Positions 1 to 64,000 of a stretch of 64,000 bases of DNA are shown here, one piece after another. The translations under genes were made by a program, and so were the position numbers. The DNA lies in assembly GCF_900142525.1 (NCBI RefSeq), contig NZ_FRBD01000007.1, positions 88,326-152,325 of the forward strand, in the 5' to 3' direction. Each line of letters begins with the position of its first letter. The stretch's first letter is position 1. The notes beneath the pieces are model-generated. The model was not told the origin of the DNA. It ran no database searches and worked only from the letters and a program-made list of their open reading frames with translations. This DNA comes from Xylanibacter ruminicola. Its GTDB lineage: Bacteria; Bacteroidota; Bacteroidia; Bacteroidales; Bacteroidaceae.

Positions 1-1460
1 TTACGATTGTGTACAATAGCCAGTGTTGATTTCGCAGCATTGTCTTCTCCTAGTGCTGCCTGAACCTCAGCGAGCATCAGGTAGATGTCGGAGATGCGCA
101 TGTAGCTTACATTGATACCAGAAGTACCATAGCTGTTTGTGTTAGGAGCTGGCAGACGGTTCCAATCCCATTTGTTGGTGGCAGGTCCGGCGCCGCAGCC
201 CCAGTTCGAGCGCTCAAACGACTGGATATCCTCATGACCCTGACCGTCGCTACCCGTTACAGTGATGGAAGCATCGCGACGCAGATCCTTCGGGTTGAAA
301 GCTCCGTAGTAGAACCAGGCCTGTACACGATCCTGACCACAGCCTACGCAAGGTGCATCGCCATTACCACCGCGCGATGGACGACCGATATATGCGGGAC
401 GATCGGAACCGTTGTTGTATTCCATAGGAATCTCGTAAACAGATTCATCTGCCAGTCCGTCTGTGATACCGCAATGCATCTGTTGGAAACAATACTGGAA
501 CGGATTGCCGTATTCACGACCATTTGCATCGTTAGTACGTGGGTCGGTAAGATGGAGTTCTATAGAACCATGATTATTTACAGCTGCCTGCAGATATTCC
601 TTTGCAATCTGATAGATGTTGCGCCAGTCGCTACGACGGCCGTAGATGGCTTTGTTTTTCTCTACACTCCAGTCTTCGAATGTGATTTGCTTGCCGTCAC
701 CGTCTACATAGAAATCGGCACCAAGATCTGTTCTACGGGTTGTATAACCTGCATTATAGAGACACAAACGGCCAATCAATCCCTGAACATATGTACGGTT
801 CATTACGTCTGCACGATGGCTGCTCTCACCCACACGGAACATGTGAGGCTCCACCTCGCGCAGCTTCTGGATATGATAGTCGGCAATGGCAAAGCGTGAG
901 GTCAGTCCCTCGGCCTTTTCACCTGTCTTCAGAGCGTGAGGCACGTCGCCATACCATTTGAAGAGTTCCCAATAGCATGTGGCACGAAGTGCAACAGCCT
1001 GTCCGTATATATCCGACATATCATTAGGCTCTCCACTCATAATCTGCTCGAAGTCGCTTTTCTCCTCAAAGGCGTTGATGAGTGAGTTGCAGACTGCAAT
1101 AGTTTGATAGAGCATACCAAACACTTCAGTGCCCTCACCAGAATTAATATTGTAGTTTTCTGTTCCACCTGGGTAGAAAGTCTTCTCCTGACATCCAGCA
1201 CTACCTTCACTATATGTGTCCTGGGCATCCTCAATATCCGATCCCCATATAGGACACCAGAAATAGCCCACTGAGTGTACACTGCGGTTGTTCTGTAGTG
1301 TCTGGTAACCATAGTAAAGGGCAGCGCGTGCCGACTCTACATCGGAGAATACGAAATCCTTATCAACCACGCTAGGTGAAGTGGTCTCCAGATAATCGCT
1401 GCATCCTGTTGCAAGTAGCAGCATTCCCGCTGCAATTGCCTTGATTATATTATTTTTCAT
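1..1460 (-). CDS. SusD/RagB-family outer-membrane lipoprotein, C-terminus beyond the window
   Basis: This is a surface glycan-binding lipoprotein that works with the SusC-type transporter encoded just upstream at 1500-4796. The frame opens with ATG at 1460 and runs without a stop to base 1, so about 486 residues are visible and the 3' end is missing only because the window ends. The N-terminus is MKNNIIKAIAAGMLLLATGC followed by SDYLET, a lipoprotein signal with the lipidated Cys at residue 20. Close to the window edge it reads RISDIYLMLAEVQAALGED, the typical SusD segment near the C-terminal tetratricopeptide helices. The 39-bp gap from susC supports one transcript. The specific glycan cannot be told. 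Confidence 0.9.
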   Translation of the reverse strand, partial: MKNNIIKAIAAGMLLLATGCSDYLETTSPSVVDKDFVFSDVESARAALYYGYQTLQNNRSVHSVGYFWCPIWGSDIEDAQDTYSEGSAGCQEKTFYPGGTENYNINSGEGTEVFGMLYQTIAVCNSLINAFEEKSDFEQIMSGEPNDMSDIYGQAVALRATCYWELFKWYGDVPHALKTGEKAEGLTSRFAIADYHIQKLREVEPHMFRVGESSHRADVMNRTYVQGLIGRLCLYNAGYTTRRTDLGADFYVDGDGKQITFEDWSVEKNKAIYGRRSDWRNIYQIAKEYLQAAVNNHGSIELHLTDPRTNDANGREYGNPFQYCFQQMHCGITDGLADESVYEIPMEYNNGSDRPAYIGRPSRGGNGDAPCVGCGQDRVQAWFYYGAFNPKDLRRDASITVTGSDGQGHEDIQSFERSNWGCGAGPATNKWDWNRLPAPNTNSYGTSGINVSYMRISDIYLMLAEVQAALGEDNAAKSTLAIVHNR

Positions 1461-1499
1461 ATCTATATTTTTCTAGATTCTTAATTGTTAAACTTGTAG

Positions 1500-4400
1500 T
1501 TAGAAATTGATGTTTGCACCGAAGGTGAATGTTCGTGCACGTGGGTAGGCGCCCCAGTCCATATTCAGTGTTGGCAGCACCTTCACGCTCTCAAGGAATC
1601 CTGTTCTACCTGTTGTGCTAGCATTAACCTCAGGATCAACGCCAGAGTAGCCTGTGATAGTGAAGAGATTACTTGCTGTAAGGTAGAGTCGCAAGTTGCT
1701 GATGCTTATCTTTTTCAGAATTGTCTTTGGTAAAGTGTAGCCAATGGTCAGTGTCTGCAGTCGCAGATATGCGCCACTCTCCAGGAATTCGTCGGTCACG
1801 ATACCGTTCTGATGATAAGGAACCGCATATTTTGCACCTGCATTCAGACTTGTAAGCTCTGTGGGGTCGGTTACTGCATAGAGCTCGCCTGATGAGTTTA
1901 CATTATAGATCTTGTAAGCTTCTGATATGAAAGCCAGTTTCTGTGCTGTCAGATCGTTGTATTCACCACCAGAGAGGTTCATCATGGCGTTGGCATTATA
2001 TATCTTACCATCCAGTACATAGTTGAAGTTGGCACTGGCATCCCAGTTCTTATATTGCAGGTTCATCGAGAATCCTCCTGTGTGATGCGGCATTACCTCG
2101 CCCAGTTCTGTAGCGTCATCGAGTGTAACACGACCGTTTCCGTCAACATCTTCGAACTTGGCTGCACCGGGGAATGCTGACTGGCCTTGTGGAAGATTAA
2201 AGGGATTCATATAATTGGCAGAGATAGAGCGGTCGAAGTCGGCAACACCCTCTTTCAATATATATTGTCCGTTGACATAGTTGAAGTCATCAACTGTATA
2301 GAATCCCTTAGATTTGAATCCGCGTACAATACCAACCGACTTGCCTTCTACGAGCATATAATCGTTTACTGGCATCAGGGCCGATGATGCCCAGTAAGAA
2401 GAGTAGAGGTAGTTATCAGCATTTGTCAGTTCGTCAACCTTGTTCTTATTGTAGTTGTAGATGACACCTACGTTGAAGCGCAGATCCTTGGTGCGGATAA
2501 TGTCAACATTAGCTGAGAGTTCGAAACCACGGTTTGATGTCTTTCCGAAGTTCTGATACTGATAGGTGTATCCGGTAGTGTTGTCGATAGGAACCAGCAT
2601 CAACAGATCCTTGGTAGTATTCCAATAGAGTTCGATGCTACCGTTAATGCGCCCGTCCAGGAATCCGTAGTCGATACCGAGGTTGCGTGAGATGGTGGTT
2701 TCCCACTTCAGATCATTGTTGGCCAGCAGACCATCAGGCTGATAGAAGGGTGTCTTCTCACCGTTAATTGTTACCTTGTTATTGGCAGCACTGGTGGTTT
2801 TCCATGTTTCGCGCCAGAGGTTAGGGCTGATGTTGTCAGCACCTGATGTTCCATAAGATAGGCGTAGCTTCAGGTTAGAGAGCCAATCCTTTGTGCCAGC
2901 CATGAAAGGCTCCTCGCTGATGCGCCATCCGAATGCTGCTGCAGGGAAGTAACCCCAGCGGTTGTTGGGCGCGAATTTTGAACTGCCGTCAGCACGCATG
3001 GTTACGGTGAAGAGGTAACGGTCAAGCAAAGAGTAGTTGGCGCGACCGAAGTAAGAAACCGTACGTGTGGGAACAGCAATCGAGTTGATGGCCGAGAATG
3101 AGCGTGTGGCCGTATTGATCATACCGATGGCTGTGTCGTAGTCAAAGTTGTTGGGATATCCGTAGCCGCTCAGTTGAGTCGATTCCGAGTTGTTTGTAAT
3201 CAACTCATGGCCCAACAGGAAATTCAGTGAGTGGTTCTTACCTAGAGCCAGATTGTAGTTCAGGGTGTTTAACCAGCGTAAGCCTGTACCTGTGCTGCGA
3301 CTAAGTGTGGCACGTTTTTCAGCAGCATCGTTATAGCCGTTGTCATAATACTTACTGGTGCCGCTTGAGCGTGAGATAGAAATCTCTGTGCGTGCTGTTA
3401 GTCCGTTTACTATCTCCCACGATAGTGCACTGCTTCCGCGCAAGTTGCGCGAAACACTCTCGTTGGTAACACTTTCTACCAAGAGCAATGGGTTAGCATG
3501 ATAGCTGTCGTCGATGTTCTTTACACCAAAGCTCAAACCTGATATTTCAGATACACTTACACCACCAAGTGGATTGTCGATAGGGCGGTATTTGTAAGCA
3601 CCTGAAATCTCAGTGCCGCGTCCGTTTTGCAGTCCCTCCTGACCTTGTTTCGATGCTTCTGTGTAACGCAGGTCAAAGTCGAGGGTCAGATTGCTGAGCA
3701 ACTGCTGCTGGAGTTTCAGCGATGCAGAGAATTTCTCTAAACCTGAACGTATTTTGATACCTTTATCATTAATATAGTTTACGTTAGCTACAAAATGTGT
3801 CTTATCTGTACCACCGCTTACGGCTACGTTATGGCTGTGTGTCCATGCCGTACGAAGCAGATCGTCGGTATAGTCGTGGGTACTCATATTTGCGTATTGT
3901 GCATAGTGATTGCCGTAGGCGCTGCCAAGACCGAAATATTTGGCAACAGCATCACCAACACCCTTTCCGCGTGAGGTACCGTAGCCCCAGTGGAATAACA
4001 CGTAGTCCTGGGCACTCAGTGTTTCCAATGTCTTGGCAACTGATTTTGCCTGCACATATCCGTCGTAACTTACCTTTACCTTGCCGCCTTCTGCTTTCTT
4101 TGTTGTTACCAGTATGACACCGTTGGCACCGCGTGCACCATAGATAGCTGTAGACGATGCGTCTTTCAGTACATCAATGCTCTCGATTTCTGATGCAGGA
4201 ATGTTACTGATGGTTGATACGGGGAAACCATCTACGATGAAGAGTGGGTCGTTGCTCTGGGTGATAGAACCGCCACCACGCACACGAATGGTAACATCTG
4301 CATCTGGGCGTCCGTCGCCCGATATGACGTTCACACCGGCCAGCTTTCCCTGTAAGGCTTGTGCTACGTTGTTGACAGGAACTGCTGCCAGGTCATCGCC

Positions 4401-4796
4401 TTTTACAGATGCTACGGCTCCTGTCAGGTCTTTACGTTTCACGCTACCATAACCAATAACAACTACCTCGTCCAGACCGATGTTGTCTTCCTTCATCTCT
4501 ACGTTTACGGTCGATTTGTTTCCTACGTTCTGTTCCGCCTCGCTGAAACCGATATAGTTGAACAGAAGAACGGATTTTTCGTTAGGTACGGTGATTGAGT
4601 AATTACCGTTTACGTCGGTTATTACTCCTGTGTTGTTAGTACCTTTAATAGTTACACTTACACCGATGAGTGGTTCATGACTACCATCGGTTACTTTGCC
4701 CTTGACGGTCTTTGACTGGGCTGTAGCTCCCTGAGCTGCCAGCAATGTGACTGCCATTAACAAAGTCCTAGCTGCAAACTGCTTAAACTTTTTCAT
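1500..4796 (-). CDS. SusC/RagA-family TonB-linked outer-membrane transporter (first pair)
   Basis: This 1098-residue TonB-dependent transporter imports oligosaccharides across the outer membrane, with the SusD lipoprotein at 1-1460 as its lid. A signal peptide ends at about residue 27 (GATAQ). It is followed by a carboxypeptidase-regulatory-like domain (about 30-110), the plug with the SusC signature VVIGYGSVKRKDLTGAV, and a long beta-barrel ending in an aromatic residue (FTFGANINF). Length is normal for SusC. A -7-like box lies 60 bp upstream at 4856-4863. The sensor-regulator gene at 4985-7513 is immediately upstream in the same orientation, but a strong hairpin separates the two, so they are probably transcribed separately. 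Confidence 0.95.
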   Translation of the reverse strand: MKKFKQFAARTLLMAVTLLAAQGATAQSKTVKGKVTDGSHEPLIGVSVTIKGTNNTGVITDVNGNYSITVPNEKSVLLFNYIGFSEAEQNVGNKSTVNVEMKEDNIGLDEVVVIGYGSVKRKDLTGAVASVKGDDLAAVPVNNVAQALQGKLAGVNVISGDGRPDADVTIRVRGGGSITQSNDPLFIVDGFPVSTISNIPASEIESIDVLKDASSTAIYGARGANGVILVTTKKAEGGKVKVSYDGYVQAKSVAKTLETLSAQDYVLFHWGYGTSRGKGVGDAVAKYFGLGSAYGNHYAQYANMSTHDYTDDLLRTAWTHSHNVAVSGGTDKTHFVANVNYINDKGIKIRSGLEKFSASLKLQQQLLSNLTLDFDLRYTEASKQGQEGLQNGRGTEISGAYKYRPIDNPLGGVSVSEISGLSFGVKNIDDSYHANPLLLVESVTNESVSRNLRGSSALSWEIVNGLTARTEISISRSSGTSKYYDNGYNDAAEKRATLSRSTGTGLRWLNTLNYNLALGKNHSLNFLLGHELITNNSESTQLSGYGYPNNFDYDTAIGMINTATRSFSAINSIAVPTRTVSYFGRANYSLLDRYLFTVTMRADGSSKFAPNNRWGYFPAAAFGWRISEEPFMAGTKDWLSNLKLRLSYGTSGADNISPNLWRETWKTTSAANNKVTINGEKTPFYQPDGLLANNDLKWETTISRNLGIDYGFLDGRINGSIELYWNTTKDLLMLVPIDNTTGYTYQYQNFGKTSNRGFELSANVDIIRTKDLRFNVGVIYNYNKNKVDELTNADNYLYSSYWASSALMPVNDYMLVEGKSVGIVRGFKSKGFYTVDDFNYVNGQYILKEGVADFDRSISANYMNPFNLPQGQSAFPGAAKFEDVDGNGRVTLDDATELGEVMPHHTGGFSMNLQYKNWDASANFNYVLDGKIYNANAMMNLSGGEYNDLTAQKLAFISEAYKIYNVNSSGELYAVTDPTELTSLNAGAKYAVPYHQNGIVTDEFLESGAYLRLQTLTIGYTLPKTILKKISISNLRLYLTASNLFTITGYSGVDPEVNASTTGRTGFLESVKVLPTLNMDWGAYPRARTFTFGANINF

Positions 4797-4855
4797 TTTG
4801 TTTTTGTTAATTTTAAGAATTTGGTTATTATTATGTCGTTTAAAATTTGACGCAG

Positions 4856-4863
4856 CAAAAGTA
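4856..4863 (-). promoter_or_regulatory. Candidate Bacteroidetes -7 box for the first susC
   Basis: Read on the minus strand the bases are TACTTTTG, a match to the Bacteroidetes -7 consensus TAnnTTTG, placed 60 bp before the susC start. No good TTTG is present 19-20 bp further upstream, so the -33 half is weak, as is common for regulator-activated promoters. Confidence 0.4.
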
Positions 4864-4920
4864 TAATCCTATTTATGAATTGTAGCGCAATATCAATTCA
4901 AAACGGGTGTAAAATTGCGT

Positions 4921-4954
4921 CAAGGGTGGAATTTGATATAAAATTCCACCCTTG
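4921..4954 (-). terminator. Perfect 14-bp hairpin after the sensor-regulator gene
   Basis: CAAGGGTGGAATTT at 4921-4934 pairs perfectly with 4941-4954 across a 6-base loop. It lies 30 bp downstream of the regulator stop codon. On the minus strand it is followed by a short T-rich stretch, so intrinsic termination is likely. It could also be a protein-binding palindrome for the susC promoter about 60 bp away. Confidence 0.6.
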
Positions 4955-4984
4955 TTGACACAAATTTACTCTTTTCGGTATGTT

Positions 4985-7513
4985 TTAATGTTGATTCCTG
5001 TATTCAGTAGGCGTCATGCCCATCTCGGTCTTGAAGCATTTGCCAAAGTATTTGGGATCGGTAAAGCCGCAGTTATAGGCTACATCGTAAACCGAGCAGC
5101 CTGCTTCCAGCATCTGGCAAGCCTTGCGTATGCGGGCTTCATGGATGAAGTCGAGTGGAGTAACGCCAAGCAGCGACTTCATCTTGCGATTCAGTCCTGA
5201 TCGGCTGGTGGCTGTGGCATCGGCCATATCGCCAATGTTGATATCAGAGTCGCCAATATGCTCTTCGATAAACTTCATGGCACGCTGCATGAAGGCCTCG
5301 TCTTCCGGTTTCATTTCAGGCTTGGTGGCAGCAGTACCCTGTTGTCTCTTGTTGCTTTGTGGTGCATTATTGGCATTAAGCAGTGCCAGATATGCCTCGT
5401 GCAGTTCGCGCTGACGGCGGTTCAAGGTCTTGATGTATCGGCGAGTGCGCAGAATTGCCCATATAAATGCTGCGAACAGCAGGGTGTAAAGCAATTGTGC
5501 CCATCTTGTTTCCCAGAAGGTTGGCTTTACTATGATGGTCATGGTGCGAATATTGTCTACCCATACGCCATCGCTGTTGGTAGAACGTATCTGTAGCTGA
5601 TAGGTTCCTGGTTTCAGATCCAGGAATGTTGCCGAATGGTCTTTGCCGATGTGATTCCATGGTTCATCACCATCGCCGAATCTGAAGGCGTAGAGAATCT
5701 GATTGTCTGCCGAATAGTCGAGTGCGGCAAAACGTAGGGTGATATCTCTTTCTTTTGGCGACAAAATTAAGGTGTCGAGCGCATTCGCGGCACAATTTGG
5801 TTGCCCATTCTCTATCGACAGACTGGTGAGTGCTATCGGTGGTACGAAAGTGCTCTTCTGTATTTCCGAAAGCCTGATGGTGAATGCACCATCCTGCAAA
5901 CCGAAGATAGTTCTGCCGTCGGGCAATATTGTCGGGGTGGCATCCGAGAAACGCAGTCTGTCTTTCCAGAAGAAAGCTTCGTAGTTCTGAGCATCATCAG
6001 AATCGGGCTTAAGCATGATGAGTTGGTTGTTGCTAACCACTAACAGCTGGTTGCCATAGGGGATGGCCGATAGCGCTACGTCGGATGGCAGACCTGTAGA
6101 CGTGTTGAAATGTCGGAACTCTAACTGGTCGGCAGTAAGATCTTGGGTGATGATTTGGTTTACACCGCCACTCTCCGTGCATACGTACAACCTGTGCTTA
6201 TTGTCTTCGGCCACATACATGGTAGCCTCGTTACTGAGGCTGTTTTTGCGGTGCGCATCCTTTGTATGGCGTTTAAAGGTAATGTTTCTGGTTTTGGTAG
6301 ATGTAATGTCGGCAATCATTAAGCCTGTGGTGGTGGCAAGCAGCATCTTGCCTTCTTTGGTTATGAATATCTGACGTGCCCTCTGCGCAATATCTTTGGG
6401 GTATTTCAGAACATTATTCTTATTCAGAAAACTTATTTCTTTCTGGTGAGGCTTTTCTATACAGTTCAGTCCGCCGTTAAAAGATGCTATCCATAGACGT
6501 CCCTGGCGGTCTTCCTTTATATCGAAAACAGAATTGTCGCTCAGCGAGTAGCTGTTATCTGCTTTGTGCTGAAAACTCTCAATGTGGAAAGTGCCGTTAG
6601 GTTGTTCCTCTAACTTATAGAGTCCGTTAAATCTGCTTCCTAACCAGAATACACCCTTGGTGTCTTGTGTCATGGTGTATACGGCCTCCTTAAATGAGGT
6701 GTATTGTGAGTGCAGATTTCCGTCTTGTCCCAGATAGCCTAACATGCGGTTGTCGGCACTAAATAATCTGATGGTGGCGTCGTCTTTGCTCGTTATCCAA
6801 TAGCGTTTCTTATTGTCTATATAGAATGATCTTATTTGTGATGTTTTTTCTTGCGGAAAATAGTTATAGGCTTTTTTGTGGAATGCCAGTTTGTAGGCTC
6901 CATAATGGCTGCATAGCCATACATTGCCGTTCCTGTCGGTAGTGTTATACTGAACCTCCGGCATCTGTTCGCCTGCTGCCCAGTATGGTATCTCCTGTCC
7001 GCTTTTTGCGTCAAGATATGTCAATGAGCCGTTAGTGCCTATTTTCCATTTTGTGTGATAATGGTCTTCATATATATAATAAGGTGCACCTTCGCCTTCT
7101 CTACCTTTCTTCTGCCTATCGTCAAATATGCTTTTATATTCCGCTTTCTGCTTATCGGCTATGGTGCGGAACTGGCAGGTCTTGACATCGAATATAAAAG
7201 GTACACCTTCTACCTGGCATAGCAGATTTCCGTCGTCCATCAGCACCATGTCCTGAATACGATCTGATGCCATGTCGATGCCGTCGCCTACTCTCGATTT
7301 GAAACATACAAACTCGTAGCCGTCGTAGCGGTTCAGTCCATTCCATGTGGCAAACCACATCATTCCCTGATTGTCCTGAACAATCTGGGTGACATACCAT
7401 TGCGCCATACCGCTGAACTCATCGTAGTGAGTAACGGTACATTGCGATTGGGCGCAGAGCGTTTTTACCCATCCCGTTAGCAAGCAGATTGCTATAAAAA
7501 CATTTTTTCGCAT
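4985..7513 (-). CDS. Membrane sensor-regulator: two-component-type propeller, Y_Y_Y domain, one membrane helix, AraC-type DNA-binding domain, no kinase
   Basis: This is probably a glycan-sensing activator of the adjacent first susCD pair. In order it has a signal peptide, WFATWNGLNRYDG-type propeller repeats (also WLCSHYGAYKL, WLGSRFNGLYKL, WIASFNGGLN), a Y_Y_Y domain, a single membrane helix (LLYTLLFAAFIWAIL) and a C-terminal AraC helix-turn-helix pair ending in GMTPTEYRNQH. Hybrid two-component systems of Bacteroidetes use the same sensor and output but place a histidine kinase and receiver between them. Here only about 60 residues of linker separate helix and DNA-binding domain. An upstream ATG at 7540 lies inside the -7 box at 7538-7545, so I use the ATG at 7513 (842 residues, MRKNVFIAICLLTGW). 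Confidence 0.85.
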   Translation of the reverse strand: MRKNVFIAICLLTGWVKTLCAQSQCTVTHYDEFSGMAQWYVTQIVQDNQGMMWFATWNGLNRYDGYEFVCFKSRVGDGIDMASDRIQDMVLMDDGNLLCQVEGVPFIFDVKTCQFRTIADKQKAEYKSIFDDRQKKGREGEGAPYYIYEDHYHTKWKIGTNGSLTYLDAKSGQEIPYWAAGEQMPEVQYNTTDRNGNVWLCSHYGAYKLAFHKKAYNYFPQEKTSQIRSFYIDNKKRYWITSKDDATIRLFSADNRMLGYLGQDGNLHSQYTSFKEAVYTMTQDTKGVFWLGSRFNGLYKLEEQPNGTFHIESFQHKADNSYSLSDNSVFDIKEDRQGRLWIASFNGGLNCIEKPHQKEISFLNKNNVLKYPKDIAQRARQIFITKEGKMLLATTTGLMIADITSTKTRNITFKRHTKDAHRKNSLSNEATMYVAEDNKHRLYVCTESGGVNQIITQDLTADQLEFRHFNTSTGLPSDVALSAIPYGNQLLVVSNNQLIMLKPDSDDAQNYEAFFWKDRLRFSDATPTILPDGRTIFGLQDGAFTIRLSEIQKSTFVPPIALTSLSIENGQPNCAANALDTLILSPKERDITLRFAALDYSADNQILYAFRFGDGDEPWNHIGKDHSATFLDLKPGTYQLQIRSTNSDGVWVDNIRTMTIIVKPTFWETRWAQLLYTLLFAAFIWAILRTRRYIKTLNRRQRELHEAYLALLNANNAPQSNKRQQGTAATKPEMKPEDEAFMQRAMKFIEEHIGDSDINIGDMADATATSRSGLNRKMKSLLGVTPLDFIHEARIRKACQMLEAGCSVYDVAYNCGFTDPKYFGKCFKTEMGMTPTEYRNQH

Positions 7514-7537
7514 ATTAATAGTTGGCGGTTCTGGTTG

Positions 7538-7545
7538 CAAAGGTA
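7538..7545 (-). promoter_or_regulatory. -7 box of the sensor-regulator gene
   Basis: The minus strand reads TACCTTTG, the strongest form of the Bacteroidetes -7 element, 25 bp before the chosen ATG at 7513. It decides the start, because the longer frame would begin inside this box. The -33 half is not clear. Confidence 0.6.
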
Positions 7546-7691
7546 CTACTTTTTTTCAGATTAAGAAATAAAACCTCTAAAAATATAGTGATATTTTTGT
7601 CCTTTTGATTTGAGATGAAAGAAAATCCTTCTTTGTCATATGCATTTTGTTTTTCCTACGGATTTTACGAATTTTACTGATTTTGTTCCCC

Positions 7692-7832
7692 CTTCGGCTG
7701 TCATCTCGAGCCCCATACCTTGTCATCTCGAGCGTAGTCGAGCGCTCGGCTTTGCCGCTTGGCTTGTCCAAGAAATCTCCTCGAATGCCGTAAAGATCTC
7801 TCCATGCGCTACGCTTAGTCGAGATGACAGAG
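7692..7832. repeat. REP-like intergenic inverted repeat
   Basis: This stretch fills most of the 330 bp between the regulator gene and the HU fragment. TGTCATCTCGAG occurs twice on the left (about 7700 and 7721) and its complement TCGAGATGACA closes the element at 7819-7829. The middle contains CGCTCGGCTTTGCCGCTTGG and then CTTGTCCAAGAA, which recur nearly unchanged at 63554-63585 and partly at 58080-58118. It has the look of a dispersed palindromic repeat and contains no credible gene. Confidence 0.7.
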
Positions 7833-7843
7833 GGGGCTGTGGT

Positions 7844-8248
7844 TTAATCGTAGGTTACGTCGTCATCATCGCCGCCACCGCCGCCGGTGTTACCACCTCC
7901 TGAGGTGTTTCCACCACCGCTGGTGTTGCCGCACTGGTTCTGATTCTGACTACCACCCTGCTCACCGTTCTGGTTGCCGCTCTCGGGGTCTTCGATGTCG
8001 CCGCTGTCGCCAGAGGTTACGCGCTTCAGCACGTTGCCATCCTCGTCAAGACAGGTAATCTGGATTGAGGTATTCTTCAGCTCTTCCTTCACCTCAGTGT
8101 TAGGAGTGAAGATGATACGACGCACACTGATCAGACCGGTCTTTACATCCTCCAGGTTCTCTACCGCCTTAGAGCGAACACCGAAACGCATGGTTCCCAG
8201 TCTGGGCAGCGGAACCGAGTGACCCTCGGTGGCCCAGGTACGGGACAC
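7844..8248 (-). pseudogene. N-terminally truncated HU-family DNA-binding protein with Gly/Asp-rich tail
   Basis: The reading frame gives 134 residues. The middle, GTMRFGVRSKAVENLEDV and then RRIIFTPNTEVKEELKNTSI, is the C-terminal half of the large HU-related proteins of Bacteroidales. It ends in a low-complexity tail rich in Gly, Asn and Asp (GGGNTGGGGGDDDDVTYD). A stop codon (TGA) sits directly before the first possible start, a GTG at 8248, so roughly the first 60 residues of the HU fold, which carry the dimer helices, are absent. The upstream DNA is already the 3' end of the lipoprotein gene at 8269. I therefore call a relic, although a short product cannot be excluded. Confidence 0.7.
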
Positions 8249-8268
8249 TCATGCCCAGCGTATTTAGT

Positions 8269-9057
8269 TTACTTGATTTCCTCGTATTCTAATTTCCAAT
8301 TACATAAATATACTTCTTCCGGAATGGTTGTTCCACTATAATCTCTTATTGTATGTGTGGAGCGTTTCACTTCTGTCACAATTCCATCTTTTATTGCGTA
8401 TTCATAGTCATCATACTGATAACACTCTAGCGACCCATTTGTTTCATCATGTACACTTGCATCTTTTGGATAGAAATAAGTGATGCGGCTCACTTTCTTG
8501 GGCAGATACATTGTTCTTTTTCCGAAATATCCCTGCCATTCCAGTATATCATCACAATGAGATGTGATGAATGGAATACTGTTTGGTATAGTGGTATAAG
8601 TATACTCAAATATTGCCCCCCAAGTCACTTTCGTCATATTCTCGCCGTTCCATTCGAACTTTATATCCTCACTTCCGCCTGTCATTCTGCCTTCGTTGTC
8701 GTAATAGTAATCTATTATTTCAGGCATTCTGTTTACCCTTTCCTGTCTTACGATGCGTCCACCGCTAAGAGTGCATTCGTATAAATACAAGCCGTTGTCG
8801 ACTGTTATCTTGTCGTTAGCATATGTATAGGTATTGGTATAGCACTTATCGTCTTGGTATCGGTCCCACTTTACTACTCTGCCAGCGTTGTCATAGCTAA
8901 ATCTGTCTTGATAGCTATAATCCGATGCGTTGTATTGTATTGAAACCAGACGCCAGTTATGTCGTTCCTCGATACTGTCGTCACTGCTACTACAAGATGA
9001 AAGTGTGATTGCTGTAATCAGCAAAGCAAAACTGCGAAAAAGATTATTCTGTATCAT
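8269..9057 (-). CDS. Lipoprotein with YD-repeat-like motifs (DUF4595-like)
   Basis: The 262-residue product starts with a lipoprotein signal (LLITAITLSSCSSSDDS, Cys at about 22) and so is predicted to be anchored in the outer or cytoplasmic membrane. It contains repeated beta-strand motifs FSYDNAGRVVKW and YYYDNEGRMTGG, which resemble the YD motifs of RHS-like and DUF4595 proteins. Its function is unknown. It has its own near-perfect promoter at 9101-9132 and its stop is only 20 bp from the truncated HU frame. Its placement between the HU fragment and the smalltalk gene suggests it arrived together with the rearrangement that removed the start of HU. Confidence 0.75.
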   Translation of the reverse strand: MIQNNLFRSFALLITAITLSSCSSSDDSIEERHNWRLVSIQYNASDYSYQDRFSYDNAGRVVKWDRYQDDKCYTNTYTYANDKITVDNGLYLYECTLSGGRIVRQERVNRMPEIIDYYYDNEGRMTGGSEDIKFEWNGENMTKVTWGAIFEYTYTTIPNSIPFITSHCDDILEWQGYFGKRTMYLPKKVSRITYFYPKDASVHDETNGSLECYQYDDYEYAIKDGIVTEVKRSTHTIRDYSGTTIPEEVYLCNWKLEYEEIK

Positions 9058-9100
9058 TTCGATAGGTTTTCTTTTATATGTAAGAATTAATTAGTTACTG

Positions 9101-9132
9101 CAAAGGTACGGCAAAAAAAACATTTCGCCAAA
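9101..9132 (-). promoter_or_regulatory. Promoter of the DUF4595-like lipoprotein gene
   Basis: On the minus strand TTTG (9132-9129) is followed after 20 bp by TACCTTTG (9108-9101), a full match to the Bacteroidetes housekeeping promoter. The gene starts 44 bp downstream. Confidence 0.75.
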
Positions 9133-9189
9133 TAAATCACTAAAAAAATATCACAAGCGTTGATTGCTTGCGATACTTTAGGTTTAGGT

Positions 9190-9288
9190 TCAGACGCCTA
9201 CACACGATGTGGCGCCAAGTGCTGTCAATACTGCCGATGCTATCGATGCGATAAGCTGGACGATGAATTTGATGGTTTTTCTTTTCAT
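9190..9288 (-). CDS. Smalltalk micro-protein (32 residues)
   Basis: The frame from ATG at 9288 to TGA at 9190 encodes a 32-residue peptide with a basic start (MKRKTIKF), a hydrophobic helix (IVQLIASIASAVLTALGA) and a TSC motif near the end. This is the pattern of the 'smalltalk' micro-proteins of Bacteroidales, which normally lie between an HU-family gene and an N-acetylmuramoyl-L-alanine amidase, close to a VirE/VapE gene. Here the HU gene is truncated and no amidase is visible, but VapE is present on the other strand. Function is unknown. A single membrane segment, possibly with a modified Cys, is the only prediction the sequence allows. Confidence 0.8.
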   Translation of the reverse strand: MKRKTIKFIVQLIASIASAVLTALGATSCVGV

Positions 9289-9298
9289 ATTTTTTTTT

Positions 9299-9390
9299 AG
9301 TCCGACTATGTTGTTTTGTTGTTAGCGCGGGCGTAACCTTATAATAATCAAATAGTTAATTATGATAACAACAAAACAATAACACGGGAC
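9299..9390. repeat. Inverted repeat with TTGTTTTGTTGTTA arms upstream of smalltalk
   Basis: Arms of 26 bp at 9299-9324 and 9365-9390 agree at 20 positions, including a continuous 14-bp core, and both begin with AGTCC in arm orientation. The 40-bp centre is AT-rich. The same arm core forms another hairpin at 13557-13640. It lies directly before the smalltalk start, so it could fold in that mRNA leader or bind a protein. Confidence 0.7.
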
Positions 9391-9437
9391 TAAAATAGTT
9401 TTTTTTCGAGAGAATCCCAGTGAAGTGTATTTATCTC

Positions 9438-9537
9438 AAGACCTACCATAATCTCTAGAAATGCTTTTGTACACAGGGGCTGAGACATGGTAGGTCTTGT
9501 GTTGAGACCTACCATAGACTTACCATAGACCTACCAT
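9438..9537. repeat. Left 100-bp inverted repeat of the VapE gene, with 11-bp iterons
   Basis: The core GACCTACCAT occurs at 9440-9449 and 9528-9537 and at 9506-9515, with a one-base variant at 9517-9526, and inverted at 9487-9496. The last three direct copies are spaced exactly 11 bp, one helical turn. The whole block is a near-complete reverse copy of 10942-11039 on the other side of VapE, including the central GTACACAGGG. It lies upstream of the VapE promoter. Iterons next to an initiator-like ATPase suggest a binding array or replication origin, but that is inference. Confidence 0.85.
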
Positions 9538-9594
9538 GCAAAAATAGGGGGAAATTAACATTAACAGAATTTAAGAAAATAATAACGGAAAATA

Positions 9595-9626
9595 TTTGTA
9601 ACCGCAAAATTAAAGCTGTACCTTTG
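9595..9626 (+). promoter_or_regulatory. Promoter of the VapE-like gene
   Basis: TTTG at 9595-9598 and TACCTTTG at 9619-9626 are 20 bp apart, a perfect Bacteroidetes promoter. Transcription would start near 9634 and leave a leader of about 95 bases. The promoter lies 58 bp inside the left iteron repeat, so proteins bound there could control it. Confidence 0.75.
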
Positions 9627-9727
9627 CACGCCGGAAATGAAAACACGCACGCAGGATTACTAGCTAGCGGTATGAAAAGTGCATGCGATCTTAACCACAT
9701 TTATTAATAACTGAGAATACTTAAATA

Positions 9728-10942
9728 ATGGAAGAAATGAAAGTTAACGGAGAGACCCTTGCGGCCTCTCAGAAGGATGCGCTCGTCATCGAGCAGTACC
9801 TTAGTGAGAATTATCTGTTTCGCAGAAACGTGCTTAACAGGAAGGTGGAGTTTGTTGACATCAGGGTTACAACCATTGACGGTAAACCTGTGTGGAAAGC
9901 CCTTACTCAAGAGGAAATCCTGAGTATCGTGATTCGTGCTAAGCGCGAACATGTGATGGATAAGGGCAATCCTAAAACGGAAATTATGGAGTACGTCCAG
10001 TCAGCCGAAGTCGTAGCCTACAACCCAATTGCAGATTTCCTGAATAATCTGCCCCAATGGGATGGTCAGAACCACGTAGGCAAGCTTTTGAACCGCATTC
10101 CTGGCCTCAGCACGGAGATGCACAACTATCTTGCCATCTGGCTTAGGGCTATGGTGGCCCATTGGTTGCAGAAGGATATGCTGCACGGAAACGAATGCGT
10201 ACCTATGTTTATAGGCTCGCAGGGATGCGGAAAGACTACCTTTGTGCGTCGCCTTCTGCCTCCTTTTCTGCGTTGTTTTTATCTGGACCACTTCAACGTA
10301 ACCAACAAGTTTGATAGAGATATGGCCCTGTCGGATTGTCTGGTGGTTAATCTCGACGAGGTTGATGTCTATACGCGTCGCCAATGGACAGCCCTGAAAC
10401 AGATCCTGTCGTTGAATAAGGTTAATGGTCGACCTGTTTTTGGTCGAACCCAGCAGGATCGACTTCGTTTTGCATCGTTCGTAGCTACTACCAACAATCA
10501 TCATCCTCTTCAGGATGCCACAGGTAGCCGTCGATTCCTCTGCTTCACCATCCCTGATGGCGAGATGATCGACAATGAGGGCGAGATTGACTACGAGCAG
10601 CTTTATGCTCAGCTGGTTTACGAGCTTAATGTACTGAACGAGCCTTATTGGTACAGCAATTCCGAAGTGGCACGTATTCAGGAACTTAACATGGAGTATA
10701 TGGACCAGAAGGACATAGCCGACATCGTTAAGACCTGTCTGCGCAAGCCCAAAGAGGGCGAGGCGGTTAAGAAGATGAGCTGTTCTGAGATTCTCTCTTT
10801 GATTCAGCAGGATTTCCCATCAATCAGGAACACCCATAGTAATAAGGTGTGCTTGGGTAATGCCCTGCTCGAACTTGGCTACGAATTCAAGAAACACTCG
10901 AATGTGTCGGTATACAATGTGGTTCCGCTCAAGGCTGCCTGA
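9728..10942 (+). CDS. VapE/VirE-type P-loop ATPase with DUF3874-like C-terminus
   Basis: This is a 404-residue helicase-like ATPase of the virulence-associated E group, common in mobile and phage-satellite elements and usually linked to a primase. Walker A is GSQGCGKTT (about residue 163), Walker B is CLVVNLDEVD, and a later ATTNNHHPLQDATGSRRFL block supplies the sensor asparagine and arginine finger. The last 70 residues resemble the DUF3874 domain found on Bacteroidales members. The primase-like N-terminal domain of longer VirE proteins is absent and I see no primase gene beside it. The stop codon TGA overlaps the first copy of the right-hand iteron, so the repeat begins within the gene. 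Role is probably DNA replication or remodelling of a small element. Confidence 0.85.
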   Translation: MEEMKVNGETLAASQKDALVIEQYLSENYLFRRNVLNRKVEFVDIRVTTIDGKPVWKALTQEEILSIVIRAKREHVMDKGNPKTEIMEYVQSAEVVAYNPIADFLNNLPQWDGQNHVGKLLNRIPGLSTEMHNYLAIWLRAMVAHWLQKDMLHGNECVPMFIGSQGCGKTTFVRRLLPPFLRCFYLDHFNVTNKFDRDMALSDCLVVNLDEVDVYTRRQWTALKQILSLNKVNGRPVFGRTQQDRLRFASFVATTNNHHPLQDATGSRRFLCFTIPDGEMIDNEGEIDYEQLYAQLVYELNVLNEPYWYSNSEVARIQELNMEYMDQKDIADIVKTCLRKPKEGEAVKKMSCSEILSLIQQDFPSIRNTHSNKVCLGNALLELGYEFKKHSNVSVYNVVPLKAA

Positions 10943-11039
10943 TGGTAGGTCTATGGTAGGTCTGTGGTAGGTCTCACGCCAAGACCTACCATGCCGCAGG
11001 CCCTGTGTACAAGGGCGTTTCGAGAGATTATGGTAAGTG
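10942..11039. repeat. Right 98-bp inverted repeat of the VapE gene, with 11-bp iterons
   Basis: ATGGTAGGTC occurs at 10942-10951 and 10953-10962, with GTGGTAGGTC at 10964-10973, again at 11-bp spacing. An inverted GACCTACCAT is at 10983-10992 and a variant ATGGTAAGTG at 11030-11039. Apart from scattered substitutions it mirrors 9438-9537 in order and spacing. It separates VapE from the DUF6078-like gene. Confidence 0.85.
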
Positions 11040-11060
11040 TGATATAAAAAAAGAGAAACT

Positions 11061-11492
11061 ATGAATAAGATTAATTACAACGAAGTTCCTTATGGATTTA
11101 TGCATTGTCTTGAGGCTGATTGCCCCATGGCTAGTCATTGTTTGCGCCAGATGGCGATGCAAGCTGTTCCCAAAAATCAGATAAGTGTTCCGATCATTAA
11201 TCCGCAGCTCCCTGAGCCATCAGAGAATTGCAAGTACTATCGCAGCGATGAACCTCAGGTTTATGGCCGTGGGTTCACCAATATGCAGAAGCAGATGCTA
11301 CCTAGTCAATATGATACCTTCCGCTATCGACTGATAGGCAAGTTTGGACGTAACCCCTACTTTGATCGTCGCAAGGGGGCAAGGCTTTGCTCACCAAGCG
11401 AAATCAAAGTGGTGAAATCGGCGCTAAAAGAAATAGGCCTCGAACACTTGGAATTCGATGCCTATGAGAAGCATCTCTGCTGGTTCGACTAA
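11061..11492 (+). CDS. DUF6078-like small cysteine-rich protein
   Basis: The product has 143 residues and no signal peptide. Its first 60 residues hold a cysteine cluster (HCLEADCP, SHCLRQ, NCKYYR) that could bind a metal. The remainder is basic and aromatic, with the segment RYRLIGKFGRNPYFDRRKG. It resembles proteins that carry the DUF6078 name in Bacteroidetes, whose function is unknown. It follows VapE in the same direction beyond the right iteron repeat, with no clear promoter of its own, so read-through from VapE is plausible. A DNA- or RNA-related role is suggested only by context. Confidence 0.7.
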   Translation: MNKINYNEVPYGFMHCLEADCPMASHCLRQMAMQAVPKNQISVPIINPQLPEPSENCKYYRSDEPQVYGRGFTNMQKQMLPSQYDTFRYRLIGKFGRNPYFDRRKGARLCSPSEIKVVKSALKEIGLEHLEFDAYEKHLCWFD

Positions 11493-11522
11493 TTCTTTTA
11501 TCAGTCATCTTTACCCAGGATT

Positions 11523-11578
11523 GGAGTCCTCTGCCTAGAGGACTCCAGTCCTTTAGTAGGAGGACTCGAGTCCTTTAG
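11523..11578. repeat. Palindromic direct repeats after the DUF6078-like gene
   Basis: GGAGTCCTCT at 11523-11532 pairs with AGAGGACTCC at 11537-11546 across four bases. GAGGACTCnAGTCCTTTAG then occurs twice in tandem at 11538-11556 and 11560-11578, 22 bp apart and differing in one base. The second copy contains the 14-base perfect palindrome at 11561-11574. The arrangement resembles an operator or iteron array more than a terminator, as no T-run follows. Confidence 0.75.
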
Positions 11579-11681
11579 GCAGAGGATTAATCATTATGCT
11601 ATTTGTACGCGGTTATAAACTCTATCTTACTTTTAATCATCATTTCTCTGCTTTATTTTTACCAATGTTTATGTTCTTTTA

Positions 11682-11733
11682 AAAACGTCTCCTTTTCTTC
11701 TGATGGAAATAAACACAGAAGGGACGTTTTTTT
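11682..11733. terminator. Hairpin between the DUF6078-like and DUF4153 genes, T-run on both strands
   Basis: AAACGTC with a CTTCTG segment pairs with CAGAAG and GACGTTTTTTT. The T-run at 11726-11733 serves the plus strand and the A-run at 11680-11685 the minus strand. It can end both converging transcripts. Confidence 0.7.
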
Positions 11734-11742
11734 ACATTATTC

Positions 11743-13374
11743 TTATTGTTTCTTCTTAAATAACTGTAGGCCATAGTACCTTACATCTGTAACGACGGTG
11801 TCTTTAAAGCAGATACCTTCAAGTACCAGCATCAACGAGTCGTTGCGATAGGTGAGCAGTTGCTCTGGATGATGGAGGAGCATAGTATCCTGTCTGATAA
11901 CCTCTTGGATAGGATATCTGAGAACAACTTTATTCTCCCCCTGAGTGATTGTAATAATCTGGTCATTGAAGTTGAATTGGTAAGCTTTAGAGGGTAGCAT
12001 AATTGTATATTCGCCCAACTCTACAGGTTTCTTCCTGAAATAAAAGTTGTCGCTTGCATTGACAGAGTCTTTAATGTAAGCAAAGCTATACTCCGAGTGC
12101 GACCACTCGCCATATTGCTTCTTGAACTCGTCGGTTCCGATTTCGTGGCGAACATAGTCTATGACGCTTGTCACATCCTTGTATTGCTCGCACAATAGGC
12201 TGTCTTGCTGGATGCGCCTCATGTCTTCTATTTCATCATTCAGTTTGCCCGTCTTGGCATCTGCCAACTTCATCTCGCTGATGAGTTGGGCGAGACGTTG
12301 CTTCTGACAACTCAGTCCGATGCTTTTGGCTGAGATGCCAGGAATATATGTGAAGAGTATGATAGCTGCTCCAAAGATGAGTGCCATCAGTTGGAATCTA
12401 CGTGTACGCTCTTTCCATAACATCAGCACGAAGAGCGTCATCAGCACTCCAGCCACCATCAGGTAGAAACGGCTCTCGGTGAAACTATAGAGACTAATGC
12501 GGTAGATGGAACCAATCCAATACATAATGAGTGGAGGAATGGCGATAAACGTAAAGCGGCGGTAGAACCAGTCGTAGTAACGCTGGCTGAGAATAGACTG
12601 GGCCACACGTCCAATCAAAGCCACTGCGATGAAACCCATCACCATCCAAGCTACACCGCCTTTGGGTAAGTTCCATTCAAATACTATCTTAATAAAATAG
12701 GTATAAAGAATAACAGTGTAGATGATGACAGCGGGCGAAAGGATGAAGTTGAGGATAAGTCGGAGAACCTTAAAAGGTTCGGCAACCTCGTCTTCGTTCT
12801 GACGAATCATGGTACAGCAAACCTGAGAAGCCAACACAAACCAGATAAACTGATAGATATGCTCGTAGAAATGCTTGGGTTCGTCGATGCCGAAAATATA
12901 GAAGAAAGAGGCAAAGATAGTTATCACCGCCAAATTAAAGATGCCAGTAATGAGCAAACCGAAGAACATCTGAGTGACCACATGCAGAGCATGAGCGGCG
13001 AATGGGCGATTGTCCATCCGTTTATTGCCTACGATAAGCAGAATAACAGCCAATACATAGGTAAATCCAAAGCCGTAAGTCCATAAGAACGGCTTCAGGT
13101 CAAGAGCCATCAAGGGCAGAAAGAGAAAAAACGAGGCAAGATAAGCCCAACGATTGACTCGATGGAGCCAAAACGTTAGTGCCATCAAGGGAACGAACAG
13201 CCAGAGTATATCTCCATTAACCGAACTATCCCATTGTGCAGTTGTTTTATTCCATCCAGTTGACTCACTATCCCATACTGCAATGACAAAGAAAGCTACT
13301 CCCAATGCAAACTCTACGGGGAAGCGTAGTGGACTTTGCAACAGTTGTTGCAACAATGTTTTCAGTTTTCTCAT
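11743..13374 (-). CDS. DUF4153-family polytopic membrane protein
   Basis: This is a 543-residue inner-membrane protein with about ten predicted membrane helices between residues 17 and 350, followed by a soluble C-terminal part of about 190 residues. Segments such as the TYGFGFTYVLAVILLIVG helix and the YRRFTFIAIPPLIMYWIG region match the DUF4153 group. Biochemical function is not known. It has its own promoter at 13482-13512, about 108 bp upstream, and a terminator just after it, so it is a single-gene unit. It looks like an ordinary chromosomal gene rather than part of the mobile-looking neighbourhood. Confidence 0.75.
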   Translation of the reverse strand: MRKLKTLLQQLLQSPLRFPVEFALGVAFFVIAVWDSESTGWNKTTAQWDSSVNGDILWLFVPLMALTFWLHRVNRWAYLASFFLFLPLMALDLKPFLWTYGFGFTYVLAVILLIVGNKRMDNRPFAAHALHVVTQMFFGLLITGIFNLAVITIFASFFYIFGIDEPKHFYEHIYQFIWFVLASQVCCTMIRQNEDEVAEPFKVLRLILNFILSPAVIIYTVILYTYFIKIVFEWNLPKGGVAWMVMGFIAVALIGRVAQSILSQRYYDWFYRRFTFIAIPPLIMYWIGSIYRISLYSFTESRFYLMVAGVLMTLFVLMLWKERTRRFQLMALIFGAAIILFTYIPGISAKSIGLSCQKQRLAQLISEMKLADAKTGKLNDEIEDMRRIQQDSLLCEQYKDVTSVIDYVRHEIGTDEFKKQYGEWSHSEYSFAYIKDSVNASDNFYFRKKPVELGEYTIMLPSKAYQFNFNDQIITITQGENKVVLRYPIQEVIRQDTMLLHHPEQLLTYRNDSLMLVLEGICFKDTVVTDVRYYGLQLFKKKQ

Positions 13375-13481
13375 ATGGATGTTACATTTTTATCTAATTA
13401 ATAGTAATCTGACGGAGACCAGTCCCGCTTTTCTTTCTAATCTGTCTTGCCATTATTACCGATGGTTTATTAATTTGAGAG

Positions 13482-13512
13482 CAAAGATACAAACTTATTT
13501 GTAATCTGCAAA
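13482..13512 (-). promoter_or_regulatory. Promoter of the DUF4153 gene
   Basis: The minus strand has TTTG (13512-13509) and TATCTTTG (13489-13482) with a 19-bp spacer, a good Bacteroidetes promoter. The coding start is at 13374. Confidence 0.7.
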
Positions 13513-13556
13513 AGAAATAATGGAAAAAATGATCAAAAGAACCGACCGTGACTTAA

Positions 13557-13640
13557 AAGTTTTGTTGTTATCATAGCCAACCGCCTGAAAAATCAGAGAT
13601 TAATGGCCGTGATAACAACAAAACAATAAAGTAGGACTAG
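13557..13640 (-). terminator. Long hairpin with TTTTGTTGTTATCA arms after the CE12-GH3 gene
   Basis: A 15-bp perfect stem (GTTTTGTTGTTATCA and its complement TGATAACAACAAAAC) closes a loop of about 40 bases, with a further GGCC-type pairing inside. It starts 13 bp after the stop of the last gene of the pectin operon and ends in CTTTTAAG on the minus strand, so a terminator role fits. Its arms match the repeat at 9299-9390. Confidence 0.6.
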
Positions 13641-13652
13641 AAAAAGTATGAT

Positions 13653-16600
13653 TTACTTTATATCAACAACGATCTTCTTTAGGTCTTTGTCGGCGCTGGA
13701 TGAGCCTACCATGACCTCGTACTTGCCTGGTACCACGCGCATGGTGTTGGTCTTGGCATCCCATAGCTCAAAACTCTTGCGAGGCAGGGCGATGCTGATG
13801 GTCTTGCTCTGACCTGCTGCCAGCTCTACCTGCTGGTAGGCGCGGAGCGTCTTGAGTGGGCCCTGTTTGTCGGCCAGTGAGCGGATATACACCTGTACCG
13901 TTTCCAGACCATCCTTCTGGCCTGCGTTCTTGACGCTGACCTGCAGCTTACCGTTCTTATATATAGGCTTGCCGATGTTGAAAGTGGTATAGCTGAGACC
14001 GAAGCCGAAAGGGAAGAGTGCCTCGCCGGTGAAGTAACGGTAAGTACGGTTCTTCATGGTGTAGTCGAGGAAGTCGGGCAGCTGGTCGGTATTCCTATAG
14101 AAGGTGATGGGCAGCTTGCCGCTGGGGTTGTAATCGCCAAAGAGTACCTCGGCTAGGGCCTGACCTCCCAGCTCGCCACCATACCATGCCTGGACGATGG
14201 CATCGCACGACTCCAGTTCGGGAACCAAGGCAATAGCCGAGCCAGAGCAGTTGACGAAGATGACGCGCTTACCTGCCTTGTGGAGCATGGCAAGGGTTTC
14301 GCGCTGCGCCTTGGGCAGTTCGATGTTGGTGCGGTCGCCCCCCTTGAAGCCCTCCTCGTTTACGCGCATCTCCTCGCCCTCGAGTTTGGGCGAGATACCG
14401 CCAACGAAGACAACGGTCTCGGCATCGCCAATCTGTGCCAACAGCTGCTGATGGGTGGGGGCCACCTTGTGCTGGATGTCGAAGGCTAAAGTAGCATAGT
14501 CGGACTCCTGCACATAATCTATCTGTATGCGGTAGTGCTGACGGGCTTTGACAGCCATCTCTTGTTGGGCAGTCTGTATGCGATTGCGTACCTTCCAGAT
14601 GTTGACCAAGGTGTCGCCATTCACGATGAGGCGTACCTTGTCGTCGCCAGCGATATTGAAGATGACGGTCTCGTCCTTTTCTGGGATGAAGGTGGCATCG
14701 AGGCGGGCAGAGAAGTGCTCGAGATTGACACCTGGGGCAAACACCGTGTTGCCGCCGTTGCTCAGCATGGTGGGCGAGGTGAGGTGAACCGTGGTGACAG
14801 GCATACCCTGCATCTCGGTGTTGTTGAAATAGGCTACCTGCATGCCCTTGGGGCCGAGGGGCGCTCTCAGCTGACCGAAGCGGCTCTCGAACACCTCGTT
14901 GCGGGTGAGGCCGCAGCCGTTGATAAAGCGGGCCTGAGGTGCCAGCTGCTGGATGCCCTCTAGGGCGGTGACGGTGCGGGTGGCAAAGCCAGAGTAGTTG
15001 CCCCACATCATGACCGAGTCGATGGCGTTGGCGCCAAGAACGGCTATTTTTGAGCTCTTGGCCAGTGGTAATACGTTGTTGCGGTTCTGCAACAGGACGA
15101 TACTCTTACGGGCCATGTCGAGAGCCAACTGCTTATGGGCATCGCTGGCCACTACGCTTTCAGGAATCTGAGTCCATGGGTTCAGCTCGTCGCTGTCAAA
15201 GTCGCCCAACTCGAAACGGGCAATCAGCAGGCGGCGCAGACTGCGATCGAGGTCGGCCTCCTTGATGTCGCCACGGCGCACAGCCTCGGGCAGATGCTTA
15301 TACTCTGACCCACACTCTACATCGGTACCGGCCAGCACGGCCTTAGCCGATGCCTCGGCACCATCATTGGCCACATGGTGCCAGCGGGGCAGGAAGTCGC
15401 GGATGGCGCCGCAGTCGCTGGTGATGAGACCGTCGAAGCCCCATTCGTCGCGTAGTATCTGTTGCTCGTAGCGTGTCTGGGCGCAGCAGGCTTGTCCGTC
15501 GATACGCTGGTAGGCGCACATCACCTCGGCTACCTTACCTTCCTGAACCAGGGCCTTGAAGGCGGGCAGGTAGGTCTCCCAAAGGTCGCGCTCGGGCAGG
15601 TCTTCGATATTAAAGGTGTGGCGGTTCCACTCAGGACCGCTATGCACGGCAAAATGTTTGGCACAGGCCAACAGTTTGCGATAGGGGCTCACGCCGAGGT
15701 CTTCGCCGTTGTAGCCCACACCTTGCAGACCACGTACCACGGCCAGTCCCATCTTTCCGGTAAGATAGGGATCCTCGCCGTAGGTCTCCTGTCCGCGCCC
15801 CCAGCGTGGGTCGCGGAAGATATTGATGTTGGGTGTCCAGAACGACAGACTCTGATAGCGCTTGATGTCGCCCGAACGCTTGGCCTGCTGGGCTTTGACG
15901 CGGGCCTCGTCGCTCACGGCAGTAAACACGCGGTGTAGTAGGGCGTCGTCCCACGATGCTGCCATGGCCATGGTGATAGGGAATACGGTAGCAAAGCCGT
16001 TGCGACCTATGCCATGCAGGGCCTCGTTCCACCACTGGAACTGGGGGATGCCCAGACGAGGGATGGCAGGCGACGTGTCCATCATCAGACTCACTTTCTC
16101 TTCGAGTGTGAGTAGGCTGAGCAAATCGTCAGCACGCTGAGCGGCACTGAGCTGAGGGTTCTTGTAATCAGGCAACTTGCGATACGGCTTGAGTGCGGGC
16201 ACCTCGTTGCAGATGGCATCGGCCAGCAGGTTGGCCACGGTTGTGGCGCCCAGGATGTTATAGTGGGTGTTGTCCTGCTTACCTTTTGGCTCGCTGGGCT
16301 CAGTGCCAGGCAGGAACCACATGTGCAGCTGCTTCGACGCCTCACGGCCCAGACCTTGTTCAAGATCGTGGGTGATTCTGTTGGCATCAACGAAAATGCA
16401 GTTCATGCGGCGGGCAACAGCTTTTGGAGCCTCCTTATAGAGTCCGTGGGTATCAATCAGCTTGTCGCCCTCAATCATCTTCACACCGTCCTTGAAGGTG
16501 GAGGTGCGCAGCTGCTCATCGTCGGCTATCTGAGGTGCCTCGACAAAGAAGTTGCGACGAACCACGCAGTTCATCAGAATGGGCGTTCCGCCACGCTGAC

Positions 16601-16991
16601 GTGTCTCAGTGATATACTTCTCCAGGTTGGCATCGAAGGTGCTGCCCGGGTCGGTATGGCGATCGGGCTGTGCCTTCTCGTCGTTATGACCAAACTGGAT
16701 GATGACGTAGTCGCCAGGCTTGATCTTCTTCAGAACCTTATCCCAGCGCCCCTCGCCGATAAAACTCTTGGACGAGCGACCGTTTACGGCATGATTGTCT
16801 ACCACGATGTTGTTGGCATCGAAACACTGCTGCAGCATCATGGCCCAACCGCGCTCTTTCTTGCCGCCAGTAGTATCCTTGTTGGCCGCGGTAGAGTCGC
16901 CGATAACAAAGATGGTGGTCCGCTTGTCGGGTACAGCCGATATAAACAATAGTACGGCTAATGATGCAAATAAAATCTTAAACTGTTTCAT
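13653..16991 (-). CDS. Fused SGNH carbohydrate esterase (CE12-like) and GH3 glycosidase
   Basis: This 1112-residue secreted enzyme has two catalytic parts. A signal peptide ends at about residue 20. Residues 25-255 form an SGNH esterase of the rhamnogalacturonan acetylesterase type: Ser33 in GDSTAAN, Asn103 in GHND, and Asp240/His243 in DNTHYN. Residues 280-1112 form a GH3 enzyme with nucleophile Asp526 in GLITSDCGA, a PA14-like insert at about 710-840 and a C-terminal fibronectin-III-like domain. GH3 members with a similar PEWNRHTF region are usually beta-xylosidases or related exo-glycosidases. The start is 11 bp after the GH28 stop, and the gene is last in the operon. Deacetylation followed by exo-cleavage of a pectic side chain is the inferred job. 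Confidence 0.9.
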   Translation of the reverse strand: MKQFKILFASLAVLLFISAVPDKRTTIFVIGDSTAANKDTTGGKKERGWAMMLQQCFDANNIVVDNHAVNGRSSKSFIGEGRWDKVLKKIKPGDYVIIQFGHNDEKAQPDRHTDPGSTFDANLEKYITETRQRGGTPILMNCVVRRNFFVEAPQIADDEQLRTSTFKDGVKMIEGDKLIDTHGLYKEAPKAVARRMNCIFVDANRITHDLEQGLGREASKQLHMWFLPGTEPSEPKGKQDNTHYNILGATTVANLLADAICNEVPALKPYRKLPDYKNPQLSAAQRADDLLSLLTLEEKVSLMMDTSPAIPRLGIPQFQWWNEALHGIGRNGFATVFPITMAMAASWDDALLHRVFTAVSDEARVKAQQAKRSGDIKRYQSLSFWTPNINIFRDPRWGRGQETYGEDPYLTGKMGLAVVRGLQGVGYNGEDLGVSPYRKLLACAKHFAVHSGPEWNRHTFNIEDLPERDLWETYLPAFKALVQEGKVAEVMCAYQRIDGQACCAQTRYEQQILRDEWGFDGLITSDCGAIRDFLPRWHHVANDGAEASAKAVLAGTDVECGSEYKHLPEAVRRGDIKEADLDRSLRRLLIARFELGDFDSDELNPWTQIPESVVASDAHKQLALDMARKSIVLLQNRNNVLPLAKSSKIAVLGANAIDSVMMWGNYSGFATRTVTALEGIQQLAPQARFINGCGLTRNEVFESRFGQLRAPLGPKGMQVAYFNNTEMQGMPVTTVHLTSPTMLSNGGNTVFAPGVNLEHFSARLDATFIPEKDETVIFNIAGDDKVRLIVNGDTLVNIWKVRNRIQTAQQEMAVKARQHYRIQIDYVQESDYATLAFDIQHKVAPTHQQLLAQIGDAETVVFVGGISPKLEGEEMRVNEEGFKGGDRTNIELPKAQRETLAMLHKAGKRVIFVNCSGSAIALVPELESCDAIVQAWYGGELGGQALAEVLFGDYNPSGKLPITFYRNTDQLPDFLDYTMKNRTYRYFTGEALFPFGFGLSYTTFNIGKPIYKNGKLQVSVKNAGQKDGLETVQVYIRSLADKQGPLKTLRAYQQVELAAGQSKTISIALPRKSFELWDAKTNTMRVVPGKYEVMVGSSSADKDLKKIVVDIK

Positions 16992-17002
16992 TTCTGTATG
17001 GT

Positions 17003-18556
17003 TTATCTGATGATTATTATCTTTCGGTTGTGGATATAGAGACCTTTACGGGTAGGTCTGGATTTCTGCTGACCTCCCTGCAAGTTATAATATGTATCTG
17101 ATTGGTGTAAGCGTTGTGGCATGGTGAGATTACTGATACCAGACGTTACGTTGTGCCAAGTATAGGTAGCCTCGTACAAGTTCTCCATTACGCTGCTCAG
17201 GTTCTGATCTGTCGCTTCTACGGTCTGGTTAGTACGCGTCTTGGTGAATGTGCATCCGTTGATGAACTTGATATCCTTGCAGAAGAACAGGCGAACGCCA
17301 TTGCGATGCGCGATCTGTACGTTGTCGAAGGTGACATCGTAAACGTAGCTTTCAGGGCGTCCGTAAATCATGATGCCATTATAGTTCTTGTCGTTGCTGT
17401 TCTTAGTATTATAACCTGTAGCAGTGACATTCTGTATCAGGATGTTGTGATACTCTGGTGTGGTAGATTTCTTGGTCTCTGGCGATGCTGCTGCCGTTGC
17501 AGGGTCGTTGGGCACCTTATCGTACCAAGCAGTTATCTGGATAGGAGTGGCCACATTCGTCATCGCGCAATTACGGAAGATGATGTCGTGAACATCGCCA
17601 CTACGGTCTGTGTTAGATTTGAGTCGGAAACCGCAGTCGGTACCATCGAAAGTCAGGTTTTCGTAGATGATATGGTGCATATCTATGGTATAGCTGCCTA
17701 GTGATGCACCATGTCCGGCTTTGAAATCGCAATTCCATACGTGAATATGATGAGCATTGCTGTCGGTCACGATGTTGTCGTCGCCAGTATCAATGTCGCA
17801 GTTGTATATGTTTGCATATGGCGCCCAGACAGGGATGCCATCGGTATTGTGTGAAGGATCGGATGCCGACGAACTGGGGGCATAGATGCTGATGTCGTGA
17901 ACCGTGTTATGAGCACCCGTACCCGATTGTCCTAAGGTGAGGTTGGTGCCGGGTGCATTCTGAATGCGGAAGTTGCGGAACAGATAACGTTGTCCCTGAT
18001 GGAATCGGATGATGGAACCACGCTGTAGTCCTGATTCCTTATTCTCTACAGCGTCCCACCATGGACCGCCTTGTCCTTCGATGATGGAGGTTTCTTTGCT
18101 TTCGCCTTCAATCACGATGTCAGAGGCATTGCTTTTGCCTGTGATATATGGTACTTTAGTGATGTGGTCAGGTTGATCGCTGTATGCTAGTAGTTTCAGT
18201 GTGGCGTTAGCGCATAGGTGTAATACCGTTTTAGAACTAACGGTGATTCGGCCAAACAGCCATTCGCCGGCAGGTACTACCACCATGCCGCCACCAGCCT
18301 CGTTGGCTGCATCGAGTGCAGCCTGAATGGCAGCGGTGTTATCGGCCGAAGCGCTTGATGCTCCGAAACTGGTGATATAGAAAGTGTTAGCTTCGGTGAA
18401 TGCAGGAAGGTCTTGGGGGAGGTTCACCTCTGTCCATCCCTCAGGGGTGTTCTTGCCAGCCTCTTCTGCGTCCATTGAGAAACTGATGACTTGGGCGTTT
18501 GCAGTCACACTGGCCGCAAGCATCATAAGTGATAAGAGATAGTTTCGTTTCGACAT
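17003..18556 (-). CDS. Glycoside hydrolase family 28 (polygalacturonase-type), secreted
   Basis: The enzyme hydrolyses galacturonan or rhamnogalacturonan linkages with inversion, on a right-handed beta-helix. All GH28 motifs are present, numbered from the ATG at 18556: NTDG (237-240), GDDN with Asp259 and Asp260, GHG with His282, and RLK (311-313). The signal peptide MSKRNYLLSLMMLAASVTAN supports that start. A longer frame from 18616 would run through a terminator-like hairpin and add 20 residues before the signal, so I reject it. The last 30 residues (YYNLQGG, then TRKGLYIHNRKIIIIR) resemble a tail seen on many secreted Prevotella proteins. Confidence 0.92.
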   Translation of the reverse strand: MSKRNYLLSLMMLAASVTANAQVISFSMDAEEAGKNTPEGWTEVNLPQDLPAFTEANTFYITSFGASSASADNTAAIQAALDAANEAGGGMVVVPAGEWLFGRITVSSKTVLHLCANATLKLLAYSDQPDHITKVPYITGKSNASDIVIEGESKETSIIEGQGGPWWDAVENKESGLQRGSIIRFHQGQRYLFRNFRIQNAPGTNLTLGQSGTGAHNTVHDISIYAPSSSASDPSHNTDGIPVWAPYANIYNCDIDTGDDNIVTDSNAHHIHVWNCDFKAGHGASLGSYTIDMHHIIYENLTFDGTDCGFRLKSNTDRSGDVHDIIFRNCAMTNVATPIQITAWYDKVPNDPATAAASPETKKSTTPEYHNILIQNVTATGYNTKNSNDKNYNGIMIYGRPESYVYDVTFDNVQIAHRNGVRLFFCKDIKFINGCTFTKTRTNQTVEATDQNLSSVMENLYEATYTWHNVTSGISNLTMPQRLHQSDTYYNLQGGQQKSRPTRKGLYIHNRKIIIIR

Positions 18557-18592
18557 TTTTTTCTTTAGGTAGTAATCCTTGTTATTTTGTAA

Positions 18593-18625
18593 AAAGGGCG
18601 AACACCTTGTTAGCATTCGCCCTTT
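18593..18625 (-). terminator. Intra-operon hairpin before GH28
   Basis: AAAGGGCGAA at 18593-18602 pairs with TTCGCCCTTT at 18616-18625, and on the minus strand the stem runs into TTTTT. It lies between the DUF5123-like lipoprotein and GH28, where partial termination would lower expression of the two enzymes relative to the uptake proteins. Confidence 0.65.
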
Positions 18626-18643
18626 CTTTATTAGATCAGCACA

Positions 18644-20335
18644 TTATGGCAGCCAGCGTGGATCGCCAACCTTTGCCTTAATAGCGTCAGAATTAATCAG
18701 TGTATAATCACCAGGCATCAAAGTTCCTTCTGGATTTGGATCCTTGAAAGTCTTCTTTGTTTCGGTAGCCAACTTGGTTCCATCAAGTGGATTAACCGGA
18801 GTGCCGTCGACCTCGCTGATGGCCCAAACCAAGTCGCTTGTGAAGAATACGTTGTCGGTAGTAGGTACAACAGTTCCAATCCAACCCTTGATACCTTCCT
18901 GTGGTTTGGTGTGAACCTCACCACAAGAACCGTAGATAGAGTTCTTGATTGTGATGCCACCCTTCCAAGTACTCTCCTGCAACTCTATTGCACCACGGCT
19001 ATTACCAGAGAAGTATGCGAATGTGCAGTGGTCTATCAAGGCTGTGCCACATTCGATATCCTTGCTCTTGGTATTAACAAACAAACGTGAGCAGTTTGCG
19101 AATGTAGAGTTTGTTACCTTGATGTTCTTAATGGCTGCACCCTTGTTGTCTACGTTGGTAACACCATAACCACCGATATACTCGAAGATACAGTCGTCGG
19201 CAATGAAGTTCTCTACCATGTTGGTGCTACGGATACGAAGTACACCGCGCTTGTAGCGGACATTACATGACTTGAATGAAACGGTACCAACAGTAGCATC
19301 GCTATTGGGGTTGAACAGATAGGTTCCACCATAGTTGCTGCTTGACTTAGGCTTGCTTTCATCATCGGTAAAATCAATCTTCTCGAAGTAGATACCACCC
19401 AGGTTGACACCATTGGCAAGGTCGAAGTTTCCTGTTACGTTCCAGATAGCGAAGCCCTTAAGGCTAAGGCCTGTAACGAACTTGATGTTACCTGTAGTAG
19501 AAGGCAGACTAACAGCCCCTAAACGATAGTTCATTCCACCTTGCATAACGATAGTGATATCCTGATCAGGATAGAGTGTTACCAGTGAGTCGAGGTGCTC
19601 TGTACTTACCCATTTCAGACTCTCATCGGCTGAAAGTGAACGGAGATCGACAACAGTTCCGCTATAGGTTTCAGATGCGGTAGTCTTAAAGCGCTTCTTT
19701 CCCTGATATTTGTCGTCTTTCCATGCCTCAACACGATAGGTTGTTGATGGCTCCAGACCACCAATGATCTTCTCGCCTGCAGCGTTGTCGTCTTCGGTAA
19801 CTTCGAACTCAGCAACTGTTTCATCACTTGAATCCTTAATAATAACTAACTTGTCGTAAGACACGCTTGTTGGCCAACTGATACGTGCCTGAATGTCAAT
19901 CAGGTCAGTAGCTGCTGGATTAATCAGGTTTGTTGGAAAGTCGGGAGTTGTTGTTGTAATAGAATACTCCTTAGACGAAAGTCCTGTATTTGTATTAGCA
20001 GAACTGATGTACACGAAATACTCCTTATCATACTCCAGTCCGTCAAAACGACATGTCAATTCTGAGGTGGTGATTACCTTAGCTGGTACACTTGCATCTA
20101 CGGGCACAGCCTTTACTGTATACTGGTTAGCATCAGTATAGTTGTCCCATTTAACGATCATATAGGGAACGTTGTCCTCATCAAGACCCAACTCCAGATT
20201 ATCATCATCATTGATGATGGGACGGAAGAGAGCATCGGCCTTGGGGAGATCGTTGTCGCTACTACAGCTGACAAATGTTCCCATTCCTGTGGTTACTGCT
20301 GCAAGCAGCAACATGGTCTTAAATATCTTTTTCAT
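18644..20335 (-). CDS. Surface lipoprotein with fibronectin-III-like and parallel beta-helix parts (DUF4957/DUF5123-like)
   Basis: The 563-residue product has a lipoprotein signal (GMGTFVSCSSDND, Cys at about 24). Two fibronectin-III-like stretches follow (about 35-225), then a right-handed beta-helix region with repeated short turns (about 270-480). The C-terminus PGDYTLINSDAIKAKVGDPRW is typical of DUF5123. Such lipoproteins are common beside pectin-related susCD pairs and are taken as surface glycan-binding proteins or non-catalytic relatives of pectate lyases. I see no lyase or GH28 active-site set. It starts 14 bp after susD and is part of the same transcript. Confidence 0.8.
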   Translation of the reverse strand: MKKIFKTMLLLAAVTTGMGTFVSCSSDNDLPKADALFRPIINDDDNLELGLDEDNVPYMIVKWDNYTDANQYTVKAVPVDASVPAKVITTSELTCRFDGLEYDKEYFVYISSANTNTGLSSKEYSITTTTPDFPTNLINPAATDLIDIQARISWPTSVSYDKLVIIKDSSDETVAEFEVTEDDNAAGEKIIGGLEPSTTYRVEAWKDDKYQGKKRFKTTASETYSGTVVDLRSLSADESLKWVSTEHLDSLVTLYPDQDITIVMQGGMNYRLGAVSLPSTTGNIKFVTGLSLKGFAIWNVTGNFDLANGVNLGGIYFEKIDFTDDESKPKSSSNYGGTYLFNPNSDATVGTVSFKSCNVRYKRGVLRIRSTNMVENFIADDCIFEYIGGYGVTNVDNKGAAIKNIKVTNSTFANCSRLFVNTKSKDIECGTALIDHCTFAYFSGNSRGAIELQESTWKGGITIKNSIYGSCGEVHTKPQEGIKGWIGTVVPTTDNVFFTSDLVWAISEVDGTPVNPLDGTKLATETKKTFKDPNPEGTLMPGDYTLINSDAIKAKVGDPRWLP

Positions 20336-20349
20336 AATGCGTTTCCTAA

Positions 20350-22536
20350 TTATTTGTAGTTTTCTTGTTCAATCGTTGCTATTTCCACGTTGACACCCTT
20401 CTCCATCTTGCTGTCAAGAATCAGGTAGCCGTCGTTATTTAGAACTGAGCTTGCTGAGATAGTCTCGGTGGTGATTGGCAACAGATAAGGTACTACACCG
20501 CTACCCTGGAGTGCACCATTAGAGTAACCGCGATACAAACGAGTGTAGTAGTCGCTGGCAGCATATACGTCTTTTCTTGTAATGCCAGTAGCTTCGCCAG
20601 CTGCTACAGTAACTTCCTTGGTGTTAGGTGCTGTACCCAGGGTGTATGTGGTGCTGCCATCAGCATTTGCGACCTTGGTAGGTGTGGTAGTGCCGTAATC
20701 TTTACCATCATAAATATAGGTACGTGTACGCTTCAGCATATTGGAACCCCAGTTTACTGATTTCCAGCCTGCAGCTGTCATTGTGGCATCGTCAACAGGA
20801 ACTCCTGTCTCGTCAAGAGCTTTATACTTCTCGTTAAACCACTTAATGTCTGATTTGCGGTTGTCTTTACCACTCTTAGCATACCAAAGTTTGTTTGCCC
20901 AAGTGGTGTAGTTGGCTGCCTCTGGATAGTTTGCCAAAACAGTAGGATCGTTCATCAAATCTTCGTTTGCTGCAATACCCCAGCAGAGAGCTGTGTACAT
21001 AGCCTCTTCAATCTTTTTGGCGTAGAGATTCCAACGTACAAGGTCAAACTTACGCAAAGCCTCACTACCAAATTCCCATGCACGCTCGTCAACGATGGCA
21101 TTGAAGAAATCTTCTTTTGTATTAAGATTAGCTACATATTCGGTTACATCGTCTGCATAAGTAGGGCTGTTTGCAAATGCTCGTGCACGAACCTTTGTAA
21201 GAGCTTCTTTGGCAATTGATGTAGGACCATTCAGTTCATTCTCAGCCTCGGCCAGCATGAGCAGTACATCAGAGTAACGCATCAACGGGAAGTTGATACC
21301 TGTTCCCTTAGAAGAACCAGAGCCAAGTTCCTTAGCAGCGCGGGCGCGATCCCATTTACCGGCATAGAGGCCAGTAGATGCTACAGCCTGGATAGTGTCG
21401 TTTACGTGCTGGTATTTTGCTACACATACATCACGACGGCTATCGTTGTCGGCAAACGACATGTAGTAGGTCGGTGTTACAGCCACCTGAGCAGTTGTGT
21501 TACCATTAACATTTGTACCAGTGTTGGGTACACCGAAACTCCAACCGATATCTCCTCCGAAATTCTGTACAAAGGCAACTTCGTAAAGAACCTCTGCATT
21601 ATTCTCACAGGTATAGTTCATCTCATTGATGAATGACTGCTCGAAGTTTGCATAGAGATCACGTGGCTTCAGCTGGATGAGTTTCTGACAATAGTCCTTT
21701 GCCATCTGGTAATACTGTGTATAAGTCTGTGCTGTCTTCTGCTGGCCATTTACATCTTTATAAGTAACGGTCAGAGAGTCGGCTGTAACTGTCAGATAGT
21801 CGTCAGCACGCTTCATGGTACCGTCCTTTGTCATACCGTAGCCTGCACGGAACAAAGCCAAACGAGCAATCAGACCAATAGCGAAATCACGGTTCATACG
21901 CTCTATACCACCGGTGTTCACATCGCTCCATTTCATGTTGGGCTCAATGTCAACCAACTGCTGCAGAACACGACTGTAAACAACGTTCTTGTCAGTACGG
22001 GGCTTGTCAATCTCGTCACCCCATTTGGCAGCCTCGTCATAGTAAGGAACGTCGCCGAAGAAGTTGCACATCAGGTAGTAGCGATAACCCTTCAAACAGG
22101 TTGCCTCACCCTTAATCTGCTGCATTTCGTCCTGGCTGCCTATGGCGCTGCCATCAACGCCTGCACGAACCTGATTAGCACGCTCGATAGCCTGAAGGTT
22201 ATTGTCCCATACTTTCTTGACGTCACTCCAGCCTACGTTTCCTGCTCCCTGTAAGGGCCATACTGCTTGACGGTGGTTGGTGGCAACAGCCTCCTGGACT
22301 GCCATAGCTTCCACGTCGGTGTTCTGCATCCATACACCACACATACGGCTGGTGAATGGGTCTTCGCAGAACAGTACATATACGCCGTTGATGGCGTTAG
22401 TTGCGAACTCTGTAGTACTATAGACCATGTTCTGGTCCATCTGTGAGGGAGATTCAACGTCGAGCATATCATTACATGACGTTAGTCCCAGTATTCCAAG
22501 AGCTGCAATTGCAATATATTTATTCTTGAATTTCAT
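20350..22536 (-). CDS. SusD/RagB-family outer-membrane lipoprotein (pectin operon)
   Basis: This 728-residue lipoprotein is the glycan-binding partner of the SusC at 22563-25835. The N-terminus MKFKNKYIAIAALGILGLTS leads to CNDMLDVESPSQ, with the lipidated Cys at 21. The N-terminal helical repeat region and the characteristic MRYSDVLLMLAEAENEL segment are present. It is longer than usual for SusD (about 550-650). The extra length is near the C-terminus, where the segment KVANADGSTTYTLGTAP looks like an inserted loop. It begins 26 bp after susC. Confidence 0.93.
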   Translation of the reverse strand: MKFKNKYIAIAALGILGLTSCNDMLDVESPSQMDQNMVYSTTEFATNAINGVYVLFCEDPFTSRMCGVWMQNTDVEAMAVQEAVATNHRQAVWPLQGAGNVGWSDVKKVWDNNLQAIERANQVRAGVDGSAIGSQDEMQQIKGEATCLKGYRYYLMCNFFGDVPYYDEAAKWGDEIDKPRTDKNVVYSRVLQQLVDIEPNMKWSDVNTGGIERMNRDFAIGLIARLALFRAGYGMTKDGTMKRADDYLTVTADSLTVTYKDVNGQQKTAQTYTQYYQMAKDYCQKLIQLKPRDLYANFEQSFINEMNYTCENNAEVLYEVAFVQNFGGDIGWSFGVPNTGTNVNGNTTAQVAVTPTYYMSFADNDSRRDVCVAKYQHVNDTIQAVASTGLYAGKWDRARAAKELGSGSSKGTGINFPLMRYSDVLLMLAEAENELNGPTSIAKEALTKVRARAFANSPTYADDVTEYVANLNTKEDFFNAIVDERAWEFGSEALRKFDLVRWNLYAKKIEEAMYTALCWGIAANEDLMNDPTVLANYPEAANYTTWANKLWYAKSGKDNRKSDIKWFNEKYKALDETGVPVDDATMTAAGWKSVNWGSNMLKRTRTYIYDGKDYGTTTPTKVANADGSTTYTLGTAPNTKEVTVAAGEATGITRKDVYAASDYYTRLYRGYSNGALQGSGVVPYLLPITTETISASSVLNNDGYLILDSKMEKGVNVEIATIEQENYK

Positions 22537-22562
22537 AATCTTGTAAATTGTTTGTTGTTATA

Positions 22563-25500
22563 TTACAGCGTTACGTTCAAACCAAAGGTAAATGCACGGC
22601 TCTTTGGATAAGAAGAGAAGTCGATACCTGGAGTCAGACCAGAGTAGCTGCTATTACGTGCGTAAGAACTTACTTCTGGGTCGAAGCCTGGATAGCTTGT
22701 TATGACAAACAGGTTTGTACCGGTTACATAAGCGCGGAGGCGCTGTACACCGAACTTCTTGGTGATATTCTTAGGAATAGTATAGCCAATGGTCAAACTC
22801 TGCAGACGCAGGAACGATGCATCGTCCATAGCCCAGTCTGTAGGAACAACTACTGCATCACCGGTAGAGAAGGGGCTCCACATAGCTTTGGCAGCCAGTC
22901 CGTTGCCACCCTCGTTCCAGTACTTCAGATCTTCCAGACTCTTAAGCAGTACACCTGTCTCCGGGTTGATGTAAGAGTAGGCGTTGCTTTGGCTCATCTC
23001 TGCACGCATATTAGGATATGTACCTGCGCGATAACGGGATGTCGTCTGAATCTTATTTGCATTGTAGATGTCGTTACCCACTTTATATGTGAAGTTCACG
23101 TTGAAGTCGAAATCATAGATCTCGCCGCTGAATCCGAAACCTCCGGCAAAGTCAGGGTTAGTATCGCCGATGACAGTGATATCCTTGGCATCAACAACGC
23201 CGTCGCCGTTAAGATCCTTCAGTTTCATTGCACCTGGACGGATACCGATAGTACCACCGAGTAGGGATGTGGTTGGAACGCCATCCTTCAGGGTATAGGC
23301 ACCTGTGGTTTCATTATAGCTTGCAAAGTCGTCGGTAGTGTAGTAACCATCACTCTGCCATCCGTATACAAGTCCGATAGGATCGCCGATACGTACAATG
23401 TAATCATCCTGGTTCTTGTTGTCGGTGCTGGCCCAACCGGAAGCGAAGGTCATCTCCTGAAGTCCGTTAGCCAGACTCTTTACGTTCGACTTGTCGAAGC
23501 CAATGTTGAAGTTAGCATTCAGACGGAAATTCTTATTCTGGATGATTGCTGCATTTAAGGTCAGCTCAACACCCTTATTGCTGGTAGAAGCAGAGTTCTC
23601 CCAGACAGTGGTGTAACCAGGAGCTGCGATGTCGTGGTTAATCAGCAGGTCATCAGTGCTGTTCCAGTAAACATCAATGTTTCCAGAGAGACGCTCGTGG
23701 AAGAAACCGAAATCCAAACCGATATTTCGTGTGGTGCGTTTCTCCCATGTCAGCAGTGGGTTTGCCAGGGTTGTTGACACAGCCTGTTGTACATTAGCAA
23801 CATCGCCAACACCATAGCGCTTTTTTGTTACGGCATCACCACTGTTGTAGAGTTGTACATATTGGGTATTACCAATCTTATCGTTACCTACCTTACCGTA
23901 AGATACACGGAGTTTCAGGTTTGACATCCAGCTACGCACACCTTCCATCCAAGGCTCTTCAATAATACGCCATGAAGCAGCTGCTGCAGGGAAGAAACCC
24001 CACTGGTGTCCACTGCCAAACTGTGAGCTGCCATCCTCACGCAGAGTAACAGTCAGCAGATAGCGGTCAAGGAGTGTGTAGTTGATACGCCCGAAGAATG
24101 AAACCTTATTCTGATTAGCTGCTACATAACCAGTCATAGACTGCATCGTACTGAGATCGAAATTAGCAAATACCTGTTCGGCGGTGAATGCCTGGCTGAA
24201 GTTGTTGGCACTCATTGCGCTATAGTCAGAACGGCTTGAACGAATTTCCTGACCACCCATTACATTCAAGTGATGGATCTTGTTAATCTTTGTATCATAT
24301 GTAAGAGTGAAGCTCTCACGGATAGAACGGGTGTTGGTCTTTGTCCAGTCTGCAAGAGGGTTACCACCAACGTAAGAAGCCTGTGTGGTTGTTGCACCAT
24401 ACCAGTTCTTAACCTCGTTGAATCCATAGGTGTAACCACCCTCCAAGTGAGCTGTAAGTCCCTTCAGAGGAGTTTTCCAGTCTAAGGCTCCATTGAATAC
24501 AAAACTACGGTTGTTACGGCGACGCCAGTATTGCTCAGACTGCTCTGCCAGTGACATGTTGGCACGCTGCCATTCTGTGATTTCGTCATCCGACATCGTT
24601 GAGAAATCAGGAGTAATCATACCAGAAAGTCCCTTAGTGGCAACACCATAGAGAGCTTGTTCTGTACGTACTTTATATGTACCGCCCTGAGTACCCTGAC
24701 CATTTGCAATCTGGTCTGTAAGACGAGCGGTCATAGAGAATTTCAGACTCTTGTTGATGTCGTGATTCAACTTGAAGAGGAATGCAAAACGTGAGAAATC
24801 GTTGTTAGGCATCAGACCTGCGTTGAAGTCGTATGTACCTGAGAGGTTGAACTTGGTCTTATCTGTACCTCCCTGCAAACTCAGGTTGTGGCTCTGAGAA
24901 ATAACATCGGCACCAAACAAGTCTTCCTGCCAATCAATAGCTTCTATACTCTTATAAAGATAGAGGTCATCGAATACGCCAAACTGCTTGTAGAAAGAAT
25001 TGAGTGCGCTTTCGCCGCGAAGAGCTGCATATTCGTAGTTTGACATGACGTACTGATAGGTGTCGAGAACGTCCATGCGTTTAGACACTTTCTTGGTCTG
25101 CAGATAACCGTTATAGTTAACCTGAGTCTTACCACCCTTAGCATTCTTCGTAGTGATAAGAATTACACCATTAGCTCCTTCAGAACCATAGATGGCAGTT
25201 GAAGATGCATCTTTCAGAACTGTAATATCCTCAATGTCGTTAGGTGAAAGGTCACTCATACTTCCACCCTGAAAACCATCAATAACGATCAAAGGGGTAT
25301 TGTCACCTGTGATAGAACCACCACCACGTACGCGAATCAGTACCTCTGCATCAGGAGAACCGTCGGTAGTAGTAATGTTAACACCTGCCATTTTACCGGT
25401 CAGAGCCTCAGAAACGTTTGATACAGGAACTTTTGCAAGATCCTGACCAGCTACTGTTGCTACAGAACCTGTCAAATCTTTTTTACGTACAGCACCATAA

Positions 25501-25835
25501 CCGATAACTACGATGTCGTTCAGAGTGGTGTTGTCGTCTTCCATCACAACCTTCATGTTTGAGGTTGCATTAACAATCTTCGATTTCATTCCGATGTAGG
25601 TGATAACTACCTGCTTGCCGCTTTGCAGCTTCAGCTCGAAGTTTCCATTGAAATCGGTGACAGTAGCGTTCTTAGGACTACCTTTTTCTACAACTGTAGC
25701 ACCGATAACGGGCTCGTTGGTTGAGTCAAAAACCTGGCCTTTCGCAATAGTCTGTGCCAGCACCTCGGGGGGAGCCAGAACAAAGAATGCAGCTAAGAGG
25801 CAAAGTTTGCACAATCTTCTCATTGCTTGATTCAT
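22563..25835 (-). CDS. SusC/RagA-family TonB-linked outer-membrane transporter (pectin operon)
   Basis: The 1090-residue transporter has a signal peptide (APPEVLAQ end), a carboxypeptidase-like N-terminal domain, a plug with VVIGYGAVRKKDLTGSV and the SusC barrel ending in AFTFGLNVTL. A second in-frame ATG at 25823 (MRRLCKLCLLAAF) gives a more conventional signal peptide and may be the true start. It is the first gene of a five-gene operon with SusD, a beta-helix lipoprotein, GH28 and CE12-GH3, so its cargo is probably pectic oligosaccharide. Its promoter at 25927-25957 and the 40-bp element at 25971-26010 are discussed separately. Confidence 0.95.
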   Translation of the reverse strand: MNQAMRRLCKLCLLAAFFVLAPPEVLAQTIAKGQVFDSTNEPVIGATVVEKGSPKNATVTDFNGNFELKLQSGKQVVITYIGMKSKIVNATSNMKVVMEDDNTTLNDIVVIGYGAVRKKDLTGSVATVAGQDLAKVPVSNVSEALTGKMAGVNITTTDGSPDAEVLIRVRGGGSITGDNTPLIVIDGFQGGSMSDLSPNDIEDITVLKDASSTAIYGSEGANGVILITTKNAKGGKTQVNYNGYLQTKKVSKRMDVLDTYQYVMSNYEYAALRGESALNSFYKQFGVFDDLYLYKSIEAIDWQEDLFGADVISQSHNLSLQGGTDKTKFNLSGTYDFNAGLMPNNDFSRFAFLFKLNHDINKSLKFSMTARLTDQIANGQGTQGGTYKVRTEQALYGVATKGLSGMITPDFSTMSDDEITEWQRANMSLAEQSEQYWRRRNNRSFVFNGALDWKTPLKGLTAHLEGGYTYGFNEVKNWYGATTTQASYVGGNPLADWTKTNTRSIRESFTLTYDTKINKIHHLNVMGGQEIRSSRSDYSAMSANNFSQAFTAEQVFANFDLSTMQSMTGYVAANQNKVSFFGRINYTLLDRYLLTVTLREDGSSQFGSGHQWGFFPAAAASWRIIEEPWMEGVRSWMSNLKLRVSYGKVGNDKIGNTQYVQLYNSGDAVTKKRYGVGDVANVQQAVSTTLANPLLTWEKRTTRNIGLDFGFFHERLSGNIDVYWNSTDDLLINHDIAAPGYTTVWENSASTSNKGVELTLNAAIIQNKNFRLNANFNIGFDKSNVKSLANGLQEMTFASGWASTDNKNQDDYIVRIGDPIGLVYGWQSDGYYTTDDFASYNETTGAYTLKDGVPTTSLLGGTIGIRPGAMKLKDLNGDGVVDAKDITVIGDTNPDFAGGFGFSGEIYDFDFNVNFTYKVGNDIYNANKIQTTSRYRAGTYPNMRAEMSQSNAYSYINPETGVLLKSLEDLKYWNEGGNGLAAKAMWSPFSTGDAVVVPTDWAMDDASFLRLQSLTIGYTIPKNITKKFGVQRLRAYVTGTNLFVITSYPGFDPEVSSYARNSSYSGLTPGIDFSSYPKSRAFTFGLNVTL

Positions 25836-25926
25836 ACTTTTGTTTTTAAGTTATTAATTATACTAGTTTTAAAATAGTACTTGTTTTGAATGATGTCGTT
25901 ATTAGGAGTTAGTCTCTAAATTGCTG

Positions 25927-25957
25927 CAAATTTAGATAAATTTTTGTGAAAAAACAA
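25927..25957 (-). promoter_or_regulatory. Promoter of the pectin-type susC operon
   Basis: On the minus strand TTG (25957-25955) precedes TAAATTTG (25934-25927) by 20 bp. It is a fair match to the Bacteroidetes consensus, about 92 bp before the susC start. Confidence 0.6.
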
Positions 25958-25970
25958 TTTTTTCTTCTGC

Positions 25971-26010
25971 TTTTAACGAAAAACATTACGTAAACGTTTT
26001 CGAGTGTAAA
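25971..26010 (-). promoter_or_regulatory. Conserved 40-bp upstream element of the second susC
   Basis: This block agrees with 31352-31391 at 34 of 40 positions. It includes the identical 15-mer ACGTAAACGTTTTCG (25988-26002) and a second ACGAAAAA part. The 15-mer starts 54 bp beyond the -7 box, against 53 bp at the other operon. The spacing suits an activator site. Its centre GTAAACGTTTTC is nearly palindromic and resembles LacI-family operators. Confidence 0.7.
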
Positions 26011-26013
26011 GAC

Positions 26014-26051
26014 AAAAAGAGAGGCACTCATTACTTTTTGAGTGCCTCTCT
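26014..26051 (-). terminator. Terminator of the third susCD operon
   Basis: AGAGAGGCACTCA at 26018-26030 pairs with TGAGTGCCTCTCT at 26039-26051 and is followed on the minus strand by CTTTTTG. It lies 32 bp after the susD stop and directly before the upstream element of the next operon. Confidence 0.85.
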
Positions 26052-26082
26052 CTAAGAGATTTTATTTAATGAGTTGTTCCTT

Positions 26083-28197
26083 TTAATATCCAGGATTCTG
26101 CCACATTGACTCTGATGTGCTATTGTACTGCAGTACGCCGTATGCATCCTGCTGAACTGCAATGTCGCTACGGTTGGTAACCGATTCCAACTCAGAGAGA
26201 GGGATAGGACGATAGTAGTGCTTCAGAGCGATTTTGCCAGAGGCCTGTGCATTGTACTTCTTCACGTGGTCGATCAGAGTGTGAGTACGCTTCAGGTCGA
26301 ACCAGCGCTGATACTCACCGCAGAGCTCGATAGCGCGCTCCTTCAGGATAGTCTCGATAGTAACGGTACCGCTGATGGAATTGTCCTTGCCAGCGATGGC
26401 GCGGGCTGCGCGCAGCTGGTTGATGGTCTTCAGGGCATCGCCGCCTGTTGCCAGCTCAGCCTCGGCCTTAATCAGGTACATCTCGGCTAAGCGCAGTACC
26501 ATGATGTCGCGGTGTGAAATATCGAAGGTAGGATAATCCTCTTCGTACTGATCATCAAGGAACTTCTTGATGCCAGGGAACGAACGGCGACCTTCAATCT
26601 TCTCGCTCTTGTAGCGGGCGTCGCCATATACATCGCTAATATCCTTTCCACCCTCAGTAGGCAGGGCTGTAGCAGGATCGCCAGAGGTGTAAACAGGAAT
26701 GTCGCCACCGAATGCGAACTGCAAGCGATACTTGTCCTTGGCCTCGGCCTGCAGAGCCTGACCCTCGGCTGAGTTACCATCCATCAGGGCGTACTGGATA
26801 CCAATCACACCACCGTTGAAGTAGTTACCATCCTCGGCGTAAGCCTCGTCGTAGGTCTTGTAAGTCTGATCGGCCATCTTTGGATAGTTGGCAGCATTGC
26901 CAGCCAGGTCGGGATGTACGCGATATTCGGTGAGCAGGGTGCCATTGTAACGCTGGTCGGTACCCTTGATCTCATCCAGAATCTGCCAGAGATAGAGTGA
27001 AGGCAGGTAGCGGGTGAAGCCACGGCCGTAAGGAGAGTAGTACTTACCAACCTCAACATCCTTACCTGTGCTCTTGCTCTTGATGGTGGTCTTACCGGCT
27101 GCCATGCGGAAGAAGATAGAGTTGTTCTTCTGTCCGTTAGGACCGATATCGTCGCAACCGTTGTTCCAGAGTGATACAAACATCAGCAGTGAGGCACTAC
27201 CACCGTTACGACCGTAACCGGTACGGGTGATGAGTGAGTTGAAGTTGCCTGTGCCACCGTCTGAGAAACGGTAAGGTACGCAGTTGTCGCGACCGGCGTT
27301 CAGGTCGTTAGAGTAGTGAACGGCAAAGAGGTTCTCGGTGTTAGTGGTGGCCTCCTCGTTGTTCATGTTCCAAGTGTCGCTATAGCGGCTGTAGAGCTTG
27401 GCGCCAGAGTTGTTGATCACATCATTGGCAGCATTCAGAGCCTCGGTGTACAGGTTGCCATAACCGCTGACGGCATTGGCACCCAACCAAGATGCAGCGT
27501 AGAGGGCTACGCGGGCATAGAGGGCCTCGGCTGAATAGTAGTAGGCACGACCATCGGCAGTGGCCGACTTGCCATCCATGATGTTTGCCTTCTTATAGTT
27601 GTCCATGGCCTGCTTCAGGTCGTTCAGGATGTTACCATAAACCTCAGCCTCGGGCACACGAACAGGATTGTTGTTAATCGCGTTGATAGGCTCGGCATTG
27701 TAAGGGATTGGGCCCCACAGAGCTACCATCTGAGAGTAATAGAGTGCGCGCAGGAAGTAAGCATCGCCCAGATAGGCAGCCTTCTTGTTATCGTCGATAA
27801 CGCTGCACTCGGGAACATACTTCAGGGCGTTGTTACATACGTCAACTCCGGCGTAGAACATCTCCCAGTATTCGTCCAGACAGGGGTTGTCGGCCACGTT
27901 GTTACCCAGTGCCTCGGCAGAGATGTCGTACTTCAGCATAGACTTCTGCTTGTTGTCGTAACCGAAGTAGAACAGGTCTGAGCCCATTTCTGCAAGACCC
28001 AGTGATGGCTCCTTACCCCACCAACCGTGTGTGTAGGTATAAGCCGACTGGATGAGTCCGTCGATACCCGAAACGGTGTTGTAGGCCAGGTCGGCAGTTT
28101 CACCGGTCTTGTTGTCCTCGTCCAGGAAGTCTGAGCAGGAGGTTGCGCCGAAGCTGATGGCAGCGGCCGCAAATAACATACTATATATCTTTTTCAT
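26083..28197 (-). CDS. SusD/RagB-family outer-membrane lipoprotein (third pair)
   Basis: From the ATG at 28197 the product has 704 residues. A frame four codons longer exists but adds MIID in front of a good lipoprotein signal (MKKIYSMLFAAAAISFGATS, then CSDFLDED). It contains the SusD segments YFLRALYYSQMVALWGPIPY and MVLRLAEMYLIKAEAELATG. It partners the SusC at 28219-31239, 21 bp upstream, and binds an unknown glycan. Because only a susCD pair is present in this transcript, the enzymes for its substrate must come from neighbouring operons such as the GH51 gene or the pectin operon. Confidence 0.93.
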   Translation of the reverse strand: MKKIYSMLFAAAAISFGATSCSDFLDEDNKTGETADLAYNTVSGIDGLIQSAYTYTHGWWGKEPSLGLAEMGSDLFYFGYDNKQKSMLKYDISAEALGNNVADNPCLDEYWEMFYAGVDVCNNALKYVPECSVIDDNKKAAYLGDAYFLRALYYSQMVALWGPIPYNAEPINAINNNPVRVPEAEVYGNILNDLKQAMDNYKKANIMDGKSATADGRAYYYSAEALYARVALYAASWLGANAVSGYGNLYTEALNAANDVINNSGAKLYSRYSDTWNMNNEEATTNTENLFAVHYSNDLNAGRDNCVPYRFSDGGTGNFNSLITRTGYGRNGGSASLLMFVSLWNNGCDDIGPNGQKNNSIFFRMAAGKTTIKSKSTGKDVEVGKYYSPYGRGFTRYLPSLYLWQILDEIKGTDQRYNGTLLTEYRVHPDLAGNAANYPKMADQTYKTYDEAYAEDGNYFNGGVIGIQYALMDGNSAEGQALQAEAKDKYRLQFAFGGDIPVYTSGDPATALPTEGGKDISDVYGDARYKSEKIEGRRSFPGIKKFLDDQYEEDYPTFDISHRDIMVLRLAEMYLIKAEAELATGGDALKTINQLRAARAIAGKDNSISGTVTIETILKERAIELCGEYQRWFDLKRTHTLIDHVKKYNAQASGKIALKHYYRPIPLSELESVTNRSDIAVQQDAYGVLQYNSTSESMWQNPGY

Positions 28198-28218
28198 ATC
28201 GATGATCAATTATTTGAT

Positions 28219-31200
28219 TTAGAAAGTTACGTTAAGACCTACTACAACCTGCTTCATGAGTGGGAAGTTGACTGAACCGCCACGCTCTGGGTCGTAGTTG
28301 TCGAAGTGACTGAATGTGAAGTAGTTCTTCAGCGAGCCATATACACGAACATTGCTCATGTAGACCTTCTTGATGAGGCTCTTTGGCAGGTTGTAAGACA
28401 AGGTGATATCCTTAATCTTGAAGTAGTCTGCCTTCTGAATCTGGATGGCACTCTTATAGAAGGTTGGTGTAGCACCTGTAGCACCTGGTGAAGGGATGTC
28501 TGCACCCTGGTTCTCTGGTGTCCAGTAGCTCAGGTCGCCCCAGTTGGCGTTGTCGTACAGATAGAGTCCGTAACCGCTGTAGTTCAGGTAACCACCCAAG
28601 CGGGCCATGGTCTGAACGCTCAGTGAGAAGTCCTTGTAAGTGAAGGTGGTGTTCAAACCAAGAATAGCCTTGGGCGAGCGGTTGTAGATAATCTTATCGC
28701 TATCGTCAATCTTGTCATCACCATTCACGTCGATAACCTTTGGTGTACCAGGATCACCGAAGTCACTATAAGGTTTCTCGAAGTTGGGGTGTTCATCCAT
28801 ATACTTCTTGAACTCGCCAATACCCCAGCAGCCATCCATGTCGTAGCTGTAGAAAGCTGAAACAGGCTCACCAATCTTCAGAATGCTGGTTCCTGATACT
28901 ACCTGCTCGATACCATCGGCCAGCTCAGAAACCTCGTCGCGGGCGAAGGTGGCAGATGCGCTCAGATCCCAAGTGAAGTCCTTGGTCTTAACAGGCACTG
29001 CGCCCAGAGAAATTTCCCAACCATGTCCCTTGGTCTTACCAACGTTAGAGATAGTGCTGGTAAATACTGAAGAAGCAGGAGCGGTCTTGTAGTACAGCAG
29101 GTCATAGGTCTTGCTGTTATAATAGTCGATAGTACCATAGATACGACCATTGAGGAACGAGAAATCGAGACCGAAATCGAGAGCTGCTGTCTTTTCCCAT
29201 GTCAGGTTAGGGTTAGCCATGGTCATAGGAGCCTTGTCGGTAGAGTTGGGAACGATGCTCTGGATGGTAGCCAGTGTCTGGTAGGCAGAGATAGCAGAGT
29301 TACCAGAGAGACCCCAAGATACACGGAACTTCAAGTTGTCGAGCCATGACTTGGTATTCTGCATGAAACTCTCCTCAGAAATACGCCATCCTGCGCTTAC
29401 TGATGGGAAGTAGCCCCACTTATGTCCCTCGGCCAGTACTGAAGAACCATCGGCACGAACCGAAGCCTGCAGCAGATACTTGCCATCGTACGAGTAGTTG
29501 GCACGGGCAAAGAACGACAGCATAGAGCTCTTGGTGTAGCCTGTGCTTACAAGAGGTGACTGAATCTTGCTGACATCATAGAAACCACTCTTCTTGTAGC
29601 TCTCAGATCCTGCAACACCAGAGATGCTGCTGGTCTCATTAACATACTGTGACATTTCATGACCCAGCAGGAAAGTCATATCGTGCTTAGCAATGGTCTT
29701 GTTGTAGTTAGCAGTGTTCTGCCATACATACTTGGTACCAGTGCTGCGGTCGTTAGCAATATAAGTGGTAGTAGGCGACTGATAACGTGCCTGGCTGTGA
29801 TAGTCCTGATAGGTTCCTGTGCGTGAGGTGCTGCGGTCGAGTGTGAACTGCGACTTCAGCATCAGACCCTTGATAGGATTGAGCTGCAGATAACCACTGC
29901 CGAAGAAACGGCTGCTCTCGATGTTACGCTGATAAGCACCATCCTCGTCGAGCAGAGGTGAGCAGTGAGCAGCATACCATGGGTTTGGTGTGGCATTGAT
30001 GCTACCATCGTTCAGATAAGCGTGAGTGATGGTGGTCATCTTCTGGGCCTGGTTATAAACACCGCCGTTACGCTTGTCGTTGCTCTTATAAGCGTAAGAG
30101 AGGCTGGCACCAATCTTAACGATGCGGTTAATCTGGTGATCCAGGTTGATACGACCGGTGTAACGGTTGAACTCATCACCCTTCATCAGACCCTTATCAT
30201 CCATAGCGGCCAACGATACGTTGAAGTTAGTCTTCTCGTTTCCGCCCTGAACAGATACCTCATAGTTCTGAGATACGCTGTTGTCGAGAATCATGTCGAG
30301 CCAGTCGGTATAAGTCTTATTGTTGTAGATGTCGAGAGTTGATGTGCCATCGTCGAGGTTGAAGGTCAGCACGTCGGCAGGAGTTGCTGTGTTGCTGAAA
30401 TTCCACTCGTTGGCGGCGGCAGTCTCATAGTTCTTCTTGTCAATGAGGCGCTGTACCTCAGTGTCGCCATACATAGGCTTTACGATACCTGTAGCACCAT
30501 TGAATGAGAGGTAGCCGTTGAAGTTAACTCTTGTCTTACCGGCCGAACCACGCTTGGTGGTGATCAGGATAACACCATTGGCACCTTTAGTACCATAGAT
30601 GGCTGTTGAAGCTGCATCCTTCAGGATATCCATCGACTCGATGTCACTGGCAGGAATATCGAGGGTAGAACCATATTCTACACCATCCACAATAACCAGC
30701 GGACCGTTACCAGCCAACAGTGAGCGGTTACCACGCAGTGTCATGCTGACGCCGGCACCGGCCTCACCACCGCCGCTCATCTGGAGATCGACACCAGGAA
30801 CCTTAGCCTGCATGGCTGAGAGGGCATTGGCACCTGCCACCTTGGCCAGGTCGTCGGTCTTAACTGAAGCAACCGAACCTGTCAGGTCCTTCTTCTTCAT
30901 AGTGCCATAACCTACTACTACCACTTCGTCGAGTGCAGCAGCGTCTTCCTCCATGGTCACGTTAATACTGTTCTTACCGGCTACAGCAATCTTTTGCTCC
31001 TTAAAACCGATGTAAGAAATCTTGAGGACTGCCTTTTCAGGGATGTTTTGAATGGTAAAATTACCATCGAAGTCGGTTACACCACCTATAGTGGTACCAT
31101 CCACGATGACGCTTACACCAATCATAGGTTCACCTGTTGCGTCCTTCACTGTACCTGTGATAGTCTTCTGGGCATAAGCCACGAAGCAGAACACAGACAA

Positions 31201-31239
31201 AAGCAAAGCCATAGAGGCTCTTTTGATTTGATGATTCAT
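28219..31239 (-). CDS. SusC/RagA-family TonB-linked outer-membrane transporter (third pair)
   Basis: The 1006-residue protein has a signal peptide ending VAYAQ, a carboxypeptidase-like domain, a plug with VVVGYGTMKKKDLTGSVASV and a barrel ending MKQVVVGLNVTF. Location is the outer membrane. Its position between the pectin operon and the arabinose operon makes arabinan or another arabinose-containing pectic side chain a reasonable guess for the cargo. The shared promoter element at 31352-31391 links it to the operon at 13653-25835. Confidence 0.95.
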   Translation of the reverse strand: MNHQIKRASMALLLSVFCFVAYAQKTITGTVKDATGEPMIGVSVIVDGTTIGGVTDFDGNFTIQNIPEKAVLKISYIGFKEQKIAVAGKNSINVTMEEDAAALDEVVVVGYGTMKKKDLTGSVASVKTDDLAKVAGANALSAMQAKVPGVDLQMSGGGEAGAGVSMTLRGNRSLLAGNGPLVIVDGVEYGSTLDIPASDIESMDILKDAASTAIYGTKGANGVILITTKRGSAGKTRVNFNGYLSFNGATGIVKPMYGDTEVQRLIDKKNYETAAANEWNFSNTATPADVLTFNLDDGTSTLDIYNNKTYTDWLDMILDNSVSQNYEVSVQGGNEKTNFNVSLAAMDDKGLMKGDEFNRYTGRINLDHQINRIVKIGASLSYAYKSNDKRNGGVYNQAQKMTTITHAYLNDGSINATPNPWYAAHCSPLLDEDGAYQRNIESSRFFGSGYLQLNPIKGLMLKSQFTLDRSTSRTGTYQDYHSQARYQSPTTTYIANDRSTGTKYVWQNTANYNKTIAKHDMTFLLGHEMSQYVNETSSISGVAGSESYKKSGFYDVSKIQSPLVSTGYTKSSMLSFFARANYSYDGKYLLQASVRADGSSVLAEGHKWGYFPSVSAGWRISEESFMQNTKSWLDNLKFRVSWGLSGNSAISAYQTLATIQSIVPNSTDKAPMTMANPNLTWEKTAALDFGLDFSFLNGRIYGTIDYYNSKTYDLLYYKTAPASSVFTSTISNVGKTKGHGWEISLGAVPVKTKDFTWDLSASATFARDEVSELADGIEQVVSGTSILKIGEPVSAFYSYDMDGCWGIGEFKKYMDEHPNFEKPYSDFGDPGTPKVIDVNGDDKIDDSDKIIYNRSPKAILGLNTTFTYKDFSLSVQTMARLGGYLNYSGYGLYLYDNANWGDLSYWTPENQGADIPSPGATGATPTFYKSAIQIQKADYFKIKDITLSYNLPKSLIKKVYMSNVRVYGSLKNYFTFSHFDNYDPERGGSVNFPLMKQVVVGLNVTF

Positions 31240-31308
31240 ACTTTTACGTTTGAGTTATTAATTAGTTACTTGAAATATAATATTCAGGCTATTAGTTCTA
31301 AACCAGTG

Positions 31309-31316
31309 CAAAATTA
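31309..31316 (-). promoter_or_regulatory. -7 box of the third susCD operon
   Basis: The minus strand reads TAATTTTG, 70 bp before the susC start. No TTTG stands 19-20 bp upstream, which fits a promoter that needs an activator. Confidence 0.5.
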
Positions 31317-31351
31317 ACTAAAATTTTGAAATAATCGCTTTTATTGTCACT

Positions 31352-31391
31352 TTTTTACGAAAAATACCACGTAAACGTTTTCGCGTATAAA
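31352..31391 (-). promoter_or_regulatory. Conserved 40-bp upstream element of the third susC
   Basis: This is the counterpart of 25971-26010, with the identical 15-mer at 31369-31383. See that entry for alignment and spacing. The flanking bases beyond the 40-bp block diverge, so the match is a local element rather than a recent duplication of the region. Confidence 0.7.
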
Positions 31392-31480
31392 CGGTCGCGT
31401 TATAGATGTCAAAACCAATGTTTTGGTCGCGGGAGATAAAAAAATCTTTGTGATTTGTGCGATTCGTGACAAATTCTTAC

Positions 31481-31488
31481 TACCTTTG
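31481..31488 (+). promoter_or_regulatory. -7 box of the CDF transporter gene
   Basis: TACCTTTG lies 26 bp before the ATG at 31514. A TTTG at 31454-31457 is slightly too far (23 bp) for an ideal -33. If transcription begins about 7 bases after the box, the ATG at 31502 would be almost leaderless, which favours the ATG at 31514. Confidence 0.55.
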
Positions 31489-31513
31489 CGGGCAGAACTG
31501 AATGCTTGTAACA

Positions 31514-32395
31514 ATGGAACGCAACAAGGAGATATATAAGGTAACGCTGGTGGGTGGCGCAGTGAACGTGGTGCTGCTGCTATTCAAGTTCGTGGCAGGC
31601 ATTGTGGGGCATAGTGCTGCCATGGTGGCCGATGCCGTACACTCGCTGTCCGACTTTGTAACGGATATCATCGTGCTGGTGTTTGTGCGCATCAGTGGCA
31701 AACCCAAGGACAAAGACCACGATTACGGCCATGCCAAATATGAGACATTGGCCATGACCATCATCGGTGCAGCCTTGCTGGTGGTGGCTATAGGTATAGA
31801 ATATAGCGGCCTGACCAAGATTTTAGCCTGGGTGCAGGGCGGACAGCTGAAGGCGCCTGGCATGTTAGCCCTATGGGCCGCACTGCTGTCGGTAGTGCTG
31901 AAAGAGGCGGTATATCACTACTCGATGATGAAAGCACGTCAGCTGAACTCGCAGGCTGTAGAGGCCAATGCCTGGCATCATCGCAGCGATGCCCTGTCAT
32001 CGGTAGGAACGGCCATGGGCATCGGCGGAGCCATCTTCCTGGGACAACGCTGGACAGTGCTCGACCCCATCGCATCAATCATCGTAGGATTGTTTATCAT
32101 CAAGGTGTCAATCGACCTGCTGCGCAATGGCATCGGCGACCTGATGGAACAATCGCTGCCCGATGAGGTGGAGGAGGAGATACTCCGTCTGGCAGCATCG
32201 GTGCCAGGGGTTGACAAGCCGCACGCCCTGTGTACGCGCCGGCTGGGCAACCACTACGCCATAGAACTGCACATACTGATGGAAGGCAGCATCACACTGT
32301 GCGAGGCGCACGACAAGGCAACAGAGGTGGAGGATATCCTGCGGCAGCACTACGGCCCCGAAACGCACATAGCCGTACACGTAGAACCAAAATAA
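31514..32395 (+). CDS. Cation diffusion facilitator (CDF) metal exporter
   Basis: This inner-membrane transporter exports divalent metal ions such as zinc, iron or manganese in exchange for protons. From MERNKEIYKVTLVGG it has 293 residues, normal for the family. Six membrane helices are followed by a cytoplasmic ferredoxin-like domain (about 205-290). Metal-site residues are visible in helix II (HSAAMVADAVHSLSD) and helix V (HHRSDALSS), and the DHDYGHAKYE motif follows helix II. It is the only plus-strand gene in a long minus-strand region, with its own promoter and a strong terminator, so it is unrelated to the sugar operons. Confidence 0.92.
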   Translation: MERNKEIYKVTLVGGAVNVVLLLFKFVAGIVGHSAAMVADAVHSLSDFVTDIIVLVFVRISGKPKDKDHDYGHAKYETLAMTIIGAALLVVAIGIEYSGLTKILAWVQGGQLKAPGMLALWAALLSVVLKEAVYHYSMMKARQLNSQAVEANAWHHRSDALSSVGTAMGIGGAIFLGQRWTVLDPIASIIVGLFIIKVSIDLLRNGIGDLMEQSLPDEVEEEILRLAASVPGVDKPHALCTRRLGNHYAIELHILMEGSITLCEAHDKATEVEDILRQHYGPETHIAVHVEPK

Positions 32396-32400
32396 AAACT

Positions 32401-32425
32401 AAGCCCCGCCGATTGGCGGGGCTTT
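32401..32425. terminator. GC-rich terminator between CDF and GH51 genes
   Basis: AAGCCCCGCC pairs perfectly with GGCGGGGCTT across four bases. A/T runs on both sides allow it to work in both directions for the converging genes. Confidence 0.85.
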
Positions 32426-32427
32426 CA

Positions 32428-32464
32428 AAAGTACACAAAAAGAACCGTCCCTTTTGTGTACTTT
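32428..32464 (-). terminator. Second hairpin at the GH51 stop
   Basis: AAAGTACACAAAA at 32428-32440 pairs with TTTTGTGTACTTT at 32452-32464. The stem includes bases of the GH51 stop codon. It probably assists the neighbouring GC-rich terminator or protects the 3' end of the arabinose-operon mRNA. Confidence 0.6.
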
Positions 32465-34052
32465 ATCTGATGTTCAGAACAACAATCGACTTGGCGGGAA
32501 TCTTTACGTTTAGGGTTCCCTTCTTGTTCAGCTTGGCGTCCTTGAACTCCTTGGGAGCAACAACGTCGGGATGCTGGAAGTCGTTGTAGTCGGCTACATT
32601 CTTAGAGGTCAGGATGCGACCGCTCACACTCTTGGCCTTGAAACCAGGCAGCTCGAAATCGATGGCTTGAGCCTTGTCGAGACTCACGTTGGTGATGGCC
32701 AGGACGATACCACCGTCTGTGGTCTTGGCAGCCGAAGCTGAGAGGACAGGGCAGGGGCGGGTCGTGTTATCGGCTGTCTGGGCCTTCTCCTTGAAGTACT
32801 CCTTGCTGCACTGGATGGTCTCGCTCTCGAGGTCAACTGGCAGATAGGTGGCCTCCATGAATGGAGTGTACATTTGGAACACGTGGTAAGTTGGTGTGAG
32901 CACCATGTGGCCTGTGCCCTCCTGATCGGTGAGGATCATTGACTGCAGCACGTTAACCACTTGGGCAATGTTAGCCATTTTTACACGGTCGGTGTACTTG
33001 TGGAATACATTAAGGCTGAGGGCTGCAACGAAGGCATCGCGCAGAGCGTTCTGCTGATACAGGTGGCCGGCGATGGTGCCAGGCTCCTCGTCCCACCAGG
33101 TGCCCCACTCATCAACAAGCAGACCAATCTTGTTCTGAGGGTCTTTCTTATCCATGATGGCCTTGTGCTTCTTGATAACCTCCTCGATCTCAAGACACTT
33201 GCCTAGAGCCCAGTAATACTGCTGAGTATCGAACTGGGTGGCAGAGCCTTTAGGACCGCTCCAACCTGTGCAGGTGTAGTAGTGCAGAGAGATGCCCTGC
33301 ATGCGGTTGCCAATCTTATCCATGCATACCTTGGTCCAGTCGTAGTCGTAGTCGCTGGCGCCTGAGGCAATGCGATAGAGACGGTTCTGGCCCTGATCGC
33401 GCAGATAGGTGTTGAACTTACGGAATTCGTCACTGTAGTACTGAGGTGTCATGTTACCACCACAGCCCCAAGCCTCGTTACCGATGCCGAAGTACTTGAC
33501 CTTCCAAGCCTTGTCGCGACCGTTCTGGCGGCGCAGACGAGCCATAGGCGTATCGCCATCGCTGGTCATATACTCAACCCACTGAGCCATCTCCTTGACA
33601 GTACCAGAGCCTACGTTACCACTGATATAAGGCTCGCAGCCCAGCATCTCGCAGAGGTTCAGGAACTCATGGGTACCGAAAGAGTTGTCCTCGATGGTGC
33701 CGCCCCAGTTGTTATTACGCAAAGAAGGACGCTTATCCTTAGGACCGATACCGTCCATCCAATGATAGTCGTCGGCAAAGCAGCCGCCTGGCCAGCGCAT
33801 CACAGGAATCTTGAGGGCTTTGAGAGCCTCGAATACGTCCTTACGGTAACCGTTGATGTTAGGAATCTGTGAGCCTTCGCCCACCCAGAGACCGCCATAG
33901 ATACAACTGCCCAGGTGCTCGGAGAACTGACCGTAGATTTCCTTATTGATCTTGGCTCCAGCCTGATCGGCATGAACCGTAGCTTTCACAGCTTCAGCGG
34001 CTGATGCGCTGATAGCGAAAACTGAAAAAACTAATGCAATTACTTTTTTCAT
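32463..34052 (-). CDS. Alpha-L-arabinofuranosidase, GH51, exported
   Basis: The enzyme releases terminal L-arabinofuranose from arabinan, arabinoxylan or their oligosaccharides. It has 529 residues with a signal peptide (about 1-19, ISASAAEA) and so is probably periplasmic. The GH51 barrel starts with NKEIYGQFSEHLG. The acid/base is Glu193 in GIGNEAWG and the nucleophile Glu315 in LLVDEWGTWW. It is the last gene of the arabinose operon, 34 bp after araB, so it supplies substrate for the downstream catabolic enzymes. Confidence 0.95.
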   Translation of the reverse strand: MKKVIALVFSVFAISASAAEAVKATVHADQAGAKINKEIYGQFSEHLGSCIYGGLWVGEGSQIPNINGYRKDVFEALKALKIPVMRWPGGCFADDYHWMDGIGPKDKRPSLRNNNWGGTIEDNSFGTHEFLNLCEMLGCEPYISGNVGSGTVKEMAQWVEYMTSDGDTPMARLRRQNGRDKAWKVKYFGIGNEAWGCGGNMTPQYYSDEFRKFNTYLRDQGQNRLYRIASGASDYDYDWTKVCMDKIGNRMQGISLHYYTCTGWSGPKGSATQFDTQQYYWALGKCLEIEEVIKKHKAIMDKKDPQNKIGLLVDEWGTWWDEEPGTIAGHLYQQNALRDAFVAALSLNVFHKYTDRVKMANIAQVVNVLQSMILTDQEGTGHMVLTPTYHVFQMYTPFMEATYLPVDLESETIQCSKEYFKEKAQTADNTTRPCPVLSASAAKTTDGGIVLAITNVSLDKAQAIDFELPGFKAKSVSGRILTSKNVADYNDFQHPDVVAPKEFKDAKLNKKGTLNVKIPAKSIVVLNIR

Positions 34053-34086
34053 TTTCTTTATTTTGAAGTTAAAGGGAATGGAAAAA

Positions 34087-35673
34087 TTATTTATTGTCGA
34101 CTGCGGCTTGCTCGATGGGGAGGCAACGCTTGTAGTTCTCGATGTACTTCTCGAAACCTGCTACATCCTCAGCGGTAGGAGCAATAGAGATACCGGTGTT
34201 GCCTGCAAAGACTACATCCTCGAGGTAATCGGCCAGATTTTTACCATTCTTATTAATCAGGTAGCCAGCCAACAGGGCGATACCCCATGCGCCACCTTCG
34301 CCAGCAGTCTCCATGACAGAGATGGGCGAGTTGAGGGCGGCAGCCAGCATGCGCTGACCTACACCGGGAGTCTTGAAGTAGCCGCCATGACCGGTGATGC
34401 GGTCAACCTTAATCTTCTCTTCCTTCAACAGAATGTCGTTACCAATCTTGAGCACGCCGATGGCACCATAGAGGTGAGCACGCATAAAGTTGGCCAGGTT
34501 GAACTTGTCGCCTGCAGAGCGAACGAACATAGGACGACCCTCGGCCAGACCTGTTACAGGCTCGCCGCTCACGTAGTTGTAAGCCATCAAGCCACCACAG
34601 TCGGTATCGCCCTCGAGCGCCTTGTTGAATAACTTGCCGTAGAGCTCGTTCATATCTACGGGCACACCCAGCAGCTGCTGGTACTCCTTGAACAGACCTA
34701 CCCATGCGTTGATGTCGCTGGTGCAGTTGTTGCAGTGAACCATGGCTACGAGTGAGCCGTCAGGAGTGGTTACCATGTCGATTATCTCGTAAGGCTTTGA
34801 GAGATCCTTTTCGAGTACGATCATAGAGAACGAAGAGGTACCTGCACTCACATTACCTGTGCGCTGCTTCACAGCGTTGGTGGCTACCATGCCTGTGCCT
34901 GCGTCGCCCTCAGGAGGACAAACAGGACAGCCGGGCTTCAGATGACCTGACACGTCGAGCTTCTTAGCACCCTCAGGGGTGAGGAAACCTGCGCTCTCGC
35001 CAGCGTTGAGGCTCTTAGGCAGGATGTCGAGCAACTTCCAAGAGAAGCCCTTAGGAGCGATGAGCTCGTCGAACTTCTTCACCATGGTAGCATCGTAGGT
35101 CTTGGTCTTAGGATCTACAGGAATCATACCTGAGGCATCGCCTACACCCAGAACAAACTGGCCTGTTACCTGCCAGTGTACGTAACCAGCCAGGGTAGTG
35201 AGGTACTTGATGTCGGCCACGTGCTCCTCATTGTCGAGGATGCACTGGTAGAGGTGACTGATGCTCCAGCGCAGGGGGATGTTGTAGTTGAAGAGCTTTG
35301 AGAGCTCGGCGGCGGCCTGACCGGTATTGGTGTTACGCCAGGTGCGGAAAGGTACCAGAATCTGCTGCTGCTCGTTGAAGGCCATGTAGCCGTGCATCAT
35401 GGCGCTGAAGCCGATGGCGGCCAGCGACTCAATCTCGCAGTCGTACTGCTTCTGAACATCCTTGCGGAGCTCAGCGTAGCAGTCTTGGAGTCCGTACCAT
35501 ACAGCCTCGGTAGAGTAGGTCCAGAGACCATCTACCAGCTGGTTTTCCCACTCGTGTGAGCCCTGTGCGATGGGCATATTGTCCTCGTCGATGAGGACGG
35601 CTTTGATGCGGGTAGATCCAAACTCGATACCGAGTATGGCTTTACCTGCCTGAATAGTTTCTTTTGCTGTCAT
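34087..35673 (-). CDS. araB: L-ribulokinase, FGGY family
   Basis: This cytoplasmic kinase phosphorylates L-ribulose with ATP. The 528-residue protein has the FGGY N-terminal phosphate loop GIEFGSTRIKAVLID, the sugar-binding region MMHGYMAF, and the C-terminal ITGHGGYFKTPGVGQRMLAAAL signature. It is not close to the Enterobacteria AraB form, and in isolation it could be read as a xylulokinase. Its place between araA and GH51 makes L-ribulose the likely substrate. The gap from araA is only the heptamer repeat at 35674-35706. Confidence 0.88.
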   Translation of the reverse strand: MTAKETIQAGKAILGIEFGSTRIKAVLIDEDNMPIAQGSHEWENQLVDGLWTYSTEAVWYGLQDCYAELRKDVQKQYDCEIESLAAIGFSAMMHGYMAFNEQQQILVPFRTWRNTNTGQAAAELSKLFNYNIPLRWSISHLYQCILDNEEHVADIKYLTTLAGYVHWQVTGQFVLGVGDASGMIPVDPKTKTYDATMVKKFDELIAPKGFSWKLLDILPKSLNAGESAGFLTPEGAKKLDVSGHLKPGCPVCPPEGDAGTGMVATNAVKQRTGNVSAGTSSFSMIVLEKDLSKPYEIIDMVTTPDGSLVAMVHCNNCTSDINAWVGLFKEYQQLLGVPVDMNELYGKLFNKALEGDTDCGGLMAYNYVSGEPVTGLAEGRPMFVRSAGDKFNLANFMRAHLYGAIGVLKIGNDILLKEEKIKVDRITGHGGYFKTPGVGQRMLAAALNSPISVMETAGEGGAWGIALLAGYLINKNGKNLADYLEDVVFAGNTGISIAPTAEDVAGFEKYIENYKRCLPIEQAAVDNK

Positions 35674-35706
35674 AATTATGAATTATGAATTGTGAATTGT
35701 GAATTA
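35674..35706. repeat. Heptanucleotide tandem repeat between araA and araB
   Basis: AATTATG occurs twice and AATTGTG twice, followed by AATTA, giving four and a half 7-bp units. They make up the whole 30-bp araA-araB spacer and the araA stop. Similar 7-bp arrays are at 52221-52255 and 60151-60183. Confidence 0.85.
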
Positions 35707-37236
35707 GCGTAGCGCCTTATTCAGCATGAAGTAAACCTCGTTATTGCGGAGGGTCTGCTTGAAGTCGGCGATGGTGGTCTGCTTGTTGATGCGGACATAC
35801 TCGATGCCAGTCATCTCGGCAAAGTCCTCCCAATACTCCTCGTTGATATCGTAAGAGAAAGCACTGTGGTGAGTACCACCTGCCAGGATCCATGCTGCAG
35901 CACCAATCTCGAAGGTTGGCTGTGGAATCCACAGAGCTGATGCTACAGGCAGATGAGGCATGGGCTTTGGCTCGATGCACTCCACCTCCTGAGAGATGAG
36001 ACGGAAACGGTTACCCAGGTCAACAACAGTGGCCTTGATACCACGACCGGTCTTTGAGGTGAACACCAGACGGGCGGTCTGCTGCTTGCGGATACCGATG
36101 CCCAGGAAGTGAACCTCGAGCTTTGGCTTGTCGCTGGCAATCATAGGACAGATCTCCAGCATGTGGCTCTGCAGACATGATGAACGGTCGCCGGCAAAGT
36201 TCAGGGTGTAGTCCTCCAGGAATGAACAACCGGTAGGCATGCCCTGCTGAATCACCCACAGGGTGCGATAGAGGCAAGCTGTCTTCCAGTCGCCCTCAGC
36301 ACCGAAACCGTAACCCTCAGCCATCAGACGCTGTGAAGCCAGACCTGGAATCTGGTCGAAGCCACAGAAGTCGGGTGCATCGATGTCGGCATCGCCCAGG
36401 TCGTCGAAGTTGGTAGTGAAGGCAGTAGCACCCTCATCCTTCAGCACGCGGCGCAGGGCAATCTCAGCCTTAGCAGCATTCTTTACCTTCTGCCAGTAAA
36501 CCTCCTCACCGCTCTCATCAATCTTGATGGTGTAGAGCTGCTTGTACTCCTCAACAAGGGCGTCAGCCTCGGCATCGGTCACCTTCTTAAAGTACTCCAT
36601 CAGAGAAGATACTGGGTAGTAGTCAACATGGTAGCCCAGACGCTGCTCAAACTCTACGCGGTCGCCATCGGTAACAGCTACGTTGTTCATGTTCATACCG
36701 AACATCAAACAGCGTACGTCGTGAGCATCTGCAACACCAGCTGCTACGCGAGCCCAAACGGCAATCTGCTTCTGAGCCTTCTCGTCCTTCCAGTAGCCGC
36801 AAACCACCTTACGGGCGATGCGCATACGAGTACAAACATGTCCGAACTCGATATCGCCGTGAGCACTCTGGTTGAGGTTCATGAAGTCCATATCGATCTC
36901 GCTCCAGGGTATCTCAGCGTTATACTGAGTGTGGAAGTGGAGCAGAGGCTTCTGCAGCTGCTGCAGACCCTTGATCCACATCTTGGCTGGTGAGAAGGTA
37001 TGCATCCAGGTGATGATACCTGCGCACTTCTTGTCGTTGTTGGCAGCCAGCATAATCTGTTCTACTTCCTTGCTGCTGTTAGCTGTGCCCTTATATACAA
37101 TCTTGACGGGGATGTTGCCAGAGGCATTCAGACCCTCAACCATCTCCTTAGAGTGTCCGTCAACTGCAACTACTGCATCGCCTCCGTAAAGGAGCTGTGC
37201 ACCAGTTACCCACCAAATCTCTAAATCTTTAAACAT
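35704..37236 (-). CDS. araA: L-arabinose isomerase
   Basis: The 510-residue cytoplasmic enzyme converts L-arabinose to L-ribulose with a divalent metal. Features are the start FKDLEIWWVTGAQLLYGGDA, the segment GIITWMHTFSPAKMWIKGL, and the metal-site Glu and His residues in AEGYGFGAEGDWKTA and SYDINEEYWEDFA. Length is normal. It sits between araD and araB. A 122-bp GC-rich inverted repeat separates it from araD, which may tune expression within the operon. Confidence 0.96.
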   Translation of the reverse strand: MFKDLEIWWVTGAQLLYGGDAVVAVDGHSKEMVEGLNASGNIPVKIVYKGTANSSKEVEQIMLAANNDKKCAGIITWMHTFSPAKMWIKGLQQLQKPLLHFHTQYNAEIPWSEIDMDFMNLNQSAHGDIEFGHVCTRMRIARKVVCGYWKDEKAQKQIAVWARVAAGVADAHDVRCLMFGMNMNNVAVTDGDRVEFEQRLGYHVDYYPVSSLMEYFKKVTDAEADALVEEYKQLYTIKIDESGEEVYWQKVKNAAKAEIALRRVLKDEGATAFTTNFDDLGDADIDAPDFCGFDQIPGLASQRLMAEGYGFGAEGDWKTACLYRTLWVIQQGMPTGCSFLEDYTLNFAGDRSSCLQSHMLEICPMIASDKPKLEVHFLGIGIRKQQTARLVFTSKTGRGIKATVVDLGNRFRLISQEVECIEPKPMPHLPVASALWIPQPTFEIGAAAWILAGGTHHSAFSYDINEEYWEDFAEMTGIEYVRINKQTTIADFKQTLRNNEVYFMLNKALR

Positions 37237-37239
37237 AAA

Positions 37240-37361
37240 ATGACCCCCCTCTTATCCCCCGAGGGGGAAGACCATATCAGGGGCATGGGTCTTTGTTATT
37301 ATTGTAATATTAAATTGTAAGTCACCCTTCTCCTCCCCTCGGGGAGGTCGGGAGGGGGTCA
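37240..37361. repeat. GC-rich inverted repeat between araD and araA
   Basis: A left arm (37240-37270) beginning TGACCCCCCTC and a right arm (37330-37361) ending GGAGGGGGTCA are inverted copies. Each carries its own inner palindrome, CCCCGAGGGG or CCCCTCGGGG. The right arm includes the araD stop codon. The remaining AT-rich 60 bp hold no gene. The arrangement is that of a dispersed intergenic palindrome. Confidence 0.7.
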
Positions 37362-38063
37362 CTTCTTTTTCTGACCGTAGTAGGCGTTGGGGCCATGCTT
37401 GCGCATGTAGTGCTTCTCGATGAGCAATGGATTCATAGTGAGCTCTGGATTAACCGAGAAGGCTACGAAGGCCATCTTAGCGCACTGCTCCATCACCTTG
37501 GCGTTATAAACGGCATTATCAGGTGAGGTGCCCCATGAGAACGGACCGTGGTTCTTAACCAATACGGCAGGAGTGTGATCAGGGTTAATCTTACGGATGT
37601 TCAGGATCTCATCCACAATGACATTACCCGTCTCGAGTTCGTAGTTACCCTTCACCTCAGCCTCGGTCATATCGCGTGTGCAGGGGATATCCTTATAGAA
37701 ATAGTCGGCGTGAGTGGTGCCGATGTTGGGGATGTCGCGGCCTGCCTGTGCGAAGGCGGTAGCATAGGTAGAGTGGGTGTGAACAACACCTTGGATGTTT
37801 GGGAAGTTACGATACAATACAAGGTGTGTAGGAGTATCGCTTGATGGGTTGAGCTCACCATCAACAACCTCGCCGGTATTGAGGTCGACAACCACCATAT
37901 CAGAAGCCTTCATTACATCATAGTCTACTCCAGAGGGCTTGATGACAACAAGTCCGCGCTCGCGGTCGATGCCAGATACGTTACCCCAGGTAAAGATTAC
38001 CAGGTTCTGCTTAACAAGGTCTAGATTTGCCTTGAATACTTTTTCTTTTAACTCTTCTAACAT
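37359..38063 (-). CDS. araD: L-ribulose-5-phosphate 4-epimerase
   Basis: This class II aldolase-like zinc enzyme makes D-xylulose 5-phosphate, which enters the pentose phosphate pathway. The 234-residue length is normal. It contains [13 protein letters not shown], the zinc ligands HTHS (in [16 protein letters not shown]), an additional His in NHGPFSWG, and a C-terminal [15 protein letters not shown] motif typical of this epimerase. It begins 6 bp after araR, pointing to translational coupling. Confidence 0.95.
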
Positions 38064-38069
38064 TGTTTT

Positions 38070-38744
38070 CTATAGTTTGAAATTTGAATCTTCAGTATAC
38101 GCTTTCTTGTTGAAACGATAGAGGTAGGCACCGCGTTTTGAACTCTTCTTATCAATGAGCTCCGTCTTCTCAATGAAGTCCATCTCTTTTACACGTTTGC
38201 GGAAGTTGCGCTTGTCGAGTTCTGTGCCATACACAGCCTCGTAGAGGGTTTGCAGCTGGGTGAGCGTGAAGAGATCAGGCAGTAGACGGAAACCGATGGG
38301 CTCGTGCGACATCTTCTGCTGGATGAGCTTGCGGGCCTTGGCCAGCATCTCGTTGTGGTCGGAATAGAGAACAGGAAGATTCTCGATATCGATCCATTCA
38401 GCCCCGTGGGCCTGACGTAGTTTCTCGTCGTACTCGTGCACATTGATCAGGGCGTAGTATGCAACAGATACAACGCGCTCGCCTGGGTCGCGGTCAATCT
38501 TACCGAAGGCGCCAATCTGGCGCATGTAGATGTTGCGCAGACCGGTAAGTTCAAACAAGGTGCGTGTTGCTGCATCGTCAACACTTTCGGTGGCGCCAAC
38601 GAAGCCTCCGTAGAGGCTCCATTCGCCACGTCCTGGGTCCATCTTACGGCGACCCACAAGCACCTTCAGCTTCTTCTCATCAAAGCCGAAGATGATGCAG
38701 TCTACCGAAAGAAAGACCTTGGAATGTTCGTTATAGAATGTCAT
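38070..38744 (-). CDS. araR: Nudix-type arabinose regulator AraR
   Basis: The protein has 224 residues: an N-terminal Nudix fold (about 1-150) and a C-terminal winged-helix domain (about 155-215). The Nudix box is degenerate. After GGFVGATESVDDAATRTLFE the catalytic REXXEE pattern reads RTLFEL, so hydrolase activity is unlikely. In Bacteroides thetaiotaomicron a Nudix-family AraR between araD and the arabinose transporter gene responds to L-arabinose and represses the operon, and the same gene order is found here. Its C-terminal SNFKL overlaps a short 7-bp-periodic stretch. Operator sites were not identified. Confidence 0.85.
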   Translation of the reverse strand: MTFYNEHSKVFLSVDCIIFGFDEKKLKVLVGRRKMDPGRGEWSLYGGFVGATESVDDAATRTLFELTGLRNIYMRQIGAFGKIDRDPGERVVSVAYYALINVHEYDEKLRQAHGAEWIDIENLPVLYSDHNEMLAKARKLIQQKMSHEPIGFRLLPDLFTLTQLQTLYEAVYGTELDKRNFRKRVKEMDFIEKTELIDKKSSKRGAYLYRFNKKAYTEDSNFKL

Positions 38745-38754
38745 AACTCACGAA

Positions 38755-40434
38755 TTACCAGAAATAGATGTAGAATGCTACTGTGAAGCCGAGGATAACG
38801 AGGGTGTGGAATACATCCCACTTGTTCCAGCTGGCACGTGTAGCAGCAATCTGCTCAGGAGTAGAAGTACCGAATACCAGACCCTGAATTTTGTTCTGAT
38901 CAGGAGCCTCGGTCATGAGAGATACCACGATGACAACCAGACAGCAGAATACGAGCATTACGCCGCAGAAGAACAGCCAGTTGAAGTCGTAGAACACTGC
39001 CTTGAACCAGCTGTCGGCAGCATCGGTAGCATTGCTGTAGTAAACCTTAGCACCCAGACGGGTCAGTCCGATGATGATACCTGAGAGCAAGCCCCACATA
39101 CCACCCTTGGCCGATGCACGCTTCCAGCAGATACCCAGCAGGAAGGCAGCAGCGATACCAGGAGCCAGCACACTCTGTACGTCCTGTAGGTAGTTGTAAA
39201 GCACGTTACCTACTGAACGCATGATGGGGATCCACAGGATACCGAGAATCACGATGACTACGGTAGCAATCTGACCGATACGTACCAGACTCTTCTCAGA
39301 GGTCTCAGGACGCAGGCGCTTCCAGAAGTCGATGGTGAACAGCATGGCCGATGAGTTGAACAGTGATGCCAGTGATGACATGAGGGCAGCCAGGATACCA
39401 CATACTACCAGACCCTTTACACCAGCAGGCAGCAGTTTAGCTACGAGGGTAGGGAAGGCTGCATCAGGTGTGCTCAGCACGAATACCTCACCGTTAGGCA
39501 GGGTGATGCCCTTGGTGCTCATGGCAAATGCAATCATACCAGGGATGAGGAACAGGAATACAGGCAGCAGCTTGAGGTAAGCACCGAAGATGGTACCACG
39601 ACGAGCTTCCTTCTCGTCCTTACCAGAGAGTACACGCTGAACGATGTACTGGTCGGTACACCAGTACCAGAAACCGATAACTGCTGAACCGATGAGTGCG
39701 CCCAACCAAGGATAGTTGGCGTCGCGGTTGTCGCGGATCAGTGAGGTCATCTTGTCGCCATATTCGTTAGCATCAACAGCACCGCACACGGCCATCATCT
39801 CGTCCCAGCCACCAAGAGCCTTGAAGCCCAGTACCAGAATGATGAGTGAACCCAGCAGCAAGATAGGAGTCTGCAGCACACTGGTGTAGAGCACGCTCTT
39901 CATACCACCGAAGATGGTGTAGATAGCAGTGATAACAACCAGCCCGATAGCTGCAATCCAGAAGAAGTCGATACCCCAGAGCTCTTCGATACCGAATACC
40001 TGCTGGAATACCAGTCCACCAGCATAAACGGTAACGGCCACCTTAGTGAGCACGTAGCTGATGAGTGAGATAACCGACAGGATGGTGCGGCTCTGTGTGT
40101 TGTAACGACGCTCCAGGAACTCAGGCATGGTGTAAACCATAGAGCGGGTGTAGAAAGGTACGAACACCCAACCCAGAATCAGGATCATCCAACCCTGAAT
40201 CTCCCAGTGGGCCATAGCCATACCTGATGATGCACCGGCGCCGGCGAGTCCAATCAGGTGCTCGGAACCGATATTAGAAGCGAAGATTGATGCACCGATG
40301 GCAATCCACGTTGCATCCTTACCTCCAAGGAAATAGTCAGCCGAGTTATTGTTCTTTTGTGAAATAACCCAAAGTACGATGCCAATCAGCGCACAACAGA
40401 AGAGGCCGATGACAATCCAATCTAAAAATGCCAT
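38755..40434 (-). CDS. Sodium:solute symporter, probable arabinose transporter
   Basis: This 559-residue inner-membrane protein belongs to the solute:sodium symporter family (SglT-like), with about 14 helices. Recognisable segments are FLGGKDATWIAIGASIFASNIGSEHLIGLAGAGASSGMA split over helices 1-2, and MPEFLERRYN after helix 3. The gene is 10 bp upstream of araR in the arabinose operon, so L-arabinose is the likely substrate. Galactose or another sugar cannot be excluded from sequence alone. Confidence 0.88.
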   Translation of the reverse strand: MAFLDWIVIGLFCCALIGIVLWVISQKNNNSADYFLGGKDATWIAIGASIFASNIGSEHLIGLAGAGASSGMAMAHWEIQGWMILILGWVFVPFYTRSMVYTMPEFLERRYNTQSRTILSVISLISYVLTKVAVTVYAGGLVFQQVFGIEELWGIDFFWIAAIGLVVITAIYTIFGGMKSVLYTSVLQTPILLLGSLIILVLGFKALGGWDEMMAVCGAVDANEYGDKMTSLIRDNRDANYPWLGALIGSAVIGFWYWCTDQYIVQRVLSGKDEKEARRGTIFGAYLKLLPVFLFLIPGMIAFAMSTKGITLPNGEVFVLSTPDAAFPTLVAKLLPAGVKGLVVCGILAALMSSLASLFNSSAMLFTIDFWKRLRPETSEKSLVRIGQIATVVIVILGILWIPIMRSVGNVLYNYLQDVQSVLAPGIAAAFLLGICWKRASAKGGMWGLLSGIIIGLTRLGAKVYYSNATDAADSWFKAVFYDFNWLFFCGVMLVFCCLVVIVVSLMTEAPDQNKIQGLVFGTSTPEQIAATRASWNKWDVFHTLVILGFTVAFYIYFW

Positions 40435-40475
40435 AATTTGATATTAGTTAATAATTAATAATTCAAGAATCTGAT

Positions 40476-41657
40476 TTACTTTTTAATCGAAAATTTGTAT
40501 GCAGCGTGGCTGAAGTACTTCTCGCCTGGGTTAAGAACAGGCTGTACCCACTCTGGATGGTTAGGTGAATCTGGATACTTCTGGCTCTCCAGACAAACGC
40601 TTACGTGCTTAGGATAGGTGATGCCACCCTTACGGGCAATGTCCTTGTCGGCACCTACGCCCTGGAAGTTACCGCTGTAGACCTGTACACCAGGCTCGTT
40701 GGTAAACATCTCCATCAAGATACCTGTCTTGGGGCTGTAGAGGCTGGCACAAACGGTCTTGTCGTCGCCCTTACCGTCCTTATAGGTGTTCAGACAGTAG
40801 TTGTGGTCGTAACCGGTAGCATTCTGAATCTGGTCGAAGCTGCTGTTGATGCTGTCGCCCAAAGCGTGAGCCTTGCGGAAGTCCATAGGAGTACCTTCAA
40901 CCGACTTGATCTCGCCAGTTGGGATATAGAGCTTGTCGCTTGGAGTAAAGTTGTCGGCATTTACATACAGCTCCATGTCGTATGCAGGCTGTGTGAAGTC
41001 GCCACTCAGGTTATAATAGTTGTGATTAGTCTGGTTGATGATGGTTGGCTTGTCGGTCTCTGCCTCCCATGTCATATCCAGTACATTGTCGGATGTGAGC
41101 TTGTAGGTAGTAACGGCCATTACCTTGCCAGGGAATCCGTTCTCTCCATCAGCTGCTACGATGGTGAGTTTGAGTACAGAGTCGCCAATCTGCTCGGCAT
41201 CAAACACCTGATGCATCCATCCTGAGTTACCGCCTCCGTGAAGGCTGTTAGGACCATCATTCTTCTTCAGCTGATAAGCCTCGCCATTCAGGGTGAACTG
41301 TCCGTTCTTGATGCGGTTGGCATAGCGACCTACGCTTGATCCGTAATCAGATGGGGTGTTAATGGTGTCGGCATACTGGGCTATATTGTCGAATCCCAGA
41401 ACTACATCAGTAGGTTTGCCGTCTTTGTCGGGTACTACCAGCGATACGATACGTCCACCATAGTTGGTGATGCATACCTCCATGCCGTTCTGGTTCTTAA
41501 GCGTGTAGAGCTTAACGGGTTTAGCCTGGATAGTTGTGTCGAACTTAGCTGGGTCGAGACCCGAAACTGTGAGTTGTGGAGCCTGCTGGCTTCCTACACA
41601 AGAGAGCATCAGTGCGGCTGCACCTACTCCCATCAATGTTGCTTTTAATGCTTTCAT
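40476..41657 (-). CDS. Aldose 1-epimerase, lipoprotein form (arabinose operon)
   Basis: This mutarotase interconverts alpha and beta anomers of aldoses. The 393-residue product carries a lipoprotein signal (GAAALMLSCVGSQQ, Cys20), so it works outside the cytoplasm, unlike the second mutarotase at 44356. Active-site segments are INQTNHNYYNLSG (His) and TNEPGVQVYSGNF (Glu). As first gene of the arabinose operon it would prepare released sugars for the symporter that follows. Confidence 0.92.
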   Translation of the reverse strand: MKALKATLMGVGAAALMLSCVGSQQAPQLTVSGLDPAKFDTTIQAKPVKLYTLKNQNGMEVCITNYGGRIVSLVVPDKDGKPTDVVLGFDNIAQYADTINTPSDYGSSVGRYANRIKNGQFTLNGEAYQLKKNDGPNSLHGGGNSGWMHQVFDAEQIGDSVLKLTIVAADGENGFPGKVMAVTTYKLTSDNVLDMTWEAETDKPTIINQTNHNYYNLSGDFTQPAYDMELYVNADNFTPSDKLYIPTGEIKSVEGTPMDFRKAHALGDSINSSFDQIQNATGYDHNYCLNTYKDGKGDDKTVCASLYSPKTGILMEMFTNEPGVQVYSGNFQGVGADKDIARKGGITYPKHVSVCLESQKYPDSPNHPEWVQPVLNPGEKYFSHAAYKFSIKK

Positions 41658-41707
41658 TGCTTTTTCGTTTTAAGTTATTATTGAGTCTATTGTCTTTATT
41701 TTGGGTG

Positions 41708-41738
41708 TAAAATTACAACTATCATTCGAACTGACAAA
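41708..41738 (-). promoter_or_regulatory. Candidate promoter of the arabinose operon
   Basis: The minus strand shows TTTG (41738-41735), a 19-bp spacer and TAATTTTA (41715-41708), one base off the -7 consensus. The first gene starts 51 bp downstream. This region is where an AraR operator would be expected. Confidence 0.5.
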
Positions 41739-41757
41739 CTAAAAAAGGGGAAAAAAA

Positions 41758-41790
41758 AAGAGTAAGGTGTAAAAATCACACCTTACTCTT
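41758..41790 (-). terminator. Terminator of the galactose operon
   Basis: AAGAGTAAGGTGT pairs perfectly with ACACCTTACTCTT across seven bases. On the minus strand it is followed by a run of nine T, an ideal intrinsic terminator 50 bp after galK. It insulates the arabinose operon. Confidence 0.92.
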
Positions 41791-41840
41791 AATATTTAAC
41801 CTTTATAAACACAAAAATGTGTCTATTTGTTGGTTCTGAG

Positions 41841-43004
41841 TTAGCAAATTCTGCGTGATCCGTCGCCAATGACTACATCATAAACTTTAGGCTCATGACC
41901 GTACTTGGCATTGAATTTTGCCTTAGCATCTTCAATGAACTTCTTGTAGAGATCGTTGCGAACCAGGTTGATGGTGCAGCCGCCGAAGCCGCCACCCATG
42001 ATACGTGAACCTGTTACACCGTTCTCCTTGGCCAGGTCGTTCAGATAGTCGAGCTCCTCGCATGATACCTCGTAGTCCTTCGACAGACCCTCGTGTGTCT
42101 GATACATCAGCTCACCTACCTTCTCGTAGTCGCCCTCATTCAGGGCATCACATACTGCGAGTACGCGGTCCTTCTCACCCAGCACGAACTTAGCGCGCTT
42201 GTAGTCCTCTTCGCCTACCTCAGCACGTACCTCGTCCAGCTGCTCCCATGTGCAATCGCGAAGGGTTTCGAACTTGCCCTCTGGGTGCTTAGCCTGGATG
42301 TGCTTTACCACGTTCTCGCAAGAGTTACGACGGTCGTTGTAAGGCGATCCTGCAAGCTGGTGCTTAACAACTGAATCGAGCAATACCAGACGGTAGCCAT
42401 CGGGCTTGAATGGGAAGTACTCGAACTCGCGAGAGCGGCAGTCGAGGCGCATCAGGCAGCCTGCCTTACCGAATACAGAGGCAAACTGGTCCATGATACC
42501 GCAGTTAACGCCGCAGTAGTTGTGCTCGGTAGCCTGTCCGGCCAGAACCATATCCCACTGCGAAACCTTGTTCTCGCCAAAGATGTCGTTCAAACCACAA
42601 GCAAAGCAGCTCTCCATAGCGGCAGATGATGACATACCAGCGCCAAGGGGAACGTCGCCGGCAAAGGCGATATTGAATCCCTTCACGGGTACACCCAGCT
42701 TTTTCATCTCCAGGGCGATACCATAGATGTAGCGTGCCCATGAAGCCTTAGGACCTGCAGGGTCAGAAAGCTTAAAGTCTACGCGATCTTTCAGGTCGAT
42801 AGCATAAGCCATCACAGTGTCTTCTGTATCGTTTGCACGCATCTCGGCCATGATGCCTTTGTCAACAGCTCCTGGGAACACGAAACCACCATTATAGTCG
42901 GTGTGCTCGCCAATGAGGTTAATACGTCCGGGAGATGCATATACGTTACCGGTCTTACCATCAAAGTGTTTGATGAAGCGGCTTCTTACAAATTCAATGT
43001 CCAT
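41841..43004 (-). CDS. galK: Galactokinase
   Basis: The cytoplasmic GHMP kinase phosphorylates galactose at O1, the first committed step of the Leloir pathway. The galactokinase signature GRINLIGEHTDYNGGFVFP is at about 25-43, the ATP loop PLGAGMSSSAAMES at about 125, and the GHMP motif MGGGFGGCTINLV near the end. I chose the ATG at 43004 (MDIEFVRSRF, 387 residues); another ATG two codons earlier is possible. It ends the galactose operon. No galT or galE is in the window. Confidence 0.96.
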   Translation of the reverse strand: MDIEFVRSRFIKHFDGKTGNVYASPGRINLIGEHTDYNGGFVFPGAVDKGIMAEMRANDTEDTVMAYAIDLKDRVDFKLSDPAGPKASWARYIYGIALEMKKLGVPVKGFNIAFAGDVPLGAGMSSSAAMESCFACGLNDIFGENKVSQWDMVLAGQATEHNYCGVNCGIMDQFASVFGKAGCLMRLDCRSREFEYFPFKPDGYRLVLLDSVVKHQLAGSPYNDRRNSCENVVKHIQAKHPEGKFETLRDCTWEQLDEVRAEVGEEDYKRAKFVLGEKDRVLAVCDALNEGDYEKVGELMYQTHEGLSKDYEVSCEELDYLNDLAKENGVTGSRIMGGGFGGCTINLVRNDLYKKFIEDAKAKFNAKYGHEPKVYDVVIGDGSRRIC

Positions 43005-43039
43005 AAGCATTAATTTTTTTGATGTTTGAAATTTATTGT

Positions 43040-44317
43040 TTAATCAACTTTAATGTCGGTATTTACGTTCTTGCAACCTACAAGTGCATAGAACAGGATA
43101 TAAGCCAACATTGCGATGACAAGCCAATAACTGAAGATTGGACCAGCAGACTTAGCGATTTCTTCCTGGATGAGAGGCATGATACCACCACCAACAACCA
43201 TGGTCATGAAGATACCAGAGGCAGCCTCAGTGTACTTGCCAAGACCCTCAACAGAAAGGTTGAAGATACCTCCCCACATGATAGAAGTGCAGAGACCACA
43301 GGCAGGAATGAGGAATGCCTTTGCGGGAACATCATGTCCGCTGAAAGAGATTGTTACGCTCTCAGGCATGAAGATGGCGATAACGAGCAGCAGGATTGCT
43401 ACAGCGCTAACGGTTGACAACTGCAACTTTGTAGATACCTTACCAGAGATGGCGCTTGAGCAAGCACGGCCAATCATCATGAGCAGCCAGTAGGCAGCAG
43501 CCAGTGTACCACCTGCTGCAGCAGCACCCTCAAAACCAAGGTCGGTAACATAGAAGTTCAGCTCCATTGGAATACCAATCTCGATACCTACATAGAAGAA
43601 GATAGCAATCACACCTAGCAGGCAGTGGCGGAAAGCCAATGGGCTGCGCTCGTACTTAGGTGCTACCTTACCAAGAGTAGGCTCGGGGATAGCCACACGG
43701 CTGATGATAACGAACGAAATGGCGAATACGGCCATACCGATGAACAGCAGTGGAGCTACATCGCTCATGCTGGTGTCCTTGGTAACAGTACCAACGAGAA
43801 CACCTGCCAGCAATGGAGTCAGTGTGCCGGTCAACGAGTTCAATGTGCCGCCAACCTGAATCAGCTGGTTACCCTTGTTGCCACCACCACCGAGGAGGTT
43901 CAGCATAGGATTCACAACGGTGTTGAGCATACAAACGCAGAAACCGCAGATGAATGCACCAAGCAGATAGATAATCAGGTTCAGGGCTACAGGAATACTG
44001 TCGTATGTAAATACATAAGTACCTGCGCCTACGAGGCTTGACAAATACTGGAAGCAAAGACCAACGATACCCACGATAAGAGCTGTGAGAGCAGTCTTCT
44101 TATATCCATATTTAATCAGCATCTTACCTGCAGGGATACCCATAAACAGGTAAGCGGCAAAGTTCATCAGGTTACCCCAAGCTTTGGCAAAGGGATATTC
44201 AAATCCCCATATATTGCCAAAGGGGGCGCCCATGTTGGTTACAAAGCTGATCATCGCGAAGATGAAGCACATTGTCACAATGGCAATGATCTTGCCATTC
44301 TTATTTGTCTCAGTCAT
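43040..44317 (-). CDS. MFS sugar transporter, probable galactose/glucose importer
   Basis: This 425-residue, 12-helix major facilitator superfamily protein resembles the FucP/GluP proton-sugar symporters. It has the basic loop GKMLIKYGYKKTAL after helix 2, the segment CVCMLNTVVNPMLNLLGGGG near helix 4 and GVIAIFFYVGIEIGIPMELN in the second half. It lies between a mutarotase and galactokinase, so galactose is the expected substrate. Confidence 0.85.
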   Translation of the reverse strand: MTETNKNGKIIAIVTMCFIFAMISFVTNMGAPFGNIWGFEYPFAKAWGNLMNFAAYLFMGIPAGKMLIKYGYKKTALTALIVGIVGLCFQYLSSLVGAGTYVFTYDSIPVALNLIIYLLGAFICGFCVCMLNTVVNPMLNLLGGGGNKGNQLIQVGGTLNSLTGTLTPLLAGVLVGTVTKDTSMSDVAPLLFIGMAVFAISFVIISRVAIPEPTLGKVAPKYERSPLAFRHCLLGVIAIFFYVGIEIGIPMELNFYVTDLGFEGAAAAGGTLAAAYWLLMMIGRACSSAISGKVSTKLQLSTVSAVAILLLVIAIFMPESVTISFSGHDVPAKAFLIPACGLCTSIMWGGIFNLSVEGLGKYTEAASGIFMTMVVGGGIMPLIQEEIAKSAGPIFSYWLVIAMLAYILFYALVGCKNVNTDIKVD

Positions 44318-44355
44318 ATTGTCGTCAATAATTATATTTTAATGTTGGGTTATTA

Positions 44356-45447
44356 TTAATCTGTTACACCGAATTTGTATACGGTCTTCTGCTTATAGCG
44401 CTGTCCTGGGTTCAGTACTACGCTTGGGAAGTAAGGACGGTTAGGTGAATCGGGGAAGTGCTGTGCCTCGAAACATACTGCCGAACGATGTGGGAAGGTA
44501 CATCCGTTAGCACCCTTGTAGCCGTTCAGGAAGTTGCCTGTGTAAAGCTGCAAGCCTGGTTCTGTGGTATAAACGTCCATGGTGCGTCCGCTCTTAGGAT
44601 CAGTCAGACGTGCTGCGAATGAGAGCTCGCCCTCTTCCTGCTTGTTCAGTACGTAGTTGTGGTCGAAGCCGTGACCGAACTTAATCTGCTCGTTGTCGGC
44701 ATCGATGTCCTGTCCGAATGGCTTAGCCTTGCGGAAGTCGAATGGAGTTCCCTCAACCTTCAGAATCTCACCTGTTGGGATAGCTGTAGCATCGGTAGGC
44801 AGGTAGAAGTCGGCGTTGATCTCGCAGATCTGGTCCTCGATACCTGGAGTAGGATCAGCAGTACCGCCCAGTGCGAAGAAAGCGTGATGTGTCAGATTCA
44901 CGATGGTCTTCTTGTTGGTGGTAGCCAGATACTCAATCACCAGCTCGTTCTGGTCGGTGAAAGTAAACTCTACTGTTACGTCGAGCTCGCCTGTGAAACC
45001 TTCCTCACCGTAAGATGAAATACGATGCAGGGCTAATGAGCGTGGACCCATCTGGCGGGCATCCCAAACCTTGGCATTGTAACCTACCTTACCGCCGTGC
45101 AGGTGGTTAGGTCCGTCGTTCAGTGCCAGCTGGTACTCCTTACCATTGAGAATGAACTGACCTTTGCAGATACGGTTACCCCAACGACCAATCAGTGTTG
45201 ACAGGTAAGGTTCGTTTCCGCTAGTCAGCTGCTCAATGCTGTCATGACCCTCAATAACATTAGCAACCTTGCCATCCTTATCAGGAACCATAATAGCACA
45301 AATGGCACCTCCATAATTAGAGATAGCCACTTCAAATCCCTTGCGGTTTCTTAGAATGTACAAGTCGGTTTTTTTACCGTTGATAGTGGCCTGGAAGTTT
45401 TCACGCTTCAGGCCGCACAGATTCACTGTCTCTGTAGTATTTGCCAT
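44356..45447 (-). CDS. galM: Aldose 1-epimerase, cytoplasmic (galactose operon)
   Basis: This 363-residue mutarotase has no signal peptide. Active-site segments are VNLTHHAFFALGG (His) and TTEPGLQLYTGNF (Glu), with substrate-binding NDGPNHLHGGKVG. It is first in the galactose operon and supplies alpha-galactose to galactokinase. The two mutarotases in the window differ in compartment, not in fold. Confidence 0.94.
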   Translation of the reverse strand: MANTTETVNLCGLKRENFQATINGKKTDLYILRNRKGFEVAISNYGGAICAIMVPDKDGKVANVIEGHDSIEQLTSGNEPYLSTLIGRWGNRICKGQFILNGKEYQLALNDGPNHLHGGKVGYNAKVWDARQMGPRSLALHRISSYGEEGFTGELDVTVEFTFTDQNELVIEYLATTNKKTIVNLTHHAFFALGGTADPTPGIEDQICEINADFYLPTDATAIPTGEILKVEGTPFDFRKAKPFGQDIDADNEQIKFGHGFDHNYVLNKQEEGELSFAARLTDPKSGRTMDVYTTEPGLQLYTGNFLNGYKGANGCTFPHRSAVCFEAQHFPDSPNRPYFPSVVLNPGQRYKQKTVYKFGVTD

Positions 45448-45482
45448 ATTGATATGTTTTTAGTTAAAAATTTATTTTTCTG

Positions 45483-45514
45483 CAAAGTAACAGAAAAAAA
45501 ATCAAAATGACAAA
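45483..45514 (-). promoter_or_regulatory. Promoter of the galactose operon
   Basis: The minus strand has TTTG (45514-45511), 20 bp, then TTACTTTG (45490-45483), one base off consensus in the -7 box. The galM start is 35 bp further on. Confidence 0.55.
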
Positions 45515-45554
45515 TCTTTCGACGAAAAAATAGTTGATGATGTATTAAAAAAGC

Positions 45555-46868
45555 CTAAATGCAGTTTTTTAGCAGGTCTGCCACTACATAACTGCTACCT
45601 CCAACGAACACAAAGTCGTTATTATCGGCTGCAGCCTTTGCTGCGTCATAGGCGCTTTTTACGTCAGGATAGCTCTCTCCTTCCAGTCCTATTCCTTGGG
45701 CATAAAGCTTCAGAACATTCTCTGAAATGGCTCTTTTATTATTTGCTTTTGTAAAATAATAGGTCGCGTTTTTGGGTAGCAGCTCCATCACTCCGTGGAT
45801 GTCTTTATCATCTACCATACCGAATACGATATGCATCTTATCGCACTTCACGCTCTTAAGCTGCTCACTCAGGTATTTCCATCCGGGAACGTTATGACCA
45901 GTATCGCAGATGGTAAGTGGAGCCTCGTTCACTTTCTGCCAGCGTCCCTTTAGTCCGGTAAGACTGCATACGTGTGCAAAACCTTTCTGCACCTCGCGGT
46001 TCTGACATGGTGTGTTAGCCTGGCACTTTACCGGATGCATGTAGCCCAGAGACTCAAGTTGCTGTAGTGCACAAAGAATGGTGTTGGTATTATGCTCCTG
46101 ATAAAGTCCATTAAGCTCGCCGTTGATAACACCGAAACTCTTGGTGTAGTATTCGATACCTTTAGGGCCGAAGGATGCAGAGATAACCTGTTTCTGATCT
46201 TCGGCAAATACGATGGGCGAGTGGTTTTCTGTTGCGATGGCTTCGAATACCATACGTGTCTCGGGTGTTGTCTCACCTATGACTACAGGGGTATTCTTCT
46301 TGATGATGCCCGCTTTCTCCATGGCTATCTGCTCGAGCGAGTTGCCAAGGAACTGTGTGTGGTCCATGCCGATGTTGGTGATGACCGATAGGATAGGTGT
46401 GATGATGTTGGTGCAATCCAATCTACCGCCCAATCCCACTTCAATCACGGCAATGTCTACGTTCATGTCGGCAAAATACTCGAATGCCATGGCTGTAGTG
46501 AGCTCGAAGAACGATGGCTTCAGGGGCTCGAAGAAGGACTTGTGCTTCTCTACGAATTCTACCACATACTCCTCGTTGATGGGTTGACCGTTTACGCGGA
46601 TGCGCTCACTGAAGTCAACCAGATGGGGCGATGTGTATAGGCCTACTTTGTAGCCGCACATCTGTAGCACAGCAGAAAGCGTGTGAGCACATGAACCCTT
46701 GCCGTTGGTGCCGGCCACGTGTATCGTGAGATACTTTTTGTGGGGATGCCTCAGATGCTCATCCAGTGCATGACTGTTCTCCAGTCCCTCCTTATAACCG
46801 CCTGCACCCTGTTTTTCGAACATGGGCAACTGGTTGTACAGGTATTCACACGTTTCCTGATATGTCAT
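45555..46868 (-). CDS. folC: Bifunctional folylpolyglutamate synthase / dihydrofolate synthase
   Basis: This 437-residue cytoplasmic Mur-ligase-like enzyme adds glutamate to dihydropteroate and folates. The ATP loop is HVAGTNGKGSCAHTL at about 50. Other typical parts are IRVNGQPINEEYVVEFVE, DVAVIEVGLGGRLDCTNII and the C-terminal ligase domain with ICDTGHNVPGW. It starts a minus-strand set with no tight coupling to the galactose operon, and dnaJ lies 22 bp upstream of its start in the same direction. Confidence 0.95.
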   Translation of the reverse strand: MTYQETCEYLYNQLPMFEKQGAGGYKEGLENSHALDEHLRHPHKKYLTIHVAGTNGKGSCAHTLSAVLQMCGYKVGLYTSPHLVDFSERIRVNGQPINEEYVVEFVEKHKSFFEPLKPSFFELTTAMAFEYFADMNVDIAVIEVGLGGRLDCTNIITPILSVITNIGMDHTQFLGNSLEQIAMEKAGIIKKNTPVVIGETTPETRMVFEAIATENHSPIVFAEDQKQVISASFGPKGIEYYTKSFGVINGELNGLYQEHNTNTILCALQQLESLGYMHPVKCQANTPCQNREVQKGFAHVCSLTGLKGRWQKVNEAPLTICDTGHNVPGWKYLSEQLKSVKCDKMHIVFGMVDDKDIHGVMELLPKNATYYFTKANNKRAISENVLKLYAQGIGLEGESYPDVKSAYDAAKAAADNNDFVFVGGSSYVVADLLKNCI

Positions 46869-46890
46869 ACTCTATACCTTATTATATATA

Positions 46891-48048
46891 TTAATTAAAG
46901 TAATTCTTGAACTTCTGGAAGATAGAGTCGCGTGTCTGCTTGTCACCCTTGAAGTTGTCGCTGCCCTTGAACTGCTCAATGGCCTGCTTCTCTTCCTTGC
47001 TCAGAGTTTTAGGCACATACACGCTGATGTTCACTACCAGATCGCCACGACCGCTGCCATAACCCTGTACGGCGGGCAATCCCTTGCCACGCAGACGCAG
47101 AGTCTTGCCGGGTTGTGTTCCGTTGTCCAGCTTTACCTTGAGCTTGGTGCCCTCGATGGTTGGTATCTCTACATCGCCACCCAGTGCGGCTGTTGGGAAG
47201 TCGAGCAACAAGTTGTAGATTAGGTCGTTTCCATCGCGTACAAAGGTCTCGTGTGGCTCTTCTTCGATAAACACCTGGATGTCGCCCGGTGTACCGTTGT
47301 GCTTGCCAGCATTACCCTTGCCGGGAACGTTCACCACCATACCCTCGGCTACACCTGCAGGGATGTTGATCTCTACTACCTCTTCGCCCTTCTCTACACC
47401 GGTACCGCCACAGTGCTTACACTTGTTCTTAATCACCATGCCTTCGCCACCGCAGGTAGGACACACGCTCTGCTGCTGCATCATACCAAAGATGCTTTGG
47501 GTGGTATGGGTGATGTAACCCTGACCATGACAAGTGGGGCATGGCTCCTTCTGACTGCCAGCCTCGGCACCGCTACCGTTACAGTGTGGACAATGGATGT
47601 CCTTGCGCACCTTAAACTTCTTGGTCACACCGGTGTTAATCTCCTCCAATGTCAACTTCACCTTCAGTCGCAGGTCGCTACCGCGATGCTGCTGTGGACG
47701 ACGCTGTCCGCCACCAAAGCCACCAAAGCCGTGACCACCGAAGATATCACCGAACATCGAGAAGATATCATCCATGTTCATGGTGCTTTCGAATCCACTG
47801 AATCCGCCGAATCCGCCGCCCATGTTAGGACCATCGAATCCGAACTGGTCATACTGCTGACGGGTCTTTGGGTCGTGCAGAATATTGTATGCCTCGGCCG
47901 CCTCTTTAAACTTCTCCTCGGCTTCCTTGTCGCCGGGGTTGCGGTCGGGGTGATACTTAATGGCTATCTTTCGATAGGCTTTCTTTATTTCGTCTTCTGA
48001 AGCGCTCTTATCAACGCCCAGCACCTCATAATAGTCTCTCTTTGCCAT
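46891..48048 (-). CDS. dnaJ: Chaperone DnaJ (Hsp40)
   Basis: The 385-residue cochaperone stimulates DnaK ATPase activity. The J domain (1-70) has the HPD motif in [10 protein letters not shown] Gly/Phe-rich linker (about 72-120) follows, then four zinc-finger repeats ([32 protein letters not shown]) and the substrate-binding C-terminal domains. Its start is three bases after the grpE stop, so the pair is cotranscribed. dnaK is not in the window. Confidence 0.98.
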
Positions 48049-48051
48049 CTT

Positions 48052-48618
48052 TTACTGTCCAACAGCCACTTTGGCGTGGCGTATTACTTTGTCGTTTAGT
48101 TTATAACCTTCTTGCAGGCAGTCGATGACCTTGCCTTTCTTGTCATCGCCCATGCCAGGAACCATGGCTACAGCCTCGTGCAGGTCGGTGTCAAAGTCGG
48201 CATCCTTGGTCTCAATCTTGCTCACACCCTGCGATTCCAGAGTCTTCACAAACTTCTGGTAGATGAGCTCCATACCCTCGCGCAGTACCTGTGGATCCTC
48301 TGTCTTCGAGCCGTTGGCAATAGCGCGCTCCATGTCATCGAGTACGGGCAGAATGGCAGTAATCACCTTTTCGCCACCGTTCAGAATCAGCTCGGCACGC
48401 TCTTTCAGGGTGCGCTTGCGGTAGTTCTCAAACTCAGCCGCCTTGTAGAGCAGCTGGTTCTTAACCTCTGCCAACTCAGCCTGAGCCTTCTCCAATGGAT
48501 CCTGCTCTTCTGCTTCTGGGGCTGAAGTATTCTCGTTACTCGTCTCCTCATTCCTCGTCTCCTCGGAATTGGTCTCCTCGAGGTTCTCCTCTTCGATGTT
48601 GATATCTTTTTCTGTCAT
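48052..48618 (-). CDS. grpE: Nucleotide exchange factor GrpE
   Basis: The 188-residue protein releases ADP from DnaK. An acidic, low-complexity N-terminus (NIEEENLEETNSEETRNEE) is followed by a long coiled coil (about 45-100) and a small C-terminal beta domain with VAMVPGMGDDKKGKVIDCLQ and YKLNDKVIRHAKVAVG. The short repeated Glu-rich stretch at the N-terminus derives from an imperfect 'ACGAGGAGA'-type DNA repeat. It forms a pair with dnaJ. Confidence 0.97.
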   Translation of the reverse strand: MTEKDINIEEENLEETNSEETRNEETSNENTSAPEAEEQDPLEKAQAELAEVKNQLLYKAAEFENYRKRTLKERAELILNGGEKVITAILPVLDDMERAIANGSKTEDPQVLREGMELIYQKFVKTLESQGVSKIETKDADFDTDLHEAVAMVPGMGDDKKGKVIDCLQEGYKLNDKVIRHAKVAVGQ

Positions 48619-48660
48619 AATAGCGTTGTTTTAAAAGTTCTGCCTTCCAACAAGCAAATA

Positions 48661-50289
<1,629 letters not shown>

Positions 50290-50315
50290 TTAACCTATTG
50301 TGTATTATTGGGGTG

Positions 50316-50346
50316 CAAAGGTACGATTTTTTTTTCATACAACCAA
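50316..50346 (-). promoter_or_regulatory. Promoter of the ABC-F gene
   Basis: The minus strand has TTG (50346-50344), 20 bp, then TACCTTTG (50323-50316), 36 bp before the ATG. Confidence 0.65.
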
Positions 50347-50408
50347 TATTTATCACAAAAAACTATCCTTTTATCTTGGATTTGCAAACTACCTAGAAAA
50401 AATATGCG

Positions 50409-50457
50409 CTCTAACTAGCAAGCAATTGCATGCTAACTAGATTGCAATTGCTAGCTA
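50409..50457. repeat. Palindromic GCAATTGC repeats between ABC-F and hisB
   Basis: CTAACTAG occurs twice (about 50411 and 50433) and GCAATTGC twice (50422-50429 and 50444-50451), ending in TTGCAATTGCTAG. The last 13-mer recurs at 63651-63663. The rest of the 221-bp gap holds only the promoter above. Confidence 0.6.
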
Positions 50458-50501
50458 ATTTGGTGCAGCAACTTATTGAAGCTGATAGAGAAGCGCTGCT
50501 T

Positions 50502-51572
50502 TTAAAGTAATCCTTTAGTTGAGGGGAGCTCGTAGTGGTAGATGTCGCGGCGGACGGCCATTTTCAGGGCTCGTGCCAAGGCCTTAAAGATGCCTTCAAT
50601 CTTATGATGCTCGTTCTGGCCTTCGGCCTTGATGTTCAGGTTCATGCGGGCGGCATCACTCAGACTCTTGAAGAAATGCAGGAACATCTCTGTGGGCATT
50701 TCGCCGATTTTTTCGCGATGGAACTCTGCGTCCCATACCAGCCAGGGGCGACCTCCGAAGTCGAGGCAAGCCGAACACAGACAATCGTCCATAGGTAGGC
50801 AGTAGCCGTAGCGCTCAATGCCGCGCTTATCGCCTAAGGCCTGCAGAATGCATTCGCCCAGGGCAATGGCGGTGTCCTCGATGGTGTGATGCTCGTCTAC
50901 CTCCAGATCGCCTTTGGTGTGTACGGTCAGGTCTATCATACCGTGCTTGCCAATCTGTTCCAGCATGTGGTCGAAGAATCCCAGACCTGTCTGGATGTCA
51001 CACTTGCCCGATCCGTCTAGGTTAACCTTTACCCAGATGTCGGTCTCTTTGGTGGTGCGCTTTACTTCGGCTATGCGCTCGCCGGCAAACAGCAGTTCGG
51101 CAATCTTTGCCCATGTGATGCCTTCGTCGCTCAATATGAGCGATTTGCAGCCGATATTCTTGGCAAACTGGCGGTCGGTCTCGCGATCGCCAATCACAAA
51201 CGAGTTGGCTATGTCGTACTCTGGATTGTTGATATATTTCTCAACAAGTCCGATGTTGGGCTTGCGGGTTGGTGCGTTGTCTTCTGGGAAATGGGGGTCA
51301 ATCAGAATCTCGTCGAATGTGATGCCTTCGCCCTCAAGTGTCTGCAATATAAAATTGTGTACGGGCCAGAAGGTATTCTCAGGAAAAGCGTCTGTTCCAA
51401 GGCCGTCTTGATTGCTCACCATGACAAACTCAAAGTCTAGTTTCTCGCGTATAAAGGCCAGGTTGCGGAATACTCCTTTTACAAACTTAAGTTTCTCAAA
51501 GCTGTCAATCTGCTCGTCGGCAGGTTCTTCGATCAGTGTTCCGTCGCGGTCGATAAATAAAATCTTTTTCAT
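50502..51572 (-). CDS. hisB: Bifunctional histidinol-phosphatase / imidazoleglycerol-phosphate dehydratase
   Basis: The fused enzyme catalyses two steps of histidine synthesis. Residues 1-165 form a HAD phosphatase (nucleophile Asp8 and Asp10 in [11 protein letters not shown]). Residues 168-356 form the dehydratase with metal-binding [13 protein letters not shown] and the second His set near [20 protein letters not shown]. Length fits the fused type. No other his gene is nearby. Its ATG overlaps the stop of the membrane-protein gene in an ATGA, so translation is coupled to that gene. Confidence 0.96.
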
Positions 51573-52186
51573 ATTGTTTTCTTGTTGAATTCTTCTTTTT
51601 CTTTATCCTGTATGCCCATGGTTCCCTTCATCAGGTAGAAGGGCAGTATGGTGGTAAGCCATACATAGGCCTGAATGAATCCTGCTACCAGGAATACACC
51701 CAGACTGAGCCAGCGTACGCTCGATGGCATACCGGCCGGATCGCCATTCAGCATGCCTATCTTACTCTGCCAGTTGGCTGCCATCAGTATCATGGTGGGT
51801 AGCGATGTCATCAATGTCAGTATGGCCACCAGGGTGATGCACACGATGGTAACGATGAATACCTTGCCCAGGTGGCGCATCCACGAACCAAAGGTAAGCG
51901 GTCTGAGTGGCGAAATGAATTGGCGCTTCTTTAATCGCCAGTTGGCCACAAATAGCCATATGATTACCGCCACAACGCCGAGTGCCAATGCTGGTAGCAA
52001 GAGGGTGGGCGAGAGGAGTACCGGCAGGGCCGAAGCAGCTGCCTGAAGTATGGCAAAACCGATGGCTAGCCACCATGTGGCGCGGAATATCTTGCGGAAG
52101 TTTCCTGTATATAGCTGGTAGCCCTCGCGTATGCAAGCCTGACTGCTACGCAGCTTGATTTCTATCTCTTTTTTCTCTGTTTCCAT
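51569..52186 (-). CDS. Small membrane protein coupled to hisB, family unrecognised
   Basis: The product has 205 residues from the ATG at 52186 ([16 protein letters not shown]). An eight-residue longer frame is less likely. Four or five hydrophobic helices are visible ([69 protein letters not shown]). The fold suggests an integral membrane protein of the inner membrane. Its stop overlaps the hisB start by four bases, but no link to histidine synthesis is apparent. It may belong to a Bacteroidetes-specific family. Confidence 0.7.
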
Positions 52187-52220
52187 TGAATTTAAATCTT
52201 TTCGCGGCAAAATTACTAAA

Positions 52221-52255
52221 AATTATCAATTATCAATTATCAATTATCAATTATT
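52221..52255. repeat. Five-unit heptanucleotide repeat in a divergent promoter region
   Basis: AATTATC occurs four times in tandem and ends with AATTATT. It lies between the divergent membrane-protein gene and the oxidoreductase gene, just upstream of the -7 box at 52259. A change in unit number would alter the spacing of any -33 element. Confidence 0.9.
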
Positions 52256-52258
52256 TAG

Positions 52259-52266
52259 TATCTTTG
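52259..52266 (+). promoter_or_regulatory. -7 box of the Gfo/Idh/MocA-family gene
   Basis: TATCTTTG lies 19 bp before the ATG at 52285. The heptamer array occupies the place of the -33 element. The box makes the upstream ATG at 52186 impossible as start. Confidence 0.6.
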
Positions 52267-52284
52267 CAGCAAAATTATCAAAAA

Positions 52285-53277
52285 ATGAAGTTATTAAGGT
52301 GGGGATTTATTGGTTGCGGCGAGGTTACCGAGAAGAAAAGCGGTCCTGCTTTCAGCGATGTCGAAGGCTCGAGCGTGGTAGCCGTGATGAGTCGTACCGA
52401 GAAGCATGCCCGTACTTATGCCGTGCAGCATGGCATAGCCAAGTGGTATACCGATGCTCAGGAGATGATTGACGATCCTGATGTGAATGCTGTGTATGTA
52501 GCCACTCCGCCATCCAGTCATGCCACCTATGCCATTATGGCCATGAAGGCGGGCAAGCCTGTTTATGTCGAGAAGCCTTTGGCTGCCAGTTATGAGGATT
52601 GTGCCCGTATCAATCGCATCAGCGAGCAGACGGGGGTGCCTTGCTTTGTGGCTTACTATCGTCGCTATCTGCCCTATTTCCAGAAGGTTAAGGATATCAT
52701 TAAGAACGGCCAGATAGGCAAGATTCTCAATGTCCAGATACGTTATACCGAGCCCCCACGCCAAGCCGATCTTGATGCGATAGCTCATCACGAGCCGCTG
52801 CCTTGGCGATTGCAGCCCGATATTGCCGGTGGCGGTTATTTCTACGATATGGCCCCTCATCAGTTAGACTTGCTTCAGGATATGTTTGGTGTTATCCTCG
52901 AGGCGCGCGGCATTTGCAGCAACCGTGGCGGTCTGTATAAAGCCGAGGATTCGGTTAGTGCTTGTTTCCAATTCGAGAACGGATTGCCCGGAAGCGGCTC
53001 TTGGTGCTATGTGGCTCACGAGTCGGCCCGCGAGGATTGTATTGAGATTATCGGTACCGAGGGGCTGGTCAGCTTTTCAGTATTCGATTATACGCCCATC
53101 CGCTTGCAAACCAATAAGGGCGAGGAGTGCATCACCGTACCCAATCCGCCTTATGTTCAGTATCCCATCATCAAGAATGTCATCGAGCATCTTCAGGGAC
53201 GGGGCGTGTGCGAGTGTACCAGTGTTTCGGCTACTCCGGTAAACTGGGTGATGGACCGCATACTGGGTAAATTCTAA
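52285..53277 (+). CDS. Gfo/Idh/MocA-family NAD(P)-dependent oxidoreductase
   Basis: The 330-residue cytoplasmic enzyme has an N-terminal Rossmann domain with the dinucleotide loop GFIGCGEVTEKKSG and the family motif EKPLAASYEDC (catalytic Lys region). The C-terminal alpha/beta domain contains GGGYFYDMAPHQLDLLQDMFG, where the His is typical of the active site. It probably oxidises or reduces a sugar or inositol derivative, but the substrate is not evident. The first gene of a short plus-strand series, it ends 10 bp before DUF4421. Confidence 0.9.
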   Translation: MKLLRWGFIGCGEVTEKKSGPAFSDVEGSSVVAVMSRTEKHARTYAVQHGIAKWYTDAQEMIDDPDVNAVYVATPPSSHATYAIMAMKAGKPVYVEKPLAASYEDCARINRISEQTGVPCFVAYYRRYLPYFQKVKDIIKNGQIGKILNVQIRYTEPPRQADLDAIAHHEPLPWRLQPDIAGGGYFYDMAPHQLDLLQDMFGVILEARGICSNRGGLYKAEDSVSACFQFENGLPGSGSWCYVAHESAREDCIEIIGTEGLVSFSVFDYTPIRLQTNKGEECITVPNPPYVQYPIIKNVIEHLQGRGVCECTSVSATPVNWVMDRILGKF

Positions 53278-53287
53278 TTCTGCTTAT

Positions 53288-54379
53288 ATGACAAGAGTGC
53301 TATTGGTGTTTCTTTGGGTAATGGTTAGTCTTGGTGCTAGTGCTGCCGAGCCTGATACGCTTACCCTCGATACCATTAGTACTAATAATCAGTTGGGCAT
53401 TATCCGCCGAACGGTGCGCGAGTTCGACCGCCTTAACGATGAGTACATCGAACCTAATCACTACGAGTTTACCGTGATGGGACAGATAACCCGCACTTAC
53501 GAGAGTTTTATCCTGGCTAGCAATGGTCAGAGCATCACGCTGGCTCCTGACGGTAGGACCAAGATTGGCCCATACTTCGGTTGGCGATGGTTCTTTTTCG
53601 GATATACTTTCGATATCAAGAATATTGGTTTTTCGCAGAATGGCCTTCGCAAGGAGTTCGATCTCAGCATTTATTCGTCGCAGATAGGTGTCGACCTGTT
53701 CTATCGTCGCACGGGCGATGATTACAAGATACGCGATGTAAAGCTTGGCTATGGTTTCGACGGGCGCTTTTTCGAGGGTATGCCTTTTGCTGGTGTTAAC
53801 GTTGGCATCACAGGTGCCAGCCTCTATTACATCTTTAATCATGGCCGTTTCTCTTATCCAGCAGCTTTCAGCCAGAGCACTTGTCAGAAGATAAGCTGTG
53901 GATCGTGGTTGGGGGGTATAGGCTTTACCCGCAACACGCTCGATCTGAACTACGACGATTTGCAACGCTCGCTCAATGAGCGCATGGGTAAGGGTAATGA
54001 GGTAAAACTCGATAGCGGCATGATGATCAGCGACATCAAGTACGATGATTTTATCATTTCTGGTGGCTATGCCTATAATTGGGTGTTCGCCAAGAACTGG
54101 TTGTTCTGTGCTAGTGGCCAGTTAGCTGCGTGCTATAAGTCGAGCTATGGTAAGGTGGCCGACGAGAAGAAGGGCTTTAGTTTCGATAAGGTCAATCTCG
54201 ATGGTATCGTCCGCTTGGGTCTGGTTTACAACAACACGCGCTGGTATGCTGGTTGTAGTGCCATCTTTCGCACCAACAACTATCACACGTCGCGATTCAC
54301 GGCCAACAACATCTTTGGCTCGTTCAATGCCTATATTGGCTATAATTTTATGTTGAAAAAGAAGTATAAGAATGCATAA
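53288..54379 (+). CDS. DUF4421-like outer-membrane protein
   Basis: The 363-residue product has a signal peptide ending in GASAAEP and a beta-rich body with alternating aromatic residues (GWRWFFFGYTFDIKN, IGVDLFYRRTGDDYKIRD), ending in YIGYNFMLKKKYKNA. This is the DUF4421 pattern, taken as an outer-membrane barrel or periplasmic beta protein. Function is unknown. The stop overlaps the start of the DUF1460 gene by eight bases, so the two are translated together. Confidence 0.8.
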   Translation: MTRVLLVFLWVMVSLGASAAEPDTLTLDTISTNNQLGIIRRTVREFDRLNDEYIEPNHYEFTVMGQITRTYESFILASNGQSITLAPDGRTKIGPYFGWRWFFFGYTFDIKNIGFSQNGLRKEFDLSIYSSQIGVDLFYRRTGDDYKIRDVKLGYGFDGRFFEGMPFAGVNVGITGASLYYIFNHGRFSYPAAFSQSTCQKISCGSWLGGIGFTRNTLDLNYDDLQRSLNERMGKGNEVKLDSGMMISDIKYDDFIISGGYAYNWVFAKNWLFCASGQLAACYKSSYGKVADEKKGFSFDKVNLDGIVRLGLVYNNTRWYAGCSAIFRTNNYHTSRFTANNIFGSFNAYIGYNFMLKKKYKNA

Positions 54380-55235
54380 GAAAACTCTATATATTATAAT
54401 AGGTATAATGGCTTGCCTTAGTGCACATGCCAAGTGCTTTGGCGATGTCAGGCAGCAGTCGGCCGATAGCATCACCGTGTGCAAGTTGCTGGCCGAGGCT
54501 CGGAAGCTGCCTGCATCCACTAATCTACCGCTGTTTTTTGCACAGAAGTTTATCGGCCTGCCCTATGTAGCCAGCACGCTCGAGGGCGATGCCAAAGAGC
54601 GATTGGTGATAAACACCCGCCAACTGGATTGCACCACACTGGTCGAGAATGTGGTGGCGCTCACCCTCTGTGCCCGCAGCCGTCAGTACACCTATTTTGC
54701 CTTTAAGCATGCGCTGGTCGATCTGCGCTATCGTGGTGGCGTTATCAATGGCTATCCCTCGCGTCTGCATTATTTCACCGAGTGGATTACCGATAACACC
54801 CGTGCAGGAGTGGTTGCCGAGGTGCAAGCCCCCAATCCGCCTTTCACCGCCGTTCAAACCGTCAAGGTTAACTATATGAGCACCCATCCGCAGAGCTATC
54901 AGGCCCTGCGCGAGCATCCTGAGTTCGTCGGCGTCATCAGCAAGATGGAGCGTGAGGTCTCTGGCGGCAAGTATCGCTACATCCCTAAGAATGCTGTAGC
55001 AAACAGTAGTATGCTGCGCCAAGCCATTCACGATGGCGATATTATTGCCATCACATGTAAAAAGTCCGGACTCGACATTGCCCATCTGGGTTTTGCCGTT
55101 TGGAAGAAGGATGGATTGCATCTGCTCAATGCATCGATGGTTCACAAGCAGGTGGTACTAGAGCCCATGACGCTCTATCAGTATCTGCAGAAGCATCCGT
55201 CGCATACTGGAATCAGAATAATTAGAATTAAATAA
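54372..55235 (+). CDS. DUF1460-family NlpC/P60-like amidase, exported
   Basis: The 287-residue protein has an N-terminal signal (IIGIMACLSAHAKC). It carries LDCTTLVENVVAL with the candidate nucleophile Cys and a late DIAHLGFAVWKKDG with the His, which matches the papain-like arrangement of NlpC/P60 and DUF1460 enzymes. Such proteins cleave peptide stems of the cell wall. The likely place is the periplasm. Neighbours are DUF4421 (overlap) and YkvA. Confidence 0.82.
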   Translation: MHKKTLYIIIGIMACLSAHAKCFGDVRQQSADSITVCKLLAEARKLPASTNLPLFFAQKFIGLPYVASTLEGDAKERLVINTRQLDCTTLVENVVALTLCARSRQYTYFAFKHALVDLRYRGGVINGYPSRLHYFTEWITDNTRAGVVAEVQAPNPPFTAVQTVKVNYMSTHPQSYQALREHPEFVGVISKMEREVSGGKYRYIPKNAVANSSMLRQAIHDGDIIAITCKKSGLDIAHLGFAVWKKDGLHLLNASMVHKQVVLEPMTLYQYLQKHPSHTGIRIIRIK

Positions 55236-55261
55236 TAACTTAACCAAAATTGAGAGAGATT

Positions 55262-55654
55262 ATGGAATTACCCGATTTTATGAGTTATGCGAACAAGTTT
55301 TCGCAGTCGGAGTTTGCCGACAAGATTGCACGTATTGCAAAGCGTGCTGGTGCCAAACTGGTTTATGCCGCTCTTATCTTGTATTACACCCTTCAGAGCG
55401 ACAAGGTGAGCAAGGCCGATAAGGCTATCATCATCGGCGCTTTGGGCTATATGATCAGTCCGCTCGATGTGATACCCGATGCCATCCCCATTGCAGGTCT
55501 TACCGACGATTTGGCCGTACTGCTGTATGTGCTCAAAAAGGTGTGGACGGGCATCGACCCCGAGATAGTAGAGCAGGCCAAGAGCAAGCTGTCGCGTTGG
55601 TTCGACGAAGATGAGATAGCCGAGATGGGCAACATCTTCGATCCCGAAGAATAA
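55262..55654 (+). CDS. YkvA-family (DUF1232) small membrane protein
   Basis: From the ATG at 55262 the product has 130 residues (MELPDFMSYANKFSQSEF). Its centre, GALGYMISPLDVIPDAIPIAGLTDD split over two short helices, is the DUF1232/YkvA signature. The function is not established. A start four codons earlier exists but is less like family members. It is the last gene before a terminator. Confidence 0.88.
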   Translation: MELPDFMSYANKFSQSEFADKIARIAKRAGAKLVYAALILYYTLQSDKVSKADKAIIIGALGYMISPLDVIPDAIPIAGLTDDLAVLLYVLKKVWTGIDPEIVEQAKSKLSRWFDEDEIAEMGNIFDPEE

Positions 55655-55659
55655 AAAAG

Positions 55660-55684
55660 AAAGCCTCCCGATTGGGAGGCTTTT
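55660..55684. terminator. Bidirectional terminator between ykvA and the palmitoyltransferase gene
   Basis: AAAGCCTCCC pairs with GGGAGGCTTT across four bases, with A and T runs on either side. It ends converging transcripts from both strands. Confidence 0.9.
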
Positions 55685-55733
55685 ATTGATTTTAAGGGCT
55701 TTAACGTCCATTCCATTCCCTTTTATTCCTTTA

Positions 55734-56921
55734 TTACTTAATAATTCCCTGCTCCACAAAGATTTTCTTCAGTGCTACTACCGAGCGGTCAACCTGCTCC
55801 TTAGTGTGAGTAGCCATCAGAGCGTAGCGCACCAAGGTGTCCTGAGGTGCACATGCAGGTGGAATTACTGGGTTGATAAACACGCCAGCCTTGAATGCCA
55901 GTGCGGTTACCAAGAATGTCTTGTCTACATCGCGCACGTAGAGAGGAATAATTGGGCTCTCTGTCTCGCCAATCTCGAATCCCTCCTCGCGGAAACGCTT
56001 CAGAGCGTAGTTTGTAACATCCCACAAAGCCTGAATTCTCTCTGGCTCCTGCTGGATAATGTGCAGAGCCTCCAGAGCAGCAGCTGTAGCTGCAGGTGTG
56101 TTAGATGCCGAGAAGATGTAAGTGCGGCAAGTGTGGCGCAGATAGTTGATGGTATCCCAGTCGGCAGCAATGAATCCACCGATTGATGCCAGCGACTTCG
56201 AGAAGGTACCCATAATCAGGTCAACCTCATCAGTCAGCCCGAAGTGGTCGCAAACACCGCGTCCCTGCTTTCCGAATACGCCGATGCCATGAGCCTCGTC
56301 TACCATGATCGAGCAGTTGTACTTGTGCTTCAGCTCAACGATGGCAGGCAGGTTAGCCAAGTCACCCTCCATAGAGAATACACCATCCACAACAATCAGC
56401 TTAATAGCCTCCTGTGGCAGCTTCTGCAGCACGCGCTCCAGATCGGCCATGTCGTTGTGCTTGTAGTGCAGCTGACGGGCAAAAGCCAGACGGCGTCCAT
56501 CCACGATCGATGCGTGGTCGCGATCGTCACAGATCACGTAGTCGTCCTTGCTCAGCAGTGCTGGTATAACACCCTGGTTTACCGAGAAACCAGTAGAGAG
56601 GCAAAGACAGTCGTCCTTACCAATAAACTTCGAGATTTCCTTTTCCAGTTTAACGTGCAGGTCGAGTGTTCCATTCAGGAATCTACTACCGGCACAACCC
56701 GAACCGTACTTATCCAGAGCAGCCTTGGCTGCATCAATAATACGCTGGTCGCCAGTAAGACCTGTATAGGCATTAGAGCCAAACATCAGCACCTTGTGGC
56801 CACCCATCTCAACTTCCGTTCCCTGCTTTCCTTCTATCTCGCGGAAATAGGGATATACGTCAGCCTCCATAAACTTTTGTGGCTCACGATAATGCTTGAA
56901 TCTTTCTTGTAACTGTCCCAT
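55734..56921 (-). CDS. spt: Serine palmitoyltransferase (alpha-oxoamine synthase family)
   Basis: This PLP enzyme condenses serine with a long-chain acyl-CoA, the first step in sphingolipid synthesis of Bacteroidetes. From the ATG at 56921 (MGQLQERFKHYREPQKF) it has 395 residues. It contains FGSNAYTGLTGDQRII, GSGCAGSRFLNGTLDLHVKLE, the aspartate in VDEAHGIGVFG and the PLP lysine in GTFSKSLASIGGF. Paralogues make 2-amino-3-ketobutyrate or 8-amino-7-oxononanoate; the N-terminus and the HYREPQKFMEADVYPYFR segment favour serine palmitoyltransferase. The longer frame from 57005 would overlap its own promoter. Confidence 0.85.
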   Translation of the reverse strand: MGQLQERFKHYREPQKFMEADVYPYFREIEGKQGTEVEMGGHKVLMFGSNAYTGLTGDQRIIDAAKAALDKYGSGCAGSRFLNGTLDLHVKLEKEISKFIGKDDCLCLSTGFSVNQGVIPALLSKDDYVICDDRDHASIVDGRRLAFARQLHYKHNDMADLERVLQKLPQEAIKLIVVDGVFSMEGDLANLPAIVELKHKYNCSIMVDEAHGIGVFGKQGRGVCDHFGLTDEVDLIMGTFSKSLASIGGFIAADWDTINYLRHTCRTYIFSASNTPAATAAALEALHIIQQEPERIQALWDVTNYALKRFREEGFEIGETESPIIPLYVRDVDKTFLVTALAFKAGVFINPVIPPACAPQDTLVRYALMATHTKEQVDRSVVALKKIFVEQGIIK

Positions 56922-56964
56922 TCCGATTAGGTATGTTCTTTGTTCTTTTTTAATTTTCAGGGTG

Positions 56965-56996
56965 CAAAGATACACATTTTTTGGTAAAACGTGCAA
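56965..56996 (-). promoter_or_regulatory. Promoter of the serine palmitoyltransferase gene
   Basis: On the minus strand TTG (56996-56994) is followed after 21 bp by TATCTTTG (56972-56965), 43 bp before the ATG at 56921. Confidence 0.65.
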
Positions 56997-57014
56997 GAAA
57001 TACAAAAAAAATAG

Positions 57015-57022
57015 TAATTTTG
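57015..57022 (+). promoter_or_regulatory. -7 box of the diacylglycerol-kinase-like gene
   Basis: TAATTTTG stands 11 bp before the ATG at 57033, so the mRNA would be nearly leaderless. It is back to back with the palmitoyltransferase promoter. Confidence 0.5.
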
Positions 57023-57032
57023 CAGCACAATT

Positions 57033-58070
57033 ATGACGAAAAAGAGGAAAATAACATTTATATTGAACCCCAAATCGGGTACATCATCCAAAGCTGAGGT
57101 GCCCGCCATGATAGAACAGACGCTCAATCACGATCTGTTCAATATTGAAATATGTTTTACAGAATACCGTGGGCACGCAGCCGAGATTGCAAGGCGTAAA
57201 GCCGAAGAGGGCGTTGATATTGTAGTGGCCGTGGGTGGCGATGGCACCGTTAACGAGGTGGCCCGCTCGCTGGTTCACACCAACACCGCTTTGGCCATCA
57301 TTCCGTGCGGCAGCGGCAACGGCTTGGCCCGTCACCTCTGTCTGCCCATGGACATTAAAAAGGCCATCAGCATCATCAACAGCTGCAAGATCGAGTCTTT
57401 CGACTATGGTGTCATCAATGGCATGCCCTTCTTCTGCACTTGCGGCATGGGCTTCGATGCCTTCATCTCGCTCAAGTTTGCCGAGGCAGGCAAGCGCGGT
57501 CCCATCACCTATGTCGAGAATGTGCTCAAAGAGGGCCTGAAATACAAACCCGAGACTTACGAGGTGAGCGACGATACGGGCGCCCGTAAGTACAAGGCCT
57601 TCCTCATAGCCTGTGCCAATGCCTCGCAGTATGGCAACAATGCCTATATCGCACCGGGTGCCACCATGAAGGATGGCGAGATGGACGTCATCATCATGGA
57701 GCCCTTTACGGCCCTCGATGCTCCGCAGATAGCAGCCGACCTGTTTATGAAGACGCTGGGCAACAACTCTAAGATCAAGACTTTCCGCACCAAGACGCTT
57801 CACATCAGTCGTAAGGAGCCCGGAGCTATCCACTACGATGGCGATCCCATCATGACCGATAAGGATATCGATGTGCATATAGAGCACCACGGCATTAAGA
57901 TTCTGGTTAATCCCGATGCCACCGAGGATAAGGCGCAGCCCAATGCAGTGCTCAATGCCTTTAGCGATTTCTTTAATAATATTAATAATGTACGCGAGGA
58001 CATCGAGCGCCAAGGCCACCGCATCCAGGTCATCAATAAGGTGCTCCTCCGCAAATTAACTAAGTTGTAA
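57033..58070 (+). CDS. Diacylglycerol-kinase-like lipid kinase
   Basis: The 345-residue protein belongs to the DAGK/sphingosine-kinase catalytic family. It has FILNPKSGTSSKA at the start, the ATP motif VVAVGGDGTVNEVA at about 68, PCGSGNGLARHLCLP, and a C-terminal beta domain. Members phosphorylate diacylglycerol, ceramide or sphingoid bases. Divergent pairing with serine palmitoyltransferase, which is known in other Bacteroidales, suggests a sphingolipid-related substrate, but this is an inference from position. Confidence 0.88.
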   Translation: MTKKRKITFILNPKSGTSSKAEVPAMIEQTLNHDLFNIEICFTEYRGHAAEIARRKAEEGVDIVVAVGGDGTVNEVARSLVHTNTALAIIPCGSGNGLARHLCLPMDIKKAISIINSCKIESFDYGVINGMPFFCTCGMGFDAFISLKFAEAGKRGPITYVENVLKEGLKYKPETYEVSDDTGARKYKAFLIACANASQYGNNAYIAPGATMKDGEMDVIIMEPFTALDAPQIAADLFMKTLGNNSKIKTFRTKTLHISRKEPGAIHYDGDPIMTDKDIDVHIEHHGIKILVNPDATEDKAQPNAVLNAFSDFFNNINNVREDIERQGHRIQVINKVLLRKLTKL

Positions 58071-58079
58071 TTTATATGA

Positions 58080-58118
58080 CCTACGGATTTTCTTGGACAA
58101 GCCAAGAAAATCCGTAGG
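58080..58118. repeat. 17-bp perfect hairpin with REP-like core
   Basis: CCTACGGATTTTCTTGG at 58080-58096 pairs perfectly with 58102-58118 across ACAAG. The inner CTTGGCTTGTCCAAGAAA (minus strand) is identical to part of the repeat at 7692-7832, and CCTACGGATTTT also occurs near 7657. No T-run follows, so it is a repeat that may incidentally terminate the kinase transcript. Confidence 0.75.
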
Positions 58119-58131
58119 TAAAACAAATAAT

Positions 58132-58308
58132 ATGCAGGAGATAGTTGTTTTTTTGCTTTTGGGCGTATCGCTGATTTACGCTTGTTGGTGGGGATGGCAG
58201 CGGATAAAAAATGCCCAAGATCCATGCGAAGGGTGCTCCGGATGCCAGCTAAAAGACCTAAAAAACTGCCAAAAACCGAAAAAATCATGCTGTTCTGCAA
58301 AAAAGTAG
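58132..58308 (+). CDS. Small cysteine-rich membrane protein (FeoB-associated type)
   Basis: The 58-residue product starts MQEIVVFLLLGVSLIYACWW, a single membrane helix, and ends in a cysteine-rich tail (CEGCSGCQL, NCQKPKKSCCSAKK). This resembles the FeoB-associated Cys-rich membrane proteins. No feoB is in the window. The longer frame from 58093 would pass through the hairpin at 58080-58118, so the ATG at 58132 is preferred. Confidence 0.75.
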   Translation: MQEIVVFLLLGVSLIYACWWGWQRIKNAQDPCEGCSGCQLKDLKNCQKPKKSCCSAKK

Positions 58309-58316
58309 CGAAAAAA

Positions 58317-58348
58317 TTTGGTGGGTTCAAAAAAACTTAGTACCTTTG
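58317..58348 (+). promoter_or_regulatory. Perfect promoter of the tRNA operon
   Basis: TTTG (58317-58320), 20 bp, TACCTTTG (58341-58348). The first tRNA begins 18 bp further on. Confidence 0.85.
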
Positions 58349-58366
58349 CACCCGCAAACGACAAAA

Positions 58367-58438
58367 GGTGCCTTGGATGAGTGGCTTAGTCAACGGTCTG
58401 CAAAACCGTCTACGGCGGTTCGAATCCGCCAGGCACCT
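58367..58438 (+). tRNA. tRNA-Cys (anticodon GCA)
   Basis: The acceptor stem GGTGCCT pairs with AGGCACC. The anticodon stem ACGGT/ACCGT encloses the loop CTGCAAA, with anticodon GCA. The T arm is GGCGGTTCGAATCCGCC. The 3' CCA is not encoded (TCC follows the discriminator region). Confidence 0.95.
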
Positions 58439-58458
58439 CCCGGAATTTGCAAGCAGAA

Positions 58459-58534
58459 CGAGGTGTAGCGCAGTTGGTAGCGTTCCTGGTTTGGGACCAG
58501 GCTGTCGCAGGTTCGAGTCCTGTCACCTCGACCA
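58459..58534 (+). tRNA. tRNA-Pro (anticodon TGG)
   Basis: The acceptor CGAGGTG pairs with CACCTCG. The anticodon stem CCTGG/CCAGG encloses TTTGGGA, with anticodon TGG. The T arm is GCAGGTTCGAGTCCTGT. Discriminator A and CCA are encoded at 58531-58534. It is cotranscribed with tRNA-Cys, 20 bp apart. Confidence 0.95.
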
Positions 58535-58548
58535 CCTATATTGGAAAA

Positions 58549-58584
58549 GGCCGCTGATTCACAATGAATAAGCGGTCTTTTTTT
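58549..58584 (+). terminator. Terminator of the tRNA operon
   Basis: GGCCGCTGATTC pairs with GAATAAGCGGTC (one mismatch) and is followed by seven T. It ends the transcript 15 bp after tRNA-Pro. Confidence 0.9.
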
Positions 58585-58707
58585 GTTTTTTTCCGAAATC
58601 CCGTATTTTTAGGCTGTTTTTGGGGAAAAATGGGGGAAAAAATACGGGTGTTAGTGAACATTATTCCCCGTTTTTTCGTATATTTGCAGCCATATTTAGG
58701 ATAGTTT

Positions 58708-60351
58708 ATGATGAAAGGCAGAATTTTATCGGCATTGTTGAGCATATTCATGATGCTCTTGTCAAATACATTGCGAGCTGACAACGTCATTTCACAGTTT
58801 CATATTCTCGGCGGTGAGCTGAGCAACTCGGCGGCGACTTCGGTAAGTGATATTGAAGAGGTGTTGCCTCGCATGAAGGTGCTGGGGCTGAACACGGTGC
58901 TGGTACCTGTCTATTGGGAGTTCCTTGAATCTGTTGAGGGGCAGATGGACTTCACACTTTTTGACCGCACCATCGATGTAGCCCGTCAGCAGGGGTTGAA
59001 GATTGTTCCGTTGTGGTTCGGGGCTTGGAAAAACTCAATGTCGTGCTATGCGCCGGCGTGGTTCAAACGCGATGTTAAGCGGTTCCCTCGGGCCGTAACG
59101 GCAGAAGGAAAACCATTGGAGATAGCCTCGTGCTTCAGCAACAACGTGCTGCAGGCCGACCTGAAAGCCTTTTCTGCGCTGATGCAGCACATCGCTGAGA
59201 AAGACCCGCAGCGCGAGGTGGTTATCATGATGCAGATTGAGAATGAGATTGGAATGTTGGAGTCAGCACGTGACCATTCGCCGATGGCAGAAAAAGCCTA
59301 CAAGCAGCCCGTGCCCCAGGCATTGCTCAAGGCGTTGGGTATCAAACAGCCAGGTTCATGGGCAGAAGTGTTCGGTACCGATGACTATACCGACGAGAAG
59401 TTCATGGCCTGGCATTATGCCTGCTATGTGGAGCATTTGGCACAGGCTGCAAGACGTATCCACAATATGCCACTTTATGTGAATGCGGCGATGAATAGTC
59501 GTGGTCGTAAGCCTGGTGAATACCCGTCAGCAGGTCCGTTGGCGCATCTCGCTGATATATGGAAAGCTGGTGCTCCCAGCATCGATATTCTTGCCCCCGA
59601 CATTTACGATACTGGTTTTAAGTCGTGGGTCTCGCAATATGCTATGCCATTACGGCCACAAGACGGTGGCAAGTTGAAGAACCGCCTCTTCATTCCTGAG
59701 AGTCGTTGCTGTGAGAACAGTGGTGTTCGCGCCCTCTATGCTTTTGGAGAGCATCAGGCCCTTGGTTTCTCGCCTTTCGCCATCGACCAGGCTTCACCCA
59801 AAGAGACGGAATCTGTAACGCAGGCGTATAACTTGTTGTCTCAGATTTTCAATGCGAAACCGCAGAATACGTGGGGACTTCTGTTTGACCAAGAAGACCG
59901 TGAACGCATCATTGATGACGAAGGCGTGGTGATGACTTGCCGCCACTATTTCACTTTGCCTTGGGATCCTCGTGCCACTGACGGTTCTACATGGCCAGAG
60001 GGTGGTGCCATGCTGATCCGTTTGGGTAAGTACGATTATTTGCTGGCAGGCAGCGGCGTAGTGATTGATTTTAAAACTCGCATAGAGAAACAGCAGGAAC
60101 AACAGAAGAAATTGGGCGAAGACGGTTTCGCAGAAGCCGGTAGCGAAACATCAAATTTCAAATTTCAAACTTCAAACTTCAACGGTTCCCGTCTTGGGCT
60201 CCTTTCTGTTGATGAAGTCACCATCGACCATCAAGGGCAGATGCAATTCCTTCGTCGTCATAACGGCGACCAGAGTCATCAGGGCCGCCATGCCCGAATC
60301 AGCGTAGGCGATTGGAAACTTCTGCACATTCAACTATACGAATACAAATAA
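58708..60351 (+). CDS. GH35/DUF5597-like beta-galactosidase-family hydrolase, exported
   Basis: The 547-residue protein has a signal peptide (about 1-24) and a GH35-type barrel. The acid/base is Glu180 in MMQIENEIG and the nucleophile Glu331 in LFIPESRCCENSG. GH35 enzymes release terminal beta-galactose or related residues. The C-terminal 150 residues resemble DUF5597. Residues about 482-492 (SNFKFQTSNFN) are encoded by a 7-bp tandem repeat and look like an in-frame insertion between two beta strands. A -7 box TATATTTG is at 58679-58686. The gene stands alone, away from the galactose operon. Confidence 0.85.
   Translation: MMKGRILSALLSIFMMLLSNTLRADNVISQFHILGGELSNSAATSVSDIEEVLPRMKVLGLNTVLVPVYWEFLESVEGQMDFTLFDRTIDVARQQGLKIVPLWFGAWKNSMSCYAPAWFKRDVKRFPRAVTAEGKPLEIASCFSNNVLQADLKAFSALMQHIAEKDPQREVVIMMQIENEIGMLESARDHSPMAEKAYKQPVPQALLKALGIKQPGSWAEVFGTDDYTDEKFMAWHYACYVEHLAQAARRIHNMPLYVNAAMNSRGRKPGEYPSAGPLAHLADIWKAGAPSIDILAPDIYDTGFKSWVSQYAMPLRPQDGGKLKNRLFIPESRCCENSGVRALYAFGEHQALGFSPFAIDQASPKETESVTQAYNLLSQIFNAKPQNTWGLLFDQEDRERIIDDEGVVMTCRHYFTLPWDPRATDGSTWPEGGAMLIRLGKYDYLLAGSGVVIDFKTRIEKQQEQQKKLGEDGFAEAGSETSNFKFQTSNFNGSRLGLLSVDEVTIDHQGQMQFLRRHNGDQSHQGRHARISVGDWKLLHIQLYEYK
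60151..60183 (+). repeat. Heptanucleotide tandem repeat inside the GH35-like gene
   Basis: TCAAATT occurs twice, TCAAACT twice, then TCAAC. Because 7 is not a multiple of 3, gain or loss of one unit shifts the reading frame and removes the last 55 residues. At the present count the frame is open. Confidence 0.9.
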
Positions 60352-60386
60352 AGCAAGGTTAATTTGCACCCAAAATTACAAAGGAT

Positions 60387-61115
60387 ATGAAGGTAAAGAT
60401 ACAGACAATGCTTGGCGACATTGTGGTTCGCCTGTATGATGAGACTCCTATTCACCGTGACAACTTCGTGAAGCTGGTGAAGGATGGTTATTATGATGGT
60501 ACGTTGTTCCATCGCGTGATTAAGGACTTTATGATTCAGGGCGGTGATCCTGACTCGAAGGGTGCACCAGCTGGCAAGATGCTGGGTGTCGGTGGCCCTG
60601 ATTATACATTGGAAGCAGAAATCAAGGATGGCCTGTTCCATAAACGTGGTGCCTTGGCTGCTGCACGTCAGGGTGACGAAGTGAATCCCGAACGCCGTAG
60701 CAGCGGCTCACAGTTCTATATCGTTTGGGGACAAGTCTATAATGAAGGTCAGCTCCGTCAGTTCTCCAAGCAGCTGAAGATGCAGAAGATCCAGTCGGCC
60801 TTCAATCAGCTGGCCGCTCAGCATCGTGACGAGATTATGCAGATGCGCCGTGAGCGCAATCGTGTCGGTCTTCAGGAGTTGCAGGACAAACTGGCTGCCG
60901 AAGCAGAAGCACAAGTAACTGGTAATGGTCTGACTGACGAACAGCTGAAGATTTACTCTACCATTGGCGGCACGCCCCACCTCGACGGTCAGTACACCGT
61001 ATTCGGTGAGGTAGAGGAAGGCCTTGATGTCGTGGAGATGATTCAGCAGACTGCAACCGCCCGTGGCGACCGTCCTGTTGATGATATTGAAATGAGAATG
61101 ATATTGGTGGATTAG
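60387..61115 (+). CDS. Cyclophilin-type peptidylprolyl isomerase with a coiled-coil insert
   Basis: The 242-residue enzyme isomerises peptidyl-prolyl bonds. Cyclophilin motifs are FHRVIKDFMIQGGDPDSKG, GALAAARQ and SGSQFYIVWG. After that last strand an insert of about 75 charged residues (QLRQFSKQLKMQKIQSAF, EIMQMRRERNRVGLQEL) is placed before the closing HLDGQYTVFGEVEEGLDVVE. No signal peptide is present, so it is cytoplasmic. It follows the GH35 gene by 35 bp and ends at a strong terminator. Confidence 0.93.
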   Translation: MKVKIQTMLGDIVVRLYDETPIHRDNFVKLVKDGYYDGTLFHRVIKDFMIQGGDPDSKGAPAGKMLGVGGPDYTLEAEIKDGLFHKRGALAAARQGDEVNPERRSSGSQFYIVWGQVYNEGQLRQFSKQLKMQKIQSAFNQLAAQHRDEIMQMRRERNRVGLQELQDKLAAEAEAQVTGNGLTDEQLKIYSTIGGTPHLDGQYTVFGEVEEGLDVVEMIQQTATARGDRPVDDIEMRMILVD

Positions 61116-61120
61116 AAATA

Positions 61121-61150
61121 AAGCTAAGAGAATTCTCTTAGCTTTTTTTG
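61121..61150 (+). terminator. Terminator after the cyclophilin gene
   Basis: The 24 bases at 61121-61144 form a perfect palindrome (arm AAGCTAAGAGAA) followed by seven T. Confidence 0.92.
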
Positions 61151-61234
61151 CTTTTTTAGGGCTAAAGTGTACAACCTATTGATTTTTTTCCTATATTTGC
61201 CCCAAAATATTCTAATCATTAACTTATCAGAGAT

Positions 61235-62767
61235 ATGAAGAAGATTCTATTAATCTTAGTAGCACTTGTTGCATTCTCTTCAGGTGTTCAGGCTCAGGGA
61301 TTCCTTAAGGGACTTAAGGACAAGGCCAAGCAGAAAATCACTAACAAGATTGTGGGTAAGCATAGTGAGGAAGTCTCGTCCGAGTCCGACGATACGCCCG
61401 TGGTGCCTCAGGCTACCGATGTTATCCCCAGACGTCGTACGTCGACCGTTGTATGGGATGGAATCTACACACCCAGTAAAGCCTCTACTGCCAGCGCTTT
61501 GATGGCCGAGCTGCCACCGTTGCCAGCCGCTGAGAAGATGGCTCGCAGCACGATGGATGAGCGCGATGTGTATAACATGAAGATAGCCGCTGTTACAGCC
61601 CGTGTTACTGAACTGCAGTATGCAGACGAGAGTTGCTCTGATGCCGAACTTGAGGCCTTCCGTCAGCGCTACGAGAAGCGCATTCATGATCTTATAGGCG
61701 ACGATGAGAACGCTTTGAAGCAGAAAATGGGTGTTACCAGCAGTCTGGAGGCAAAGATTAAGCAATTCGAGAAGATGAGCGAGCAAGAACAGACTGCCTA
61801 TATCCAGAATCATCCCGAGTTCATTCAGGAGATGCAGAATATGGCCGTGAAGGCTCAGGCATTTGGCGAGGAAGCCAGTAAGATAGGCGAGGGTGCCCGA
61901 ACCATGGAAACAGAGCTGGGGCAGTTGTCAAAACGCCTACTTGATAGGGAAATGGCCGAGCTCAACCACAACTACGATGCCATTGGCGCTAAATACCAGA
62001 CCAAGCTCCAGACCATCTACAAGCAGATATTCGCTACCAACGATCAGACCAAGGTTGATGCCCTCTACGACGAGGCTGACAAACTGCTTTACGACTATCG
62101 TTTGGAGGCTGCCCGCGAGTATCGTGCTTCGCTCCAGCGCCGTATCGCTAACTCCAAGCAGTATGCCAGCGAGTATAACCGCATCGTCAATAAGGCCGTT
62201 GCCACTGGCGATGTGCCCAAATGCATTGTGGGGCGTTCCGACCTCAACACCGTCACCTTTGTTGCTAATGTGCTCGAAGAGGCTTATGCCAACCTGCCTG
62301 AGCTCGAAGCCTCTCCAGTCGAGGAGACCACGCTCTACGAGCTGCCCGCAGGCTATACTTTCGCCACGTGGGAGAACCGTGGCTATATCGAGACTGGTGG
62401 TAGCTTCAGCCTTAGCGGTGCCAACGGCATCAGTGGCAGCTTCCCGTTGCTGGCTTCTGGTCCTGAAGGTGCAGTCGCTGTTGTAGAGAACGGCAAGTTC
62501 CGCAAAATCAGCCAGAACGAGCTCGATAAGTTGAACCGCCAAGCCAACGACCGTAACTACCGCAAGGGTAACAATCTGCCCAAGCCTCCTTACGGCACCT
62601 ATAAGAGTCGTAGCGGCAAGCGCACGGTGGAGTACAGCAAGAGTGGTACGCTGATCATCAATTCCATGACTACCTACTGTCCCGTGGCCTTCAAGGCTCA
62701 GACCGACCGTCTGGATTGGGTTATCATTGAGGGTGCCAAGATCGTCAAGTGTACCTATAAACTATAG
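61235..62767 (+). CDS. Secreted protein with long coiled-coil region, family not recognised
   Basis: The 510-residue product has a signal peptide (MKKILLILVALVAFSSGVQA) followed by a basic amphipathic stretch GFLKGLKDKAKQKITNKIVG. Residues about 85-330 are predicted to be largely helical and charged (EQTAYIQNHPEFIQEMQNMA, YDEADKLLYDYRLEAAREYR). The last 170 residues are beta-rich, with YELPAGYTFATWENRGYIET and GTYKSRSGKRTVEYSKSGT. I know no assigned function. It is probably periplasmic or surface-exposed. A -7 box TATATTTG lies at 61192-61199. The next gene begins 3 bp after its stop, so they form a unit. Confidence 0.75.
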   Translation: MKKILLILVALVAFSSGVQAQGFLKGLKDKAKQKITNKIVGKHSEEVSSESDDTPVVPQATDVIPRRRTSTVVWDGIYTPSKASTASALMAELPPLPAAEKMARSTMDERDVYNMKIAAVTARVTELQYADESCSDAELEAFRQRYEKRIHDLIGDDENALKQKMGVTSSLEAKIKQFEKMSEQEQTAYIQNHPEFIQEMQNMAVKAQAFGEEASKIGEGARTMETELGQLSKRLLDREMAELNHNYDAIGAKYQTKLQTIYKQIFATNDQTKVDALYDEADKLLYDYRLEAAREYRASLQRRIANSKQYASEYNRIVNKAVATGDVPKCIVGRSDLNTVTFVANVLEEAYANLPELEASPVEETTLYELPAGYTFATWENRGYIETGGSFSLSGANGISGSFPLLASGPEGAVAVVENGKFRKISQNELDKLNRQANDRNYRKGNNLPKPPYGTYKSRSGKRTVEYSKSGTLIINSMTTYCPVAFKAQTDRLDWVIIEGAKIVKCTYKL

Positions 62768-62770
62768 TGA

Positions 62771-63472
62771 ATGTTTTTTCTCAGTCGGTTTATTGTTCTG
62801 TGGTTGCTGCTCTCGCTGGGTGGCACCACGGTTTTTTCGGCCAATTACGTCAAGGAGTTTGGTGCCGACTGGACCTCTGCTGCCGCCTATGCAGCCCAGC
62901 ATCGTGCTGAGTGGCAGGCTGTGTTTGCTGATTTTGGTGTCGATGCACGCATAGCCGAGGCCGTGGTGTTTCCCGAGTTGGTGCGCTACTCCATGTGGCA
63001 GGACGAGATAGAGCGTGCTGCAGTAAGCGGTTTCTATGTGGTGGGCGGTAAGGATAAGGCCGACTTCTCGATAGGTCGTTTCCAGATGAAACCCTCGTTT
63101 GCCGAGGATATCGAAGCCGAGTATAATCGCTCGTTCCTGGCTCGTGAGTTTGGTTTCATTTTTAATGTGCGCGATGATGCCGATGCCCGTCGCTCGCGCG
63201 TCAACCGTCTGAGTACCGAGGTAGGGCAGTGCCGCTATCTGGCCATTTTCATCCGTTTGATGTACCTGCGCCATCCTCAGTTGTCGTCGCTTACCAGTGT
63301 TCAGCAAGTGCGTTTCCTTGCCACAGCCTATAATCGCAACCATAAAGCTTCGTGGGCAGAAAATATTTGTATGCAGCGCCAACGCCATTTTCACACCTCT
63401 ATGCTTAAAACCAGTTCTACTAAAACCTACCGTTATTGCGATATTTCTGCAGCTTATTTTTCGTTATTATGA
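62771..63472 (+). CDS. Exported protein with a possible lytic-transglycosylase-like core
   Basis: The 233-residue product has a signal peptide (about 1-24, LGGTTVFSA). The stretch AEAVVFPELVRYSMWQDE, about 35 residues before SIGRFQMKPSFAEDIE, recalls the SLT lysozyme-like arrangement in which a catalytic Glu is followed by a G-x-x-Q-x-x-P motif. A late AYNRN segment also fits that fold. I see this as a suggestion only. It is translated directly after the coiled-coil protein and may act with it on the envelope. Confidence 0.7.
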   Translation: MFFLSRFIVLWLLLSLGGTTVFSANYVKEFGADWTSAAAYAAQHRAEWQAVFADFGVDARIAEAVVFPELVRYSMWQDEIERAAVSGFYVVGGKDKADFSIGRFQMKPSFAEDIEAEYNRSFLAREFGFIFNVRDDADARRSRVNRLSTEVGQCRYLAIFIRLMYLRHPQLSSLTSVQQVRFLATAYNRNHKASWAENICMQRQRHFHTSMLKTSSTKTYRYCDISAAYFSLL

Positions 63473-63483
63473 TTTTTTTTAAT

Positions 63484-63525
63484 ATGAAAAAGATCACTCT
63501 ATTGCTCATGTTAGTTGCTATTTAG
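63484..63525 (+). pseudogene. Signal-peptide-like fragment interrupted by a stop
   Basis: ATG at 63484 begins MKKITLLLMLVAI and stops at TAG (63523). If read through, the frame continues TCACCSM, which looks like a lipobox, and then enters the repeat at 63554. It looks like the start of a lost lipoprotein gene whose remainder was replaced by repeat DNA. A 13-residue peptide is unlikely to matter. Confidence 0.4.
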
Positions 63526-63553
63526 ACATGTGCCTGCTGCAGTATGAGGGCCG

Positions 63554-63585
63554 CGCTCGGCTTTGCCGCTTCGCTTGTCGAAGAA
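63554..63585. repeat. Partial copy of the REP-like repeat
   Basis: CGCTCGGCTTTGCCGCTTCG then CTTGTCGAAGAA matches 7743-7774 with only compensatory G/C changes in the small hairpin (TTGGCTTGTCCAA against TTCGCTTGTCGAA). Pairing is therefore conserved while sequence changes. Confidence 0.75.
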
Positions 63586-63650
63586 TGTTTAATAATTTCA
63601 TGGTTCTCTCTTTGTCGCCTGTTTATCACTTCTACGGTCACTATTAATGT

Positions 63651-63713
63651 TTGCAATTGCTAGATTTAACTTGCGCAATTTCTAGATTTAACCCTCGCAA
63701 TTTTTATCATTAA
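63651..63713. repeat. Three degenerate 20-22-bp direct repeats
   Basis: TTGCAATTGCTAGATTTAAC (63651-63670), then a copy beginning TTGCGCAATTTCTAG (63671-63692), then CCTCGCAATTTTTATCATTA (from 63693). The first shares 13 bases with 50445-50457. No gene is seen on either strand here. Confidence 0.6.
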
Positions 63714-63746
63714 AGGCCCGGCTCTGTGACTCTCATTTTGACAATG

Positions 63747-63754
63747 CAAAGGTA
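63747..63754 (-). promoter_or_regulatory. Orphan -7-like box pointing left
   Basis: The minus strand reads TACCTTTG, but no minus-strand gene exists between here and 63473. No -33 element is clear. It may drive a small RNA through the repeats at 63651-63713 or be a leftover of the decayed locus. Confidence 0.35.
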
Positions 63755-63823
63755 CGAAAATTTCTTGAGATATAAAAGCCTTTTCGTGTTTTATTTCTGA
63801 TTTATTTTTAAATGTTAAAAGGC

Positions 63824-64000
63824 GTGCGGCAGTGCGGCAGTGCGGCAGTGCGGCATTAGCAAAATCGCTATACGCGGCACCTAGTTTATTATATTATATA
63901 TAATTATTATATATTATAATATATAATAATTTAAAATAGATATATATGCCTCACTACTATACTATGCAAACACCTAATGCCGCGCTGCCGCACTGCCGCA
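63824..64000. repeat. Iteron inverted repeat around an AT-rich core, cut by the window edge
   Basis: GTGCGGCA occurs four times in tandem at 63824-63855 and is followed by TTAG. At 63974-64000 CTAA is followed by at least three inverted copies. The two 27-bp arms agree at 26 positions. The 114 bp between are strongly AT-rich, especially 63885-63940, made of TATA/AATTA runs. No gene is visible. The structure has the hallmarks of an origin-like or recombination site and continues past the window. Confidence 0.85.

What the first reader, a model, noticed from the sequence alone, without database searches (positions are those of the whole stretch)
9438..11039. VapE-type ATPase gene enclosed by about 100-bp inverted repeats made of 11-bp iterons
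Seen: blocks 9438-9537 and 10942-11039 are near-complete reverse copies, each with GACCTACCAT units at exact 11-bp spacing plus inverted units and a central GTACACAGGG. The right block starts inside the VapE stop codon. Known: VapE/VirE ATPases belong to mobile elements and are initiator- or helicase-like. Inference: a self-contained replicating or transposing cassette, or an autoregulated initiator with its origin. I know of no description of this arrangement.
Basis: partly seen in the sequence, partly recalled or inferred. Interest (0 to 1): 0.78.

Follow-up and report, generated by a model that had tools for sequence, protein, structure and literature searches.

The report
Helicase gene between its own origins
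In Prevotella and related bacteria a lone gene for a predicted helicase sits between two inverted blocks of short DNA repeats that the protein's tail likely reads, one amino acid tracking one DNA letter, and gene-less pairs of the same blocks are scattered through the genomes, so the whole is likely a small spreading element built around a replication starter instead of a transposase.

Summary
Window 9439-9537 and 10942-11040 are inverted blocks ("arms"): three 11-bp iterons, one inverted iteron, a short core and an outer iteron, around a 404-aa VapE ATPase. It is one of a large family: inverted repeats flank 75 of 80 testable VapE loci, mostly Prevotella and Prevotellaceae MAGs. The iteron differs between elements but tends to match between an element's two arms. 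It tracks VapE's C-terminal domain (partial r 0.51) and hardly the rest (0.10, -0.11). Residue 392 predicts iteron base 3 (His to G, Asn to T); 7 of 7 base changes on a tree of the rest of the protein coincide with a change at 392, and the rule held in 26 of 28 further His/Asn elements. The nearest solved relative is a staphylococcal-island Rep helicase on DNA. Arm doublets without VapE are dispersed in related genomes, often with the iteron of a full element there. Best reading: a self-loading initiator helicase reading its own origin-like arms, in a mobile element with non-autonomous dependents. Binding, origin activity and movement are inferred; no target duplication or two-sided empty site was found.

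The parts
9439..9537 (-). Left arm, read outwards on the minus strand: three direct iterons, an inverted iteron, core, outer iteron
   Evidence: covariance model hit 9425-9542, E 1.2e-17 (the model was built with this arm in it)
9439..9449 (-). Outer iteron of the left arm (AGACCTACCAT on +)
9469..9478 (-). Core of the left arm, GTACACAGGG on + (family form near CCCCTTTGTACAAAGGC)
   Evidence: arms aligned
9487..9497 (-). Inverted iteron of the left arm; would form a stem-loop with iteron 9505-9515
9505..9537 (-). Three direct iterons, period 11 bp, left arm
9619..9626 (+). TACCTTTG, fits the Bacteroidota -7 promoter motif TAnnTTTG (motif recalled), between the left arm and VapE
   Evidence: such a motif lies there in 79 of 80 loci, 7.6 expected from shuffling
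9728..10942 (+). VapE-like AAA+ ATPase, 404 aa: N-terminal part 1-104, ATPase 105-325, C-terminal domain 326-404 that likely reads the iterons (predicted helix 370-382; residues 389 and 392 in or beside the predicted strands 387-390 and 393-400)
   Evidence: PF05272 E 1.8e-31, DUF3874 E 1.9e-6; model; 7pds; covariation
10942..11040 (+). Right arm: three direct iterons, inverted iteron, core CCCTGTGTACAAGGGC, outer iteron; begins on the last base of the VapE stop codon
   Evidence: covariance model hit 10937-11054, E 2.6e-16 (the model was built with this arm in it)
10942..10974 (+). Three direct iterons, period 11 bp, right arm
10982..10992 (+). Inverted iteron of the right arm
11030..11040 (+). 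Outer, degenerate iteron of the right arm (ATGGTAAGTGT)
11061..11492 (+). DUF6078 gene, 143 aa; four cysteines invariant in 36 aligned relatives; linked partner present in 39 of 83 loci
   Evidence: PF19555 E 3.6e-32
11525..11586 (.). Array of 22-bp-period palindromes of the AGGACTCnAGTCCT type after DUF6078; possibly part of the unit
   Evidence: arrays of this kind beside other copies

Best explanation
The gene encodes a VapE-family ATPase, predicted to be a helicase, that likely starts DNA replication at its own flanking arms, which its C-terminal domain likely reads, and gene plus arms are the core of an element that likely spreads in Prevotella-like genomes together with gene-less arm doublets. 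Proposed steps. (1) The C-terminal domain binds the 9-bp iterons of both arms; residues 389 and 392 specify iteron bases 2 and 3. This is inferred from covariation; no binding was measured. (2) Hexamers load on each arm as SaPI Rep does on its origin and open the DNA, the conserved core next to the iterons being the likely opening or entry site (inferred). (3) Two outward-facing origins around a short gene would over-replicate the segment, and the extra copies are joined into new intergenic sites by an unidentified nuclease or by host recombination, with DUF6078 a possible helper (inferred and weakest step). (4) Doublets, which carry both arms but no gene, are served in trans by a full element with the same iteron (inferred from matching iterons in the same genome). 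Shown directly: the arms, their wide conservation, the iteron/C-terminus covariation, the dispersed doublets, and near-identical units at unrelated loci.
Against: No binding, unwinding, replication or movement was measured. No target-site duplication and no two-sided empty site was found. No nuclease, integrase or transposase domain was recognised in the window's two proteins. DUF6078 is absent from 44 of 83 loci (some cut by contig ends) and has no recognised fold. The arms are internal, not the outer ends, in the best-mapped units. Fourteen of 83 loci have arms that the model does not recognise, with direct iterons but no inverted one in those I could read. Three of 25 Asn392 elements in the first set and 2 of 9 in the second carry G. 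The iteron frame was set by a pattern that admits only G or T at base 2, G, T or A at base 3 and A at base 4, so those limits are by construction. The tree test treats branches as equal. Several doublets are at orthologous sites in two genomes, so part of the dispersal is old and vertical. One G198 doublet matches only L241, whose VapE is a 133-aa fragment; some doublets in G226 and G189 have no fetched full element of their exact iteron, and for G275 and G334 no full element was fetched in that comparison.
Confidence: 0.6

Rival explanations
1. The arms are operators: VapE or DUF6078 binds them only to regulate its own expression, and dispersed doublets are old copies or a regulon.
For: The left arm lies just upstream of the promoter motif (79 of 80 loci) and the right arm in the leader of DUF6078 in 34 of 83 loci.
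Against: The right arm follows the VapE stop codon also where no DUF6078 gene follows. Doublets carry two facing arms, and near-identical units sit at unrelated loci. The protein's nearest solved relatives are replication helicases.
Confidence: 0.15
2. The arms and doublets are moved by an unrelated transposase encoded elsewhere; VapE is a passenger that happens to bind the same ends.
For: No recombinase was recognised in the window's two proteins, and doublets look like MITEs. A MITE without known partner is described in Porphyromonas gingivalis (BrickBuilt, PMC4596501, abstract and passages).
Against: Iteron type differs between elements of one genome, which one shared transposase would not explain.
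Confidence: 0.2
3. It is a decayed replication module of a phage satellite or plasmid left in the chromosome.
For: PHROGs hits are phage helicases and primases; the fold is that of a staphylococcal-island Rep; distant VapE proteins occur in phages and plasmids.
Against: No close relative on plasmids (78 records, all under 60% identity, top-ranked 32.0%), phages (364 records, all under 60%, top-ranked 33.7%) or IMG/VR (none). Conservation of arms, promoter motif and specificity code over the family shows selection, not decay.
Confidence: 0.05

Closest known systems
SaPI Rep / PriRep and SCCmec Cch2 self-loading initiator helicases with iteron origins
   Same: AAA+ helicase; iterons directly downstream of the gene; C-terminal domain reads them (there reported from experiment, PMC7581432 passages; here by covariation); closest solved structure (that 7pds is the SaPI1 protein is recalled)
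   Different: Here the origin-like block stands on both sides in inverted copies, the dispersed unit has no room for a primase, integrase or island, and gene-less doublets are scattered
RAYT / REPIN system
   Same: A gene flanked by inverted repeats, with dispersed gene-less doublets of the same repeat in the same genome (general form recalled; papers PMC3116915 and PMC8049555 seen as search listing only)
   Different: RAYT is a Y1 HUH transposase (recalled); here the gene is a VapE ATPase, the repeats are helically phased iterons with a matched specificity code, and the doublets read are 164-549 bp
BrickBuilt MITE of Porphyromonas gingivalis (PMC4596501)
   Same: Intergenic non-autonomous repeat in another Bacteroidales genus with an array of 23-nt repeats; the 22-bp palindrome arrays here recall it
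   Different: A term search of its main text finds no helicase or VirE; the abstract and passages read describe no iteron arms and no autonomous partner
AAV Rep and its inverted terminal repeats
   Same: Inverted repeats with tandem initiator-binding sites around the gene of an SF3-type helicase (recalled); AAV Rep among weak Foldseek hits (E 0.05 to 0.3)
   Different: No nicking HUH domain recognised here; a bacterial chromosomal element; arms are not mapped as termini. A resemblance, not kinship

Membership tests
Self-loading initiator helicases (SaPI Rep kind) | AAA+/VapE helicase domain with intact motifs | tested here: met
Self-loading initiator helicases (SaPI Rep kind) | C-terminal domain specific for iterons | tested here: met
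   By covariation only; no binding assay
Self-loading initiator helicases (SaPI Rep kind) | Iterons directly downstream of the gene | tested here: met
   Right arm on the stop codon
Self-loading initiator helicases (SaPI Rep kind) | Iterons act as a replication origin | not testable with these tools
   Needs a replication assay
Phage-inducible island / satellite | Integrase and satellite genes in the unit | tested here: not met
   The dispersed 2.33-kb units L238 and L239 hold VapE and a DUF6078 frame that ends at the unit's end, which leaves no room for them; wider neighbourhoods were not annotated
RAYT / REPIN | Gene flanked by inverted repeats with dispersed doublets | tested here: met
RAYT / REPIN | Y1 HUH transposase encoded | tested here: not met
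   Pfam finds only VapE-type, DUF5906, DUF3874 and DUF6078 families and PHROGs only helicase, primase, clamp-loader and unknown families in the window's two proteins
Insertion sequence / MITE | Transposase and target-site duplication | tested here: inconclusive
   No transposase recognised in the window's two proteins; no duplication seen at mapped ends, but one end is variable and no two-sided empty site was found
Known anti-phage system | Match to PADLOC models | tested here: not met
   0 families for both proteins

The most novel reading that the evidence does not exclude
A new class of bacterial mobile element whose only constant gene is a replication-initiator helicase: it copies itself by firing two inverted origins that enclose its own gene, without a dedicated transposase or integrase, keeps a REPIN-like population of gene-less doublets, and changes address by a two-residue, two-base recognition code that switches protein and repeats together.
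Probability: 0.4. Interest if true: 0.92.

Novelty: new variant of a known kind. Interest (0 to 1): 0.78.

Why it matters
VapE proteins of this kind are abundant and unexplained: at least 6657 non-redundant relatives at E 0.001 or better, from a capped list of candidates. This gives one branch a likely job, a DNA target and a readable code that can be tested with purified protein and short oligos. If movement is confirmed, it would show that a replication initiator alone can sustain a family of selfish elements and their parasites inside chromosomes, which bears on how transposition can work without a transposase.

Tried and rejected
RNA function of the arms: rejected as the main reading. The left arm lies upstream of the promoter motif, and Rfam gives no credible match (mir-2068 at 39.5 bits against a cut-off of 99, on the palindrome array, and one match at E 0.34). 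The strong covariation of the arm hairpin (8 of 10 pairs changed on both sides) is also expected from matched inverted binding sites, so it does not show RNA.

Arms as features of all VapE genes: rejected. Six longer or divergent VapE loci of the same genome show no inverted repeat above shuffles (0 of 6) and no arm at E 0.01 (best 0.014).

Empty sites. The DUF4153 neighbour of the window is found without VapE or DUF6078 within the fetched flanks (up to 1.5 kb) in all 29 other-genome loci fetched, but the left neighbour is not conserved there. At the C26 deleted copy, G334 and G255 keep the tRNA-Leu side with no element, while the other side is not comparable. For L223, C37 and C36 no two-sided site. 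Long VapE and DUF6078 partners elsewhere in the genome were not followed.

A literature search for this arrangement found nothing: in the held open-access library only; one search was swamped by 'vape' in the e-cigarette sense. Searches for the SaPI Rep structure paper did not find it.

Full report
1. The observation. The inverted blocks are real. Each arm reads, from the gene outwards: three 11-bp iterons (9-mer GGTAGGTCT), a 7-nt spacer, one inverted iteron, a core (CCCTGTGTACAAGGG on the right), and an outer iteron. The arm alignment scores 133 against 25 for the best of 20 shuffles. Between left arm and gene lies a TAnnTTTG motif (the Bacteroidota promoter motif, recalled). The gene is a 404-aa VapE-like ATPase (PF05272) with a weak DUF3874 C-terminus, followed by a DUF6078 gene.

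2. Not a single case. The own genome holds two more short VapE genes (58% and 54% identity over most of the protein). Each stands between its own inverted arms but with another iteron (C37: GGGAGAGAT, C13: GGGAGGTTT), and a deleted copy (C26) keeps both arms with a VapE remnant in a 64-codon frame between them. A genome scan found 147 encoded relatives, of which the best 80 were kept, by their titles mostly Prevotella and Prevotellaceae MAGs, many from ruminants. Of these 80 plus the 3 own copies, 80 had enough flank and 75 of 80 show an inverted repeat around the gene scoring more than 1.3 times the best of 20 shuffles (in L048 the best pair lies outside the arms). A covariance model of 54 arms finds arms in 69 of 83 loci, on both sides in 62, none in the wrong orientation (two short reverse hits under 80 nt inside left arms, in L065 and L076, were left out). 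The model was built from arms of these loci, so this is not independent. The 14 loci it misses carry direct iterons without the inverted one, as far as I could read them.

3. Iterons and protein evolve together. Across elements the iteron changes (GGGAGAGAT, GTTAGGTCT, GTGAGGGAT, GGGAGGTCT, GGTAGGTCT and others), but the two arms of one element agree better than chance (6.34 against 4.67 of 9; 0 of 2000 permutations, 62 loci). Of 83 loci, 82 had right flank, 77 gave an iteron, and 65 of those have a protein in the 70-row alignment. The frame of the 9-mer was set by a pattern, so A at base 4, G or T at base 2 and no C at base 3 hold by construction. In these 65, iteron distance correlates with the distance of residues 326-404 (Spearman 0.56; partial 0.51), and hardly, once the other parts are held, with residues 1-104 (0.10) or 105-325 (-0.11). 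Among 1075 residue-by-base tests on a tree of residues 1-325, the best is residue 392 against base 3: all 7 base changes fall on branches where residue 392 changes (9 changes, 128 branches taken as equal, p 3.8e-10). His goes with G (39 of 39), Asn with T (22 of 25), Arg with G (1). Residue 389 adds base 2: EH-GG 30 of 31, DH-TG 8 of 8, DN-TT 9 of 9, and His, Gln or Val with Asn gives GT in 5 of 5; the other 12 are rarer pairs with mixed results. The window protein has K389 and N392 and its iteron has GT, in line with Asn-T. In the predicted model residue 392 lies between two strands (387-390 and 393-400) that follow helix 370-382; a winged-helix reading head is my inference.

4. Test on further elements. 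From 51 VapE reading-frame hits in later-fetched stretches I dropped 13 that are at least 95% identical to the first set, 1 without right flank and 7 without a called iteron. In the remaining 30: His-G 19 of 19, Asn-T 7 and Asn-G 2, and one each of Gly and Lys with G. Some of the 30 are near relatives of one another. A natural switch stands out. L223 and L228 are the same unit in two genomes (90% DNA identity over 2.35 kb), with VapE cores 97.8% identical, but S389 and N392 go with GTTAGGGAG in one, E389 and H392 with GGGAGGGAG in the other. The genome of L223 also holds two doublets with GTTAGGGAG (L250, L251) beside six with the GGGAGGGA type.

5. Dispersed doublets and units. Searching with the C26 copy showed arms far from any VapE. 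They are doublets: two facing arms, 164-549 bp in all. In 57 sources read with the model, 37 are doublets, 14 have arms more than 1 kb apart and 6 are single or cut. Of the 37 doublets, 36 have no VapE or DUF6078 frame in the fetched stretch and C26 has its remnant; of the 11 wide pairs checked, 9 hold a long VapE frame, L184 a 300-aa one and L241 only a 133-aa fragment with DUF6078. In 16 genomes of the genus, chosen by hand, 13 have arms and 3 near-complete genomes have none. In 301 genomes of the family, drawn evenly, 30 have arms at E 1e-5, in 9 of 30 genera; only 12 candidates per genome were scored, so this is a lower bound. In at least one arm, doublets carry exactly the 9-mer of a full element's arm in G045 (4 of 4, GTGAAGAGT), G198 (2 of 3; the third matches L241) and G138 (4 of 6); in G226 and G189 some have no fetched partner. 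Two full units of G198 are 94.6% identical over 2331 bp at unrelated loci; the unit runs from a palindrome array through arm, VapE and arm to the end of the DUF6078 frame. Doublet units of about 515 bp with palindrome arrays recur at several loci in G349, G138 and G226 with a sharp common end. No target-site duplication is visible. Some doublets are at the same place in two genomes (L172/L175, L174/L177, L219/L227), so they also persist by descent.

7. Mechanism. The most economical reading is an initiator helicase reading its own two origin-like arms (reading well supported by covariation, origin activity inferred) within an element that has spread (supported by near-identical units at unrelated loci) and that likely serves doublets in trans (supported by matching iterons). 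How copies are cut and joined is unknown. DUF6078 (four cysteines invariant in 36 sequences, perhaps zinc-binding) is present in 39 of 83 loci, 34 right after the right arm and 5 between left arm and VapE, so it is a linked helper at most.

8. Novelty. The parts resemble known kinds (Rep plus iterons; REPIN-like doublets), but I found no description of them together: searches and 114 of an open-access library gave none, which is weak evidence of absence. I rate it a new variant of a known kind; if movement without a recombinase is confirmed it would be categorically new.

Noticed in passing
window 11525-11586; L008, L010, L171-L177, L217-L251: Arrays of palindromes at 22-bp period (TTCCCAnnnTGGGAA, AGTCCG/AGTCCT and TCCGAAAGTAAT types) stand beside many arms, and the TTCCC type also matches many places away from them in related genomes. 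Lag-22 arrays in 34 of 155 flanks against 8 of 155 for any of eight other lags; a left array in 23 of 38 loci with DUF6078 and 9 of 42 without.
   Followed up: partly
L172-L177 and L010: Doublets and the deleted copy often start, by eye, right after the T-tract of an intrinsic terminator of a neighbouring gene or tRNA. Terminator-adjacent insertion may be a target preference.
   Followed up: no
G000:C35:164982-165410 (L022): A second DUF6078 50% identical to the window's, with no arm detected in its fetched flanks.
   Followed up: no
window 9295-9324 and 9366-9395: AT-rich inverted repeat of 30 nt (80%) just left of the left arm.
   Followed up: no
window 7844-8248, minus strand: A frame matching only the end of the HU-HIG DNA-binding domain, perhaps a truncated gene.
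   Followed up: no
L244, L247 (genome G045, one contig); L233 (G226) and L243 (G198): Long doublets (425-549 bp) carry extra sequence between the arms, by eye with its own repeats: doublets seem to pick up cargo.
   Followed up: no
L241 (G198:C5): Arm pair 1.43 kb wide enclosing a DUF6078 frame and only a 133-aa VapE fragment, with the same iteron as doublet L243: an intermediate between full element and doublet.
   Followed up: partly
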